Of a DNA stretch of 52,317 nucleotides, positions 1 through 52,317 are shown in pieces. Below the pieces are notes generated by a model. The model worked only from the letters and a program-made list of their open reading frames with translations. It had not been told where the DNA came from and searched no databases. Source of the stretch: Candidatus Nomurabacteria bacterium (GTDB lineage: Bacteria > Patescibacteriota > Minisyncoccia > Phycocordibacterales > UBA9973); contig CALRFQ010000004.1 in the NCBI GenBank assembly GCA_943356675.1, positions 1 through 52,317 on the forward strand. Reading direction: 5' to 3'. The position numbers were made by a program, and so were the translations under genes. Every line of letters begins with the position of its first letter. Position 1 is the first letter of the stretch.

Positions 1-591
1 AGTACTTTATTAATAATAATTCTTAAATATAAGTATTTAATAATATTTCCACTTGCGGTAGTAGAAGGTCCATTCCTTGCGATTCTTATTGGATATTTAA
101 TTTTTGCTGGCCACCTCAACTTATATATTACTTTTTTAATATTACTAATTGCGGACATAGGTCCGGATATTTTGTATTACAGGCTTGGACGCTACGGGAG
201 TAAGAAAATTCTCGAAAAGAAGTATTTTTCACAATCTGAAAGAGCAGTTACAAATATGAATAATCTTGAGCATATGTGGCATAACCACACAAATAAAACT
301 ATGTTCTTTGGCAAGCTTGCTTATGGTATAAGCCTACCTATTATCATTTCTGCTGGTGTGGCTAAACTCCCAATCCGTAAATTTATCATTACTAGTTTAC
401 CTGTAGGGATTTTCCAGATCGGACTCTTCCTATTTTTAGGATTTCATTTAGGAGCTTCGTATGAAATTGCAATACAGTATGTGAAGTATCCTGCTATAAT
501 ACTAGCAGTTCTAATAATCATAGCGATTTCTATTTATTTCTTATTCTCGAAATATTTTGCAAAATTATTTACAATAACAGCTAAAGAATAA
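1..591 (+). CDS. DedA family membrane protein (5' partial)
   Basis: The frame is open to the left edge of the window, so the N-terminus is missing and the TTG at 172 is internal; 196 residues are visible. Hydrophobic segments alternate with the DedA-like stretches 'PLAVVEGPF' and 'ADIGPDILYYRLGR'. A later 'AYGISLPIIISAGVAKLP' resembles the conserved re-entrant/helical region of DedA (SNARE-associated/VTT) proteins. DedA proteins are polytopic inner-membrane proteins linked to lipid carrier recycling and membrane homeostasis; the substrate here is unknown. It lies 3 bases before a glycosyltransferase and a PAP2-like gene, a plausible envelope-lipid operon. Family call fairly sure, role inferred. 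Confidence 0.75.
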   Translation, partial: STLLIIILKYKYLIIFPLAVVEGPFLAILIGYLIFAGHLNLYITFLILLIADIGPDILYYRLGRYGSKKILEKKYFSQSERAVTNMNNLEHMWHNHTNKTMFFGKLAYGISLPIIISAGVAKLPIRKFIITSLPVGIFQIGLFLFLGFHLGASYEIAIQYVKYPAIILAVLIIIAISIYFLFSKYFAKLFTITAKE

Positions 592-594
592 TGT

Positions 595-1317
595 ATGAAA
601 AAAATTAGTGTAGTGGTTCCAGCACATAATGAAGAGAAGTGTATACGAGATGTGATATCAGCTGTCCTTCGTCAGGACTATCCTGATTTCGAGATGATTG
701 TTGTGGATAATGCTAGTAAGGATCACACATATGAATACGCAAAAGAATTTCCGATAACCGTTGCAAAAGAGGAGAGGAAGGGCACGCAGTGGGCCCGTGA
801 ATGTGGTAGGAATTTGGCAAAAGGAGAGATAATAGCATACCTCGATTCTGACTGTATTCCAGATAAAGATTGGCTCTCAAAAGCTTCAAAGATATTTGAT
901 GATGAAAAAGTTGTGGCAGTTACCGGGCCTTATGATTATTATGATTCCTCATTTAGTTTTAGATTAATTTCGCTCTGGATTCAAAAATACATTTATAGTG
1001 TGAATAATGTAATACTGCAATTTTTCAAAAAAGGGGCAGTGCTGATAGGAGGGAATATGCTGATACGAGCATCATCACTTAGGGATATTGGAGGCCTTGA
1101 TACTTCCATAGTTTTTTATGGCGATGACACAGACACAGCCAAGAGGCTAAGTGCTGTGGGGCAAATTTATTTTGAAAAGAATTTAATTATGAAGACTTCA
1201 GATCGGCGCTTTAAAGGCCACGGAATTTTTAAAACTATGATGAGCTATTTTATTACATTTTACTCAACAACTTTCTTTGGAAAATCTGCAGTTAAAAACC
1301 ATAAGGATTTTAGATAA
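595..1317 (+). CDS. Family 2 glycosyltransferase
   Basis: This 240-residue protein has the GT-A fold signature of GT2 enzymes. The N-terminal 'SVVVPAHNEE' nucleotide-sugar motif is followed by 'MIVVDNASKDHT', a metal-binding 'DSD' at residues 84-86, and an acceptor-side acidic motif 'GDDTD' near 176-180 (the ED position). It would transfer a sugar from a nucleotide donor to an envelope acceptor at the cytoplasmic face of the membrane. There is no C-terminal multi-pass segment, so it is a soluble or peripheral type. The ATG at 595 starts 3 bases after the DedA stop with no Shine-Dalgarno. Donor and acceptor cannot be told from sequence. Confidence 0.88.
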   Translation: MKKISVVVPAHNEEKCIRDVISAVLRQDYPDFEMIVVDNASKDHTYEYAKEFPITVAKEERKGTQWARECGRNLAKGEIIAYLDSDCIPDKDWLSKASKIFDDEKVVAVTGPYDYYDSSFSFRLISLWIQKYIYSVNNVILQFFKKGAVLIGGNMLIRASSLRDIGGLDTSIVFYGDDTDTAKRLSAVGQIYFEKNLIMKTSDRRFKGHGIFKTMMSYFITFYSTTFFGKSAVKNHKDFR

Positions 1318-1321
1318 ATAT

Positions 1322-1978
1322 ATGAAAAAGTTTTTATTAGCAAATGCACTGCATTTTAAAAAAAGAAGTTTTGTTGTTACATTTTCTGTTGCAGTTTTTA
1401 TGCTGGCGGCGGCGTGTATTATAAACTTCTATGCAGGCACTTATGCGACTGAAAATGCAAGTAGCTCAGTGACAGACATAGTGCTTTCAAATATCCGAAT
1501 TTATGATGTGGATGGTATGTTTAAGTATGGCACTCTAGCATTCTGGGGCTTCCTTATACTTCTTTGCTTATATGATGCGAAGAAATTCCCATTTACTGTG
1601 AAGACCTTGAGTATTTTTATTGTAATACGATCTATATTTATTAGTCTTACTCACCTAGGTCCTTTCCCGGGGCAAGTAAGTTTTGCCGCGACAGACATAA
1701 TAAGCAAATTCTCTTTTGGCGGAGATTTGTTCTTCTCAGGCCATACAGGGATACCATTTCTATTTGCGCTTATCTTTTGGGAGACTAAAAAGCTCCGATA
1801 TTTATTCATAGCTTCATCACTCTTCTTTGGCACCATAGTTCTCCTAGGACACTTCCATTATTCCATTGATGTGCTCGCAGCATTCTTTATCACATACACC
1901 ATCTACCATATAGCCACCATCTTCTTTAAAGATGATTTGAAAATGTTTATAGAAGACAAAACTAAATTTTTAGATTAA
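1322..1978 (+). CDS. PAP2-like membrane phosphatase (PAP2_C/sphingomyelin-synthase-like)
   Basis: I start this at the ATG at 1322, which follows the glycosyltransferase stop by 4 bases in the usual local 'tatATG' context. The longer ORF in the track would overlap the previous gene. The 218-residue product is hydrophobic with about five or six membrane segments. It has 'SGHTG' (139-143) and 'GHFHYSIDV' (176-184), matching the catalytic histidine motifs of the PAP2_C branch, which includes sphingomyelin-synthase-like lipid phosphatases and transferases. It probably acts on a lipid phosphate at the outer face of the membrane. Its stop overlaps the stop of the convergent DUF475 gene. Confidence 0.7.
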   Translation: MKKFLLANALHFKKRSFVVTFSVAVFMLAAACIINFYAGTYATENASSSVTDIVLSNIRIYDVDGMFKYGTLAFWGFLILLCLYDAKKFPFTVKTLSIFIVIRSIFISLTHLGPFPGQVSFAATDIISKFSFGGDLFFSGHTGIPFLFALIFWETKKLRYLFIASSLFFGTIVLLGHFHYSIDVLAAFFITYTIYHIATIFFKDDLKMFIEDKTKFLD

Positions 1979-2898
1979 ATGGAATTCTTTGCGTGCTTGT
2001 ATGACTTCCATAGGAAGTAGCCGATGATGCTAAATGTAGCGACAGGGGAGACCCACTGTGGTATGTGTACTCCAAATGCATCTGTTACCATTATTATTCC
2101 AAGAGCAAGGATGGAATACATTGCACCATTTTTCAGATAAACATATTTCTTAATTCTATCTATGTTTCCTATTGTGAGTTTGCGGAGTACATATGCACCA
2201 AGCCCGTTACCTAAAAGTATGAGGGGGACTGAGAGTGTAAATGCGAATGCACCGAGCACTCCGTCGATAGAGAATGTGGCATCGATTATTTCAAGATAAA
2301 GAATTTTTGAAAGGTCACTCATAGTAGAGCTTCCTGAAAGAAGTGCCTTTTCACCCTTCTCAGCATTTTCTTTAAAGCCGTGTGTGATAAAGAATGCAGT
2401 GGAACCTACAACTGCGCCAAATGCAATCATAGGATTTATTTTCATTGCATACCAAACTATGACTGTGAGGAGTATTGATACTGTCGCGAAGAACCAAACA
2501 CTGTGGAGTACGAAGAACTTCTCAATTCGTAGGCCAAACTTTTTTGATTCAAGGAAAAGCCAGTGAAAGAATAAGAACACAAGAAAGACTCCACCACCCA
2601 TAAGCAGGATTGGGGAAGCAGTTTCGATAGCAGTGTGCACAGATGGGTCGTTTGAGAATGTCGCAGTGAAAGCACTTATTGGCCCAAGGCCAGGGGTTGC
2701 TCCCCAGATGATAAGCCATGGCAAGAGCCCACGTACAGCAAAGACGGCGATGATAAGGCCCCATAACAGGAACCACTTTTTCGCCTTTGCACTCATCGTG
2801 CCCAGGACCTCAGCGTTAATTACGGCGTTATCAATACTACTAATAATTTCAAATACACAAAGACCCAAAACTGTTAAAATCATAGACATTATATTCAT
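1975..2898 (-). CDS. DUF475 family integral membrane protein (TerC-like)
   Basis: The protein matches the DUF475 family, a TerC relative: 'FEIISSIDNAVINAEVL' near the N-terminus and 'LYLEIIDATFSIDGVLGAFAF' in the second half are the paired acidic membrane motifs of TerC-type proteins. About nine hydrophobic segments are visible. TerC relatives are tied to metal ion handling (tellurite resistance, manganese export); the function of DUF475 is not established. The track starts at 2907, but that ATG overlaps a TATAAT box. A transcript from this box would begin near the ATG at 2898, so I choose that start (307 residues). The gene is convergent with the PAP2-like gene and divergent from the MFS gene. 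Confidence 0.85.
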   Translation of the reverse strand: MNIMSMILTVLGLCVFEIISSIDNAVINAEVLGTMSAKAKKWFLLWGLIIAVFAVRGLLPWLIIWGATPGLGPISAFTATFSNDPSVHTAIETASPILLMGGGVFLVFLFFHWLFLESKKFGLRIEKFFVLHSVWFFATVSILLTVIVWYAMKINPMIAFGAVVGSTAFFITHGFKENAEKGEKALLSGSSTMSDLSKILYLEIIDATFSIDGVLGAFAFTLSVPLILLGNGLGAYVLRKLTIGNIDRIKKYVYLKNGAMYSILALGIIMVTDAFGVHIPQWVSPVATFSIIGYFLWKSYKHAKNSI

Positions 2899-2905
2899 AC
2901 GCTCC

Positions 2906-2911
2906 ATTATA
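2906..2911 (-). promoter_or_regulatory. -10 box of the DUF475 gene
   Basis: Minus-strand TATAAT, 7 bases before the ATG at 2898. It overlaps the upstream ATG at 2907, which argues against that start. No good -35 hexamer is seen. This is one of the near-leaderless promoters of the window. Confidence 0.6.
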
Positions 2912-2943
2912 TGGGTTTTTCATTCTATCCGCAAATAATATGA

Positions 2944-2949
2944 TATAGT
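2944..2949 (+). promoter_or_regulatory. -10 box of the MFS gene
   Basis: TATAGT lies 6 bases before the ATG at 2956, predicting a transcript that starts at or next to the start codon. Confidence 0.5.
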
Positions 2950-2955
2950 AAATAA

Positions 2956-4182
2956 ATGTTTAAAAATAAAATTTTAGTCACTATATTCATTACTGTATTT
3001 ATCGACTTAATTGGAATCGGAATTCTTATACCTGTTATTCCGCAACTTTTCGCAAATCCTTACTCAGCTGAGTATATGCTACCTTTCGGCACTTCGATAA
3101 AAACAGGCTACCTCCTACTTGGTGCACTTATTGCTCTATACCCGATAGGACAGTTTATGGCGACTCCGATTCTTGGCCAGCTTTCAGATAGATATGGAAG
3201 AAAGAAAATTCTTGCTATATCATTACTCGGCACATCGCTTTCTTATATAGTTTTTGCAATAGGAATTATTACGAAGAATATTCCACTTCTTTTCTTTGCA
3301 AGATTCTTCGATGGGCTGACAGGAGGGAACATCTCCGTTGCTCAGGCGATGATATCAGACACATCAGCGCCTGAGAATCGCGCAAGGAACTTCGGTATGA
3401 TAGGTGCGGCTTTCGGACTTGGGTTTATATTCGGTCCATATATTGGTGGCAGACTTTCAGACCCACTCACCGTGTCATGGTTCAATGCTGCGACACCGTT
3501 TTTCTTTGCAGGTATCCTCGCATTCCTCAATATGCTTTCTGTATGGTTCTTACTTAAAGAGACTAATATGAATCCTAGGAATGATAAAATCACTTGGAAT
3601 AAATCTATAAGCAATGTGATTCGTGCATTTAAAATGCCCGGAGTTAATGTAATATTTCTGACCAGCTTTTTATTCTTCGGTGGATTTACATTTTTTAATT
3701 CATTCTTCTCAGTATTTCTAATCGACAAATTCCATTTCAATCAGGGGAATATTGGTGACTTCTTTGCATATATAGGTATCTGGGCAGCATTCACTCAAGC
3801 TGTACTTACGAAGCAATTTGCAAAAAGATTTGAACAATCAAATATTATAAAGTTTGCACTCGCAGGCGCAGCCACGATGATGCTCTGCTATTTCTTGCCA
3901 CGCCTTTCTTGGCAGCTATTGCTTATCCCACCATTCTTCTCTATATGTACTGGACTCATAATGGCGAACCTCACAAGCCTCCTTTCGAAGTCCGCACCAC
4001 GCGATTCACAAGGGGAGATCCTTGGCATCAATGCTTCCGTGCAAGCTCTCGCTCAGGCTATCCCAGCACTCCTTTCAGGCTTCATAGCTGCATCACTCGC
4101 TCCGACGACTCCAATCCTTGTCGCTTCATTCTTCATATTCCTCTCAGCTCTCGCATTCTCAAGGTTGTATAAAAAGTCCTAA
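2956..4182 (+). CDS. MFS transporter, TetA/TCR-like drug:H+ antiporter
   Basis: A 408-residue, 12-segment major facilitator. The N-terminal 'FIDLIGIGILIPVIPQL' and the loop 2-3 motif A 'GQLSDRYGRKKIL' are typical of the Tet/multidrug branch. 'GMIGAAFGLGFIFGPYIGG' is the motif C (antiporter) stretch in helix 5. The protein would expel a small molecule in exchange for protons across the cytoplasmic membrane; the drug or metabolite cannot be predicted. Length is normal for the family. It has its own promoter box and is divergent from DUF475. Confidence 0.88.
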   Translation: MFKNKILVTIFITVFIDLIGIGILIPVIPQLFANPYSAEYMLPFGTSIKTGYLLLGALIALYPIGQFMATPILGQLSDRYGRKKILAISLLGTSLSYIVFAIGIITKNIPLLFFARFFDGLTGGNISVAQAMISDTSAPENRARNFGMIGAAFGLGFIFGPYIGGRLSDPLTVSWFNAATPFFFAGILAFLNMLSVWFLLKETNMNPRNDKITWNKSISNVIRAFKMPGVNVIFLTSFLFFGGFTFFNSFFSVFLIDKFHFNQGNIGDFFAYIGIWAAFTQAVLTKQFAKRFEQSNIIKFALAGAATMMLCYFLPRLSWQLLLIPPFFSICTGLIMANLTSLLSKSAPRDSQGEILGINASVQALAQAIPALLSGFIAASLAPTTPILVASFFIFLSALAFSRLYKKS

Positions 4183-4186
4183 AGTG

Positions 4187-4192
4187 TATACT
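4187..4192 (+). promoter_or_regulatory. -10 box of the first Cys-rich paralog
   Basis: TATACT, 8 bases before the ATG at 4201, shortly after the MFS stop. It suggests the paralog is transcribed on its own rather than only by read-through. Confidence 0.5.
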
Positions 4193-4200
4193 TTTAGCAT

Positions 4201-5958
4201 ATGCTAGAAGAAGTAAAAGCCTGCCAGAATTGCCACCAAAATTTCATCATCCTCCCAGATGACTTTTCTTTCTATGAAAAGATGAGTGTACCTGCTCCAA
4301 CATTTTGTCCTGATTGTAGGTTACAAAGAAGACTAGCTTGGAGAAATGAGAGAAGTTTATTTAAAAGAGCAAACAATGCACCTGGATCAGAGGGAAGTAT
4401 TATAATTTCAACATATCCACCATCCTTACCTCTAGTTGTTTACGACAATGAATATTGGTGGAGTGATTCATGGGATGCTATGGATTATGGAATTGATTAT
4501 GATTTTTCCTCAAACTTTTTTACTCAATTCAATATATTATTAAAATCTACTCCACTCATCAGTTTTTTTGATAGTAAGGGTGTAAATAATAGATATTGTA
4601 ACTACATAACTGAAGGCAAGAATAATTATATGCTTTCAGCTATTTGGAGTTGTGAAGATTGTTTGTATAGCAACAGGAATTCATTTTGTAAAAATTGTGT
4701 TGATCAGTATGTTTGCCATAAGAATGAATTTAGTTATAGTAATGTGTATTGCGGGGAATCAAATAAGTTATTTTATTCCGAACATTCGTACAATTGTGTG
4801 GACAGTTACTTTCTTTATGATTGCAGAGGTTGCACAGATTGCTTTATGTCTTACGGACTCCGAAATAAATCTTATTATATTCAGAATGTTCGACACACAA
4901 AGGAAGAGTATAAAGAAAAGATGAGTAAAATTAATTTAGGAGATTATTCGACAATATTGGAACTTAAAAAATATTTTAAAGAATTTAAAAAAGATGCAAT
5001 CAGAAAATATGCAAATAATATAAATTGTGTGAATGTAACAGGGGATAATATCGAAAATGCCAAAGATGTAAAGTACTCTTTTGATTTACCTGGAGAATAT
5101 GAAAATGTTAAATATTGTAACTGGGGAACCTATGGTCTCAGAGATTCATATGATACAGGTCCAGGGACTGGTGGTAAATCAGAGCTTACTTACGAGGCGG
5201 TAAGTACTGGTGTTGCTGATTCAAATTGTGCGTTTACTACTGTGGTCTGGAACTCAAGAAACGTACAGTATTCTTTTAATTGTTATTCTTGTAATGATTG
5301 CTTTGGGTGTGTGAGTTTAAGAAATAAATCGTACTGTATTTTTAATAAGCAATATACTAAAGAAGAATACATAGAACTTCTCGATAAGCTTAAAAAGCAT
5401 ATGGATAATATGCCATATATGGATAAAGCAGGTAATATATATAAATATGGTGAATTTTTCCCAATCGAGATTTCTCCTTACGCATACAACGGCTCGACAG
5501 CTCAGGATTACTTCACTTTAACAAAAAGACAATCTGAAGATTTAGGCTATTTTTGGCAAGATGATTTAGATAGGAATTATTTAATTAGTATAAAGTCTAA
5601 TGACTTACCGAATAATATAAATGATATAAATAGTAGTCTTTTACAAGAAACTATTGAGTGTGCTAATGCAAACAATAATTTATATTGTTGCACGAAAGCA
5701 TATAAACTTATACCTGAAGAATTTGATTTTTATAAAAGAATGAATTTACCTATACCAAGACTCTGTCCAAATTGTAGACATGTAGAGAGAATCTCAGAGC
5801 GTAATCCTATGAAGCTTTGGCACAGAAACTGTATGTGTGATAAATTAAATCATCACCATGGAGAGGGTAAGTGTGATGTAGAATTCGAGACCTCATACGC
5901 CCCAAATCGCCCTGAGAAGGTATACTGTGAGAAGTGCTACCAGCAAGAAGTATTATAA
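4201..5958 (+). CDS. Cys-rich protein with zinc ribbons at both ends (paralog 1)
   Basis: I do not know a characterised homolog. The 585-residue protein opens with a zinc ribbon: 'CQNC', then 'DDFSFYEKMSVPAP', then 'CPDCR'. It resembles the zf_trcl-type probable zinc-ribbon domain. A second copy of this fold follows near the C-terminus ('FDFYKRMNLPIPRLCPNCR'), and the end carries 'YCEKCYQQEVL'. The middle is cysteine- and aromatic-rich and has two related modules. One ends in 'CTDCFMSYGLRNKSYYI' and the other in 'CNDCFGCVSLRNKSYCI', each followed by a 'TKEEY' helix. The periodic short strands suggest a solenoid. No signal peptide or membrane segment, so probably cytoplasmic. The tandem paralog follows. 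Confidence 0.85.
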   Translation: MLEEVKACQNCHQNFIILPDDFSFYEKMSVPAPTFCPDCRLQRRLAWRNERSLFKRANNAPGSEGSIIISTYPPSLPLVVYDNEYWWSDSWDAMDYGIDYDFSSNFFTQFNILLKSTPLISFFDSKGVNNRYCNYITEGKNNYMLSAIWSCEDCLYSNRNSFCKNCVDQYVCHKNEFSYSNVYCGESNKLFYSEHSYNCVDSYFLYDCRGCTDCFMSYGLRNKSYYIQNVRHTKEEYKEKMSKINLGDYSTILELKKYFKEFKKDAIRKYANNINCVNVTGDNIENAKDVKYSFDLPGEYENVKYCNWGTYGLRDSYDTGPGTGGKSELTYEAVSTGVADSNCAFTTVVWNSRNVQYSFNCYSCNDCFGCVSLRNKSYCIFNKQYTKEEYIELLDKLKKHMDNMPYMDKAGNIYKYGEFFPIEISPYAYNGSTAQDYFTLTKRQSEDLGYFWQDDLDRNYLISIKSNDLPNNINDINSSLLQETIECANANNNLYCCTKAYKLIPEEFDFYKRMNLPIPRLCPNCRHVERISERNPMKLWHRNCMCDKLNHHHGEGKCDVEFETSYAPNRPEKVYCEKCYQQEVL

Positions 5959-5959
5959 T

Positions 5960-5993
5960 ATACTCAATTCATGCTATAGCTTACATTGAGTAT
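5960..5993 (+). promoter_or_regulatory. Inverted repeat between the Cys-rich paralogs
   Basis: A 9-bp inverted repeat, atactcaat (5960-5968) and attgagtat (5985-5993), spans a 16-base loop and overlaps the -10 box of the second paralog. There is no T-run, so an operator or leader hairpin is more likely than a terminator. No regulator is known. Confidence 0.35.
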
Positions 5994-5996
5994 AAA
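5991..5996 (+). promoter_or_regulatory. -10 box of the second Cys-rich paralog
   Basis: TATAAA, 9 bases before the ATG at 6006. It fits the near-leaderless pattern but is a weaker match than most. Confidence 0.35.
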
Positions 5997-6005
5997 TAAA
6001 TTATT

Positions 6006-7739
6006 ATGGAAACAAGAAACTGCCAAAATTGCAAAAATAATTTCAACATCGAACCGGATGACTTTTCTTTCTATGAGAAGATAAAAGTTCCAGCGCCTAC
6101 ATTTTGCCCGGAGTGTAGATTAATCAGGAGGTTACAAAGCAGAAATGAGAGAGTTCTGTTTAGGGCTGAATGCGCATTGTGTAAAAATCCTACAATCACA
6201 GGTTATCATCCAGATAATCAATATGTAATTTATTGTACCAATTGCTTTGCCTCTGATAATTGGGATCCACTTTCTTATGGAGTAGATTATGATTTTTCTA
6301 AAACTTTTTTTGAACAATATAGTGACTTACAAAAGAAAGTGCCACATAAAGGACTCTATGAAATAATGTCACAAAATAGTACGTTTTCAAATTACGTGTT
6401 TAGTTCTAAAGATATATATCTTTCTTTCACTGTTGTTGATTCTGAATGGGTTTACTATACTCGTAGCGCAGATAGGTGTAAGGAAAGTATGGATTGTTAC
6501 AACATACTTGATTGTGAATCATGTTACGGGTGTATTCAGACAAGTAAAAGTTACGGATCAACTTATTTACTAGAAAGTAAGGACTGCGTAAGCTCTCATT
6601 TTCTTTTCGATTGTACAAATTGTACTGATTGTTTTATGTCATCAAACTTACGCAATAAGCAATACTATTTCCGTAATAAACAACTTTCAAGAGATGAATA
6701 TAAAAAGGCGATTGAATTAGTTAGCATGAATAGAATTTCTAATATAAATATTTTAAAAAATGAATTCAATTTGATGGTTCTAAGTTCTATTCACCGCTAC
6801 TCTTCAATAATTGGATCTGTAGATTCAACAGGGGATAATATTATTCGCTCCAAGAATACGAAAGATTCATTCCATTCAACAGAAACTGAAAATAGTCGTT
6901 TCGCAATGAGAACTGTAGGAATGAAAGATTCATATGATGTCATAGGAAGTTTGCAAAGTGAGCTTCTTTATGAAGTTCATGGTGGTGCGCGTGGCTCTAT
7001 GAATTCTCATTTCGTAAATGTTGGTACCTCCACAGTGGATTCTGAGTATACAGATTACTGTACAAACACTAAAGATGTTTTTGGATCTGTTAGTCTTAAT
7101 CAGCAATCATATTGTATTTTAAATAAAAAATATATAAAGGAAGAATATCATTCATTAATTTCTAAAATTAAAAAACATATGGTAGATATGCCGTATGTTG
7201 ACGAGAAGGGCAGAGTATATTCATTTGGAGAGTATTTCCCTCAAATCTGTGTACCATTCGCTTACAATGAATCAGCAGCGCAAGAATTTTTTCCTCTTTC
7301 TGGGGATGAAATTATTAACCAGGGCTATCTTTATCGTGAGCCTATTGTTCCAAGTTATGCACCTACTATTAGTAGGGGGACAATTCCAGATAATATAAAT
7401 AATGTAACAGATGGAATTATTAACGAAATTATTGAATGTGCTCATAATGGACATTGCGATAAACATAGATGTGTTGGAGCATTCAAAATTAACGTAGAAG
7501 AATTATCGTTTTATAAAAAATTTGGTTTACCTTTACCAGACCTTTGTCCTAATTGTCGTCACTACGATAGATTGGATTATGTGCACATGCCAGTTCTGTT
7601 TAAAAGAAAATGTAATTGTGTTTTGAATCATCAATTTCATGAAGGGGGTACATGTGAGGTAGAATTCGAAACATCATACGCTCCAAATCGCCCGGAGAAA
7701 GTCTATTGTGAGAAGTGCTATCAGCAAGAAGTGCTTTAG
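6006..7739 (+). CDS. Cys-rich protein with zinc ribbons at both ends (paralog 2)
   Basis: This 577-residue protein has the same architecture as its upstream neighbour: an N-terminal 'CQNC...CPEC' ribbon with 'DDFSFYEKIKVPAP', two internal modules ending in 'LRNKQYYF' and 'LNQQSYCI', a second ribbon 'FGLPLPDLCPNCR', and the tail 'YCEKCYQQEVL'. The last 26 residues are identical to paralog 1 although the codons differ. In the second module several cysteines are gone ('KDVFGSVSL' replaces 'NDCFGCVSL'), so the modules have diverged in metal or structural cysteines. The function is unknown; the pair may form a heteromer. Confidence 0.85.
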   Translation: METRNCQNCKNNFNIEPDDFSFYEKIKVPAPTFCPECRLIRRLQSRNERVLFRAECALCKNPTITGYHPDNQYVIYCTNCFASDNWDPLSYGVDYDFSKTFFEQYSDLQKKVPHKGLYEIMSQNSTFSNYVFSSKDIYLSFTVVDSEWVYYTRSADRCKESMDCYNILDCESCYGCIQTSKSYGSTYLLESKDCVSSHFLFDCTNCTDCFMSSNLRNKQYYFRNKQLSRDEYKKAIELVSMNRISNINILKNEFNLMVLSSIHRYSSIIGSVDSTGDNIIRSKNTKDSFHSTETENSRFAMRTVGMKDSYDVIGSLQSELLYEVHGGARGSMNSHFVNVGTSTVDSEYTDYCTNTKDVFGSVSLNQQSYCILNKKYIKEEYHSLISKIKKHMVDMPYVDEKGRVYSFGEYFPQICVPFAYNESAAQEFFPLSGDEIINQGYLYREPIVPSYAPTISRGTIPDNINNVTDGIINEIIECAHNGHCDKHRCVGAFKINVEELSFYKKFGLPLPDLCPNCRHYDRLDYVHMPVLFKRKCNCVLNHQFHEGGTCEVEFETSYAPNRPEKVYCEKCYQQEVL

Positions 7740-7781
7740 AAATAGAGCTATATAGCATTCGCCAAAAGGGGAGGGATTTTG

Positions 7782-7787
7782 TATAAT
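7782..7787 (+). promoter_or_regulatory. -10 box of the thioredoxin-like gene
   Basis: TATAAT, 8 bases before the ATG at 7796. The intervening AGGAACAT contains AGGA, but it would lie at or upstream of the predicted RNA start. Confidence 0.6.
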
Positions 7788-7795
7788 AGGAACAT

Positions 7796-8197
7796 ATGGA
7801 AAATACAAATAATCAAAAAATTAAAATATTCGTTGCGGCAATTATAGGCGCCCTTATTATCGTAATCGGTCTTGGTATGACAGTAAATAAGCCCGGAAGC
7901 ACAAAGCTCGATGGCTTCGCACAATGTATCACGGATTCTGGAGCGAAGTTCTACGGAGCTTTCTGGTGCCCTCACTGCCAAGCACAAAAGGCTCTTTTTG
8001 GAGCATCAGCAAAATTGCTTCCTTATATAGAGTGTTCAAATGCAGACCGTTCACAAAAGCAAGCTTGTATTGATGCAAAAGTAGAAAGCTACCCAACATG
8101 GGAAATGAAAGATGGCACAAGACTACCAGTCGAGAATGGTGCAGGTGTGTCTCTTGAGACATTAGCCGCAAAGACTCAGTGTGTACTCCCTAAGTAA
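7796..8197 (+). CDS. Membrane-anchored thioredoxin-like oxidoreductase (CPHC)
   Basis: The 133-residue protein has one N-terminal membrane segment (about residues 10-28) and an extracytoplasmic thioredoxin-like domain. Its active site is 'FWCPHCQAQK', and 'SYPTW' supplies the cis-proline loop. It resembles the small thioredoxin domain fused to or partnered with VKOR proteins. Extra cysteines (in 'IECSN', 'QACID' and 'TQCVL') may form structural disulfides. CPHC is also the DsbA active site, so it probably oxidises secreted proteins. The DsbB-like gene starts 1 base after its stop, which strongly suggests an electron-transfer pair. Confidence 0.85.
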   Translation: MENTNNQKIKIFVAAIIGALIIVIGLGMTVNKPGSTKLDGFAQCITDSGAKFYGAFWCPHCQAQKALFGASAKLLPYIECSNADRSQKQACIDAKVESYPTWEMKDGTRLPVENGAGVSLETLAAKTQCVLPK

Positions 8198-8198
8198 T

Positions 8199-8741
8199 AT
8201 GCCAGCATATTTAGAAAATTTTAATCAGTTGCTTGCGTACGGCACAATCTTGATACAGATTGCGATCTTGGTTCTTGCTGTGGCACTTATTTTTTTTCCA
8301 AAGACAAATCAAATCAGAGTTTTCTTTAAAGAATATACTTTTTCTTTTGGTTTTCTGCTTGCACTCGGGGGAGTACTGCTCTCACTATTTTATTCTGAAG
8401 TTATTGGTTTTCCACCATGTGAGCTCTGCTGGATAAACCGTATCTTTATTTACCCACAAGCAATACTTCTTGGTATGGAATTATATAAGCGTGATAAATC
8501 CATAGTGGATCACTCCATTGTGCTTGCACTTCTTAGTATCATCACATCAATCTTCCATGTATACACAGAGAATGGTGGTGAATCTGCTCTTCCTTGCTCG
8601 TCACCCACAGTGGTCACACAAGTTTCCTGCGCAACTCGCTATGTATACGAATTCGGCTACGTGACCATCCCAGTTATGGCTCTCACGATGTCTTTGTTTA
8701 TTTTACTCTTGCTTGTGAACTACAAGCATTCTACTCGCTAA
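8199..8741 (+). CDS. dsbB: Disulfide bond formation protein DsbB family
   Basis: I start at the ATG at 8199, just after the thioredoxin stop; the track start at 8181 lies inside the previous gene. The 180-residue protein has an N-terminal membrane segment and a four-helix DsbB core. The first redox pair is 'PPCELCWINRIFIYPQ' and the second is in 'ALPCSSPTVVTQVSC'. DsbB re-oxidises a DsbA-type thioredoxin and passes electrons to quinone, or another acceptor where quinones are missing. A pair of this kind would support the disulfide-bearing secreted proteins encoded elsewhere in the window. Confidence 0.9.
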   Translation: MPAYLENFNQLLAYGTILIQIAILVLAVALIFFPKTNQIRVFFKEYTFSFGFLLALGGVLLSLFYSEVIGFPPCELCWINRIFIYPQAILLGMELYKRDKSIVDHSIVLALLSIITSIFHVYTENGGESALPCSSPTVVTQVSCATRYVYEFGYVTIPVMALTMSLFILLLLVNYKHSTR

Positions 8742-8769
8742 TGTGTTATAGAATTTTAATATTAAGTAG

Positions 8770-8775
8770 TATAAT
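8770..8775 (+). promoter_or_regulatory. -10 box of cutA
   Basis: TATAAT, 6 bases before the ATG at 8782. Confidence 0.6.
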
Positions 8776-8781
8776 TATTAT

Positions 8782-9210
8782 ATGCTAGTAGAATCAATCG
8801 ATAAAACTAATAAGAATATTGTTTTCGTATATACGACTTGCCAAGATTTGGCCGAGGCTAAGTATTTGAGCCTTTCAGCAATAGAGGAGAGGCTTGCTAT
8901 CTGCTCAGACTTTTGGGAAGTAAGTTCACTTTATCCATGGCACGGTGTGATACAAGATGTCACTCAGTACATGGTAATGATGACTACAGAGAAGTCACTC
9001 GCTGAGAAGTTGGTTGCATTCATTGCCGGCTTACACTCATATAGTATCCCTATGGTATCTACGTGTGAATCACAATTTACAAATCCAGCTTATCTCACTT
9101 GGGCTGACAAAACTTTAAATAGTAATGAATTATACAAAAGTAGAGAAGAAGAAATTGCGACAGAAAGAAGTATAGCTGAAGATGGATATCATCCCGGTCA
9201 TCTAAAATAA
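8782..9210 (+). CDS. cutA: CutA1-like divalent ion tolerance protein
   Basis: The 142-residue protein matches the CutA1 family: an N-terminal strand 'IVFVYTTCQDLAEAKYLSLSAI', 'ERLAICSDFWEVSSLYPWHG' (usual form 'aACvni...S.YwW.G') and a C-terminal 'HSYSIPMVSTC' (usual form 'HpYevPei'). CutA1 forms a very stable trimer with a ferredoxin-like fold; it has been linked to copper tolerance, but its biochemical role is unsettled. About 30 extra charged residues extend past the usual C-terminus. It has its own near-leaderless promoter. Confidence 0.85.
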   Translation: MLVESIDKTNKNIVFVYTTCQDLAEAKYLSLSAIEERLAICSDFWEVSSLYPWHGVIQDVTQYMVMMTTEKSLAEKLVAFIAGLHSYSIPMVSTCESQFTNPAYLTWADKTLNSNELYKSREEEIATERSIAEDGYHPGHLK

Positions 9211-9234
9211 TTTTTTCTCATTCGCTAAATGTGC

Positions 9235-9240
9235 TATAAT
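9235..9240 (+). promoter_or_regulatory. -10 box upstream of the FKBP gene
   Basis: TATAAT with about 32 bases to the ATG at 9273, a longer, AT-only leader than in neighbouring genes. Confidence 0.45.
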
Positions 9241-9272
9241 ATAAGATATATTATTAAATAATTATATTTTAT

Positions 9273-9719
9273 ATGGATTCTCAACCAACTGGAAATAAAA
9301 AGATTATATCAATCATTATCGCTATAGTACTAGTCTTACTTATAGCTTATGGATTATTACACACTAAGGCATCTGCACCTGAGAATGGAGCAATGTCCGA
9401 TAAAAAAGAAGTTAAACAAATGAAAGAAATAGCAGAGAAAGGGGATGTGGTTACCATGAATTATACTGGCAAGCTTACAGATGGGCAGGTGTTTGATTCA
9501 AACGTAGACCCAAAATTTAATCATGTAGAGCCTTTTGAGTTCACTCTTGGCATCGGGCAAGTCATAGCAGGATGGGATGAAGGTATTGTAGGGATGAAAA
9601 TTGGAGAGAAGAAGACACTTACTATCCCTGCAGAGAAAGCATATGGTGCACGTGGTCAAGGACCTATCCCCCCAAACTCAACTCTTGTTTTCGATGTAGA
9701 ACTTACTGGAATTAAATAA
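9273..9719 (+). CDS. Membrane-anchored FKBP-type peptidyl-prolyl isomerase
   Basis: The 148-residue protein has an N-terminal membrane anchor (about 10-28), a short charged linker, and a complete FKBP domain: '[21 protein letters not shown]', '[30 protein letters not shown]', '[21 protein letters not shown]'. The pocket residues around VIAGWDEG are conserved, so it should catalyse prolyl isomerisation. The topology places it on the outer face, folding exported proteins together with the DsbB/thioredoxin pair upstream. It is followed within 10 bases by the exporter operon. Confidence 0.92.
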
Positions 9720-9728
9720 TAAATTATA

Positions 9729-11024
9729 ATGCAAAAAATAAAAGACATACTCTTAAATATAAAATCATGGTCACTTCGCCGAAAAATATTTTTTGGAGTG
9801 CTTTTATTTGTTGTAATACTTATTTTATATAAAGTTCTTGCTCCCGTGGATAATAGTGCCAATACTCTAACAGATATCGCTAAAAGAATAGATTTAAAAG
9901 AGACAGTCCTAGCTACAGGCCAAGTCACTTCTAAAACTGACCTCTCATTATCTTTCAATGCGACTGGAGTAGTAAAAAGTATGAAAGTAGTAGTGGGTGA
10001 TAATGTGAAGCAGGGTCAGATTCTAGCTACACTTGATCAAGGTTCACAACTAGCAAGCCTAACTTCTGCTAGGGGAGCAGTTGCTCAAGCAGAAGCTAAA
10101 TATACAAAAATTTTAGAGGGTAGTACAGATTCAGAAGTTGCACTCGCTAGGGTTTTGCTTCAAAATGCAAAAAATAATTATACCCAAACTAAATTGCAAC
10201 AAGATATTTTAGTAAGTGAGGCTGAAAATAAATACCAGTCAGATCTTGCTAGTCGCACATCAAATTTCATAACAGTAAAAAATGATTTCGAATATGCAAA
10301 GAAAACTCGTGACGCGACTCTAAGTGCTGCTCAGTCAGTGATAGATCAGCGTCAAGCAGAACTCGATATTAAACTTTCAAAAGCAAGAACCTCTGATATT
10401 AGTTTAGCTGAAGCAGATATCCTTTCTGCAAAAGGTCAGTATCAGGCAGCAAGTGCAAATTATGAAAATACAATACTTCGTGCGCCGGCAGACGGCACAA
10501 TCACAAAAGTGGATATAAAACTTGGTGAACTCGTGCAAGCACTTAAAGAAGTAATGGTTCTTCAAGATGTGAAGAACGTGTATCTTGAAGCAAATATAAA
10601 CGAAGCAAATATTGCTCGTGTTGCCGTGGGTTCTGTTGTGGATATTACATTTGATTCACTTGGCTCAGATAAAATATTTAAAGGTAATGTTTTGAAAATC
10701 GATCCTTCTTCTACTGTAGTATCTGGAGTGGTGAATTATAAAGTTACAGCAAGTGTAGACACTATCACCGATATTCGACCAGGTATGACTGCAAATATGA
10801 CCATACTAATAAATGAAAAGAGTGGTGTGGTTACTGTCCCAAGTCGTGCTGTGCTTACGGGGAAGGACGGAACAAGAACTATAAGAATCGTTACAGATAC
10901 AAAAAAGAAAAAGTTTATAGAAGTCCCAGTCACAGTCGGTATCACCGGTGATGGAGGCCTAGTAGAAGTGCTAAGCGGGGTGAAAGAAGGAGATGAAGTT
11001 GTGACTCTAATAAAGAAACCTTAA
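9729..11024 (+). CDS. HlyD/MacA-like periplasmic adaptor (membrane fusion) protein
   Basis: The 431-residue protein has a membrane segment at about 20-38, then a membrane-fusion architecture. A lipoyl half ('GVVKSMKVVVGDNVKQGQILATLD') comes first, followed by a coiled-coil hairpin of about 120 residues, the second lipoyl half ('ILRAPADGTITKVDIKLGELV'), and beta-barrel and membrane-proximal domains. It is the first gene of a compact set with an ATPase and two permeases, the layout of MacAB-type exporters. In a monoderm-like CPR cell it would help a permease export peptides or lipids. Confidence 0.88.
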   Translation: MQKIKDILLNIKSWSLRRKIFFGVLLFVVILILYKVLAPVDNSANTLTDIAKRIDLKETVLATGQVTSKTDLSLSFNATGVVKSMKVVVGDNVKQGQILATLDQGSQLASLTSARGAVAQAEAKYTKILEGSTDSEVALARVLLQNAKNNYTQTKLQQDILVSEAENKYQSDLASRTSNFITVKNDFEYAKKTRDATLSAAQSVIDQRQAELDIKLSKARTSDISLAEADILSAKGQYQAASANYENTILRAPADGTITKVDIKLGELVQALKEVMVLQDVKNVYLEANINEANIARVAVGSVVDITFDSLGSDKIFKGNVLKIDPSSTVVSGVVNYKVTASVDTITDIRPGMTANMTILINEKSGVVTVPSRAVLTGKDGTRTIRIVTDTKKKKFIEVPVTVGITGDGGLVEVLSGVKEGDEVVTLIKKP

Positions 11025-11026
11025 AT

Positions 11027-11737
11027 ATGTTAATAGATTTAAAAAATATCACAAAAGAGTATGACAATAGCGGAGTCGTTACTCGAGTTCTTCATGGTAT
11101 AAGCCTAGAAGTAGAAGAGGGAGAATTCCTATCTATAATGGGGCCATCTGGTTCAGGTAAGTCTACTCTTATGCACATCATCGGTTTCTTGGACAGGCCA
11201 AGTACTGGTATATATAATTTCAACAATGAAGACACGAAAGATTTTCCAGATGATGATTTAGCTCGTATTAGAAATGAGCGTATTGGCTTCGTGTTTCAGT
11301 CTTTCAATCTTCTTGCTCGCACCAGTGTGCTAGACAATGTGATCCTGCCACTTACGTATAGTAAATTAGAAAATCATATCGAAAGAGCCACAAAAGCTCT
11401 CGAGTCCGTCGGCCTTGGCCAAAGGCTTGGATTTATGTCCAATCAAATTTCTGGTGGTCAGAAGCAGCGTGTGGCTATAGCTCGCGCACTTGTGTGTGAT
11501 CCCAAAGTTATTTTCGCAGATGAGCCGACAGGAAACCTCGATTCTAAAAGTGGTGCGACAGTAATGAACATACTTCAGAAATTAAATGACGAAGGGCGCA
11601 CTATCATCCTAGTCACTCACGACAGAACCGTGGCTGAACATGCAAAAAGAATTATTACAATTCGTGATGGAATGATAGTTATGGATGAGAAAATAGCAAA
11701 CCAAATTCGTAATGTGCCTGTAGAGGATAGAGATTAA
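11027..11737 (+). CDS. ABC transporter ATP-binding protein (MacB/LolD type)
   Basis: The 236-residue ATPase has a Walker A 'GPSGSGKST', Q-loop 'FVFQSFNLL', signature '[15 protein letters not shown]', Walker B '[12 protein letters not shown]' and H-loop 'ILVTHD'. The '[12 protein letters not shown]' stretch is characteristic of the MacB/LolD/FtsE branch. It starts 2 bases after the adaptor stop and precedes two permeases, so one ATPase probably drives a permease heterodimer. Confidence 0.93.
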
Positions 11738-11738
11738 T

Positions 11739-13004
11739 ATGTCCCTTTTTGTGAAGAAAATTACAAATACTTTCAAGCAATTACTTTCAAGAAAAGGAAG
11801 GAGTTTGCTTACTATACTTGGAATCGTTATTGGTGTCGCTGGTGTGATCATAATAGTGTCGCTTGGCGCTGGTGCGCAAACTCTAGTCTTAGGTCAGATT
11901 ACAAAATTAGGCACAAATCTTATTGGAATTCTTCCTGGTAAAAGTAATGAGAAAGGCCCACCGGCCGCGGTCTTTGGTGTGCAGGTCACTACTCTCACCG
12001 CAAATGATGTAGAAGCTATAAAAGATACTTCAAAAGTTCCTCATGCTGTGGGTGTGGCATCTTTCGTAAGAGGGAATGCGACAGTAATTTCTGGGCGAGA
12101 ATCTGTCGACACTACTTTTTCTGCGACAGATGGGAGCTATCCTAGAGTGCAAGATGTGGAGATGGATCGCGGAGTATTCTTCTCTGATGAAGAGGGTAGA
12201 GCAGGGGCAAATGTAATTGTACTTGGATACGATGTTGCAGATCAGCTTTTCCCAAATGGTGACGAGCTCGGGCAGATTGTGAAAGTTCAAACTAACGGCA
12301 ACAATAGTACTGCTATTCCATTTCGAGTTATTGGAGTACAGAAAAAGTTGGGAAATGTATTTTTCCAAAATCAGGACGATCAAGTTTTCATTCCGTTCCC
12401 AATAGGTCAGAAGCAATTTCTTGGAATAAATTATATTCAATTCGTGAGAGTAAAAGCTGATAGCACAGATAATGTGAAAAGTACCATAGAAGATATCCAA
12501 AGAGTTCTGAGGGATCAGCACAGGATTAAAGATATAGAAAATGACGATTTCTCAGTGCGAGATTTGGCTGATGCAATTAAAATTCTGACTAGTATTACTG
12601 ATGGACTGCGAATGTTTCTAGGACTCATGGCGGGGATATCTCTTGTGGTAGGTGGAATAGGAATTATGAATATAATGCTTGTGACAGTGTCAGAGCGAAC
12701 TCGCGAAATAGGTCTTAGGAAAGCAATAGGCGCGACTAGCAAGCAAATCCGTGACCAATTCCTTTTTGAAGCTGTGATCCTCACTTCTCTCGGAGGTGTG
12801 TTTGGTATTATTGTCGGCAGTTTGATTTCTTATCTTATTGCAGTAGGTGCTAGGTATGCTGGGTATGATTGGTCGTTCGTGATTTCACCAACTGCTATAA
12901 TCCTTGCTGTGGGTGTGTCTGTGCTGACTGGAATTACATTTGGACTTTATCCAGCTATAAAAGCAGCGAAGCTTAATCCTATAGACGCACTTAGATACGA
13001 ATAA
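11739..13004 (+). CDS. MacB-like ABC permease (first of two)
   Basis: The 421-residue protein has a MacB/FtsX permease layout: one N-terminal membrane helix ('LLTILGIVIGVAGVIIIVSLG'), a large extracytoplasmic MacB_PCD domain, then three C-terminal helices. 'TREIGLRKAIGA' is the coupling-helix motif that contacts the ATPase, and the C-terminus ends in 'YPAIKAAKLNPIDALRYE', a family hallmark. It starts 1 base after the ATPase stop. MacB-type permeases work as mechanotransmitters rather than classical channels. Confidence 0.92.
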   Translation: MSLFVKKITNTFKQLLSRKGRSLLTILGIVIGVAGVIIIVSLGAGAQTLVLGQITKLGTNLIGILPGKSNEKGPPAAVFGVQVTTLTANDVEAIKDTSKVPHAVGVASFVRGNATVISGRESVDTTFSATDGSYPRVQDVEMDRGVFFSDEEGRAGANVIVLGYDVADQLFPNGDELGQIVKVQTNGNNSTAIPFRVIGVQKKLGNVFFQNQDDQVFIPFPIGQKQFLGINYIQFVRVKADSTDNVKSTIEDIQRVLRDQHRIKDIENDDFSVRDLADAIKILTSITDGLRMFLGLMAGISLVVGGIGIMNIMLVTVSERTREIGLRKAIGATSKQIRDQFLFEAVILTSLGGVFGIIVGSLISYLIAVGARYAGYDWSFVISPTAIILAVGVSVLTGITFGLYPAIKAAKLNPIDALRYE

Positions 13005-13007
13005 TTT

Positions 13008-14267
13008 ATGAAAAAATATTTCAAACAAGCATGGCGTGGAATTTCTGCAAGTAAATCTCGCACTTTTCTTACTACGCTAGGGATAATGATAGGTATCGGT
13101 ACTGTTATCTTAGTGCTTTCAGCGGGGGAAGGATTTAAGAGTTATATTAATGCACAGATAGATGCCTTCGGATCAAATAGCGTAATAATTGAAACAGTTG
13201 TGCCAGCTTCTACGAAAGCTAGGAATAGCGGATCTGCACAGGATGGAGGAAGTAGCTCTGCAAATAATGCAGTGCCTATTAAAACTTTCAAAAATAAGGA
13301 TATCAATGATATTAAAAATTTAAATAATGTCCAAAATGCTTACGGAGCTGCTCTCGGTCAGCAAGTGGTGACATATGGAAATGTTTCGAAAAATATTTTT
13401 ATATTTGGAGCTGATGCTAGTCGTTTTGATATTGATAAAGGTGAGATCGCAAGCGGTCGCCCTTATACAGAGGAAGAGGATAGTGCACTTGCTCAAGTGG
13501 CTGTGCTCGGGCATGATATCGCCATAGATTTATTTGGGGAGAATGACCCACTCGGTAAATACGTGAGAGTTGGAAGTTATAATTTTGAAGTTATTGGCGT
13601 ATATGCCAGAAGAGGCAGTTTCGGATATTCAAACGATGATGAGCAAGTTTTCATACCTATCTCTACACTACAGAAAAAGATTCTGGGTATCGATTATCTG
13701 TTTTATGGAGTGGCAGAGCTCGTCGATAATAATAAATCAGAAACGACAGGGCTCGACATTGCGGACTTACTAAGACGCAACCACTTTATTACAGATATAA
13801 ATAAAGATGATTTTAAAGTGCAGACTCAAGCTCAGAGTATGGATACTTTCAATACGATTCTTTCAGCTGTGACATTCCTCCTAATTGCTATCGCTGCTAT
13901 ATCGCTCGTAGTCGGGGGAGTAGGAGTGATGAATATTATGTATGTGGTAGTCACAGAGCGCATTGCGGAGATAGGCCTCAAGAAAGCTCTCGGTGCAACA
14001 AATAAAGATATCCTTTATGAATTCCTAATAGAATCCATTCTGCTCACTTGTATCGGGGGAGTAGTGGGTATTATTGGTGGATCACTCTTTTCTTTCATTA
14101 TTGCGAAGGTAGTGCAAAGCCAGGGTATTACATGGGCGTTTTCTGTGCCGCTTTATGGTATTATACTTTCAGTGTCAGTATCGATGGTTATCGGAATTAT
14201 TTTCGGAGTATTCCCAGCTCGCAACGCTGCGAAATTAAATCCTATAGAAGCATTAAATAAAGAATAA
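13008..14267 (+). CDS. MacB-like ABC permease (second of two)
   Basis: A 419-residue paralog of the preceding permease with the same layout: N-terminal helix 'TFLTTLGIMIGIGTVILVLSAG', an extracytoplasmic domain, three C-terminal helices, coupling motif 'IAEIGLKKALGA', and the ending 'FPARNAAKLNPIEALNKE'. The extracytoplasmic domain differs and includes a Ser/Gly-rich insertion near residues 70-85. Two distinct permeases with one ATPase point to a heterodimeric exporter. Confidence 0.92.
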   Translation: MKKYFKQAWRGISASKSRTFLTTLGIMIGIGTVILVLSAGEGFKSYINAQIDAFGSNSVIIETVVPASTKARNSGSAQDGGSSSANNAVPIKTFKNKDINDIKNLNNVQNAYGAALGQQVVTYGNVSKNIFIFGADASRFDIDKGEIASGRPYTEEEDSALAQVAVLGHDIAIDLFGENDPLGKYVRVGSYNFEVIGVYARRGSFGYSNDDEQVFIPISTLQKKILGIDYLFYGVAELVDNNKSETTGLDIADLLRRNHFITDINKDDFKVQTQAQSMDTFNTILSAVTFLLIAIAAISLVVGGVGVMNIMYVVVTERIAEIGLKKALGATNKDILYEFLIESILLTCIGGVVGIIGGSLFSFIIAKVVQSQGITWAFSVPLYGIILSVSVSMVIGIIFGVFPARNAAKLNPIEALNKE

Positions 14268-14268
14268 T

Positions 14269-14991
14269 ATGGAATTTTTTGCAAATAAATCTAATAAAAA
14301 AGAACAACCAGTATTTAAAATCCTGCCCTCAGATGTAAGGTATGCTTTAGAATACAAGGAAGGTAAATTAAATAAAGATGATTTAGAAGTTCTTGTTATG
14401 AGTAATTTCGAAGATGAAGCATTTTACCTTACCTTAAAGAGTTTAAATAACAATAAAGAAGAACATAAAAATTTACTTAAAAAATATATCTCAAATCTAA
14501 TTAATCTAGATCACGGGGGAGTGGAGTATAAAAAATGTATTCAAGATATTGTAAATGAAGAATTAGATTTGAATAAGAACTTGGAAGTCGATGGCGTTAA
14601 GCTTGCGCAAATTTCACGCCAAGGTTTCGATACGTGGCAAGATAAATTTAAAACACTTTCAAATGAGCTTAGTAAAAGTGATAAGAATGTATTTTTAGTA
14701 GCACACTCTACTATTCTAGGCCTTGATTCTTTTTTAAAGAATTTTGCAAAAGAAGAAAAGGATTTAAATATTATCGTGCCCTCCTGGTTTAATGATAAAT
14801 GTGTGGGCTATAATATTTCATTCAAAGAAGGGAATCCAGAAATGAATGATTTATATAGTGATTTTAAGAAAATAAATGCAATTGTAGTAGATGATACTGT
14901 GAATACAGGTGGCACTATCGATAAGGTTAAAGATTTTTGGTTGGAATCAGGCGATGCTGAGCCAGAGGTGCGTACAGTAGTTGGGAAGTAG
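14269..14991 (+). CDS. Phosphoribosyltransferase-like protein
   Basis: The 240-residue protein carries a C-terminal PRTase-type motif, 'AIVVDDTVNTGGTIDKV', matching the PRPP-binding loop (two acidic residues, then T-x-x-T-G-x-T). The N-terminal half (about 110 residues) is charged, helical and unfamiliar. The central region 'VFLVAHSTILGLDSF' and 'LNIIVPSWFNDKCVG' would form the Rossmann-like strands. The base or other substrate is unknown. It begins 1 base after the permease stop and closes the operon before a strong terminator. Confidence 0.6.
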   Translation: MEFFANKSNKKEQPVFKILPSDVRYALEYKEGKLNKDDLEVLVMSNFEDEAFYLTLKSLNNNKEEHKNLLKKYISNLINLDHGGVEYKKCIQDIVNEELDLNKNLEVDGVKLAQISRQGFDTWQDKFKTLSNELSKSDKNVFLVAHSTILGLDSFLKNFAKEEKDLNIIVPSWFNDKCVGYNISFKEGNPEMNDLYSDFKKINAIVVDDTVNTGGTIDKVKDFWLESGDAEPEVRTVVGK

Positions 14992-14992
14992 A

Positions 14993-15027
14993 AAAGCCTC
15001 GTAAAAATACGAGGCTTTCTTTTTTTT
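14993..15027 (+). terminator. Intrinsic terminator of the exporter operon
   Basis: An 11-bp perfect stem, aaagcctcgta/tacgaggcttt, with an AAAA loop is followed by a run of T (15020-15027). It also lies just past the convergent lipoprotein gene and may act on both strands. Confidence 0.9.
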
Positions 15028-15040
15028 GTTTTAACTTTCA

Positions 15041-15631
15041 CTATTTCACACCCCCTGCTTCTCCACTAATGGTTCTATTTCCAATATTATAGAGAGGCTC
15101 GAAAAGTAAAACGGCATAATTCGTTTGAGCTGTAACACTGAAAGTCATTTCAGTTTTAAGAGTAGGGTCTTTCCTTGTTATGGAGCCACCCTTGTGCATA
15201 ACCGTGTATTCACGGTTATGGTTCTTTTCAAACCACAGCATGTAAACATTTAGTGAAATCTCATCAAACCTTACGCAGACTTGGCTCCAATCAGAATTGT
15301 GTTTAACGATCAATCCTTTAGTGTAAATTGGAACTTTGTAGGTGTAGGTTATGACTGAATCAGTCATTGGGACTTTTCCATCTACTACATCTGAGAATTT
15401 CAAGCGCTGTACGGATGTCAGGAAAATATCAGCGTTATTATAATAATAAATGTTTAGCATTTGTGCCTCTGAAAAGGGCCGGCCAGTTCTCAACGAATCA
15501 TCCCAAGGTTGGAAATTTGGTCCCTTATCTTCAGCTTTTTTTACTGCTGCATTTTCGGTTGTTTTACAGCCGTTTAGTATTACCATCCCGGTAAGTACTA
15601 AAAATACGAGGTACTTATTTTTAAGTTTCAT
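15041..15631 (-). CDS. Putative lipoprotein of unknown function
   Basis: The 196-residue protein begins with a lipoprotein signal: 'MKLKNKYLVFLVL', a hydrophobic core, then lipobox 'ILNGC' with the modified Cys at about residue 22. The mature part is a beta-rich domain with no family I recognise ('YTYKVPIYTKGLIVKHNSDW', 'NREYTVMHKGGSITRKD'). It would be tethered to the outer face of the membrane. By eye its codon use is less AT-biased than its neighbours and it stands alone on the minus strand, so recent transfer is possible. Confidence 0.75.
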   Translation of the reverse strand: MKLKNKYLVFLVLTGMVILNGCKTTENAAVKKAEDKGPNFQPWDDSLRTGRPFSEAQMLNIYYYNNADIFLTSVQRLKFSDVVDGKVPMTDSVITYTYKVPIYTKGLIVKHNSDWSQVCVRFDEISLNVYMLWFEKNHNREYTVMHKGGSITRKDPTLKTEMTFSVTAQTNYAVLLFEPLYNIGNRTISGEAGGVK

Positions 15632-15738
15632 ATAAATATAATTAGATTTCTCGCAGTATATAACATTTATAGTGAAAAGTCAAGTTGGTTTTCTTCTCAA
15701 TTTAAGTCGTTCTTAATGAAAAAGTCTCTAATTTTTGC

Positions 15739-15744
15739 TATAAT
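15739..15744 (+). promoter_or_regulatory. -10 box of the 44-residue membrane peptide gene
   Basis: TATAAT, 6 bases before the ATG at 15751, the same geometry as for full-length genes nearby. Confidence 0.6.
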
Positions 15745-15750
15745 ATAAGG

Positions 15751-15885
15751 ATGGGAAAGAAAATCTTAAAAATAGCTTTTTACCTAGTCCTTCTTTCAGT
15801 CGTGCTTTGGGCAATTGGGGTAGTAATGAATGAGCCGAAATCTCAAAATAGCGGGTTAGAAAATATAGCAATAAATAAGAAGTAA
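15751..15885 (+). CDS. Small single-pass membrane peptide (44 aa)
   Basis: This ORF is too short for the supplied track. It encodes 44 residues: a basic start 'MGKKILK', one hydrophobic helix 'IAFYLVLLSVVLWAIGVVM', and a short polar tail. A perfect TATAAT 6 bases before its ATG and its position 30 bases ahead of the SIMPL gene support a real gene. The function is unknown; topology predicts the N-terminus inside. Confidence 0.55.
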   Translation: MGKKILKIAFYLVLLSVVLWAIGVVMNEPKSQNSGLENIAINKK

Positions 15886-15915
15886 TAATTTATCATTAAG
15901 TCCGTCGTAAATAAT

Positions 15916-16707
15916 ATGGAAACAATAATTACAAGCAAAAAGTTTATAAATGCGAGTACAATATTAGTAGCACTATTATCATTGTTAGTATTCGTAATGT
16001 TTATTAATCAAGTGAAGGAGAGTAAGTATATCGGTCGCGGGGCAGCAGCCTCAAGTAGTATCTCAGTAACAGCTGATGGGGAAGTGACTGCAGTGCCAGA
16101 TATCGCAGTACTTACATTTACAAATGAAAAAGATGCAACAACAGCAAAGGAAGCTCAAGCACTTCTAAACAAAGAAGTAGCTGATACACTAGCATATCTA
16201 AAGAAGCAAAATATTGCAGATAAGGATATAAGTTCTGAGTACGGCGGAGTGACTCCAAAGTATATTAATAATACCGTTTACTGTATGACTGTGCCTTGCC
16301 CACAAGGAGATCCAAAGATTGTCGGTTACATTGCTACACAATCTGTAATTGTGAAGGTTCGTGCTGTGGATACTGCCAATGATGTGCGCACAGGCTTAGC
16401 TACTCTTGGTATAAAAAATATTTCCGGACCAACATTTAGTATAGATAGCCAAGATAAACTAAATGATGCTGCTCGCACAAAAGCTATAGAGAATGCTAGA
16501 GTTAAGGCAGAAGTATTAGCAAAAGAGCTTGGTGTGAAGCTAGGATCTGTTATCAGCTTTACTGAGAATGGCGGTGGGTACCCTATGATGTATGCAAGTA
16601 AGGCATCAATGGATTCTGCAGGAAGTATCTCTATGCCAGCTCCAGTCTTACCAAAGGGCGAGAATAAGATTACTACAAGTGTCACAATAACTTACGAAAT
16701 AAAGTAA
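15916..16707 (+). CDS. SIMPL (DUF541) domain protein, membrane anchored
   Basis: The 263-residue protein has an N-terminal membrane segment (about 12-30) and an extracytoplasmic SIMPL/DUF541 domain. The hallmark start 'ISVTADGEVTAVPDIAVLTF', the middle 'GYIATQSVIVKVRAVDTANDV', and 'AARTKAIENARVKAEVLAKELGVKLGSVISF' are clear. Two cysteines in 'VYCMTVPCPQG' form a likely disulfide loop. SIMPL proteins form oligomeric rings and are linked to envelope stress in some bacteria; the molecular role is unclear. A terminator follows. Confidence 0.9.
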   Translation: METIITSKKFINASTILVALLSLLVFVMFINQVKESKYIGRGAAASSSISVTADGEVTAVPDIAVLTFTNEKDATTAKEAQALLNKEVADTLAYLKKQNIADKDISSEYGGVTPKYINNTVYCMTVPCPQGDPKIVGYIATQSVIVKVRAVDTANDVRTGLATLGIKNISGPTFSIDSQDKLNDAARTKAIENARVKAEVLAKELGVKLGSVISFTENGGGYPMMYASKASMDSAGSISMPAPVLPKGENKITTSVTITYEIK

Positions 16708-16717
16708 CAAACAAGAG

Positions 16718-16745
16718 AAAACACCCCGTATTTACGGGGTGTTTT
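16718..16745 (+). terminator. Intrinsic terminator after the SIMPL gene
   Basis: A 12-bp perfect stem, aaaacaccccgt/acggggtgtttt, with an ATTT loop; the last Ts of the stem serve as the T-run. Confidence 0.85.
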
Positions 16746-16751
16746 CGTATA

Positions 16752-16780
16752 TTGACTTTCTTGTGAAATAAGAGTATTAT
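16752..16780 (+). promoter_or_regulatory. Promoter of secE-nusG-rplK
   Basis: TTGACT (16752-16757), a 17-base spacer and TATTAT (16775-16780) form the best canonical sigma70-type promoter in the window. Transcription should start near 16787, right before a GC-rich hairpin. Confidence 0.75.
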
Positions 16781-16790
16781 CTATTTATAT

Positions 16791-16810
16791 ACACCCGCGG
16801 GGTGTTTTTT
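16791..16810 (+). terminator. Leader hairpin plus T-run ahead of secE (possible attenuator)
   Basis: acaccc/gggtgt with a GCG loop is followed directly by six T (16805-16810). It lies between the predicted transcription start and secE, so every operon transcript would cross it within its first 25 bases. It looks like a terminator placed in a leader. Confidence 0.55.
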
Positions 16811-16827
16811 AATAAGAATTAAAATAT

Positions 16828-17013
16828 ATGGCAAAATTTATTGAATATTTAAAAGAAACTAGAGCTGAATTTAAGCACGTTACTTGGCCTACGAGAATGC
16901 AAACTATCTACTTCACTGCTACTGTTATAGTAGTATCAGTTTTCATTGCGTATTTCCTTGGTTTTTTTGATACTGTCTTTAAAGTTGGGCTTGAGCGTTT
17001 ACTTACTAGATAA
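16828..17013 (+). CDS. secE: Preprotein translocase subunit SecE
   Basis: The 61-residue, single-span protein has the SecE pattern: an amphipathic segment 'FIEYLKETRAEFKHVTWPTRMQTIYFT' and one membrane helix 'VIVVSVFIAYFLGFFDTVFKVGL'. It clamps SecY in the translocon. The short length is normal outside Proteobacteria. The classic position before nusG and rplK supports the call. Confidence 0.95.
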   Translation: MAKFIEYLKETRAEFKHVTWPTRMQTIYFTATVIVVSVFIAYFLGFFDTVFKVGLERLLTR

Positions 17014-17020
17014 TTAATTT

Positions 17021-17057
17021 TTCTAGAAACTAATCACTAGTTACTAGAACCTAATCA
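17021..17057 (+). repeat. CTAG-rich short repeat between secE and nusG
   Basis: Contains ctagaaac, cactagtta and ctagaaccta. The same words recur in a linker of ileS (38977-39011) and again at 39336-39369, suggesting a small dispersed repeat. Confidence 0.4.
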
Positions 17058-17058
17058 T

Positions 17059-17607
17059 ATGGCAAAACAAGAACTAAGAGGAGAGCGAAATTGGTATGCG
17101 ATTCACACTTACGCAGGATATGAGAATGCGGTTCTTCGTAATCTTCGTCAGCGTATTGATTCACTAGGTATGAATGACAAGATTTTCAATGTCGTCGTTC
17201 CGACTGAAAAGAAAATAAAAATTAAGGGTAGTAAGCGTGCTGAAGTAGAAGAGAAGATATACCCAGGTTATGTACTTGTAGATATGATTGTGGATGACAA
17301 CTCTTGGTATGTAGTCCGTAATACTCCTCGTGTGACAGGGTTCGTCGGAGCTGGAGTAAACCCTGTGCCACTTGATAAAAAGGAGGTGGATGAACTCTTC
17401 GCGAAGATGGATGGCAATGAAAAAGCAAAACACCAGATTGACCTGTCGCTCGAAGAAATGGTTCGCATAGCTGATGGACCGTTTAAAGATTTGGAAGGAA
17501 AGGTTTCAGAGATTGATCAAGATCGTGGAAAGGTGAAGGTGCTCGTATCAATGTTCGGCCGTGAGACACCAGTAGAGCTTGATTTCCTTCAGATAAAGAA
17601 ATTGTAA
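17059..17607 (+). CDS. nusG: Transcription termination/antitermination factor NusG
   Basis: The 182-residue protein has the NGN domain ('RNWYAIHTYAGYENAVLRNLRQRI', 'YPGYVLVDMIVDDNSWYVVRNTPRVTGFVG') and a KOW domain ('VRIADGPFKDLEGKVSEIDQDRGKVKVLVSMFGRETPVELDF'). NusG binds RNA polymerase and couples it to Rho or the ribosome. It follows secE after 45 bases that carry CTAG-rich short repeats. Confidence 0.97.
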   Translation: MAKQELRGERNWYAIHTYAGYENAVLRNLRQRIDSLGMNDKIFNVVVPTEKKIKIKGSKRAEVEEKIYPGYVLVDMIVDDNSWYVVRNTPRVTGFVGAGVNPVPLDKKEVDELFAKMDGNEKAKHQIDLSLEEMVRIADGPFKDLEGKVSEIDQDRGKVKVLVSMFGRETPVELDFLQIKKL

Positions 17608-17689
17608 TTGGACATTTATTTATATATTGGGCGCTTCTCCCGAAATACAAATAAATATATGAAAAGTATTATTTAAATAAATTAATTAT

Positions 17690-18115
17690 ATGGCAAAGAA
17701 AATAACAAAAAAAGTAAAGTTACAAATTCAAGCTGCGAAGGCCACTCCTGCGCCACCACTAGGTCCTGCCCTCGGTCAGGCTGGAGTGAACATTGCGGAA
17801 TTCTGTCAGAAGTTTAACGCGGCAACGCAAGCTATGGCAGGGGACATTGTGGGAGTTCAGATTTCAGTTTACGAAGATCGTACTTATGATTTCGTAGTGA
17901 AGACTCCACCAGTAGCAGGTCTTATCTTTAAGGCTGCAGGTGTGGAGAGTGGTTCAGGTAAGCCAAATACTTCAAAAGTAGGCAAGATCACAAAGGCGCA
18001 AGTCCGTGCTATTGCTGAGAAGAAAATGCCAGACCTAAACGCAAAGAACATTGAAGGAGCAATGAAAATCATCGAAGGTTCTGCTCGTTCAGCTGGTATC
18101 ACAATAGTAGACTAA
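17690..18115 (+). CDS. rplK: 50S ribosomal protein L11
   Basis: The 141-residue protein is a full-length L11: '[36 protein letters not shown]' forms the N-terminal domain and thiostrepton-region linker. '[22 protein letters not shown]...[10 protein letters not shown]' forms the rRNA-binding C-terminal domain. It binds the GTPase-associated centre of 23S rRNA. The usual partner rplA (L1) does not follow; a terminator does. Confidence 0.97.
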
Positions 18116-18123
18116 TACATAAA

Positions 18124-18166
18124 GATTCCCCGCCAATTTAAAACATAGGCGGGGGATTTTTATTTT
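18124..18166 (+). terminator. Intrinsic terminator after rplK
   Basis: ccccgcc/ggcgggg stem, extended by weaker pairs, with a 13-base loop and a TTTTTATTTT tail. It ends the secE-nusG-rplK operon. Confidence 0.85.
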
Positions 18167-18168
18167 AT

Positions 18169-19194
18169 ATGAAGAAAAATAATAAAAAGAAAATTCCATA
18201 CCTCACAGCTCTTGTAAAAAAGCTTGCTCCGAAAATCGGTGCGAAGGTAGTAGTGGAGCCAGAGTGGGGAATAACAGCTCAAATAAAATACAAGAATGGC
18301 GTAGTACGGTCACTTCGTATGTATACACTCGATCTCAATCCTATTGCTTCATCTGATATCGCTCGCGATAAAGACTATGCGAAATACTTTATGAAAGAGA
18401 GTGGCTATCCTGTGGCGGAAGGTGATACTGTGTATAGCGACGCTTGGGCAGATGCTATAGGTAGTAATAAGAAACTTTCTTATGGAATTAAATACGCGAA
18501 GAAGCTCAGCTACCCTGTTATAGTGAAGCCAAATAGTAAGAGTATGGGTGTGGGGGTGTGCGTAGCTCACTCTGAAAAGGAACTCACTTCAGCGCTTAAG
18601 GAAATATGGAAAGGCGACAAAATTGCAATCATTGAGCGATATATGCCAGGGCGAGATTATCGGATAGTTGTACTCGATGGGGAAATTATTTCTACATATG
18701 AACGCACACAGCTTTCTGTGGTAGGTGACGGCAAGAATACAATTTTGAAATTACTTGAAATAAAGCAAAAGAATTTCATAAAAGAGAATCGGGATACAAA
18801 AATAAATTTCAAGGACAGGAGAATAAAATTGAAATTAAAAAAACAGAGATACACACTTTCAAGTGTGATTTCAAAAGGGGAGAAAGTATACTTGCTCGAC
18901 AATGCGAATCTTTCGACCGGTGGCGATGCTTCTGATGTGACGCAAACAATTTCAAATAGCTTCAAGAAGATAGCTACAAACCTCACTCGTGATATGGGCC
19001 TACGAATAGCAGGGGTGGATATTATGGTCACGAAGGGGGATATTACAAAAAATGTGAAGAATTGTGAATACTATATTATCGAAATCAATGCTGCTCCAGG
19101 GCTTGATCACTATGTGACTACAGGTCCTGCGCAAAAGAAGATCGTGGAAGCAATGTATCTTAAGGTCCTAAAGGCTCTTGGGAAAAATAAATAA
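18169..19194 (+). CDS. ATP-grasp ligase, cyanophycin-synthetase-like domain
   Basis: The 341-residue protein has an ATP-grasp core. 'YPVIVKPNSKSMGVGVCVAHSEKEL' is the lysine-bearing nucleotide loop, 'AIIERYMPGRDYRIVVLDGEIISTYER' holds the central strands, and 'VVGDGKNTILKLLE' plus 'YYIIEINAAPGLDHY' closes the metal site. The arrangement matches the ATP-grasp half of cyanophycin synthetase and GshF-type ligases rather than RimK. It should join a carboxylate to an amine or thiol using ATP; the substrate is unknown. The Mur-ligase half of CphA is absent. Confidence 0.8.
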   Translation: MKKNNKKKIPYLTALVKKLAPKIGAKVVVEPEWGITAQIKYKNGVVRSLRMYTLDLNPIASSDIARDKDYAKYFMKESGYPVAEGDTVYSDAWADAIGSNKKLSYGIKYAKKLSYPVIVKPNSKSMGVGVCVAHSEKELTSALKEIWKGDKIAIIERYMPGRDYRIVVLDGEIISTYERTQLSVVGDGKNTILKLLEIKQKNFIKENRDTKINFKDRRIKLKLKKQRYTLSSVISKGEKVYLLDNANLSTGGDASDVTQTISNSFKKIATNLTRDMGLRIAGVDIMVTKGDITKNVKNCEYYIIEINAAPGLDHYVTTGPAQKKIVEAMYLKVLKALGKNK

Positions 19195-19200
19195 AAGGAA

Positions 19201-19206
19201 TATAAT
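19201..19206 (+). promoter_or_regulatory. -10 box of the MazG-like gene
   Basis: TATAAT, 6 bases before the ATG at 19213. Confidence 0.6.
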
Positions 19207-19212
19207 ATACAT

Positions 19213-19542
19213 ATGGTAGATTTAAAGGAATTACAAAAGGAAGTAATAAGAAATAAAATCGAAAAAGGCTTCAATACTAGTGATATGGCGCTTGAATTTT
19301 GCCGTGCTCATGAGGAACTCTCAGAAGCATTCTCAAAGTACAACAAGAATCAGGATGGTGTTGCGGAAGAGTTTGCTGATGTGGCGATATTTCTTCTCGG
19401 CATGTGTGAATCACTTGGCTACGACATGGAGAAAGAATTAGTTAGAAAGATTGAGATAAATAAAAATCGTAAATACATCAAGAGTAAATCTCCAGATGGT
19501 AAAGATGTTTTCATAAGAGTGAAGAGCGATATAGATCCCTGA
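19213..19542 (+). CDS. MazG-like nucleotide pyrophosphohydrolase
   Basis: The 109-residue protein has the all-alpha NTP pyrophosphohydrolase metal motif: 'EFCRAHEELSEAF' (ExxE) followed by 'VAEEFADVAIFLLGM' (ExxD). These enzymes hydrolyse (d)NTPs to monophosphates and pyrophosphate, often cleaning up non-canonical nucleotides. The location beside folA and the thyA-like gene fits nucleotide pool control. It ends with TGA, which shows that TGA is a stop here. Confidence 0.85.
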   Translation: MVDLKELQKEVIRNKIEKGFNTSDMALEFCRAHEELSEAFSKYNKNQDGVAEEFADVAIFLLGMCESLGYDMEKELVRKIEINKNRKYIKSKSPDGKDVFIRVKSDIDP

Positions 19543-19544
19543 AT

Positions 19545-19571
19545 AAAAAACAGCCTAACGGCTGTTTTTTT
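19545..19571 (+). terminator. Shared bidirectional terminator between mazG-like and folA
   Basis: aaaaaacagcc/ggctgtttttt with a TAAC loop. T-runs lie on both strands, so it can end both convergent genes. The folA stop codon (19555-19557) lies inside the hairpin. Confidence 0.88.
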
Positions 19572-20052
19572 CATAGAGTACAAAATCGCAATTGAAATTA
19601 TTTTTCTCATCATGTGTGTGTTGTTCGTGCGAGACTTCTTTCCAGAAGGCAGGGTCTATAATAGGGAAGAATGCATCGGCATCGAAGTTGCCATCCACAT
19701 GTGTGATATAGAGTCTGTCTGCATGGTCCATAGCTTGCTTGTATATCTCTGCGCCACCAATTATGAAGACTTCGTCATTTATATCGTATCTAAATAGATC
19801 TATCGCTTCTGTGAGAGAGTGCACTACTTCTACTCCTTCTGCCACATAGGAAACGTCACGAGTGATTACAATGTTTCTTCTGTTTGGCAGTGGTTTCCCA
19901 ATAGACTCGAAAGTTTTGCGTCCCATTATTACAGGGTGGCCACTTGTCGTATCACGGAAGTGCTTCATATCTATCGGCAAATCCCAAAGAAGTTCATTAT
20001 TCTTCCCGATGGCATTATTTTTACCGATAGCTACGATTATTGAAAGTATCAT
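19555..20052 (-). CDS. folA: Dihydrofolate reductase
   Basis: The 165-residue protein is a standard DHFR: 'ILSIIVAIGKNNAIGKNNELLWDLPIDMKHF' contains the Met20-loop region and the catalytic Asp in 'PIDM'. 'HPVIMGRKTFESIGKPLPNRRNIVIT' and 'EVFIIGGAEIYKQAM' bind NADPH. It regenerates tetrahydrofolate after thymidylate synthesis. It lies 1 base downstream of the TrpR-like gene on the same strand, so the two are probably co-transcribed. Confidence 0.96.
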   Translation of the reverse strand: MILSIIVAIGKNNAIGKNNELLWDLPIDMKHFRDTTSGHPVIMGRKTFESIGKPLPNRRNIVITRDVSYVAEGVEVVHSLTEAIDLFRYDINDEVFIIGGAEIYKQAMDHADRLYITHVDGNFDADAFFPIIDPAFWKEVSHEQHTHDEKNNFNCDFVLYEKNSR

Positions 20053-20053
20053 A

Positions 20054-20335
20054 TTATTTCTTATACATCTTATTTAAAACTTTCGCAAAGCCACCATTCT
20101 TGTCTTGAAGCTCTTTAGAACCTCTGGTAATTGTGCCGATACCAATCTTAAGATCTTCAGCAATAGCCCACTGTTTCTCACCTTTATAAAGCCTATGCAT
20201 TATCTCCCAGCGCTTCGGTAGGGCATTGTATTCGCGGGCAGTAAGTATATCTTCAAGGAATGAGTTAAGTAGTGTAGTGTCCTTCGCAGCCACCATAAAT
20301 GCTTTTATGAGTTCCTCTTTGTAAGTATTTTTCAT
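20054..20335 (-). CDS. TrpR-family (YerC/YecD-like) transcriptional regulator
   Basis: The 93-residue protein aligns with E. coli TrpR over its core: 'LLNSFLEDILTAREYNALPKR' (TrpR 'LLNLMLTPDEREALGTR'), 'RLYKGEKQ', and the helix-turn-helix 'LKIGIGTITRGSKELQ' (TrpR 'LGAGIATITRGSNSLK'). The recognition helix is nearly the same, including the T-x-T-R that in TrpR touches DNA and tryptophan. An 18-bp palindrome with a trp-operator-like CTAG core lies upstream, suggesting autoregulation. Whether the ligand is tryptophan is open; YerC relatives often lack a known ligand. folA follows. Confidence 0.88.
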   Translation of the reverse strand: MKNTYKEELIKAFMVAAKDTTLLNSFLEDILTAREYNALPKRWEIMHRLYKGEKQWAIAEDLKIGIGTITRGSKELQDKNGGFAKVLNKMYKK

Positions 20336-20343
20336 GTACCCAA

Positions 20344-20349
20344 ATTATA
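20344..20349 (-). promoter_or_regulatory. -10 box of the TrpR-like gene
   Basis: Minus-strand TATAAT, 8 bases before the ATG at 20335. The -35 region lies just inside the palindrome at 20375-20392. Confidence 0.65.
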
Positions 20350-20374
20350 CTCCAAAAACCCAGAATTTAAAATA

Positions 20375-20392
20375 CTGCGTACTAGTACGCAG
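20375..20392 (-). promoter_or_regulatory. Putative TrpR-like operator at its own promoter (18-bp palindrome)
   Basis: ctgcgtactagtacgcag is a perfect 18-bp palindrome centred on CTAG, with GTACTAGTAC at its heart as in trp operators. It sits 25 bases upstream of the -10 box of the TrpR-like gene. Confidence 0.7.
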
Positions 20393-20395
20393 GTA

Positions 20396-20431
20396 TAAAA
20401 ATCCCCCGCTTGTTTAGGCCAGCAGGGGACT
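20396..20431 (-). terminator. Terminator of the 110-residue unknown gene
   Basis: Read on the minus strand: tcccctgct/agcggggga stem with one mismatch and an 11-base loop, followed by TTTTT. Confidence 0.7.
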
Positions 20432-20448
20432 CTATTTTTTAGAGAAAA

Positions 20449-20781
20449 TTAAATTTTCACTAGTACACCTTCGGCAATCCATCTATCGATAAATTCCTTC
20501 TCGAAAAAAAGTTTGAGTTCGAATATGAAATATCCGTCTTTTCTTTCTTCAAGATGGTATTCTTGACTGTAATTGATTTTGCCCTCTTCTGTGGATACAT
20601 GCCAGCCGGACCCAGTGTAATAATTAAATTTGGCATCTATTGTTGCCTTATATTTTTTGAAAGAACTAATATCAGGTAGTTCTTGTACCTGGTTTGAAGT
20701 TTTGATTTGGGAGCCTTCATTTACTCCTTCGAAACTTTGATCACCCTGACCTTCAGCTCCTGATATATGATTGATGCACAT
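20449..20781 (-). CDS. Hypothetical protein, likely TrpR-like regulator target
   Basis: I do not recognise this protein. The track start (TTG, 20850) would translate through a 36-bp palindromic operator, so I choose the ATG at 20781, giving 110 residues. The N-terminal 35 residues are polar and low-complexity ('GAEGQGDQSFEGVNEGSQ'). The rest looks beta-rich with aromatics ('FKKYKATIDAKFNYYTGSGWHVS', 'RKDGYFIFELKLFFEKEF'). No signal peptide or membrane helix is present. Its promoter region is occupied by the palindrome, so it is a candidate target of the adjacent TrpR-like protein. Confidence 0.6.
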   Translation of the reverse strand: MCINHISGAEGQGDQSFEGVNEGSQIKTSNQVQELPDISSFKKYKATIDAKFNYYTGSGWHVSTEEGKINYSQEYHLEERKDGYFIFELKLFFEKEFIDRWIAEGVLVKI

Positions 20782-20804
20782 GTACTTTTTAGGTAGCAAG
20801 TAAA

Positions 20805-20840
20805 TATACTTGCATACTAGTATACTAGTATGCAAGTATA
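20805..20840 (-). promoter_or_regulatory. 36-bp perfect palindrome with tandem CTAG cores (putative operator)
   Basis: Centre tactagta-tactagta flanked by tgca and tata arms: a perfect inverted repeat over 36 bp. CTAG occurs twice with 8-bp spacing, as in the E. coli trp operator ACTAGTTAACTAGT. It overlaps the likely promoter of the gene at 20449-20781. Confidence 0.75.
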
Positions 20841-20856
20841 AAAAATGCAAGGGGAT

Positions 20857-20892
20857 ATAGAAAACAGCACATTGTATTGTGCTGTTTTCTAT
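20857..20892 (-). terminator. Hairpin terminator after the thyA-like gene
   Basis: A 14-bp perfect stem, atagaaaacagcac/gtgctgttttctat, with an 8-base loop. T-runs are within the stem arms, so it may act in both directions. Confidence 0.7.
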
Positions 20893-20914
20893 AAGTAGGT
20901 TTGTCTGTATATTT

Positions 20915-21748
20915 TTATAGTGCTATTTCTAGGCCGTCGATAGGAGGGAGGGGATTGTATTGAGCTTGGAGGTCTCTTAGGATTTCGCCGACCAGTTCTT
21001 CATCTTTTGCCTCAGCACGCTTGAAGGTGTTCTCTGGTAAGTGCAGCTCTATATTCTTGTGGTCATTTGTGCGAGAGATTATTTCATTGGCACCTGCATA
21101 GTGGTTGTCGTAAATGTGAGCGTTTGAAATGGAATGTGTGTATATTCCAGGTTTCACTCCGAGGCGTTGCGCAATCATACATTGAAGAAGTGCGAAGCCG
21201 AAGGTGTCGAAAGGGCAACCGAGTATCATATCGTTTGAGCGGACGATGTTGTGCATATTGAGTCTGCCGCCGATTATGTTTATGGTGTATGTGTATGGGC
21301 AAGGCACGTTCTTCTTGGGTGTGCCTCCGTAGCCATCATCCTTTGGATCCCAAGTTACTATCACTCCATGTCGTGAGCTCGGTTCCTTCTCAAGGAGTTC
21401 TATCGCTTTGCCGAGTTGGTCACGACCGAAGTGGTTACGCCAGCGCCAGCCGTAAGCGGAAGAGAGTGTGCCATCTGGTTCTAGAAATGGGTCCCACATT
21501 TTTGTGAATTTACGAAGGAATGTAGTGTCTTTCTCGCCTTGCACAAACCACACTTGTTCCGCGATTGGGGACTTGAGCGGATTCTTTCTTAGAGTGAGCA
21601 CTGGGAAACCGTCCTTCTCTATGTCGAATTGGAAGGTGAGCCCTGGGATTGCTTTCGTCTTGTGCCCAGTGCGTTCATTGAGTTCTTCCACACCTTCTTC
21701 CATTATTCTCTTAATAATATTTTGGTAGATTGCATCAAATGTTGTCAT
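20915..21748 (-). CDS. thyA: Thymidylate synthase family enzyme with dCMP-type Asp (ThyA/dCMP hydroxymethylase-like)
   Basis: I start at the ATG at 21748 (277 residues), 7 bases after a TATAAT; the 380-residue track ORF is an artefact. The fold is ThyA: catalytic Cys150 in 'VPCPYTY', Glu64 in 'EQVWFVQGE', Arg170/Asp173 in 'VRSNDMILG', His211/Tyr213 in 'NAHIYDNH'. The spacing matches E. coli ThyA exactly (offset 4). At the position of Asn177, which reads the uracil ring, there is Asp181 ('CPFDTF'). That Asp marks dCMP hydroxymethylases such as T4 gp42. The enzyme may methylate or hydroxymethylate dCMP rather than dUMP. Family certain, substrate inferred; the gene symbol refers to the family. 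Confidence 0.88.
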   Translation of the reverse strand: MTTFDAIYQNIIKRIMEEGVEELNERTGHKTKAIPGLTFQFDIEKDGFPVLTLRKNPLKSPIAEQVWFVQGEKDTTFLRKFTKMWDPFLEPDGTLSSAYGWRWRNHFGRDQLGKAIELLEKEPSSRHGVIVTWDPKDDGYGGTPKKNVPCPYTYTINIIGGRLNMHNIVRSNDMILGCPFDTFGFALLQCMIAQRLGVKPGIYTHSISNAHIYDNHYAGANEIISRTNDHKNIELHLPENTFKRAEAKDEELVGEILRDLQAQYNPLPPIDGLEIAL

Positions 21749-21755
21749 ATGTTCG

Positions 21756-21761
21756 ATTATA
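21756..21761 (-). promoter_or_regulatory. -10 box of the thyA-like gene
   Basis: Minus-strand TATAAT, 7 bases before the ATG at 21748. It lies in the 30-base gap between two divergent starts. Confidence 0.65.
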
Positions 21762-21764
21762 CAA

Positions 21765-21770
21765 TAGAAT
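21765..21770 (+). promoter_or_regulatory. -10 box of the deaminase-like gene
   Basis: TAGAAT, 8 bases before the ATG at 21779. It nearly abuts the opposing -10 box, so the two promoters may compete or be co-regulated. Confidence 0.45.
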
Positions 21771-21778
21771 ATAAATAT

Positions 21779-22267
21779 ATGGAAAACATTAAATACCCGT
21801 ATTTGCCGGAAGGGAAGACTATATTGTATGTGCCGATCTCGAATGTTTTCATGGCGGAAGCAAAGGAGTTTGCTCGGAATAATTCTCTTGATAAAGTAAT
21901 GCCCAATGCAAGTATCTTGGTGAAGGATGGTGTAGTTGCTGGCCGTGGTGCCAATGGAAGCACATATCACGAGACGCATGAGTGTGAGAGGGTGAAGCTC
22001 AAGATGCCAACTGGTGTGGGCTATGAACTCTGCGAAGGTTGCCACCCGAAGAATCATGGAGAGCCAAAGGCAATAAAAAATGCGATAGATAATGGATACG
22101 ATTCAAAAGGTGGAGACATATATCTATGGGGGCACTGGTGGTGCTGTGAGCCATGCTGGAATACTATGATAGAGAATGGGATTAAAGATGTGTATTTGCT
22201 CGAGGATAGTGAGGTGCTATTTAATCGTGAAAATCCTGAGAATGTGATAGGTCATCAATTTGAATAA
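21779..22267 (+). CDS. Cytidine/dCMP deaminase-like zinc protein
   Basis: The start is the ATG at 21779; the track start lies inside the divergent thyA-like gene. The 162-residue protein has a deaminase layout: 'MPNASILVKDGVVAGRGANGST' (strands before the active site), 'HGEPKAIKNAI' (HxE, residues 93-95) and 'WWCCEPCWNTMIENGIKDVYL' (the PC helix). In the usual PCxxC the second Cys is Thr129, but Cys123 and Cys126 form a CxxC. Extra 'CEGC' and 'HETHEC' suggest a second metal site. The likely substrate is dCMP or a modified dCMP, given the neighbour. Family fairly sure, activity uncertain. Confidence 0.72.
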   Translation: MENIKYPYLPEGKTILYVPISNVFMAEAKEFARNNSLDKVMPNASILVKDGVVAGRGANGSTYHETHECERVKLKMPTGVGYELCEGCHPKNHGEPKAIKNAIDNGYDSKGGDIYLWGHWWCCEPCWNTMIENGIKDVYLLEDSEVLFNRENPENVIGHQFE

Positions 22268-22276
22268 AATTAGATG

Positions 22277-22307
22277 AAAAAGCTAGCTCATTGAGCTAGC
22301 TTTTTTG
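22277..22307 (+). terminator. Intrinsic terminator after the deaminase-like gene
   Basis: aaaaagctagct/agctagcttttt stem with a short loop, then TTTTTTG. It separates the deaminase-like gene from glyA. Confidence 0.88.
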
Positions 22308-22359
22308 TTTACTAGCCGTGTGCTAAAATGAGGCTATTATAAAATAACTTACAATTATT

Positions 22360-23610
22360 ATGAGTACACGAGATAACGAAGTTTTTGATGCAATTGCAGG
22401 GGAGGCTATTAGACAAAGAGATGGACTAGAACTTATTCCTTCTGAGAACTACGTGTCCAAGGCTGTGCTTGAGGCCAATGGTTCGATAATGACAAATAAA
22501 TATTCTGAAGGTTACCCAGGCCGCAGATACTATGGTGGTCAAGAATACACAGACATAGTGGAGAGAATAGCAATTGAAAGAATTTGTAAGTTATTTGATT
22601 GTAAGTTTGCAAATGTTCAGCCTCACTCTGGTGCTCCTGCGAACCTCGCAGTATACGCTGCTCTCCTTGAGCCGGGTGATACAGTGATGGGTATGGATCT
22701 ATCCCACGGAGGCCACCTCACTCACGGCCATCCGATGACTCTTCCTGCGAAGATATACAAATTCGTGACTTACAAAATGAAAGACCCAGAGACTGGCGAG
22801 ATTGATTACGATGATATGCTACGCGTGGCTCGTGAAGAAAAGCCAAAATTAATTATTGCTGGATTTTCTGCATACCCTCGAACTCTCAATTACAAAAAGT
22901 TTGTGGAGATTGCAAAAGAAGTGGGAGCTATCACCATGGCAGACATGGCGCACATAGCAGGGCTCATTGCTGGAAAGGCAGCACGCAATCCATTTGAAGA
23001 TGGATTCGACATCATCACTTCCACTACTCACAAGACTCTTCGTGGTCCACGCGGAGGAATAATCCTTACTCGTGAGAGTGAAGAGATTGCTAAGAAGATC
23101 GACAAATCTATCTTCCCAGGAATTCAAGGAGGTCCACATATGCACACGATAGCTGCGAAGGCAGTGGCATTTGGCGAAGCAATGACGCCGGCATATCAAG
23201 AATACGCACAGCAAATTCTTAAAAATGCTAAAGCAATGGAAGAAGTTCTCAAGAAGAATGGTGTGCGCATGATTGGAGGGGGGACAGACAATCATCTAAT
23301 TCTCGCTGATGTTTTCGGCTCACTCGGAGTTACTGGCAAGGAAGCGCAGACAGTGCTTGATGAAGTGGGAATTACTCTCAATATGAATTCCATCGCTGGG
23401 GACACTCGTAAACCTCTTGACCCATCCGGAATCCGCTTCGGCACTCCTGCTATCACAACTCGCGGATTTAAAGAAGCTGATTGTGCGGAAGTTGCTCAGC
23501 TACTCATCGACACTCTCAAGAATAAAGACAATGCTGATATGAAAGTTGAAATTAAAGCCAAGGTGAAAGCCATGGCACAGAAATTCCCAATACCAGAGAG
23601 TTTCGTATAA
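22360..23610 (+). CDS. glyA: Serine hydroxymethyltransferase
   Basis: The 416-residue protein is a full-length SHMT: 'ELIPSENYVSKAVLEANGS', 'NKYSEGYPGRRYYGG', 'VQPHSGAPANLAVYAALLEPGD', and 'TSTTHKTLRGPRGG' with the PLP lysine near residue 225. It converts serine to glycine and makes methylene-tetrahydrofolate, the one-carbon donor of ThyA-type enzymes. Its position two genes from the thyA-like gene and close to folA completes the methyl transfer cycle. It follows a terminator, so it has its own promoter in the 50-base AT-rich leader. Confidence 0.97.
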   Translation: MSTRDNEVFDAIAGEAIRQRDGLELIPSENYVSKAVLEANGSIMTNKYSEGYPGRRYYGGQEYTDIVERIAIERICKLFDCKFANVQPHSGAPANLAVYAALLEPGDTVMGMDLSHGGHLTHGHPMTLPAKIYKFVTYKMKDPETGEIDYDDMLRVAREEKPKLIIAGFSAYPRTLNYKKFVEIAKEVGAITMADMAHIAGLIAGKAARNPFEDGFDIITSTTHKTLRGPRGGIILTRESEEIAKKIDKSIFPGIQGGPHMHTIAAKAVAFGEAMTPAYQEYAQQILKNAKAMEEVLKKNGVRMIGGGTDNHLILADVFGSLGVTGKEAQTVLDEVGITLNMNSIAGDTRKPLDPSGIRFGTPAITTRGFKEADCAEVAQLLIDTLKNKDNADMKVEIKAKVKAMAQKFPIPESFV

Positions 23611-23620
23611 TAACATTTAA

Positions 23621-24490
23621 ATGAAAATCCCGACAAAGAAATTAAAAGATGGTTTTGAAATGCCTATATATGGTCTTGGTACTTGGCAGATGGGAGGGAG
23701 AAATGAACGTGATCTTAATAATGATGACGAGGCTGATATTTTAGCAATTAGGAATGCTATAGATGCCGGGATTGCTCATATCGACACGGCAGAACTTTAT
23801 GCAAATGGTTACACTGAAATTCTAGTCGGTAAAGCCTTAGTGGGTTATGACAGATCAAAAATTTTCTTAGTTTCTAAGGTCCAGCAAAAAAACTTGAGTT
23901 ATGAAAATATTTTAAATTCATGTAAACAAAGTCTTGAAAGATTAGGTACAAACTATTTAGACCTCTATCTTCTTCATAGATACAATAAGGATATCCCACT
24001 TCAGGATTCTATTAGAGCTCTCGATAAGCTTGTTGAGGATGGGCTGGTTAAACATATAGGAGTATGTAATTTTAACAAAGAACATTTAGCTGAAGCTCAG
24101 AGTTATACTAAAAACAAAATTGTTTGCGATCAAGTGCATTTAAATTTAATGTTTCGAGAACCAGAAAAGACTGGACTACTTGAATATTGCCAGAATAACG
24201 ATATTTTCTTAAATGCATGGAGACCTGTGGGTAAGGGTAATTTACTAGAGAATATTCCTTCAGTATTGCAGGAAATGTGTGATAAATACAATAAGACTCC
24301 TTCCCAGATTGCTATAAATTGGTTAATAGCACAACCTAATGTAATTACACTTTCTAAAACACGCAACTCCGCTCATTTAGAAGAGAATCTAGGTGCTTTA
24401 GAATTTGAAATGGATACTGGTGATATTGAGCGCTTGCGAACTGAATACCCAAACCAAAAGTACATATCAGACGCTGTTCCTCTTGAATAA
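23621..24490 (+). CDS. Aldo/keto reductase
   Basis: The 289-residue protein has the AKR TIM-barrel pattern: 'MPIYGLGTWQMGG', 'AIDAGIAHIDTAELYANG' with catalytic Asp and Tyr, 'IFLVSKVQ' with the catalytic Lys, 'YLDLYLLHRYN' with the catalytic His, and 'KHIGVCNF'. The C-terminal 'VITLSKTRNSAHLEENLGA' binds NADP(H). It reduces aldehydes or ketones; the substrate cannot be predicted. It follows glyA by 10 bases without a terminator. Confidence 0.92.
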   Translation: MKIPTKKLKDGFEMPIYGLGTWQMGGRNERDLNNDDEADILAIRNAIDAGIAHIDTAELYANGYTEILVGKALVGYDRSKIFLVSKVQQKNLSYENILNSCKQSLERLGTNYLDLYLLHRYNKDIPLQDSIRALDKLVEDGLVKHIGVCNFNKEHLAEAQSYTKNKIVCDQVHLNLMFREPEKTGLLEYCQNNDIFLNAWRPVGKGNLLENIPSVLQEMCDKYNKTPSQIAINWLIAQPNVITLSKTRNSAHLEENLGALEFEMDTGDIERLRTEYPNQKYISDAVPLE

Positions 24491-24493
24491 TAT

Positions 24494-24904
24494 ATGAAAA
24501 TCTTTATTTGCTCATCTAAATATTTCTATAAGGACATACCGCCTATTAAGGAATTCTTAGAGAGTAAGGGTCATATAATTACGCTTCCGAATAGCTATGA
24601 TAATCCTGGTATGGAAGACAAGATGAGGAATATCAGCCAAGAGGAGCATTCAGCTTGGAAAGGTGAAATGCTTAGACTTCAAAAAGAGAAGGTTCGAGAT
24701 TGTGATGCTATTCTAGTTTTAAATTTGGAGAAAAATGGGCAGAAGAATTATGTTGGTGGCGCAACCTTCCTTGAGGTTTACATGGCTTTTGATTTTCAGA
24801 AGAAGATTTTCCTATACAATGACTTCCCAGACAATATTTTGCGTGATGAGCTTGTGGGAATGAATCCAACAATAATTAATGGAAATTTAGAATTAATACA
24901 ATAA
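24494..24904 (+). CDS. Nucleoside 2-deoxyribosyltransferase-like protein
   Basis: The 136-residue protein begins 'MKIFICSSKYFYKDI' and has a Rossmann-like centre 'VRDCDAILVLNLEKNG'. This is followed by 'NYVGGATFLEVYMAFDFQKKIFLYND', in which the Glu matches the catalytic Glu helix of the nucleoside 2-deoxyribosyltransferase fold. Such proteins swap bases on deoxyribose or hydrolyse nucleotides. The surrounding nucleotide genes fit, but I base the call on fold-like patterns only. Confidence 0.55.
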   Translation: MKIFICSSKYFYKDIPPIKEFLESKGHIITLPNSYDNPGMEDKMRNISQEEHSAWKGEMLRLQKEKVRDCDAILVLNLEKNGQKNYVGGATFLEVYMAFDFQKKIFLYNDFPDNILRDELVGMNPTIINGNLELIQ

Positions 24905-24907
24905 TTT

Positions 24908-25474
24908 ATGATTGAAGTTGAGAAAAATTTCCAGCCGACAGAGGATCAGCTTGCGAAGATGCTTGCTGATTCTGAGTTTGTTAGTAATAAAATTCTGCAT
25001 GATATTTATTATGACTTTGAAGATGCTCGACTTTTTCGAGGGTATGTGAAATTTAGATCAAGAAATGGAGTTTATGAATTAAAAATTAAAAATCAAGAAG
25101 GTGGTAATATAGAAGCAAAGTCAGAAACTGAGATTGAAGATGTAGAAGAAATAAAGAAATATTTTAATACTAAAAAAGACTTGAAGGAATTCGTCGAGAC
25201 TGAAATGGTTTTATGGAGTAACTACGAAAACGATCGAACTGAATATCATAATGGTGATTTCGTGATTGATATAGATAAATTAAGCTATGGCTACGGTATG
25301 GTGGAGATAGAGCTTATGGTGGATAGTATTGATAAAGTTGCAGATGCTGAAGATAAAATTATAAATTTTGCCAAGAAATATGATTTCGAAATTAAAGATG
25401 TCCCATCCAAAGGTATCTCTTATTTTAAAATGGTGAAACCAGAGCTGTATAAGAAATATTATCTAAAAGAATAA
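24908..25474 (+). CDS. CYTH domain (triphosphate tunnel) protein
   Basis: The 188-residue protein begins 'MIEVEKNF', the ExExK signature of the CYTH superfamily, followed by 'DIYYDFEDARLFRGYVKFRSRNGVYELKIK' and 'RTEYHNGDFVIDIDKLSYGYGMVEIELMV'. Charged strands line a tunnel that binds triphosphates. The nearest match by eye is the thiamine-triphosphatase-like branch; inorganic triphosphatase activity is equally possible. It starts 3 bases after the preceding gene and 3 bases before a Nudix gene. Confidence 0.85.
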   Translation: MIEVEKNFQPTEDQLAKMLADSEFVSNKILHDIYYDFEDARLFRGYVKFRSRNGVYELKIKNQEGGNIEAKSETEIEDVEEIKKYFNTKKDLKEFVETEMVLWSNYENDRTEYHNGDFVIDIDKLSYGYGMVEIELMVDSIDKVADAEDKIINFAKKYDFEIKDVPSKGISYFKMVKPELYKKYYLKE

Positions 25475-25477
25475 AAT

Positions 25478-25957
25478 ATGGCACACATTCATGAAAAAAT
25501 AGATTATTGCGCAGAGGCATTCATTGTTTATAAGAATAAAGTTCTTCTTCGTATGCATGACAAATACAAATTTTGGCTTTCTGTAGGAGGGCACATAGAG
25601 CTTGATGAAGATCCAGTGGAAGCTGTGATAAGAGAAGCAAAAGAAGAAGTGGGTTTAGATATAGAAATAGTGGGTGATTGCCCAGCACAAGATAATACAC
25701 CAGAGAACAGAGGTTATCAATATATAACTGCACCTCGCTACCTAGGCAGGCATCCAGTAAAGGAAAATCATGAGCACGTTGTTTTCGTATATTTTGCTAA
25801 ATCTTCAACGGACTTAGTTTCCGACTCAGTCCTTGATCATGAGAAGGGTGTGGAGACGAAGTGGTTCTCTATGGAAGACCTTGAGAATACAGAGCTCGTG
25901 CCAAATGTAAAATTTTATGCGACTGAAGCCTTAAAAGCGCTTGGTGATACAGAATAA
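25478..25957 (+). CDS. Nudix hydrolase
   Basis: The 159-residue protein has a full Nudix box, 'GGHIELDEDPVEAVIREAKEEVGLD' in the standard GX5EX7REUXEEXGU spacing. Upstream, 'FIVYKNKVLLRMHDKYKFWLSVGG' is typical of the first strands. It should hydrolyse a nucleoside diphosphate linked to another group. It is one of three Nudix genes in this window. Confidence 0.92.
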   Translation: MAHIHEKIDYCAEAFIVYKNKVLLRMHDKYKFWLSVGGHIELDEDPVEAVIREAKEEVGLDIEIVGDCPAQDNTPENRGYQYITAPRYLGRHPVKENHEHVVFVYFAKSSTDLVSDSVLDHEKGVETKWFSMEDLENTELVPNVKFYATEALKALGDTE

Positions 25958-25990
25958 GACAATAGAACCTTATTGTGATAAAGTTAGTAT

Positions 25991-26641
25991 ATGAAAGAAA
26001 TGCTACATATTCCTAGGCAAATACTTATACTCTTTGTAGTTATAGCGCTACTTATTTTCGGCAGGATAATATTCTCTGGCTCACAATATTATTTATTTCT
26101 ATTTTGGAATATATTCTTGGCATTTGTGCCATTTGTGATTAGTCGAATCGTGTCCCTCATATCGAAGAAGGATGATTCTAAATACATAGGGGTGCTTATA
26201 GCTGGAGCTTTCCTTTGGCTTATCACTTTCCCAAATGCGCCATACTTGGTGACGGACGTTATACACTTGGGTCATAATCGCCTGATGCCTGTGTGGTACG
26301 ATGCGATCCTACTTTTCCTCACAGCTTGGGTTGGAATGCTTTTTACTTTCTATTCACTCTCTAATATCGAAAAGTCACTCCGAACTAAATTCTCACAAAT
26401 AAAAACAGAGGTGATACTAGGCCTCGCTATCTTACTATCTAGTTTTGGTATATATTTAGGTAGATTCCTAAGATGGAATAGCTGGGATGTGATAACGAAT
26501 CCGACTGAGCTCACTTTTGATATCTTAGACATATTCATGCATCCAAGTCGTCATGGGGAAGCGTTTGGCTTTACTATCGTAATGCTCATATTTATATCTG
26601 TGTCGTATTATGCATGGAAAAGTGGGCATGAAAATAAATAA
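25991..26641 (+). CDS. DUF1361 integral membrane protein
   Basis: The 216-residue protein has about seven hydrophobic segments. The diagnostic 'LWLITFPNAPYLVTDVIHL' belongs to DUF1361, a family of unknown function. A second conserved stretch, 'IYLGRFLRWNSWDV', follows. A weak -10-like TAAAGT precedes it. It ends 4 bases before the thymidylate kinase start. Confidence 0.88.
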   Translation: MKEMLHIPRQILILFVVIALLIFGRIIFSGSQYYLFLFWNIFLAFVPFVISRIVSLISKKDDSKYIGVLIAGAFLWLITFPNAPYLVTDVIHLGHNRLMPVWYDAILLFLTAWVGMLFTFYSLSNIEKSLRTKFSQIKTEVILGLAILLSSFGIYLGRFLRWNSWDVITNPTELTFDILDIFMHPSRHGEAFGFTIVMLIFISVSYYAWKSGHENK

Positions 26642-26645
26642 ATAT

Positions 26646-27344
26646 ATGATAAAAAATAAAAAAGGAAAACTAATTGTAATAGATGGCACGGATGGAAGTG
26701 GGAAGAAGACACAAGTGGATTTACTAATGAAGCATTTGTCTAGCGAGGGGTATAAGGTGAAGATGGTAGACTTTCCGGATTACTCTTCAAATTTCTTTGG
26801 AGAATTCATCGGGCACTGCCTCTCTGAGCAATACTTCAACTTCGTAAATGTGCATCCGAAGATTGCTTCGGTCCTATACGCGGCAGATAGATTTGAAACG
26901 AAAGAGAAGATGGAGAAATGGCTAAATGACGGATTTATAATTATTGCGAACCGCTATGTGAGTGCAAACCAGATCCACCAAGGAGGAAAGATAAAGAATG
27001 CGAAAAAGCGCCAAGCATTTATCGAGTGGCTCGATGAGATGGAATACAAAGTTTTTAAAATTCCAAGACCAAATGTAGTTTTCTATTTAGATATTCCGAT
27101 TAATATTACAAAAAGGCTTCTTAAAGAGAGAAATAAAAGTACTTCACGATCCTACTTAGGGAAGAAGAAGGATGTTCACGAGAAAGATTTCTCATTTCTA
27201 GAAAATTCTAGAAAGAGCGCGGTTTGGCTCGCAAAGACTCAAAAGAATTATGTGCAAATCGATTGCGTTTCGAAAAATGTTCTCCGCACTCGCGAGGACA
27301 TACATGAAGAACTGTATAAAAAAGTAGGGAAGCTTTTAAAGTAA
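26646..27344 (+). CDS. tmk: Thymidylate kinase
   Basis: I start at the ATG at 26646, which follows the DUF1361 stop; the track start overlaps that gene. The 232-residue protein has a P-loop 'IVIDGTDGSGKKTQVDLL', the base-binding 'FPDYSS', the 'ANRYVSANQIHQG' motif (usual DRY..S) and 'VVFYLDIPINITKRLLKER'. It phosphorylates dTMP to dTDP. With the thyA-like enzyme, dUTPase and DHFR nearby, the thymidine nucleotide branch is nearly complete in this region. Confidence 0.9.
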   Translation: MIKNKKGKLIVIDGTDGSGKKTQVDLLMKHLSSEGYKVKMVDFPDYSSNFFGEFIGHCLSEQYFNFVNVHPKIASVLYAADRFETKEKMEKWLNDGFIIIANRYVSANQIHQGGKIKNAKKRQAFIEWLDEMEYKVFKIPRPNVVFYLDIPINITKRLLKERNKSTSRSYLGKKKDVHEKDFSFLENSRKSAVWLAKTQKNYVQIDCVSKNVLRTREDIHEELYKKVGKLLK

Positions 27345-27350
27345 CTTCTG

Positions 27351-27378
27351 TTGACAAAATTCAAAATAAGCGTAGTAT
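27351..27378 (+). promoter_or_regulatory. Promoter of the 114-residue unknown gene
   Basis: TTGACA (27351-27356), a 16-base spacer, TAGTAT (27373-27378); the ATG is 28 bases downstream. This is one of few clear -35/-10 pairs. Confidence 0.6.
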
Positions 27379-27405
27379 GAGGGTAAATTTTTAACCCCAA
27401 ATAGT

Positions 27406-27750
27406 ATGACTAGCATTGATTCAACCCTGCTCCCATTAAGGAACTTTTTCCTTTATTTGCTTATTAATAATAAATTACAGATTGAGGAGATCTACAGCAT
27501 CCTCTATAATCGGAAATTTATTAAAGAGAGCGAGTTCGAGGAATTCCAGCGCATAGATATATTGCCAAAATATACCGATATCGCTGAGGCTGCTATGCAC
27601 CCTGAGAATTTCTTATTAGTTCAAAAGATTTTTACAAAATTTTCAGAGTTATTGGGTAATGACACCCTCTATCATGGCTTTGTGAATTATCAGAAAATTC
27701 ACGATGTCATATTCACTAAAGATTACTTTAATCCAGTAATCGAAAAATAA
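27406..27750 (+). CDS. Hypothetical protein (114 aa)
   Basis: I do not recognise this 114-residue protein. It is mostly helical, with leucine- and phenylalanine-rich segments ('LRNFFLYLLINNKLQIEEIYSILY', 'NFLLVQKIFTKFSELLG'), no signal peptide, no clear membrane span and no cysteine. A consensus-like -35/-10 promoter upstream and a terminator downstream make it a monocistronic, probably well-expressed gene. Confidence 0.7.
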   Translation: MTSIDSTLLPLRNFFLYLLINNKLQIEEIYSILYNRKFIKESEFEEFQRIDILPKYTDIAEAAMHPENFLLVQKIFTKFSELLGNDTLYHGFVNYQKIHDVIFTKDYFNPVIEK

Positions 27751-27775
27751 AAGACAATTTATATTGTCGCAATAG

Positions 27776-27797
27776 AAGGCTTACCTAAGCCTTTTTT
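27776..27797 (+). terminator. Intrinsic terminator after the 114-residue gene
   Basis: aaggctt/aagcctt stem with an ACCT loop and six T. Confidence 0.85.
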
Positions 27798-27816
27798 GTT
27801 TGCCTGCCATAAATGC

Positions 27817-27822
27817 TATAAT
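27817..27822 (+). promoter_or_regulatory. -10 box of the IDI-like Nudix gene
   Basis: TATAAT, 8 bases before the ATG at 27831. Confidence 0.6.
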
Positions 27823-27830
27823 CACCACAT

Positions 27831-28337
27831 ATGAGAATTCCGATAGTAAATGAACAGGATGAAGTTTTATATTATAAAGAACGTGAAGAGACTACCCGTG
27901 AAGAAATACGGCGTATTATTGGACTCAATGTTTTTAATGAAAAAGGTGAAGTCCTTATTGCAAAACGCCAATCCAATAAAAAAATTGATCCTAATTTATG
28001 GGGTCCGTCTGTGGCTGGCACAGTGGATGAAGGTTGTGATTATGATGATACTGTAGTTAAAGAAGCTGAAGAAGAAATAGGATTAAAAAATATAAAACCA
28101 ATATTTTTAAAAAAATATTTTTACGAAACTCCTAAAACAAGGCGCTACACACAGCTTTATTACGTCACAATAGATTCTGGTACAAAACTAACTTTGCAAG
28201 ATGAAGAAGTAGCTGAAATCAAATGGATTAGTATTATTGACTTAGAAAATTGGTTTAAAGAAAAGCCAAAAGATTTTATTCCATCATTCCAAAGGACAAT
28301 GAATAATATCAAAGAAATTAATGAAAATAAAAATTAG
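27831..28337 (+). CDS. Nudix hydrolase, isopentenyl-diphosphate isomerase-like
   Basis: The 168-residue protein starts 'MRIPIVNEQDEVLYYKERE', as in IDI/YfcD-type Nudix proteins. It continues 'LNVFNEKGEVLIAKRQSNKKIDPNLWGPSVAGTVDEG' and a Nudix helix 'VVKEAEEEIGL'. True type 1 IDI has a specific Cys/Glu pair that I cannot place with confidence, so general Nudix hydrolysis is as likely as isomerisation. Its end overlaps the dUTPase start by 17 bases in another frame, which points to translational coupling. Confidence 0.85.
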   Translation: MRIPIVNEQDEVLYYKEREETTREEIRRIIGLNVFNEKGEVLIAKRQSNKKIDPNLWGPSVAGTVDEGCDYDDTVVKEAEEEIGLKNIKPIFLKKYFYETPKTRRYTQLYYVTIDSGTKLTLQDEEVAEIKWISIIDLENWFKEKPKDFIPSFQRTMNNIKEINENKN

Positions 28338-28743
28338 AAAATTAAAAGAAGATGCGAAGTTGCCTACATATGCAAACCCGGGGGATGTGGGTATGGATAT
28401 GTATGCGATGGAGACAGTGACTATTCCTCCTATGGGGCACCACAGATTTTGGCATGGATTTGCACTGGAGTTTGAGAATGGCTATGCGGCTATAGTGAAG
28501 GATAAATCGAGCATTTCTAAAGCGGGGCTTCACACTATGGGAGGAGTTTTCGACGCGGGATTTAGAGGAGAATATAATACGCACGTAGTAAACCTTGGAA
28601 GCGAAGCGTATACTGTGGAAGCTGGCGACAAGGTGGCACAGCTCATCATTTACCCTGTGGCTATTGCGGAACTTGAGGAATCTGATACATTAAGTGAGTC
28701 AGTGCGTGGGGAAGGAAGCTTCGGCAGTACAGGCAAAAAGTAA
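28321..28743 (+). CDS. dut: dUTPase family protein (dUTP diphosphatase)
   Basis: The 140-residue protein has all five dUTPase motifs: 'PGDVGMDMYA' (1), 'VKDKSSISKAGL' (2), 'GGVFDAGFRGE' (3), 'AGDKVAQLII' (4) and 'RGEGSFGSTGKK' (5, the P-loop-like arm with the stacking Phe). It cleaves dUTP to dUMP and pyrophosphate as a trimer. In motif 3 the Tyr that packs on the deoxyribose is Phe; the catalytic Asp is present. The Phe resembles the dCTP deaminase relatives ('DPGF'), but motif 5 is dUTPase-like. Confidence 0.9.
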   Translation: MKIKIRKLKEDAKLPTYANPGDVGMDMYAMETVTIPPMGHHRFWHGFALEFENGYAAIVKDKSSISKAGLHTMGGVFDAGFRGEYNTHVVNLGSEAYTVEAGDKVAQLIIYPVAIAELEESDTLSESVRGEGSFGSTGKK

Positions 28744-28744
28744 T

Positions 28745-30469
28745 ATGGAAACACAGATAAAGAATTTAATTAAAGATGCACTTAAGAACCTCGGCATAGA
28801 AGCGAAGGCTATAGTGCTCGAGCACCCAGCGGATATAAAGATGGGGGATTATTCTACGAACGTTGCCATGGCTTATGCAAAAGCTCTCAAGATGAACCCA
28901 AAGGAATTGGCAGAGAAAATCGTGGGAGGAATAAATAAAATATCAGAAATTGAAAAAATCGAAGTTGCTGGTCCTGGCTTTATAAACTTCTATCTATCTC
29001 GCGAATTTTTTGCAAATTCTATAAAAGAAATTTTAAATAATAAAGAAAATTGGGGTAAAAATAATATTTCAAAAGGAAAGAAGATTATGGTGGAGTATAC
29101 AGACCCAAATCCTTTCAAACCATTCCATATTGGTCACCTTATGACGAATGCCATAGGAGAGTCACTTGCTCGTATTACAGAATTCTCTGGTGCGGATACT
29201 GTGCGTGCAAACTATCAAGGTGATGTAGGTATGCATGTGGCGAAGTCTATGTACGGGATTTTCAATTCTAAAGAATATAAAGAAAGTGGAATTCCAAAAT
29301 TAGGAAGTTCTGAGGCAGCTGTGTGGATAGGTGAATGCTATTCGAAAGGTAGTGATGCATATGACAATGATGCTGACGCTAAAAAGGAAATAGAAAGTTT
29401 TAATAAAAAAGTTTATGACAAGAGCGATGAAAAGGTAAATGAAGTTTATGATTGGGGTAGAAGTGTTACCCTAGAAGCCTTTGAAGAAATTTACAAAACT
29501 TTAGGAACAAAGTTCAAGCATTACTTTTTTGAAAGTGTAATGGCACCAATTGGCGAGAAGATAGTTCGAGAAAATATGGGAAATGTGTTTGAAGAATCCG
29601 AAGGCGCCATAGTATTTCATGCTGAGAATTATGACCCCAAGCTTCATACTCGTGTATTTATTACGTCCCTCGGAATTCCACTTTATGAGACGAAAGAAAT
29701 TGGACTTACCGTTACAAAATTTGAAAAAGAACAAAACCTCGACCTTTCTATAGTAGTTACTGCTATCGAGCAAGGTGAATATATGAAAGTAGTTGCGAAA
29801 GCTATGTCACTGCTTCATCCAGAGCTCGAAATGAAGATGAAGCATATTACTCACGGAATGATGCGTCTTACAACAGGGAAGATGAGTTCAAGAAAAGGGA
29901 ATGTAATTACTGGAGAGTCACTACTTCGTGATTCTATTTCCACAATTTTAGAAAAAGTACAAGAGAGGGATATGAGCGAGGATGAGAAGAAAGAGGTGGC
30001 AGAAATTGTGGGAGTATCTGCGCTCAAATATTCAATCTTAAAATCTTCGATGGGATCAGACATTATTTATGACTTCGATAAGTCTATATCTTTCGAAGGG
30101 GATTCAGGTCCGTACCTTCAGTACACAGTTGTGCGTGCAAGTGCGATACTCCGAAAGGCAGAGGAAGCAGGCCTATCACCTGTAACCTTTGACCTATTAC
30201 CTGTTCCAAACGAGATTACGAGTTTGGAACACATGCTCTATCAATTCCCTGAAGTCGTCGCTCGCGCATATGAATCACTTGAACCTCACCATATAGCCAC
30301 ATACCTTACTGAGCTTGCGAGCGCCTTTAACTCATTTTATGGCAATACTCAAATAATAAACAAAGAAGACCCAAATTCAGGTTACCGCGTAGCCCTCGTG
30401 GAAGCTTTCTATAATACTATGAAAAACGGCTTATACCTTTTAGGTATCAAAACTCCTGAAAAGATGTAG
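28745..30469 (+). CDS. argS: Arginyl-tRNA synthetase
   Basis: The start is the ATG at 28745, 1 base after the dut stop; the track start lies within dut. The 574-residue class I enzyme has an N-terminal Add-1 domain, 'NPFKPFHIGHLMTNAIGESLARI' (HIGH), 'NYQGDVGMHVAKSMYG', a 'KMSSRKGNVITGESLL' KMSKS-like motif and an anticodon-binding DALR domain. It charges tRNA-Arg. Length and order are normal. Confidence 0.97.
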   Translation: METQIKNLIKDALKNLGIEAKAIVLEHPADIKMGDYSTNVAMAYAKALKMNPKELAEKIVGGINKISEIEKIEVAGPGFINFYLSREFFANSIKEILNNKENWGKNNISKGKKIMVEYTDPNPFKPFHIGHLMTNAIGESLARITEFSGADTVRANYQGDVGMHVAKSMYGIFNSKEYKESGIPKLGSSEAAVWIGECYSKGSDAYDNDADAKKEIESFNKKVYDKSDEKVNEVYDWGRSVTLEAFEEIYKTLGTKFKHYFFESVMAPIGEKIVRENMGNVFEESEGAIVFHAENYDPKLHTRVFITSLGIPLYETKEIGLTVTKFEKEQNLDLSIVVTAIEQGEYMKVVAKAMSLLHPELEMKMKHITHGMMRLTTGKMSSRKGNVITGESLLRDSISTILEKVQERDMSEDEKKEVAEIVGVSALKYSILKSSMGSDIIYDFDKSISFEGDSGPYLQYTVVRASAILRKAEEAGLSPVTFDLLPVPNEITSLEHMLYQFPEVVARAYESLEPHHIATYLTELASAFNSFYGNTQIINKEDPNSGYRVALVEAFYNTMKNGLYLLGIKTPEKM

Positions 30470-30483
30470 GATACTACTTTTTT

Positions 30484-30633
30484 TATGCTATAATATTAAA
30501 ACTTAATAGTTGACTTTTTATTATGATGAAAAAATATTTATCAATTTTTGTTTTATCTTTTTTGTTCCTAAGCACTAATAGTGCCTTGGCTGTTTATAAT
30601 GCGTCAGACGTGATAGGGCAACGTGATTCTTCA
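30484..30633 (+). repeat. 5' duplicated block of the NHL genes, copy A
   Basis: Promoter, leader, signal peptide and first codons are almost identical to 32432-32572. The block runs from the -10 box into the mature protein. Confidence 0.85.
30489..30494 (+). promoter_or_regulatory. -10 box of the first NHL gene
   Basis: TATAAT; the start codon is 28 bases away, and the leader attaaaacttaatagtt is conserved in the next gene. Confidence 0.6.
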
Positions 30634-32376
30634 AATAATGCTGTTTTTACAACAAGTGCTGCAAATAACGGTAGTACGGTAAGTGCACGAGGGCTTTCTA
30701 GTGAAGTTCGTGCTGTAAAATTAGACACAGTACATCACCGATTGTTCGTTGTGGATAGAAATAACAATCGTGTACTTGTGTACAACCTTGATTCCAGTAA
30801 TAATCTTCTTGATACAGATGCTGATAATGTATTTGGACAAGTTGATTTAACTGCTACTGCATCATCTTGTACTACCGCGACAGGTTTAAATTCACCTACT
30901 GGCGCAGAATATGATTCTGCAAATAATCGTCTATTTGTTGCTATGACCAATAGTGGAAGTGCTTATAGTCGTATTGTTGTTTATGATTTATCTTCTGGTA
31001 TTACAGATGGGATGGCTGCAGTAAATGTACTTGGTCAAGCAAATCTTACAACATGTAATTCTAGAGTAAGTACGGCGAGTAACGTATATTTCCCATTTGA
31101 TATGAAGTACGACACTACTACAGGGTTATTGTATGTAGCAGATTTGTCTCGTAACCGTGCACTTGTTTTTGATGCTCGTCCAGCAAGTTCTGCTCCTATG
31201 ACTGTGTGTGGTGCTACTACAACAGGTATAGTAGACAATATGGATGCATCATGTGTTCTTGGTCAACCAAACTTTTCTACAGTTAGTTCAGGTAATACAA
31301 TAGCAAAAATGAATGGTACATTTGGTTTTGAAATCGATACGACTAATCATCGTTTATATGTATCTGAATATGCTTCCAATCGTATTAAGGTTTATGACAC
31401 ATCAGCATTAGCAACAAGCATGGATGCTTCATATGTTTTAGGTCAGACTGATTTTTCTGGAGCTACATCAGGTGTAACACAATCGAAATTTAATTCTCCG
31501 ACTGCGATGGCGTTTGATGCCACTACTGGACTACTTTATGTAACTGATGAAAACAACCACCGTGTAATGGTTTTTGATGTATCAGGAACTATATCTAACG
31601 GAATGTCTGCATCGTATATTCTTGGTGCAGATGATTTTACAACAATAAATAGTGGACCTACAGCATCTTTAATGGGAGTAGTTTTTGGTGTTGCTATTGA
31701 TACAAACAACAAGAATTTATTTGTGGTGGATAAAACTAATGACCGTGTTCTTCTTTTTAAACCAACTATTGCAATTCAATCAAGCACATTGAATTCAGGT
31801 AAAGTAACTAGAACATATTCAGAAAGTATATCGATAAGTGATAATCAACAGACTCCTTCTCTTGAGCTAGTTAGTGGAACGTTACCAACTGGAATTTCAA
31901 TTTCAGGTACATCATTAGTGGGTAGAGCTACAGAATTTGGAACTTACAATTTTGTATTAAAGGCAGTTGATACTGGCATACACGGAATTTTCTCTTCAGA
32001 TGACACTAATTTCAGCATAGACATTCAATACCTACCTAGTACTTCTGGATCTACTGCTTCAAGCTTTGGTTCAAAAGTAAACAATAATACTCAAAGTTCA
32101 ATTCCTGTAAGTACTGAAAATGATACATCTATTAAGGTGTGTGCCGCATTTGGTAAGCCAGTTAAGTTTGGTAGAAATAATGATAAAGATGAGGTAAAGC
32201 TATGGCAACAATTCTTAAACAATAGTGAAGGTGAGAAATTAGCTGTTGATGGAGGATACGGATTAAAGAGCAAGCTAGCTGTTGCTAGATTCCAAAAGAA
32301 GCACAACCTAGGATCAGATGGAATTATAGGTCCAAAAACAGAAGAAGAGGGTAATAAAACAAAGACTTGTTATTAA
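30523..32376 (+). CDS. Secreted NHL/beta-propeller protein with peptidoglycan-binding C-terminus (1)
   Basis: The 617-residue protein has a signal peptide ('MKKYLSIFVLSFLFLSTNSALA'; the second ATG, 30526, matches the paralog start). The body is a series of NHL-like blades with 'HRLFVVDRNNNRVLVYNL', 'NHRLYVSEYASNRIKVYD' and 'TGLLYVTDENNHRVMVFD', each followed by a 'GQ.DF' turn. Then come an Ig-like putative domain ('SGTLPTGISISGTSLVGRA') and a C-terminal PG_binding_1-like module ('NDKDEVKLWQQFLNN ... DGIIGPKT'). It is probably exported and bound to the cell surface. It is a close relative of the next gene. Confidence 0.88.
   Translation: MMKKYLSIFVLSFLFLSTNSALAVYNASDVIGQRDSSNNAVFTTSAANNGSTVSARGLSSEVRAVKLDTVHHRLFVVDRNNNRVLVYNLDSSNNLLDTDADNVFGQVDLTATASSCTTATGLNSPTGAEYDSANNRLFVAMTNSGSAYSRIVVYDLSSGITDGMAAVNVLGQANLTTCNSRVSTASNVYFPFDMKYDTTTGLLYVADLSRNRALVFDARPASSAPMTVCGATTTGIVDNMDASCVLGQPNFSTVSSGNTIAKMNGTFGFEIDTTNHRLYVSEYASNRIKVYDTSALATSMDASYVLGQTDFSGATSGVTQSKFNSPTAMAFDATTGLLYVTDENNHRVMVFDVSGTISNGMSASYILGADDFTTINSGPTASLMGVVFGVAIDTNNKNLFVVDKTNDRVLLFKPTIAIQSSTLNSGKVTRTYSESISISDNQQTPSLELVSGTLPTGISISGTSLVGRATEFGTYNFVLKAVDTGIHGIFSSDDTNFSIDIQYLPSTSGSTASSFGSKVNNNTQSSIPVSTENDTSIKVCAAFGKPVKFGRNNDKDEVKLWQQFLNNSEGEKLAVDGGYGLKSKLAVARFQKKHNLGSDGIIGPKTEEEGNKTKTCY
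31762..32055 (+). repeat. 3' duplicated block of the NHL genes, copy A
   Basis: The Ig-like region is strongly similar at DNA level to 33708-34000, in contrast to the diverged propeller between the blocks. Confidence 0.8.
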
Positions 32377-32383
32377 TTATGCT

Positions 32384-32415
32384 CATAAAAACACCACATA
32401 TGTGGTGTTTTTATG
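32384..32415 (+). terminator. Intrinsic terminator after the first NHL gene
   Basis: A 15-bp perfect inverted repeat, cataaaaacaccaca/tgtggtgtttttatg; the Ts are within the second arm. Confidence 0.85.
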
Positions 32416-32431
32416 TAATATCTTTTAAACT

Positions 32432-32572
32432 TATGATATAATATTAAAACTTAATAGTTAACTTTTATATTATGAAAAAATATTTATCAATTTTTGTTTT
32501 ATCTTTTTTGTTCCTAAGCACTAATAGTGCCTTGGCTGTTTATAATGCGTCAGATGTTATAGGGCAGCGTGA
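32432..32572 (+). repeat. 5' duplicated block of the NHL genes, copy B
   Basis: Near-identical to 30484-30633 through promoter, leader and signal peptide; one ATG of the doubled start is lost. Confidence 0.85.
32437..32442 (+). promoter_or_regulatory. -10 box of the second NHL gene
   Basis: TATAAT with the same conserved leader as the first NHL gene. Confidence 0.6.
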
Positions 32573-34292
32573 CGGGTCTAATAATGCGTCTTATACTACA
32601 AACACCGCAGCTGTAACAGCAAGTGGTTTGTCTGCTTATATACGAGGTATTGCCCTAGACGAAGTACATCATCGTCTGTTTATATCTGACGGATCAAACA
32701 ACCGTGTTTTGGTTTACAATCTTGACTCAGCAAATAAACTTATAGACACTACCGCTGACAATGTTCTAGGTCAACCAGATATGACATCAAACACGTCTTT
32801 ATGTACCAGTATGTCTGGTTTAGCTGGCCCCAGAGGTTTGTCTTATGACCCATTAAACAATCGCCTTTTTGTTACGATGGATGGTATGACTGATTACAGA
32901 ACAGGGCATGGTGTTTTTGTATACGACGTAGCTTCAATTACAGACGGTGAAGCGGCTGTGAATGTGCTAGGCAGGTCAACTATGGCATCTTGTGCAAACA
33001 CAAGTGTATACAATGCTGTAAATATTATGTTTCCGTACGGTGTTGCCTTTGATGTAGAAACAGGCCTATTATATGTTTCTGACCTATCTCATAGCCGTGT
33101 TGTCGCTTTTGATGCACGACCAGCTGGTAGTGCATCTACTTCATTTTGTGGCGCCAGTGCCACCACAGGTATTGCAGACTTTATGTCAGCTTCATGTGTG
33201 ATAGGTAAAGCAAACTTTACTTCGTCTACTTCAGCTCCTTTATCTGATACTGTTATGGGTAACAATTCAGGTGTAACTATAGATTATGTACACCACAGGC
33301 TTTTTGTTAGTCAGTATGCTTCAAATAGAATTACAGTATATGACATATCAAGTTTGGCAAACGGAATGGCTGCATCATATGTTATCGGGCAGGCAGACTT
33401 TTCTACATCTGCAGCTGGATTAACCGCATCTACTGTAAACAATGTCAGCTCTACAAGTTATGACTCTGTAAATAATTACCTTTATGCATCAGATGAATTA
33501 AATAGACGCGTTCTAGTATATAAATTAGACAATATAGCAAACGGCATGTCTGCTTCATACATACTTGGCCAAGACGATTTTACTACAAACACAGCAAGTC
33601 TGACACAGCATGGTTTCGGAGACAAGCCAGGTGAATCTTATTATGATACAACAAATCAACGCCTGTATGTTTTAGAACAAGCTGGTGCACGCGCATTAGT
33701 TTTCCAGCCAACAATCGCAATCCAATCAAGCACATTAAATTCAGGTAAAGTGACTAGGTCATATTCAGAAAGTATAACGATAAGTGATAATCAACAGACT
33801 CCTTCCCTTGAACTAGTTAGTGGAACGTTACCAAGTGGAATTTCAATTTCAGGTACGTCACTAGTGGGTAGAGCTATAGAATTTGGAACTTACAATTTTG
33901 TACTAAAAGCAATAGATACTGGTATTCATGGTATTTTCTCCTCAGATAATACTAATTTTAGTATTGATATTCAGTATCTACCTAGTACTTCTGGTTCTAC
34001 AATTATGGGTTCAATACCCATAGAGATTAATAATAATGATTCATCAAGTAAAGTTTGTGTAGCATTTAGTAAAACTATAAAAGCTGGTCAAAAGAATGAT
34101 AAAGATGAAGTTAAGTTATGGCAGCAATTTTTAAACAATAGTGAAAATGAGAACTTAGTGATCGACGGGGGGTATGGTGCGAAGAGTAAAGCTGCAATTG
34201 TTAAATTTCAAAAGAAAAATAATTTGGGTTCTGATGGTATCATAGGACCGGTTACTCGTCTTCCAGCAAATATGATCCTTGGATGTAAGTAA
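32472..34292 (+). CDS. Secreted NHL/beta-propeller protein with peptidoglycan-binding C-terminus (2)
   Basis: A 606-residue paralog of the preceding gene: the same signal peptide, NHL-like blades ('HRLFISDGSNNRVLVYNL', 'TGLLYVSDLSHSRVVAFD', 'HRLFVSQYASNRITVYD'), the same Ig-like domain and the C-terminal module 'NDKDEVKLWQQFLNN'. It ends in 'TRLPANMILGCK', which the LRR protein shares in near-identical form while the first NHL protein does not. The propeller residues differ much more from paralog 1 than the two ends do. Confidence 0.88.
   Translation: MKKYLSIFVLSFLFLSTNSALAVYNASDVIGQRDGSNNASYTTNTAAVTASGLSAYIRGIALDEVHHRLFISDGSNNRVLVYNLDSANKLIDTTADNVLGQPDMTSNTSLCTSMSGLAGPRGLSYDPLNNRLFVTMDGMTDYRTGHGVFVYDVASITDGEAAVNVLGRSTMASCANTSVYNAVNIMFPYGVAFDVETGLLYVSDLSHSRVVAFDARPAGSASTSFCGASATTGIADFMSASCVIGKANFTSSTSAPLSDTVMGNNSGVTIDYVHHRLFVSQYASNRITVYDISSLANGMAASYVIGQADFSTSAAGLTASTVNNVSSTSYDSVNNYLYASDELNRRVLVYKLDNIANGMSASYILGQDDFTTNTASLTQHGFGDKPGESYYDTTNQRLYVLEQAGARALVFQPTIAIQSSTLNSGKVTRSYSESITISDNQQTPSLELVSGTLPSGISISGTSLVGRAIEFGTYNFVLKAIDTGIHGIFSSDNTNFSIDIQYLPSTSGSTIMGSIPIEINNNDSSSKVCVAFSKTIKAGQKNDKDEVKLWQQFLNNSENENLVIDGGYGAKSKAAIVKFQKKNNLGSDGIIGPVTRLPANMILGCK
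33708..34000 (+). repeat. 3' duplicated block of the NHL genes, copy B
   Basis: Copy of 31762-32055, covering the Ig-like domain and linker. Confidence 0.8.
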
Positions 34293-34340
34293 ATCTATTT
34301 CTCTCAAAAAAGTGCTTTTTTTACACAGTATTTACTGTAT
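34263..34340 (+). repeat. Duplicated gene-end plus intergenic block, copy A
   Basis: From the 'PANMILGCK' codons through ctatttctctcaaaaaag to tttactgtat. It matches 36275-36351, including the stop codon and the AT-rich terminator-like stretch. Confidence 0.75.
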
Positions 34341-34343
34341 AAT
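34325..34343 (+). promoter_or_regulatory. Palindrome and -10 box of the LRR gene
   Basis: acagta-tt-tactgt (34325-34338) abuts TATAAT (34338-34343), which is 8 bases before the ATG at 34352. The palindrome could be an operator. Confidence 0.55.
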
Positions 34344-34351
34344 ATAAACAC

Positions 34352-36304
34352 ATGAAACGGAAGTTAATATTTAAGGTAATATCTGTATTTATAATAATTT
34401 CAGTATTTTTTATTGCTTATAAAAACTACTCACACGCTGCATTTAGTACAGTAGACTGTACAAACGGCGCACACCTCACAACACTAGGGGGTATATCTCA
34501 GGCTGAATGTCAGGCATTAGAAGATTTATATACAGATACAGCCGGTGCATCGTGGACCACTAAGACAAACTGGGATACTGTTTCTGATGTTGGTACATGG
34601 TACGGGGTAACTCGTACTGGTACACATGTTACAACTATTCTATTAAATAGTAATAATCTGGTTGGGACTTTACCCTCATCTATCTCTAGTTTAACAGGGT
34701 TAGTAAGTTTCAATGTGCAAAATAATACACTTTCTGGTCCTATACCATCTTTTACTTCAAATACTGCTCTGATTAATCTTATTATGAGCTATAATCAATT
34801 CACTGGATCAATTCCATCATTAAGTACAAATACATTATTAGAATATGTTTATTTTAATAATAATCAACTCACTGGGTCTATTCCATCTTTATCAACCAAT
34901 ACCGTATTGGTTGATTTATATATTAATAATAATCAACTCACTGGGTCTATTCCATCACTAAGTACAAATACATTATTGAGATATGTTGATTTAGGATACA
35001 ATCAACTCACTGGGTCTATTCCATCCCTAACAACCAATACTACATTAGTTTATTTTTATGTTAATAATAATCAACTCACTGGGTCTATTCCATCATTAAC
35101 ACCAAATACATTATTGAAATATGTTGAGTTAAATAACAATCAGCTTACTGGATCTATTCCATCATTAACAGCAAATACAGTCCTAGAAGAATTTTATGTT
35201 AATAAAAATAATCTAAGTGGAGATATTCCAGATCTAACATCTTTTGCTTCACTTTTAGGTTCATTTGCTGAAAATGCTTTATATACCAGTTCTAGTACCA
35301 TAGATACAGCTGCAGATACTAAATTTTCTGAAAACTGGTCTGCTACGCAAACCATAGCTCCTACTGGAGTTGCTGCCACAGTATCAGGAACTGATATTAT
35401 TATTTCATGGAATCCTATAGAATATGCATCCATTGGGTCTTATAAAGTTTACTCAAGTACAGTTTCAGGTGGGCCGTACAGTACATTACAAGGCACCGTA
35501 GCTAGGACTGGTAGTCAAACACTTACTATTTCTGGTCTGAGTACTAATACGAATTATTATTTTATAGTTCAGTCGTATACACCAGACAACGGAACACAAC
35601 AAAATGTAGTAACTGCAGATTCAGCAGAAGTTTTAGGAAGAATTGCGAGGCGCTCAAGTTCTAGTGGAAGTTCTGGAAGAGTAATTCATACATATCCAAC
35701 AAGTGCGGATGCTTCTAAAATGAATATATCTTTAACCAATATTCCAACTTTAGTAAATAATATTGCCAAATTAAAGTGGAGCCCTATTGTTAATGCGGTC
35801 AGCATGGTGTTTTCTTTGGACTCAAATTTTATAAATGCAATAAGTATGCCATTCAAACAGGAATCAAATTTTATTTTACCAAGCGTTATTGGGACATATA
35901 ATATATACGCAAAACTCACTTCTTCTACTGGTGATTCATTGTATTTTAATCCAATCTTAGTAAAAATTGATAACATTTCAAAAATTAAGCTAGTGGAAAA
36001 GCCAATCGTTCCAAAAGTGATTAATAAAAAACCAACAGTAACTCCAATTAAAACTATAAAGACATGTGGACCGCTTAATAAATACTTAGAACCAGGAAGA
36101 GTAAATAATGATAAAAATGAAGTTAAGCTTTGGCAGAATTTCTTGAATAAATACGAGGGGGAGGAACTTGATGTAAATGGTAATTATGATTTACTAACTC
36201 AAGAAGCTGTCTTTCGGTATCAAGCTGTAAATAATATGAAAGTTGACGGAGTAATAGGATCCGCTACACGCCTACCAGCAAACAGAATCCTTGGCTGTAA
36301 GTAA
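34352..36304 (+). CDS. Secreted leucine-rich-repeat / Fn3 / peptidoglycan-binding protein
   Basis: The 650-residue protein has an N-terminal signal or anchor segment, then an LRR N-cap ('ALEDLYTDTAGASWTTKTNW') and about seven 23-residue LRRs of the type 'NNNQLTGSIPSLSTNT'. A fibronectin type III domain follows ('ISWNPIEYASIGSYKVYSS ... GLSTNTNYYFIVQSY'), then a Ser-rich linker, a beta domain and the C-terminal PG-binding-like module 'NDKNEVKLWQNFLNK ... TRLPANRILGCK'. The tail is shared with the two NHL proteins. It is probably surface bound, for adhesion or partner recognition. Confidence 0.88.
   Translation: MKRKLIFKVISVFIIISVFFIAYKNYSHAAFSTVDCTNGAHLTTLGGISQAECQALEDLYTDTAGASWTTKTNWDTVSDVGTWYGVTRTGTHVTTILLNSNNLVGTLPSSISSLTGLVSFNVQNNTLSGPIPSFTSNTALINLIMSYNQFTGSIPSLSTNTLLEYVYFNNNQLTGSIPSLSTNTVLVDLYINNNQLTGSIPSLSTNTLLRYVDLGYNQLTGSIPSLTTNTTLVYFYVNNNQLTGSIPSLTPNTLLKYVELNNNQLTGSIPSLTANTVLEEFYVNKNNLSGDIPDLTSFASLLGSFAENALYTSSSTIDTAADTKFSENWSATQTIAPTGVAATVSGTDIIISWNPIEYASIGSYKVYSSTVSGGPYSTLQGTVARTGSQTLTISGLSTNTNYYFIVQSYTPDNGTQQNVVTADSAEVLGRIARRSSSSGSSGRVIHTYPTSADASKMNISLTNIPTLVNNIAKLKWSPIVNAVSMVFSLDSNFINAISMPFKQESNFILPSVIGTYNIYAKLTSSTGDSLYFNPILVKIDNISKIKLVEKPIVPKVINKKPTVTPIKTIKTCGPLNKYLEPGRVNNDKNEVKLWQNFLNKYEGEELDVNGNYDLLTQEAVFRYQAVNNMKVDGVIGSATRLPANRILGCK
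34769..35237 (+). repeat. 69-bp tandem repeats encoding LRRs
   Basis: The word aatcaactcactgggtc recurs at 34862, 34931, 35000 and 35069, exactly 69 bp apart; flanking units are more diverged. Alternate units are more alike (a 138-bp higher-order period). Confidence 0.9.
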
Positions 36305-36351
36305 ATCTATTTCTTTCAAAAAAGCTTATTTTTTGGTAGTATTTACTGTAT
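36275..36351 (+). repeat. Duplicated gene-end plus intergenic block, copy B
   Basis: Second copy of 34263-34340; it runs right up to the ileS start codon. Confidence 0.75.
36337..36342 (+). promoter_or_regulatory. -10 box of ileS
   Basis: TAGTAT, 9 bases before the ATG at 36352, lying inside the duplicated block. Confidence 0.4.
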
Positions 36352-39300
36352 ATGGATGAAACAGTTAAGAAATCAAATAATGCAGAAAGGGAAGAGAAGA
36401 TACTGAAATTCTGGCAGGAGAATGATACTTTTCAAAAAAGTTTAAAAAAGGATGCTCCAAAAGGGAACTATGTGTTTTATGATGGGCCACCTTTCGCTAC
36501 AGGGCTCCCTCACTATGGGCATATCTTGGGCTCTACTGCTAAAGACGCCATAGGCCGCTACAAGACCATGCAGGGCTTTACTGTGCCACGTAAGTGGGGC
36601 TGGGATTGCCATGGGCTTCCTATTGAGAACATTGTAGAGAAAGATCTTGGGATTTCTGGAAAGAAGGGCATTGAAGAATACGGGCTAGAGAAATTCTCAG
36701 AGCATGCTCGAAGTAAGGTCCTCACATATGTGGGTGATTGGAAGAGGACAGTGGATCGTATGGGGCGCTGGGTGGACTTCGATAATTCATACAAGACTAT
36801 GGACAACACTTTCATCGAAAGTGTGTGGTGGGCTCTCGGTGAACTAAACAAAAAAGAATTACTTTACGAAGGAGTGCGCGTGCTTGCATATTGCCCACGT
36901 TGTGAGACTCCAATTGCCAATTCTGAAATAGCGATGGACAACAGTTATAAGGATATAACTGATATTTCTGTTTATGTGAAGTTTGAATTAGTGAGTGAAC
37001 CAAAAACATACCTACTTGCATGGACGACAACTCCTTGGACTCTACCGGGGAACACTGCTGTAGCAGTGAATAAAGATTTCACCTATGTATATGTAAAAAA
37101 TAATAAAGAAGATGTGAATGAGACTTTAATTCTTGAAAAGGGTAGATTTGAAATACTGAAAGATAAATTTACAAATCCTGAAATATTAAAAGAGGTTTCC
37201 GGTAGTGACCTTATCGGACTCTCATACTTGCCAGTATTTAGTTACTACAAGGATACAGATATGCCAAATAAAGAAAATATTTGGAAAGTTTGGCATGCTG
37301 ATTTTATAACATCGGATTCAGGTACTGGTATCGCTCACGAAGCTCCAGCCTTCGGAGAGGATGATATGAATTTAGCAAAAGCAAACAATATTCCTTTTAT
37401 TCGCCATGTGGAGCCAAACGGAACTTTCGTAAGCATGGTTACGGATTTCGCTGGAGAGAAAGCGAAACCAAAAGAGGATCACCAGTCCGGCGACGTGCTC
37501 ATCATAAAGTACCTTGCGAAAGAGGGCGCACTTTTTGCAAAAGAAAAAATCATCCACTCATATCCTCACTGCTACCGCTGTGAGACACCACTACTATACT
37601 ATGCACTTCCTTCTTGGTTTGTGAACATCCAAAAGGTGAAGGCGAAGGCTCTCGAAGAGGCTAAATCTATGAATTGGATCCCTTCGCACCTTAAAGATGG
37701 ACGCTTCAACAATATACTCGAGAATGCACCAGACTGGACCATCTCTCGCAATCGCTTCTGGGCGAGCCCACTTCCTATTTGGAAAAACAAAGATGGGAAA
37801 ATACTTTTTGTAAATTCACTTGAAGATTTGAAAAATAAAACTAAAAAAAGTGGGAATAAATATTTCGGAATGCGACATGGTTATGGTCAGCATATGGAGA
37901 AGGGGGTAGTGTCATCACTCGACCATGATTCATATCACCTTACAGAAGAAGGCAGAAACGAGGTAGTAAAAAGCGCTACAGATTTGAAGAATAAAGGTAT
38001 TACAAAAATCTTTACTTCACCACTAATTCGCACGAAAGAAACTGCAAAGATCGCTGCAGGAATTTTAGGTATTAATCCAAGTGAGATAGTAGTAGATGAC
38101 AGGATTCGTGAGTATGAATTCGGAGAATTTAATGGCAAGCCTTGGCAAGAGTATATCGATTATCGTGATCAACATATCGCCACTTATGATGAGCCACTAG
38201 GAGGGTCAAGCTTACTTGAAACGAAAAAGCGTTTCGCTGATTTTATTTATGAAATTGAAAATAATTTCCAGAATGAAAATATTTTAATTGTGACTCACGG
38301 TGTTTTCTTCGAAACAATACCAGCGATAATTGAAGGAGCAAATAATGAAAGATCACTTGAAATAGTTTTTGAGGTCTTTAACAATGCACGAATACAACCA
38401 GCAGAAGTAAGAGAATATGATTTTACTCCAATCCCTCACAATGCAAAATACGAGCTTGATATGCATCGCCCGTATATTGATAGGATTACACTAGTGGATG
38501 AAAATGTAGATGAATACAAGAGAATTCCTGAGGTGATAGACTGCTGGTTTGAATCTGGCTCAATGCCATTTGCTCAGGATCACTATCCGTTTGAGCGCCC
38601 AAACTGGCAGAAAGAGAATTTCCCAGCTGGCTTTGTGGCAGAATATATTGCTCAGACTCGCACATGGTTCTACTACTCACATATTATTTCTACTATTTTA
38701 TTCGGGCAAGCTCCATTTCAGAATATTATTTCTACAGGTACGGTACTCGCAGAAGATGGAGAGAAGATGAGTAAGTCCAAGAATAATTTCACAGACCCTT
38801 GGATAATGTTTAATAAAGTGGGCGTGGATCCTATACGCTTCTATCTTATGAGTTCACAGGTAATGCGTGGGGAGGATTTGAACTTCTCAGATAAGGCAGT
38901 GCAAGATGTGGCAAGTAAAATCGTAGGACGCTTGGATAATGTGGTAGCATTTTATGAACTATATCGTGATAAAAATCTAGAACCTAGAACCTCTAACCTA
39001 GAACCTAGTTCAAATGCTTTAGATATCTGGATACTTGCAAGATTAAGTGAGACTATAAATGAAGTAACTCTCAATATGGATGCATATGATTTAGCGCTTG
39101 CTTCTAGACCTTTTGAAAGCTTCATAGAAGACCTTTCCACTTGGTATCTTCGCCGTTCACGCGACCGAATAAAGGATGGCGACAAAGAAGCAAAATCCAC
39201 AATGTATTTCGTGCTCAAAAATTTGGTGAAGGTTATGGCTCCATTTACACCTTTCATAGCAGAAGATGTATGGCAGAGGCTCAAGACTGAAGGGGATGCT

Positions 39301-39834
39301 GAAAGTGTGCATTTAGCTAAATGGCCTGAAGGGCAGGTTCTAGTTTCTAGTGATAAGGTTCTAGTAGAAATGCAACAAGTTAGAGATGTAGTTACACTTG
39401 GACTCGAAGCTCGTCAAAAAATGGGTATTAAGGTTCGTCAACCTCTAAATAGCTTAAAGGTTGTAGGTAGTAGGTTACAGGATGAGTATATAGAAATTTT
39501 GAAAGATGAGTTGAATATTAAAAATATTGAGATAGTAGAAGGGGAGGCACTAAATGTGGAGCTGGATACAAATATCACATTAGAATTAAAACAAGAAGGG
39601 GACTACCGTGAATTACTTCGTGCTGTGCAGGACCTAAGAAAGACAGAAGGACTTAACCCAAGTGATGTTGTGACTCTCGTTATTTATACAGATGAAAATG
39701 GGAAAAATATTGTGGAAATGTTTAAGAATGATTTTATGAAAACTGCCGGACTTAAAGAAATAAAAATGGAAGAGTTCGATGGGCTTGAAGTGAAAGTAGG
39801 GGAACTAGTATTTAAAATAAAAATTCTCAAATAA
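36352..39834 (+). CDS. ileS: Isoleucyl-tRNA synthetase (eukaryote-type) with inserted histidine phosphatase domain
   Basis: The 1160-residue class I enzyme has 'LPHYGHILGS' (HIGH, 54-57), the CP1 editing region, 'DWTISRNRFWASPLPIW', 'VIDCWFESGSMPFAQ' (typical of eukaryote-like IleS2) and 'EKMSKSKNN' (805-810), then an anticodon-binding domain. Between about residues 500 and 700 it carries a histidine phosphatase domain: 'FGMRHGYGQ', 'FTSPLIRTKETAKIA', 'REYEFGEFNGK' and 'ILIVTHGVFFE'. The catalytic His, Arg, Glu and second His are all present, so it may be active. The frame is intact throughout. Its stop overlaps the next ATG (TAATG). Confidence 0.95.
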   Translation: MDETVKKSNNAEREEKILKFWQENDTFQKSLKKDAPKGNYVFYDGPPFATGLPHYGHILGSTAKDAIGRYKTMQGFTVPRKWGWDCHGLPIENIVEKDLGISGKKGIEEYGLEKFSEHARSKVLTYVGDWKRTVDRMGRWVDFDNSYKTMDNTFIESVWWALGELNKKELLYEGVRVLAYCPRCETPIANSEIAMDNSYKDITDISVYVKFELVSEPKTYLLAWTTTPWTLPGNTAVAVNKDFTYVYVKNNKEDVNETLILEKGRFEILKDKFTNPEILKEVSGSDLIGLSYLPVFSYYKDTDMPNKENIWKVWHADFITSDSGTGIAHEAPAFGEDDMNLAKANNIPFIRHVEPNGTFVSMVTDFAGEKAKPKEDHQSGDVLIIKYLAKEGALFAKEKIIHSYPHCYRCETPLLYYALPSWFVNIQKVKAKALEEAKSMNWIPSHLKDGRFNNILENAPDWTISRNRFWASPLPIWKNKDGKILFVNSLEDLKNKTKKSGNKYFGMRHGYGQHMEKGVVSSLDHDSYHLTEEGRNEVVKSATDLKNKGITKIFTSPLIRTKETAKIAAGILGINPSEIVVDDRIREYEFGEFNGKPWQEYIDYRDQHIATYDEPLGGSSLLETKKRFADFIYEIENNFQNENILIVTHGVFFETIPAIIEGANNERSLEIVFEVFNNARIQPAEVREYDFTPIPHNAKYELDMHRPYIDRITLVDENVDEYKRIPEVIDCWFESGSMPFAQDHYPFERPNWQKENFPAGFVAEYIAQTRTWFYYSHIISTILFGQAPFQNIISTGTVLAEDGEKMSKSKNNFTDPWIMFNKVGVDPIRFYLMSSQVMRGEDLNFSDKAVQDVASKIVGRLDNVVAFYELYRDKNLEPRTSNLEPSSNALDIWILARLSETINEVTLNMDAYDLALASRPFESFIEDLSTWYLRRSRDRIKDGDKEAKSTMYFVLKNLVKVMAPFTPFIAEDVWQRLKTEGDAESVHLAKWPEGQVLVSSDKVLVEMQQVRDVVTLGLEARQKMGIKVRQPLNSLKVVGSRLQDEYIEILKDELNIKNIEIVEGEALNVELDTNITLELKQEGDYRELLRAVQDLRKTEGLNPSDVVTLVIYTDENGKNIVEMFKNDFMKTAGLKEIKMEEFDGLEVKVGELVFKIKILK
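38977..39011 (+). repeat. CTAGAACC-type short repeat inside ileS
   Basis: Four copies of ctagaacct/ctaacct-like words in frame, encoding 'NLEPRTSNLEPSSN' between the catalytic core and the anticodon-binding domain. Confidence 0.5.
39336..39369 (+). repeat. Second CTAG-rich short repeat in ileS
   Basis: ggttctagtttctagt and ggttctagtag, the reverse-complement words of the repeat at 38977-39011. Confidence 0.4.
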
Positions 39835-40262
39835 TGAATACAGAGCAGTGCTACGGAATAATAGTGGTAAACAAGGATGAAGACTTAAAATTTCTGATAG
39901 TTCAGCTTGTGGATTCTGAAGGAAGCTGGGGCTTCCCGAAAGGGCACCATGAAGGCACTGAGACAAAGCTCGAGACCGCAAAGAGGGAAGCTTTCGAAGA
40001 AGTGGGCATTTCAGATATTAAAATCCTAGAAACAGAACTCATTCACGAAGAATACTTTATAAATAGGAACGGAGAGCAGGTTCTTAAAAATAATGATTAT
40101 TTTATTGGATTTGTGGATACAAAGGATGTAGTAATTCAAGAAGAAGAGATTAATGACTATAAATGGGCAACATACGAAGAAGCTCTAAACCTTCTCCAGT
40201 ATGACACTCGCAAAGTCGTGCTAACGAAAGCAAAAAATATTTTAGTAGATATGGTAAAATAA
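39834..40262 (+). CDS. Nudix hydrolase, diadenosine-tetraphosphatase-like
   Basis: The 142-residue protein has 'GSWGFPKGHHEGTETKLETAKREAFEEVGI', the Nudix box with the 'WGFPKGH' lead typical of asymmetric Ap4A hydrolases. Ap4A is a by-product of aminoacyl-tRNA synthetases, so its overlap with the ileS stop (TAATG) is functionally sensible. Substrate not proven. Confidence 0.88.
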   Translation: MNTEQCYGIIVVNKDEDLKFLIVQLVDSEGSWGFPKGHHEGTETKLETAKREAFEEVGISDIKILETELIHEEYFINRNGEQVLKNNDYFIGFVDTKDVVIQEEEINDYKWATYEEALNLLQYDTRKVVLTKAKNILVDMVK

Positions 40263-40266
40263 ATTT

Positions 40267-40836
40267 ATGAAAAAAGTATTTATGGTCCATGGTTTTAATG
40301 GAGAGCCAAACGGTGGATGGAGACCTTGGCTTATGGGAAAGCTTGCAAGTGATGATATATGGGCTTGCTCACTTCCAATGCCTACACCAAGTGACCCAAA
40401 GAAGGACGAGTGGGTAAATATGATTTCGGATTCAGTCGGAGACCCTAATGAAGAAATATTTCTTATGGGTCATTCACTTGGTGTGCCAAGTGTACTTAGG
40501 TATTTAGAAAGCCTACCAGAAGGTAAAAGGATTGGTGGCGCGGTATTAGTTTCTGGAATTATTGAAGTTATTCCTGGAAAAGAAAAGTACTCAAAAATTA
40601 ATCATTTTTTTGAAAATCCATTTGATTTTAATCATATAAAGAATGTGTGCCCAAATATTATTGTAATTCATGGAGAAGATGATCCTGCTGTGCCATTTAC
40701 TCAAGCACAAAAATTGTCACATGATTTAAGTTGCGAATTAATACCTGTCAAAAATGGAGGTCACCTGAATGGTTCATCTGGCTGGTATGAATTACCCGAG
40801 GCATATGATGCTTTAATAAAAATGATAAATAAGTAA
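40267..40836 (+). CDS. Alpha/beta hydrolase, RBBP9/YdeN family
   Basis: The 189-residue protein starts 'KVFMVHGFNGEPNGGWRPWL' and has the nucleophile elbow 'FLMGHSLGVPSVLRYL', an acid 'IVIHGEDDPAVPF' and the catalytic His in 'KNGGHLNG'. This is the small serine hydrolase layout of RBBP9/YdeN. Substrate unknown. It lies 4 bases after the Nudix gene. Confidence 0.9.
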   Translation: MKKVFMVHGFNGEPNGGWRPWLMGKLASDDIWACSLPMPTPSDPKKDEWVNMISDSVGDPNEEIFLMGHSLGVPSVLRYLESLPEGKRIGGAVLVSGIIEVIPGKEKYSKINHFFENPFDFNHIKNVCPNIIVIHGEDDPAVPFTQAQKLSHDLSCELIPVKNGGHLNGSSGWYELPEAYDALIKMINK

Positions 40837-40859
40837 ACTATTAATATTACAAAGTTCTA

Positions 40860-41444
40860 ATGCATCATATCTTTCACACACATGGATTTATACTGGGCTC
40901 GGTGGGGCATGGCGAGGCGAATAAAACGCTCGTGATTTACACGAGGGAGCTCGGGCTTGTGAGAGCAAGAGCACAGGGGATAAGGCTTGCGAAGTCGAAG
41001 CTCCGCTTCGGCCTCCAAGATTTTTCTTATGCTAAAATCGATTTAGTGCGAGGTAAGGAGATTTGGCGAGTTACTTCTGCGACTACTATAGATTCTTTCC
41101 CATATGCTAGAGCAAATAAAAATACAATCTTGCTCATTGCGCAAATTTCTAAACTAATAGAAAGACTTTGTAATGGGGAAGAGGCGAATAATAGAATTTT
41201 TGATGAAATTATCCAAGCATTTTATTTACTAGATAATCCCGAAATCAAAAAGGAGACTTGTGAATCCATAGAGATATATCTAGTGCTTCGTATTGTGCAC
41301 AACCTGGGATACGTAGGGGAATCCGAGTTACTGACGAAGTACCTAGGAGACGAATTTAGTCAGGATCACCTCAATTCTGTGCTCACAGAAAAAACTAATA
41401 TATTGGGTCATATAAATAAAGCATTGCGGGAAAGTCAGCTTTAG
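40860..41444 (+). CDS. recO: DNA repair protein RecO (short form)
   Basis: The 194-residue protein has the RecO OB-fold start 'THGFILGSVGHGEANKTLVIYTRELGLVRARAQGIR', followed by 'LRFGLQDFSYAKIDLVRGKEIWRVTSATTIDSF' and the helical domain. It loads RecA with RecR during recombinational repair. At 194 residues it is shorter than the usual 230-250 and lacks the CxxC...CxxC zinc finger; only two lone cysteines are present. Confidence 0.88.
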   Translation: MHHIFHTHGFILGSVGHGEANKTLVIYTRELGLVRARAQGIRLAKSKLRFGLQDFSYAKIDLVRGKEIWRVTSATTIDSFPYARANKNTILLIAQISKLIERLCNGEEANNRIFDEIIQAFYLLDNPEIKKETCESIEIYLVLRIVHNLGYVGESELLTKYLGDEFSQDHLNSVLTEKTNILGHINKALRESQL

Positions 41445-41461
41445 TAAGGATATATTTATGG

Positions 41462-41467
41462 TATAAT
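41462..41467 (+). promoter_or_regulatory. -10 box of the DUF11-like membrane protein gene
   Basis: TATAAT, 6 bases before the ATG at 41474. Confidence 0.6.
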
Positions 41468-41473
41468 AATTCT

Positions 41474-43372
41474 ATGTCAGAATCTGATGAAAATTTACAT
41501 AAAATCGAAGACATAAAGCGCAAGCTTTATGATCCAGCATATCCTAATGCCAAGCATCGCACTGAAGGGACTCTCCACACTGTGAGTCATGATGTGTCAC
41601 ACCATTGGACAGATGAGAATAATGTTCATGAAGGTAAACCAATGAAAGCACCCACAAAAATATTTAAGAAATTTTTTATAGGAGCAGTATTATTTTTTAT
41701 ATTCGCCATTATTTTTGGCGTTTTTATGTATTACCGCGGTGCCGATACAGTCACTAGTGAAAAGATAGACATCACAGTACTCGGGAATTCATTTACAGAA
41801 GGTGGAGCAGATTTGCCACTACAGATAGAAATTGTGAATCGTAACAATGCCAATCTAGAACTTGCGAATATGCTCATAGAGTATCCTCGCGGAGCATCAG
41901 CCGATAATAAGACAGACATGGTGAGACTTCCACGTGACCAGATAGGCACAATACTGCCCGGAGGAAGAGTAGAGAGAAATATTAAAGTATCTTTATTTGG
42001 TGATCAGGGGACAGTGCGCCAGATCACTGTGCACTTCGAGTACCACCCACAGGGTTCTAATGCAATTTTCACAAAAGAAGTAACTTACCCTGTTACTATA
42101 AGCACATCACCGCTTGCCCTTCGAGTGGATGGACCTGTGGATTCTAGCTCAAATCAAGCTGTGACACTTACTGTAACTGCTTCACTAAATACCACGCTCC
42201 CAAGTGCTGCTCTACTTAAAGTGGGTTATCCATCTGGATTCGTATTTGAGAGCGCAGACCCAGCTCCGCTTGCAGATAAGTCTCTATGGAGCTTGGCGAC
42301 ACTTACTCAACAGAACCCAGCAGTGATTACAATACACGGCAGGATTAATGGCCAAGATGGTGATGAGCAAGCATTCCACGTGTATGCAGGGACAGCAAGC
42401 CCTCTTGATCCAAACTTGGTTGATGTAGTTTACAATTCACTGCTTCACACTATTACACTAGCGAAGCCATTTCTGAATGCGAACCTATCAATAAATGGAA
42501 ACACTGCTGACCAATTCTCCGTGCCTGATGGCCAGCCTGTGACAATGGACATAGATTGGACCAATAATTTAACAACACAAGTTTCTGATGCTGAAATACG
42601 CGTGCAGTTTTCTGGTAACGTCTTCAACAAAAGTTTAGTTACTGTTTCAAATGGATTTTATAATTCTGGAACGAATGAGATCATCTTCAATAAGAGTACT
42701 GCACCAGTTTTCTCATCTATAGATCCAGGGCAGAAAGGGAAACTATCATTTACATTTACACCACTCCCAGTTTCAGGAAGTGACACAAGTATGAAGGATC
42801 CACAAGTAGTAGTGGAAGTAAGTATAAAAGGGCGTGAGACATCTTCAGGTCAAGGATTTTCTGAAGTGAAAAATTTTGAGAAAAAGGTGGTGAGAGTCAT
42901 GTCTGATTTCCAGATATCTCCACTAGCTAGATATGTAAGTGGAGCATTTCCACCAACAGCTGAGAAGGACACTGTATATAATGCGACTCTTACACTTTCA
43001 AATTCTGTTAACACAATAGCAAATGCTGAAGCACGCACTACTCTTCCTATATATGTGAAGTGGGGAGGGCTCGTAGGTACTACAGCTGAGAATGTGATTT
43101 ACAACGATGTAACTCGCGAGATTACTTGGAAGATTGGGTCAGTGCGCCCTCATACTGGATTCGGACCTATAAATAGAGAAGTTTCCTTTAAATTAATTCT
43201 TACACCTTCAATATCTCAAGTAGGTAGCGTGCCTCAACTTCTAAAGGATGTGTCTCTCGTGGGTCAGGATACATTTGCAGGGAACAGTATCAAAACAAGT
43301 GTGACAGGATTAAATACTAGAATCGAGAATGATCCGGCTTTCAAATTTGGCTATGAACGTGTTATAAAGTAA
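41474..43372 (+). CDS. Single-pass membrane protein with DUF11-like extracytoplasmic domains
   Basis: The 632-residue protein has a charged, His-rich cytoplasmic tail of about 70 residues, one membrane helix ('FFIGAVLFFIFAIIFGVFMYY'), and about 540 residues of beta-rich domains. Repeated patterns such as 'LPLQIEIVNRNNANLELANMLIEYP' and 'VYNATLTLSNSVNTIANAEARTTLP' resemble the DUF11/CARDB-like Ig fold. It is probably a surface scaffold or envelope protein. It begins a run of genes to metG with gaps of 32 bases or less. Confidence 0.75.
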   Translation: MSESDENLHKIEDIKRKLYDPAYPNAKHRTEGTLHTVSHDVSHHWTDENNVHEGKPMKAPTKIFKKFFIGAVLFFIFAIIFGVFMYYRGADTVTSEKIDITVLGNSFTEGGADLPLQIEIVNRNNANLELANMLIEYPRGASADNKTDMVRLPRDQIGTILPGGRVERNIKVSLFGDQGTVRQITVHFEYHPQGSNAIFTKEVTYPVTISTSPLALRVDGPVDSSSNQAVTLTVTASLNTTLPSAALLKVGYPSGFVFESADPAPLADKSLWSLATLTQQNPAVITIHGRINGQDGDEQAFHVYAGTASPLDPNLVDVVYNSLLHTITLAKPFLNANLSINGNTADQFSVPDGQPVTMDIDWTNNLTTQVSDAEIRVQFSGNVFNKSLVTVSNGFYNSGTNEIIFNKSTAPVFSSIDPGQKGKLSFTFTPLPVSGSDTSMKDPQVVVEVSIKGRETSSGQGFSEVKNFEKKVVRVMSDFQISPLARYVSGAFPPTAEKDTVYNATLTLSNSVNTIANAEARTTLPIYVKWGGLVGTTAENVIYNDVTREITWKIGSVRPHTGFGPINREVSFKLILTPSISQVGSVPQLLKDVSLVGQDTFAGNSIKTSVTGLNTRIENDPAFKFGYERVIK

Positions 43373-43376
43373 CTAT

Positions 43377-44675
43377 ATGGAAAACAACGACGACAAGCTA
43401 ATGGAGAAGATAATAAGCCTTTGTAAGCGCAGGGGATTCGTTTACCCTGGATCTGAGATCTATGGAGGGCTCGCCGGCACATGGGATTACGGTCCGCTTG
43501 GTGTCGCACTCAAGAATAACATAAAGGATGCATGGAGAAAGAAATTCGTATCTTCCAGGAATGATATGTATGAAGTGGATGCTGCAATACTCATGAATGG
43601 GGAAGTTTGGAAAGCGTCAGGGCACGTGGATACTTTTACAGACCCACTCGTGGAATGTACTAAATGTAAAAAAAGATTCCGTGAGGATACACTTAAGGTG
43701 AAAGGTAAGTGTGATGATTGCGGTGGGGTGACGGGTGAAGCTCGCCAATTCAACATGATGTTCTCAACAAAGATCGGAGCGGTGGAGGATAGTGCGGCGA
43801 CTGTGTACCTAAGGCCCGAGACAGCCCAAGGAATATTTGTGAACTTCAAGAATATTGTGGATTCATTTCACCCAAAGCTACCATTCGGAATTGCACAAAT
43901 TGGAAAAGCTTTCAGAAATGAAATTACTCCAAGAGATTTTATTTTTCGAGTGAGAGAAATAGAACAAATGGAAGTTGAATATTTTATTCGTGAAGATGAT
44001 GCAGACAAATCATTTACATATTGGCATGAGGAGATAGTGAGCTTTGCTGAAGAGCTTGGTCTTGATATGGCTAGTTTCCATGAGGTGATAGTTGGTGACG
44101 GAGATCGTGCTCACTATTCTAAGCGCACTACTGATTTCGAATTTGATTTTCCTTTTGGTCAAAAAGAATTATTTGGTCTCGCATACAGAGGAAGCTTCGA
44201 TCTAAATAATCACAAACTTGAATACATAGATGAAGAAGCTAAAGAAAAGATAACGCCCCACGTGATAGAGCCTTCTATGGGTGTGGACCGCTTGGTTCTA
44301 GCACTTATGCTTTCAGCTTATGCTGAAGATACACAAGGAGAAGAAGTCCGTTCATATCTTAAATTTAAGCCAAGTATGGCGCCTGTAGTATGTGCTGTTT
44401 CTCCACTACTTAAGAATAAGCCAGAGCTCGTAGAGAAGGCGAGGGTGGTGTATGGAATGCTTAAATCTGAATTCGGAAGAGTGATGTGGGATGACAATGG
44501 CAACATCGGCAAGCGCTACAGACGCCAGGATGAGATAGGAACTCCATGGTGCATAGTTATAGACTTCGATACACTCACAGATGATACTGTCACTATTCGT
44601 GACCGCGATACAGGTTCTCAGGAAAGAATCGCTAAGCTAGAACTTGTTGATTATATAAAAGAAAGACTTTCCTAA
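43377..44675 (+). CDS. glyS: Glycyl-tRNA synthetase (alpha2 type)
   Basis: The 432-residue class II enzyme is the single-chain GlyRS: 'CKRRGFVYPGSEIYGGLAGTWDYGPLGVALKNNIKDAWRKKFV', a Cys4 zinc site ('CTKCKKRF ... CDDCGG'), motif 2 'FGIAQIGKAFRNEITPRDFIFRVREIEQMEVEYF', motif 3 'IEPSMGVDRLVLALM' and an anticodon-binding domain. It charges tRNA-Gly. Its last base overlaps the next ATG. Confidence 0.97.
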   Translation: MENNDDKLMEKIISLCKRRGFVYPGSEIYGGLAGTWDYGPLGVALKNNIKDAWRKKFVSSRNDMYEVDAAILMNGEVWKASGHVDTFTDPLVECTKCKKRFREDTLKVKGKCDDCGGVTGEARQFNMMFSTKIGAVEDSAATVYLRPETAQGIFVNFKNIVDSFHPKLPFGIAQIGKAFRNEITPRDFIFRVREIEQMEVEYFIREDDADKSFTYWHEEIVSFAEELGLDMASFHEVIVGDGDRAHYSKRTTDFEFDFPFGQKELFGLAYRGSFDLNNHKLEYIDEEAKEKITPHVIEPSMGVDRLVLALMLSAYAEDTQGEEVRSYLKFKPSMAPVVCAVSPLLKNKPELVEKARVVYGMLKSEFGRVMWDDNGNIGKRYRRQDEIGTPWCIVIDFDTLTDDTVTIRDRDTGSQERIAKLELVDYIKERLS

Positions 44676-45946
44676 TGACAAAACCTAAAAAGATAATATT
44701 AAAAAATGGCCTTACTGTAGTGACAGTACCCATGAAAGATACTCCGACTGTCACAGCGCTTGTGCTTGTGGGCACAGGGAGCGACTATGAGGATAAGAGT
44801 GTGAATGGAATCTCACACTTCCTAGAGCATATGTGCTTTAAGGGGACAGAGAAGAGGCCTTCGGCTCATGCGATCTCCCATGAGCTTGATGCTCTTGGCT
44901 CACAGTATAATGCCTTCACAGACCATGAGCTCACTGGCTACTATGCGAAAGCAGATGCGAAAAAGTTTAAGAAAGTTTTTGAAATTATTTCTGACATTTA
45001 TCTAAATTCTACTTTCCCTGAAGCTGAGATTGAAAAAGAGAAAGGTGTGATAGTTGAAGAGATAAATATGTATGAAGATATGCCACACCGCCATGTGCAA
45101 GATATATTTGGTGAGCTTCTTTATGGTGATCAGCCAGCAGGGCGAAACATCGCAGGCACGAAAGAGAATGTAAGAAAGATGACTCGCAATGATTTCGTAA
45201 AATATAAAACTTCACACTATGTGCCGAAGGCTACTACTATTGTGATAGCCGGAAATGTTTCAAGTAAGGATGCATTAGTGGAAGTAAAAAAGCATTTCGG
45301 TAATATGAGCGGGGGAGTAAAAGGAAAGAAAATAAAAACGATAGATAAGCAGGATGCTCCCAAGGTTATGCTTAAATTCAAAGCTACAGATCAAACACAT
45401 TTCGTACTAGGATTCAGAAGCTTCGATATGTTTTCGAAAAAGAATACAACACTCTCACTACTTTCTGGAGTGCTTGGTGCGGGTATGAGTAGTAGGCTAT
45501 TCATTAAGCTCCGCGAGGATTTGGGTGCTGCTTACTACGTGAATGCTTACAACAATCTCTCTCTCGATCATGGAGTTTTCCAAATATCTGCAGGTGTTAC
45601 AAATGAACGAACACAGGAGGTGATTACAGAAATTTTAAAAGAATGCAAAAGATTAAAGGATGAGCTAGTCGGGGAAAGTGAACTTCAAAAAGTGAAATCT
45701 TTCATAATTGGTAATAGCAAAATGTCGCTTGAAGCATCTGACGATGTGGCGAATTTCTACGGCACCCAACAGCTTCTAAAGGGTGAGATGAAAACTATTG
45801 ATGAAAAAGCTAAGGAAATAAATAAAATCACAAGCCGTGATATACAGAAAATGGCACGTGAGATATTCACAGAAAAACACTTAAATATGAGTCTTATTGG
45901 TCCACACAAAGAAGAGGCTAAATTCATTAAAATACTCACTTTATAA
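44675..45946 (+). CDS. M16 family zinc peptidase
   Basis: The 423-residue protein has the inverted zinc motif 'HFLEH' (His48, Glu51, His52) and the downstream Glu in 'EKEKGVIVEEINMYED', as in processing peptidase/PqqL-type M16 enzymes. The second half has the inactive M16_C fold ('LGAGMSSRLFIKLREDLGAAYYVNAYN'). It degrades small peptides; no signal peptide is visible, so it acts in the cytoplasm. Confidence 0.93.
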   Translation: MTKPKKIILKNGLTVVTVPMKDTPTVTALVLVGTGSDYEDKSVNGISHFLEHMCFKGTEKRPSAHAISHELDALGSQYNAFTDHELTGYYAKADAKKFKKVFEIISDIYLNSTFPEAEIEKEKGVIVEEINMYEDMPHRHVQDIFGELLYGDQPAGRNIAGTKENVRKMTRNDFVKYKTSHYVPKATTIVIAGNVSSKDALVEVKKHFGNMSGGVKGKKIKTIDKQDAPKVMLKFKATDQTHFVLGFRSFDMFSKKNTTLSLLSGVLGAGMSSRLFIKLREDLGAAYYVNAYNNLSLDHGVFQISAGVTNERTQEVITEILKECKRLKDELVGESELQKVKSFIIGNSKMSLEASDDVANFYGTQQLLKGEMKTIDEKAKEINKITSRDIQKMAREIFTEKHLNMSLIGPHKEEAKFIKILTL

Positions 45947-45955
45947 GAGATGTGG

Positions 45956-45961
45956 TATTAT
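45956..45961 (+). promoter_or_regulatory. -10 box of the AI-2E family gene
   Basis: TATTAT, 6 bases before the ATG at 45968. Confidence 0.45.
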
Positions 45962-45967
45962 TGAAAT

Positions 45968-47035
45968 ATGGGAGAAAATCATACAAAAACTACTATTTCA
46001 ATATCTACAGGGACCCTATTTCGGGTGCTACTTATTGGTGTGCTTGTGCTCGCTGTGTATAAGCTAAGGTCTCTTGTGCTCGTGCTTTTCACTGCTATAG
46101 TAATAGCTTCATTTATGCAGTCGGCACTTGCTAGGGTGAAGAAATATGTGCCAAACAGATCACTTGCTGCATTTATAATTTATTTTATTTCAATATCAAT
46201 ATTCGCAGGATTATTCTCTGTATTCATTCCAGTATTCCTCGAAGAAATGTCCGCACTTGTAGCACAGCTCGGACCATACATACCAAGCAATAGTATTCTG
46301 AATACTTTCCAGAGTTCTTCACTTACTGGTGCAAAAGATGTGGCTACAAGTATTGCTGGCAACGCATCGCTCGGTGATGTGATCAATAATGCGAAGAATT
46401 TAGCCGGAACTTTCTCTGGTGGATTTCTTGCGATCTTCAGTTCAGCATTCGATGGATTGTTTAATATGGCACTAATTGTAATTATTTCTTTTTATCTATC
46501 AGTGAATGAGAAGGGAATAGAAAATTTCCTACGCATAATTATCCCTGCGAAATTTGAAGAGTATGTGATAGGTCTTTGGCAGAGGACAGAGCGCAAGATT
46601 GGCTTATGGATCCAAGGTCAAATGCTTCTTGGTATTATTATTGGCGTGCTCTCATATCTAGGGCTCACAATCCTCGGGGTAAAGTATTCTCTAGTTCTCG
46701 CTCTTATTACAGCTTGTTTTGAGCTCATACCATTTGGAATGCTTCTTTCAATTTTGCCTGTTATATTATTCTCTTACTTAGATGGTGGCATATCATTGAC
46801 CGCGAAAGTTTCTGTGCTTTATTTTATGCTTCATCAATTTGAGAATTATTTGATTTATCCACTCATAGTGAAAAAGGTTATCGGTATATCTCCACTCATT
46901 GTAATCGTATCTCTTCTTGCTGGTGCAGAGCTAGCTGGGTTCTGGGGAGTAATACTTGCTATACCATGTGCAGTGCTCCTTCTCGAATTCCTAGATGACG
47001 TCGAAAAGAAAAAGATATTTTCTGAAACTAATTAA
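45968..47035 (+). CDS. AI-2E family transporter-like membrane protein
   Basis: The 355-residue protein has about eight membrane helices and the family pattern: 'RVLLIGVLVLAVYKLRSLVLVLFTAIVIASFMQSAL', the extracytoplasmic loop with 'FSGGFLAIFSSAFDGLFNMALIVIISFYLSVNEKGIENFLR', and 'LILGIIIGVLSYL'-like and 'ILPVILFSYLDGG' stretches. The family includes AI-2 exporters and Na+/H+ antiporters; no substrate can be assigned. It lies 3 bases before metG. Confidence 0.9.
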   Translation: MGENHTKTTISISTGTLFRVLLIGVLVLAVYKLRSLVLVLFTAIVIASFMQSALARVKKYVPNRSLAAFIIYFISISIFAGLFSVFIPVFLEEMSALVAQLGPYIPSNSILNTFQSSSLTGAKDVATSIAGNASLGDVINNAKNLAGTFSGGFLAIFSSAFDGLFNMALIVIISFYLSVNEKGIENFLRIIIPAKFEEYVIGLWQRTERKIGLWIQGQMLLGIIIGVLSYLGLTILGVKYSLVLALITACFELIPFGMLLSILPVILFSYLDGGISLTAKVSVLYFMLHQFENYLIYPLIVKKVIGISPLIVIVSLLAGAELAGFWGVILAIPCAVLLLEFLDDVEKKKIFSETN

Positions 47036-47038
47036 TAT

Positions 47039-48490
47039 ATGAATAAAACATTTTACATTACAACTACACTTCCATATGTGAATGCACCACTGCATATGGG
47101 GCATGCACTTGAGTTTATTCGCACAGACGCTATAGCTCGCTACAAGATGGTTCAAGGATACGACGTGTATTTCAATACGGGTACTGATGAGCATGGAGTG
47201 AAGATATATGAGAAGGCAAATGAACAGGGTATGACAGCTCAAGAATTCGTAGACAAAGGCTTTGCAGTATTTAAAGAACAGCTTGAGATGTTTGGTGTAT
47301 CAAAAGATGTGCATTTTATACGCACTACAGATAAGCACCACGAGGAGGCCGCTCAAGAACTATGGAGAAGAGTGGAGAAGAATGGCTACATTTACAAGAA
47401 GAATTATGAAGCGAAGTATTGTGTGGGCTGTGAAAGTGAAAAGACTGATTCCGAGCTTGATGAAAAAGGGGAATGTAAGGATCACCCAGGCAGAGCACTC
47501 CAAATAATAAATGAAGAAAATTATTTCTTCAAGTATTCTGCATTTCAAGATAAACTTCTTGATTTTTATAGTAAGAATACAAAATTCGTAATTCCAGAAT
47601 TTCGCTTTAATGAAATGAAATCTTTTGTGGAAGGAGGACTTCAAGACTTTTCTATCTCACGTATCAAGTTAAAAATGCCTTGGGGAGTGACGGTGCCAGG
47701 AGATGAGAACCAAGTAATGTATGTGTGGTTTGATGCACTTACAAATTATATATCTACACTCGGCTGGCCAGAGAATAATGAGCAATTTGAGAAGTATTGG
47801 CTAAACGGAACACCCACACAGTATTGTGGCAAGGATAATACTCGCTTTCAGTCTGCAATGTGGCAAGCTATGCTTATGGCCGCAGAACTTCCAAATTCAC
47901 ACCAAGTGGTAGTGAATGGTTTCATTACTGCAGATGGTGGACTCAAGATGTCGAAGACACTTGGAAATGTAGTGGACCCTCGCGACATTGTAAATGAATA
48001 CGGTACAGATGCACTAAGATACTTTTTACTTGCCGAAGTTTCCTCTTTTGAAGATTCACCATTTACGATTGAGCGATTTAAAGATTCATATAATTCCGGA
48101 CTTGCAAATGGGATAGGGAATTTAACGAACCGTATTATGAAAATGGCAGAGACTAACCTCGAAGTTTGGCCAGAAATTCCTCAAATGACAATGACAGAAG
48201 ATTGGGTGCCTGCCATAACTGCTATGGAGAATTTCAATATTCAAGAAGCGATGGGTGTGCTAATGAAGCACGTGTCAGAGCTCGATGAGCTTATCCAGAG
48301 CAAACAACCTTTCAAACTCGTAAAGACAAATAAAGAAGAGGCAATCGAAATCATAAAAGACTTGGTAATTAAATTAAATAATATTGGCATAATGCTTGCT
48401 CCAGCACTCCCAGAAACAAGTAAAAAGATTTTGGAGATTGTAGCATCGAAGAAAATGCCAGAGGCACCGCTATTTCTTAGAAAAGATTAG
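47039..48490 (+). CDS. metG: Methionyl-tRNA synthetase
   Basis: The 483-residue class I enzyme has 'TTLPYVNAPLHMGHALEFIRTDAIARYK' (HIGH), a connective knuckle 'CVGCESEKTDSELDEKGECKDHPGR', 'YVWFDALTNYIS' and 'GLKMSKTLGNVVDP' (KMSKS). The C-terminus ends after the anticodon domain, with no EMAP-like tRNA-binding extension. The usual 'GKDI..FH..W' reads 'GKDNTRFQSAMW', a divergence at the adenylate site region. Confidence 0.96.
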   Translation: MNKTFYITTTLPYVNAPLHMGHALEFIRTDAIARYKMVQGYDVYFNTGTDEHGVKIYEKANEQGMTAQEFVDKGFAVFKEQLEMFGVSKDVHFIRTTDKHHEEAAQELWRRVEKNGYIYKKNYEAKYCVGCESEKTDSELDEKGECKDHPGRALQIINEENYFFKYSAFQDKLLDFYSKNTKFVIPEFRFNEMKSFVEGGLQDFSISRIKLKMPWGVTVPGDENQVMYVWFDALTNYISTLGWPENNEQFEKYWLNGTPTQYCGKDNTRFQSAMWQAMLMAAELPNSHQVVVNGFITADGGLKMSKTLGNVVDPRDIVNEYGTDALRYFLLAEVSSFEDSPFTIERFKDSYNSGLANGIGNLTNRIMKMAETNLEVWPEIPQMTMTEDWVPAITAMENFNIQEAMGVLMKHVSELDELIQSKQPFKLVKTNKEEAIEIIKDLVIKLNNIGIMLAPALPETSKKILEIVASKKMPEAPLFLRKD

Positions 48491-48517
48491 CTTCATTTTA
48501 TCTTCACGAAATGGGTA

Positions 48518-48523
48518 TATAAT
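48518..48523 (+). promoter_or_regulatory. -10 box of the two-component operon
   Basis: TATAAT, 6 bases before the ATG at 48530. Confidence 0.65.
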
Positions 48524-48529
48524 GAGTGT

Positions 48530-49195
48530 ATGAAGATACTTTTAGTGGAAGACAATGTAAAACTATCGAAGTCTATCAAGCAGGGGCTTGAGCAGGAGGG
48601 CTTTGCTGTGGACTGCCTTTTCGACGGTTTACTTGCTGAAAGCAGGCTTAAAATGAGCTCTGATGAGTATGATGTGGTTATCCTAGACAGAATGCTCCCT
48701 GGGAAAGATGGCGTATTGGTGTGCCGGTCCGTTCGTGATTCTGGCGTAACCGTGCCTATAATAATGCTTACAGCTCTTGATACAACTGGGGATAAGGTGG
48801 AAGGGCTTGATTCTGGAGCGGACGATTACTTGGCCAAACCTTTTGAATTCAGTGAGCTCGTAGCAAGACTGCACGCACTGCTTCGCCGCCCGAAGAACTT
48901 AGCACCTGATAAGGTAGAGCTAGGAGACATAGAGCTAGATACTACAAATAAAATCGTGAAGTATAAAGGTAAGGAAATTACTCTCACACTCAAGGAATTT
49001 ATGGTGCTGGAATATTTGATAAAAAATAGAGGTAAGGTGATCTCGAGAGACACTCTGTATTCACACGCTTGGGATTTCGCTGATTCATTATTTAGTAACA
49101 CTGTCGATGTGCATATTAAAAATTTACGTAAGAAGTTAAAAGACAATGGAAAAATTATTCAAACAGTACGAGGGTTGGGTTACAAAATTCAGTAA
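48530..49195 (+). CDS. OmpR/PhoB-family response regulator
   Basis: The 221-residue protein has a receiver domain with acidic pair Glu7-Asp8, phosphoacceptor Asp53 ('VILDRMLPG'), Thr81 and Lys103 ('LAKPFEF'), followed by a winged-helix DNA-binding domain ('LTLKEFMVLEYLIKNRGKVISRDTLYSHAW ... VDVHIKNLRKKLKDNGKIIQTVRGLGYKI'). It is phosphorylated by the kinase encoded next and regulates transcription. The target is unknown; the small membrane protein downstream is a candidate. Confidence 0.96.
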   Translation: MKILLVEDNVKLSKSIKQGLEQEGFAVDCLFDGLLAESRLKMSSDEYDVVILDRMLPGKDGVLVCRSVRDSGVTVPIIMLTALDTTGDKVEGLDSGADDYLAKPFEFSELVARLHALLRRPKNLAPDKVELGDIELDTTNKIVKYKGKEITLTLKEFMVLEYLIKNRGKVISRDTLYSHAWDFADSLFSNTVDVHIKNLRKKLKDNGKIIQTVRGLGYKIQ

Positions 49196-50177
49196 TAAAT
49201 TAGAGAAAGACGCTTTTCTTAAAGCGCGTATTCGTCTTACATTAATTTATACAGGTACTGCTGCATTTATCCTTGGAGTTTTCAGTTATATATTGTACGG
49301 TTCACTCGTAGCTCAGCTTTATGACTCTATTCAAGATAAAATATTTGATCCAAAGCTTAGGCATTTATTTTTAGATCGTGCGCAAGACATAATTCAAAGC
49401 CGTATAATTTTCGATGACATAATCGTCCTATCGTTTGTGTTAGTCTTAGGATTTCTTCTTACGAAGTGGACACTAAAGCCTATAAAGGAAAGTATGGATA
49501 GGCAGAAAAGGTTTATAGCGGATGCATCACATGAGCTTCGCACACCTATCGCAATACTGAAAACTCAAGTGGAGGTAGCTATGAGGAAAAAGCAGATTTC
49601 AAATGGTGAAGCTCAAGAAATCCTAAATGATGTATTAGGTGAAGTGAATGTGCTTGCGAACCTCGCAAATAATTTGCTCAGTCTTTCCAAGCAAACTTCA
49701 GATATTTCTAAAAAAGGATTTACAAAAATTTCAGTAAACAAAATTTTAAATGAATCAATACTGAAAATGAATGTGATTGCGGAAGAGAAGAAGATTGCAT
49801 TAGTAAATAAGGTTGAGAGTATGGAGAGTTATGTAAACGGCGATTCTGTAATGCTTACTCAGCTATTCTTCAATATTTTAAACAATGCTATTAACTACAC
49901 ACCTGTGGGTGGAGTGATTACAATATCAAATAAAGTAAAGAATAATAATACTGTAATAAATATAGAGGATAATGGTAAAGGCATATCTCACGACAAGCTA
50001 CCTTATATTTTTGAACCATTTTATAGGTCACTTGATAGTGATACTGTGCAAGATGGGGCGGGTCTTGGGCTCACTATAGCGAAATCTATTGTGGATATAC
50101 ATAGTGGAGAGATATCTATAAAAAGTGAGGAAAATAAGGGCACAAATGTGGAGATAACTTTGCCTCTTACTTCATAA
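49146..50177 (+). CDS. Sensor histidine kinase
   Basis: The 343-residue protein has two membrane helices (about 31-52 and 91-108) with a short extracytoplasmic loop of about 40 residues. The DHp domain carries the phosphoacceptor His129 ('ADASHELRTPIA'), and the ATPase has N box 'NILNNAINYTPVGG', G1 'IEDNGKGISHDKLPYIFEPFYR' and G2 'GAGLGLTIAKSIVD'. The ATG overlaps the regulator by 50 bases in another frame, so the pair is translationally coupled. No extra sensor domain is visible. Confidence 0.95.
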   Translation: MEKLFKQYEGWVTKFSNKLEKDAFLKARIRLTLIYTGTAAFILGVFSYILYGSLVAQLYDSIQDKIFDPKLRHLFLDRAQDIIQSRIIFDDIIVLSFVLVLGFLLTKWTLKPIKESMDRQKRFIADASHELRTPIAILKTQVEVAMRKKQISNGEAQEILNDVLGEVNVLANLANNLLSLSKQTSDISKKGFTKISVNKILNESILKMNVIAEEKKIALVNKVESMESYVNGDSVMLTQLFFNILNNAINYTPVGGVITISNKVKNNNTVINIEDNGKGISHDKLPYIFEPFYRSLDSDTVQDGAGLGLTIAKSIVDIHSGEISIKSEENKGTNVEITLPLTS

Positions 50178-50196
50178 TACCTTCATGTAGCTTTGG

Positions 50197-50202
50197 TATA
50201 GT
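50197..50202 (+). promoter_or_regulatory. -10 box of the small membrane protein gene
   Basis: TATAGT, with a 45-base leader to the ATG at 50248, longer than most in the window. Confidence 0.4.
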
Positions 50203-50247
50203 TTACATACTTCAAAAGTCGTCGAAGTATTAATAAAAATAAATTTT

Positions 50248-50562
50248 ATGAATATCGAACTAAGTAAGAGTGAACCGCAGACAATAAGCGTGAGTAAGAA
50301 TAAAGTAATAGTTGCATTGTGTTTCGGAATACTTATTATGATTGCGATGAATCTGTGTATGGCGATGCAATTGCATCATGTAAGGGGTTTTGAAAGAGGT
50401 GGTGAGCGTTTTGGAAGAGGCAGTATGATGTATGGTAAGCAATTTAATAACCAGTATCCTACTATGATGCAGGGTTATAAATTAAATAGTCAGGCATCAG
50501 AAGGAGCTGCAACTATAAATTCTGGAGCTACTTCCGCGACCAAAGTAGCCCCAGCTCAATAA
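50248..50562 (+). CDS. Small Gly/Met-rich membrane protein of unknown function
   Basis: The 104-residue protein has one hydrophobic helix ('VIVALCFGILIMIAMNLCMAMQL', about 25-47). A Gly/Arg- and Met-rich segment follows ('RGFERGGERFGRGSMMYGKQF'), then an Ala/Ser/Thr tail. I do not recognise it. It lies 70 bases downstream of the histidine kinase and is separated by its own promoter box, so it may be regulated by or act with the two-component system. Met- and His-rich regions can bind copper, but this is speculation. Confidence 0.7.
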   Translation: MNIELSKSEPQTISVSKNKVIVALCFGILIMIAMNLCMAMQLHHVRGFERGGERFGRGSMMYGKQFNNQYPTMMQGYKLNSQASEGAATINSGATSATKVAPAQ

Positions 50563-50591
50563 TAAATAAAAGAGTAATAGCTTCGATTAAT

Positions 50592-50620
50592 AAACAGCAC
50601 ACGCTCCCCGTGTGCTGTTT
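50592..50620 (+). terminator. Intrinsic terminator after the small membrane protein gene
   Basis: A 12-bp perfect stem, aaacagcacacg/cgtgtgctgttt, with a CTCCC loop; the T-run is short. Confidence 0.82.
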
Positions 50621-50644
50621 GCTATTTTGTGCTAAATTATAGTT

Positions 50645-51487
50645 ATGGAATTCAAATACATAGACATACATGCACATACGAACTTCAAGGCCTTCGATGA
50701 GGACAGGAAGGAGACTATAGAGCGGGCACTAAATGCTGGGGTGATGGTGATGAACGTGGGCACACAGATAGATACCTCTAGGAAAGCCGTGGAAATGGCA
50801 AATGAATTTAATGAGGGAGTGTATGCCATTATAGGGCTCCACCCGATACATACTGGAGCGTCGTATCACGACGTGAAAGAGCTTGGTGAAGAGGGGAAGG
50901 CTTTCACTTCTCGCGGGGAAGAGTTCAATGCGGATGCATACCGAGCACTCCTTAGAGATCCAAAAGTTGTGGCTATTGGTGAATGCGGGCTAGATTACTA
51001 CAGATGCACAGAGGAAACTATTGCGAAGCAGAAGGAAGCTTTCATCGGGCAAATAAAACTTGCGAATGAATTTAAGAAGCCACTAATGCTCCATATTCGA
51101 AATAATCCTGAAGATAAAACTCATGATGCATACTCTGATTCACTAGAACTTTTGAAACAATATGCAGAAGTGAAAGGGGATGTGCACTTCTTCGCAGGTA
51201 GCTTAGAAATTGCGAAAGCATTCGTGGATTTCGGATTTACGATTTCATTTACTGGAGTGCTCACTTTCACTCATGACTATGATGAAGTAGTGAAAGCAAT
51301 CCCGCTTGAGATGATAATGACAGAAACAGATTCGCCATACATCACTCCTGTGCCATACCGCGGCAAGCGCAATGAGCCAATGCACGTGCGTGAAGTAGTA
51401 AAAAGAATCGCCGAAATAAAAGGACTCTCTGAAGAAGAAACAGCTAAGATCCTATTTGCTAATGCTAAGCGAGTATTTGGAATTTAA
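50645..51487 (+). CDS. TatD family metal-dependent hydrolase
   Basis: The 280-residue protein has the TatD metal sites: 'YIDIHAHTNF', 'VVAIGECGLDYYR', 'PLMLHIRNN', 'DVHFFAGSLE' and 'MTETDSPYITPVPYRGKRNEP'. TatD proteins are 3'-5' exonucleases or deoxyribonucleases with a TIM barrel. In 'HFFAGS' the usual His-Cys-Phe reads His-Phe-Phe. TatD genes are often near metG, as here (two operons away). Confidence 0.93.
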   Translation: MEFKYIDIHAHTNFKAFDEDRKETIERALNAGVMVMNVGTQIDTSRKAVEMANEFNEGVYAIIGLHPIHTGASYHDVKELGEEGKAFTSRGEEFNADAYRALLRDPKVVAIGECGLDYYRCTEETIAKQKEAFIGQIKLANEFKKPLMLHIRNNPEDKTHDAYSDSLELLKQYAEVKGDVHFFAGSLEIAKAFVDFGFTISFTGVLTFTHDYDEVVKAIPLEMIMTETDSPYITPVPYRGKRNEPMHVREVVKRIAEIKGLSEEETAKILFANAKRVFGI

Positions 51488-51505
51488 ATTACAAATTTTT
51501 TTGTT

Positions 51506-51522
51506 TAGTATTTTAAATACTA
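51506..51522. terminator. AT-rich hairpin between convergent genes
   Basis: tagtattt-t-aaatacta, a 17-base inverted repeat between TatD and the last minus-strand gene; it overlaps the stop codon of that gene. It is weak as a terminator. Confidence 0.4.
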
Positions 51523-52317
51523 GTTAATATTTTGATACCAAATATCATTGATTTTTACAAATTTGATTGTATATTTGGAAGTATTTCCATATTCATTTTG
51601 TTTATTAATTTTGACTGTGGCAAATGTTTCTTTAATATCCCATATTGTGTTTTTAGATGCAAAATCTTCTGGAACTATATCTCCGATTAAAAATGCATCT
51701 ACCATATTCATCATTTCTGTCAGTGCCTCATTATTGATAATATCATCAGTTGGCCCAAGAGGAGTAAGAATTAATATATATTTCGTAAATTCTTCAATAT
51801 CTCTAGCTATGATGATTTTTCTAAATAACGAAAATGATTCTTGAATTTTAATCTGTGTGGGACTTAATGAAACTATATCGTTTCTAATTACTGTAGGAGT
51901 TGTCTGGTGTTGTGCTAAGGTAAAAGGAAAATCCCTTACTACGAAATCAGTTGAGGTTAGTTCACCTACTGGCAATTTTAATCGCAATATTCCTTCGATT
52001 TTTACAATATCAGTATCTGAACCACTAGAAAGTTCACCAGAGGCAAATGCTAAAATATTTGGTGATGGATATTCCAAGTACTTTGTATTAATAATAGGCT
52101 CAAAGCTATCGTCAAAACTATCATTTAGTCTAATTAAATTTTTGCCAGATTGGTCAAAAGCCCCAGTAATTTTTATATTTACAGAATCTATGTCATTGTT
52201 TTTTACAATATTTGGTATTGGCACCATCCGTATTTCTAGACCAAAGTCACCTAGAATTATGGGTGACTTTGATTTATCATGAACTTTTATCATAGCAAAA
52301 CCAATATTTTGGGATAT
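51520..52317 (-). CDS. Hypothetical protein (5' partial, runs off the window)
   Basis: The frame stays open upstream of the track ATG at 52293 to the window edge ('SQNIGFAMIKVHDKSKSP'), so the N-terminus is probably outside. The visible 265 residues contain beta-rich stretches ('IKITGAFDQSGKNLIRLND', 'VKIEGILRLKLPVGELT'). The C-terminal part 'ETFATVKINKQNEYGNTSKYTIKFVKINDIWYQNIN' resembles SnoaL-like or NTF2-like ends, where a strand pair closes with 'DGIW'. I do not recognise the family. It may be exported, but no signal is visible. Confidence 0.6.
   Translation of the reverse strand: MSQNIGFAMIKVHDKSKSPIILGDFGLEIRMVPIPNIVKNNDIDSVNIKITGAFDQSGKNLIRLNDSFDDSFEPIINTKYLEYPSPNILAFASGELSSGSDTDIVKIEGILRLKLPVGELTSTDFVVRDFPFTLAQHQTTPTVIRNDIVSLSPTQIKIQESFSLFRKIIIARDIEEFTKYILILTPLGPTDDIINNEALTEMMNMVDAFLIGDIVPEDFASKNTIWDIKETFATVKINKQNEYGNTSKYTIKFVKINDIWYQNIN

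Follow-up and report, generated by a model that had tools for sequence, protein, structure and literature searches.

The window, that is, the whole 52,317-nucleotide stretch that was analyzed, carries at 20915..21748 on the minus strand a gene for a 277-residue ThyA-family protein (PF00303), which we predict to be a 5,10-methylene-tetrahydrofolate (methylene-THF)-dependent dCMP C5-methylase. Its conserved start is the ATG at 21748, with the mechanically called open reading frame (ORF) extending further upstream; a plus-strand gene over the same interval was ruled out, as those frames are full of stops. Computed from this start, the codon of Asp181, the counterpart of Asn177 at the pyrimidine-specificity position of E. 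coli ThyA, lies at 21206..21208 (minus strand). Thirty base pairs separate the start codon from that of a divergently oriented gene (21779..22267, plus strand; 162 residues), whose product is a distinctive zinc deaminase of the dCMP-deaminase superfamily (PF00383, 32.9 bits), predicted to act on 5-methyl-dCMP (or 5-methyl-dCTP).

The neighboring genes encode dihydrofolate reductase (DHFR), which regenerates THF (19555..20052, minus strand; PF00186, 216 bits), and serine hydroxymethyltransferase (SHMT), which supplies methylene-THF (22360..23610, plus strand; PF00464, 520 bits). Further along the plus strand are genes for dTMP kinase (26646..27344; PF02223, 77.7 bits; TIGR00041, 86.4 bits against a cut-off of 83.25) and a housekeeping dUTPase (28321..28743; PF00692, 84 bits; TIGR00576 above its cut-off). 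A MazG-like nucleotide pyrophosphohydrolase (19213..19542, plus strand; PF12643, 28.4 bits) is a possible source of dCMP from dCTP; the idea that it is a specific dCTPase was rejected, since it occupies the same position beside an ordinary ThyA in three genomes of the same family (G307, G358, and G366). Directly upstream of the DHFR gene and downstream of the ThyA-family gene lies a TrpR-like repressor gene (20054-20335, minus strand), possibly a local regulator. Between it and the ThyA-family gene, a long inverted repeat of 16 pairs (20805-20840; TATACTTGCATACTAG) is a candidate operator or terminator. A terminator scan found 4 against 1.7 expected; in a sigma-70 scan the sequence did not exceed its shuffled versions.

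The ThyA-family protein matches PF00303 over its full length in a Pfam profile search (192 bits, cut-off 24.3), and among the TIGRFAM/PRK equivalog cut-offs it passes that of TIGR03284 only. Its AlphaFold2 model is a confident thymidylate synthase (TS) fold (pLDDT 93.6), with ThyA structures as the best PDB matches (TM 0.73-0.85 on the query). Alignment to E. coli ThyA gives a constant offset of +4 (C146/C150, R166/R170, D169/D173, N177/D181, H207/H211, and Y209/Y213). In E. coli numbering, which we use below, R21, E58, W80, Y94, R126, C146, R166, S167, D169, H207, and Y209 are kept; with the profile match, the catalytic Cys and the folate and phosphate residues place the protein in the ThyA/TS superfamily. 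Changed positions are F83, H127, N143, P147, and D177. The alignment is gapless around D181, so that Asp stands where a canonical dUMP-dependent thymidylate synthase has Asn177. Both the spacing and this substitution had been noted in a sequence-only reading of the DNA, which took as precedent that Asn-to-Asp mutants of thymidylate synthase shift toward dCMP; the literature agrees, as Asn177Asp in ThyA shifts the enzyme to dCMP methylation and disfavors dUMP (PMC8670742).

The substitution is fixed among relatives. We fetched 80 CPR loci encoding such enzymes (herein D-type; 52-88% identity to the window enzyme), the nearest named relatives being Nomurabacteria and other Paceibacterota. Asp177, Asn143, and Cys146 are present in 80 of 80, D181 forming an invariant alignment column, and so is Pro147, with Val in two D-type enzymes added later (G008 and G040). 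The 30 CPR ThyA proteins of the Asn type (N-type) fetched first all have Asn177 and His147, with Leu or Pro at 143, and Asn177 recurs in all 20 further non-D CPR ThyA proteins, the most divergent included. Given Asp in 80/80 against Asn in 30/30, Asp177 is not a chance substitution. Positions 177 and 147 have also been identified as the best separators of cytosine-modified from unmodified viral contigs (PMC8670742). At position 127, CPR D-type enzymes have His or Gln, whereas T4 dCMP hydroxymethylase and most Xp12-type phage enzymes have Arg. The search also turned up a subfamily of divergent ThyA proteins that keep Asn177 but have Gln or Pro in place of Arg21 and Thr in place of Arg127 (L148-L150, L153-L156, and L159; genomes G231, G249, G047, G322, G172, G212, G344, and G208), as well as two very divergent TS-family proteins that have AWPEN for GLPFN and lack Trp80 (L157 in G349 and L158 in G012).

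A tree of 64 proteins places the CPR Asp177 enzymes in one clade (support 95/83). This clade groups with an Asp177 phage clade (100/100), and the Asn177 enzymes all fall on the opposite side (100/100), in a tree for which the program warned that long branches meet; the phage side consists of seven relatives, DoCa6 among them, and does not include the Xp12 sequence itself. The set Asp177/Asn143/Pro147 is common to the CPR enzymes and those of DoCa6, PaMx74, Mallos, ZQG1, RcRudolph, JWT, and RDJL3. DoCa6 is a Bosavirus, the genus to which Xp12 has also been assigned (PMC11946847); in Xp12 DNA, 5-methylcytosine replaces cytosine (PMC7653180), and its dCMP methylase is documented (PMC5175136). The tree, proposed in the sequence-only reading as a check, thus sets the CPR enzymes with Xp12-type phage enzymes and apart from those with Asn177.

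In all seven phages examined (L115-L118 and L164-L166; Bradleyvirinae/Mesyanzhinovviridae, the others infecting Rhodobacter, Roseobacter, and Achromobacter), the gene for an Asp177/Asn143/Pro147 enzyme adjoins one for a dCMP deaminase. Their "thymidylate synthase" annotation probably conceals a dCMP methylase. Two IMG/VR contigs (L112 and L113) carry a CPR-type Asp177 enzyme together with a dUTPase; in L113 these are joined by an MT-A70 methylase, a kinase, and a dCMP deaminase of the ordinary kind. Such viruses may move the D-type gene among CPR bacteria.

The sequence-only reading had left the choice between a dCMP methylase and a dCMP hydroxymethylase on a CPR chromosome. dCMP hydroxymethylases are marked by an acidic residue (Asp or Glu) three positions N-terminal to the catalytic Cys, by a hydroxyl residue (Ser or Thr) two positions N-terminal to the catalytic Tyr, and by the lack of a C-terminal tail; in the T4 enzyme, the exchange D145N abolishes formation of 5-hydroxymethyl-dCMP (PMC6400193). 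At the position of T4 Asp145, the window enzyme and all D-type enzymes have Asn. At that of T4 Ser94 (Val93 in E. coli TS), where the T4 row aligns one residue off, the window enzyme and most relatives have Ala; L033 and G008 have Ser, and G040 has Gly. The C-terminal tail that covers the folate is present in the window enzyme to the last residue. Methylation yields dihydrofolate and requires DHFR, whereas hydroxymethylation proceeds without it. Of the 15 D-type genomes, 14 have a DHFR, and the one without it is 88% complete; the counts are 18 of 19 for N-type genomes, 2 of 18 for those with ThyX, and 0 of 5 for those with no synthase of any kind. Asn at the T4 Asp145 position, the tail, and the retention of DHFR favor a methylase and disfavor a hydroxymethylase, so that the window enzyme is better read as the former.

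The deaminase encoded across the 30-bp gap (herein the partner) is also distinctive. His92, Glu94, Cys122, and Cys125 are invariant in its 68 relatives and make up the HxE + CxxC zinc site of its superfamily, within a family motif, GHWWCCxxCW, that is unusual. Two marks of dCMP deaminases are missing: the family lacks the Pro of PCxxC, and in none of the 68 does the allosteric G(Y/W)N(A/G) motif hold an aromatic residue. The AlphaFold2 model (pLDDT 96) has T4 dCMP deaminase (1vq2) as its best PDB match. Of the 80 D-type loci as fetched, 69 include a partner gene, as do 41 of the 44 that extend 5 kb or more to each side; none was found in 30 N-type loci, which are short. It occurs either divergently upstream of the enzyme or downstream on the same strand, and these two arrangements indicate that the pairing has survived rearrangement. 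A tblastn search of 50,697 phage records gave no match at 1e-5, IMG/VR gave matches at two loci only (41% identity), and the deaminases of Xp12-type phages belong to another subfamily. Known dCMP deaminases accept 5-methyl-dCMP (PMC12088426). A specialized enzyme would make sense, because deamination of dCMP yields only dUMP, which a D-type enzyme should use poorly.

The pairing has exceptions. One D-type genome that is 99% complete (G318) has no partner and only a Cdd-type deaminase, and three well-covered D-type loci have none within about 6 kb. Conversely, in G362, a ThyX genome with no ThyA, a partner gene adjoins an ORF with two ThyX domains (L123; G362:C21:48507-50484), which suggests that the partner may also deaminate dCMP. 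It may be what is left of a cassette that was replaced, or this ThyX may use cytosine nucleotides. Tandem Thy1 pairs in one ORF of about 450-800 residues occur in many CPR genomes (e.g., G067:C1:260935-262290 and G137:C46:18505-19857).

We then consider what else these genomes hold for thymidylate synthesis. The window genome (G000; 719 kb, completeness estimated at 98.5%) has no second ThyA, no ThyX, and no thymidine kinase that we could find, the first two being a check that the sequence-only reading had called for. Among 380 genomes of the same phylum, with D-type called above 390 bits, 15 have a D-type enzyme, 193 another ThyA, 125 ThyX (10 with both), and 57 neither. A scan of genome contigs was pattern-based and used a CPR query, so bacteria outside the CPR may carry such enzymes too. 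Another ThyA, or a ThyX, occurs in 0 of 15 D-type genomes and 308 of 365 others (Fisher p about 4e-12, relatedness ignored), and the specific deaminase in 13 of 15 and 1 of 365, respectively (p about 3e-21, relatedness ignored). Two of the 15 have a thymidine kinase, one of them weak. Loss of dUTPase, looked for as a sign that dUMP is not needed, proved uninformative: 14 of the 15 have dUTPase-family genes. The 15 are spread over 14 families, and at least 6 of these also have members with ThyA; the cassette is therefore patchy rather than one inherited block.

The locus itself points to replacement in place. Two genomes of the same genus (G163 and G307) have an ordinary Asn177 ThyA within the same DHFR-ThyA-SHMT-tmk locus and also carry a dCMP deaminase of the ordinary PCxxC kind; the G307 locus reads tmk, SHMT, ThyA, DHFR, and MazG. 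In the window, the D-type enzyme sits in the ThyA slot, and the special deaminase lies between it and SHMT. The only PF00383 gene of the window genome is the partner; the ordinary dCMP deaminase is gone. More widely, dTMP kinase is found in the same neighborhood in 46 of 80 D-type loci. Asp177 with the co-varying Asn143 and Pro147, the grouping with Xp12-type enzymes, and the lack of a second ThyA or ThyX give good support for a chromosomal CPR enzyme of the dCMP type. The sequence-only view that it is no ordinary thymidylate synthase probably stands for the single reaction; that view overlooked the adjacent deaminase (21779-22267) and the replacement of ThyA in situ, which together probably leave dTMP as the net output.

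Most D-type lineages, the window clade excepted, have a further component. A protein of about 210 residues from the DCD family (dCTP-deaminase/dUTPase superfamily) is encoded near the enzyme in 49 of 80 loci, often directly downstream. In all aligned DCD proteins from D-type loci, Pro replaces the Glu that is catalytic in dCTP deaminase, whereas 4 of 4 DCDs from N-type genomes keep it; judged by this residue, the protein is probably a diphosphatase, not a deaminase, acting on dCTP or dUTP. About a dozen loci with the DCD-family protein also have a separate dUTPase.

What can be read directly from the genomes is thus the residues and their fixation, the pairing, the exclusion of other ThyA and ThyX, the retention of DHFR, and the ThyA locus shared with congeners. 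We infer the substrate and product of the enzyme, the level (mono- or triphosphate) at which the deaminase works, and the main source of dTMP. In the pathway we propose, Cys150 would attack C6 of dCMP while Asp181 contacts the cytosine at N3 and its 4-amino side and protonates it there; methylene-THF would donate the one-carbon unit, and hydride transfer would give 5-methyl-dCMP and dihydrofolate, the latter recycled via the neighboring DHFR and SHMT. The partner would then strip the 4-amino group, converting 5-methyl-dCMP to dTMP (or 5-methyl-dCTP to dTTP), and dTMP kinase would take the next step after dTMP. Enzyme and deaminase would together stand in for ThyA, drawing thymidylate from cytidylate with no dUMP stage. 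We consider it quite probable, on this genomic evidence, that dCMP to 5-methyl-dCMP to dTMP is the sole de novo thymidylate route of this bacterium, with dUMP bypassed. It is likely, too, that across many CPR lineages this dUMP-free pathway has taken the place of ThyA or ThyX, spreading as a cassette whose methylase has a common origin with the cytosine-modifying enzymes of phages. Counting against it are the partner-less genome and the three partner-less loci, the partner beside ThyX in G362, the retained dUTPase, and the change of Arg127; CPR cells may also import nucleotides.

Where deamination takes place is a matter of detail within this proposal. As a variant of it rather than its opposite, 5-methyl-dCMP might first be phosphorylated and 5-methyl-dCTP then deaminated to dTTP. 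This is the route of Xp12, dCMP methylase followed by conversion of 5-methyl-dCTP to dTTP (Feng 1978; Wang and Ehrlich 1982; Kuo 1982, cited through PMC5175136 and PMC12088426), and the Xp12 deaminase is specific for 5-methyl-dCTP (PMC12088426). We give this order of steps a small but appreciable chance: Xp12-type deaminases are of another subfamily, the partner has no match in the phage records searched, and dTMP kinase often lies nearby.

It is unlikely that the protein is instead an unusual thymidylate synthase still methylating dUMP, with Asp177 compensated by Asn143, Pro147, Phe83, and His127 and the partner an ordinary dCMP deaminase that feeds it dUMP. Such an enzyme would account for its being the only ThyA of the genome and replacing ThyA in situ, for the dUTPase in the window genome, and for the partner beside ThyX in G362, and ordinary dCMP deaminases do lie near N-type ThyA genes in CPR bacteria. 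Yet Asn177Asp in ThyA disfavors dUMP (PMC8670742), and the supposedly compensating Asn143 and Pro147 belong, with Asp177, to the set of Xp12-type phage enzymes. The partner forms a separate subfamily without the allosteric aromatic residue (0/68), nearly confined to D-type genomes, although N-type genomes have dCMP deaminases of their own. In most D-type lineages, moreover, the DCD homolog lacks the catalytic Glu, so that no dUTP would be made there.

More doubtful still is a role in DNA modification, in which 5-methyl-dCMP (or 5-hydroxymethyl-dCMP) would be phosphorylated and then, as happens in phages, incorporated into DNA, thymidylate coming from a host cell. CPR bacteria are thought to be host-dependent, neither kind of synthase was detected in 57 of the 380 genomes surveyed, and the closest characterized relatives of the enzyme serve phage DNA modification. 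The strict exclusion of other ThyA and ThyX, the in situ replacement, and the dedicated deaminase all point to dTMP supply instead. Hydroxymethylation is opposed by the residues and by DHFR, no glycosyl- or carbamoyl-transferase was recognized among the window proteins scanned (part of the ORFs), and thymidine kinase is absent from 13 of 15 D-type genomes.

To our knowledge, all cells with known de novo dTMP synthesis use ThyA or ThyX, both acting on dUMP. If the cytosine-first route proposed here is true, it would be a third cellular solution to making T, one that would avoid a dUMP/dUTP pool and leave dUTPase dispensable for dTMP supply; the bacterium would probably carry out the steps toward DNA thymine in the opposite order to other known cells. 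We found no report of such synthesis in cells in the open-license literature. The chemistry is already known from phage Xp12; the new part is its probable cellular use as a thymidylate pathway, which suggests that a phage-type DNA-modification pathway has come to serve core metabolism. The dTMP supply of CPR genomes in which these proteins are annotated as thymidylate synthase would have to be read differently, and the D-type enzymes would provide naturally occurring dCMP methylases on which the N177D specificity switch can be tested.

Set beside known systems, the CPR cassette resembles that of Xp12-type phages in Asp177, Asn143, Pro147, and Phe83, in combining a deaminase usually with DHFR and a pyrophosphohydrolase, and, as predicted, in methylating the cytosine nucleotide before deamination. 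The enzymes are 32-40% identical. The CPR cassette differs in being chromosomal and apparently the cell's only source of dTMP, in drawing its deaminase from another subfamily, and, in most CPR lineages but not that of the window, in having a deaminase-dead DCD-family protein instead of MazG. The partner shares with dCMP deaminases (T4 CD and human DCTD) the HxE + CxxC zinc motif and the fold (1vq2), at 18-26% identity among the structural matches, but has GHWWCCxxCW in place of TPCxxC, no aromatic residue in G(Y/W)N(A/G), and an extra conserved C-x-R and C-x-x-C region. T4 gp42 has the TS fold and Asp at the specificity position in common with the CPR enzyme, which in contrast lacks Asp145 and mostly Ser94, has a C-terminal tail, and is associated with DHFR. 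With E. coli ThyA the window enzyme shares the fold, catalytic Cys, folate-site residues, C-terminal tail, DHFR partnership, and genomic slot; it departs from it in Asn177 to Asp, His147 to Pro, Leu143 to Asn, and Trp83 to Phe.
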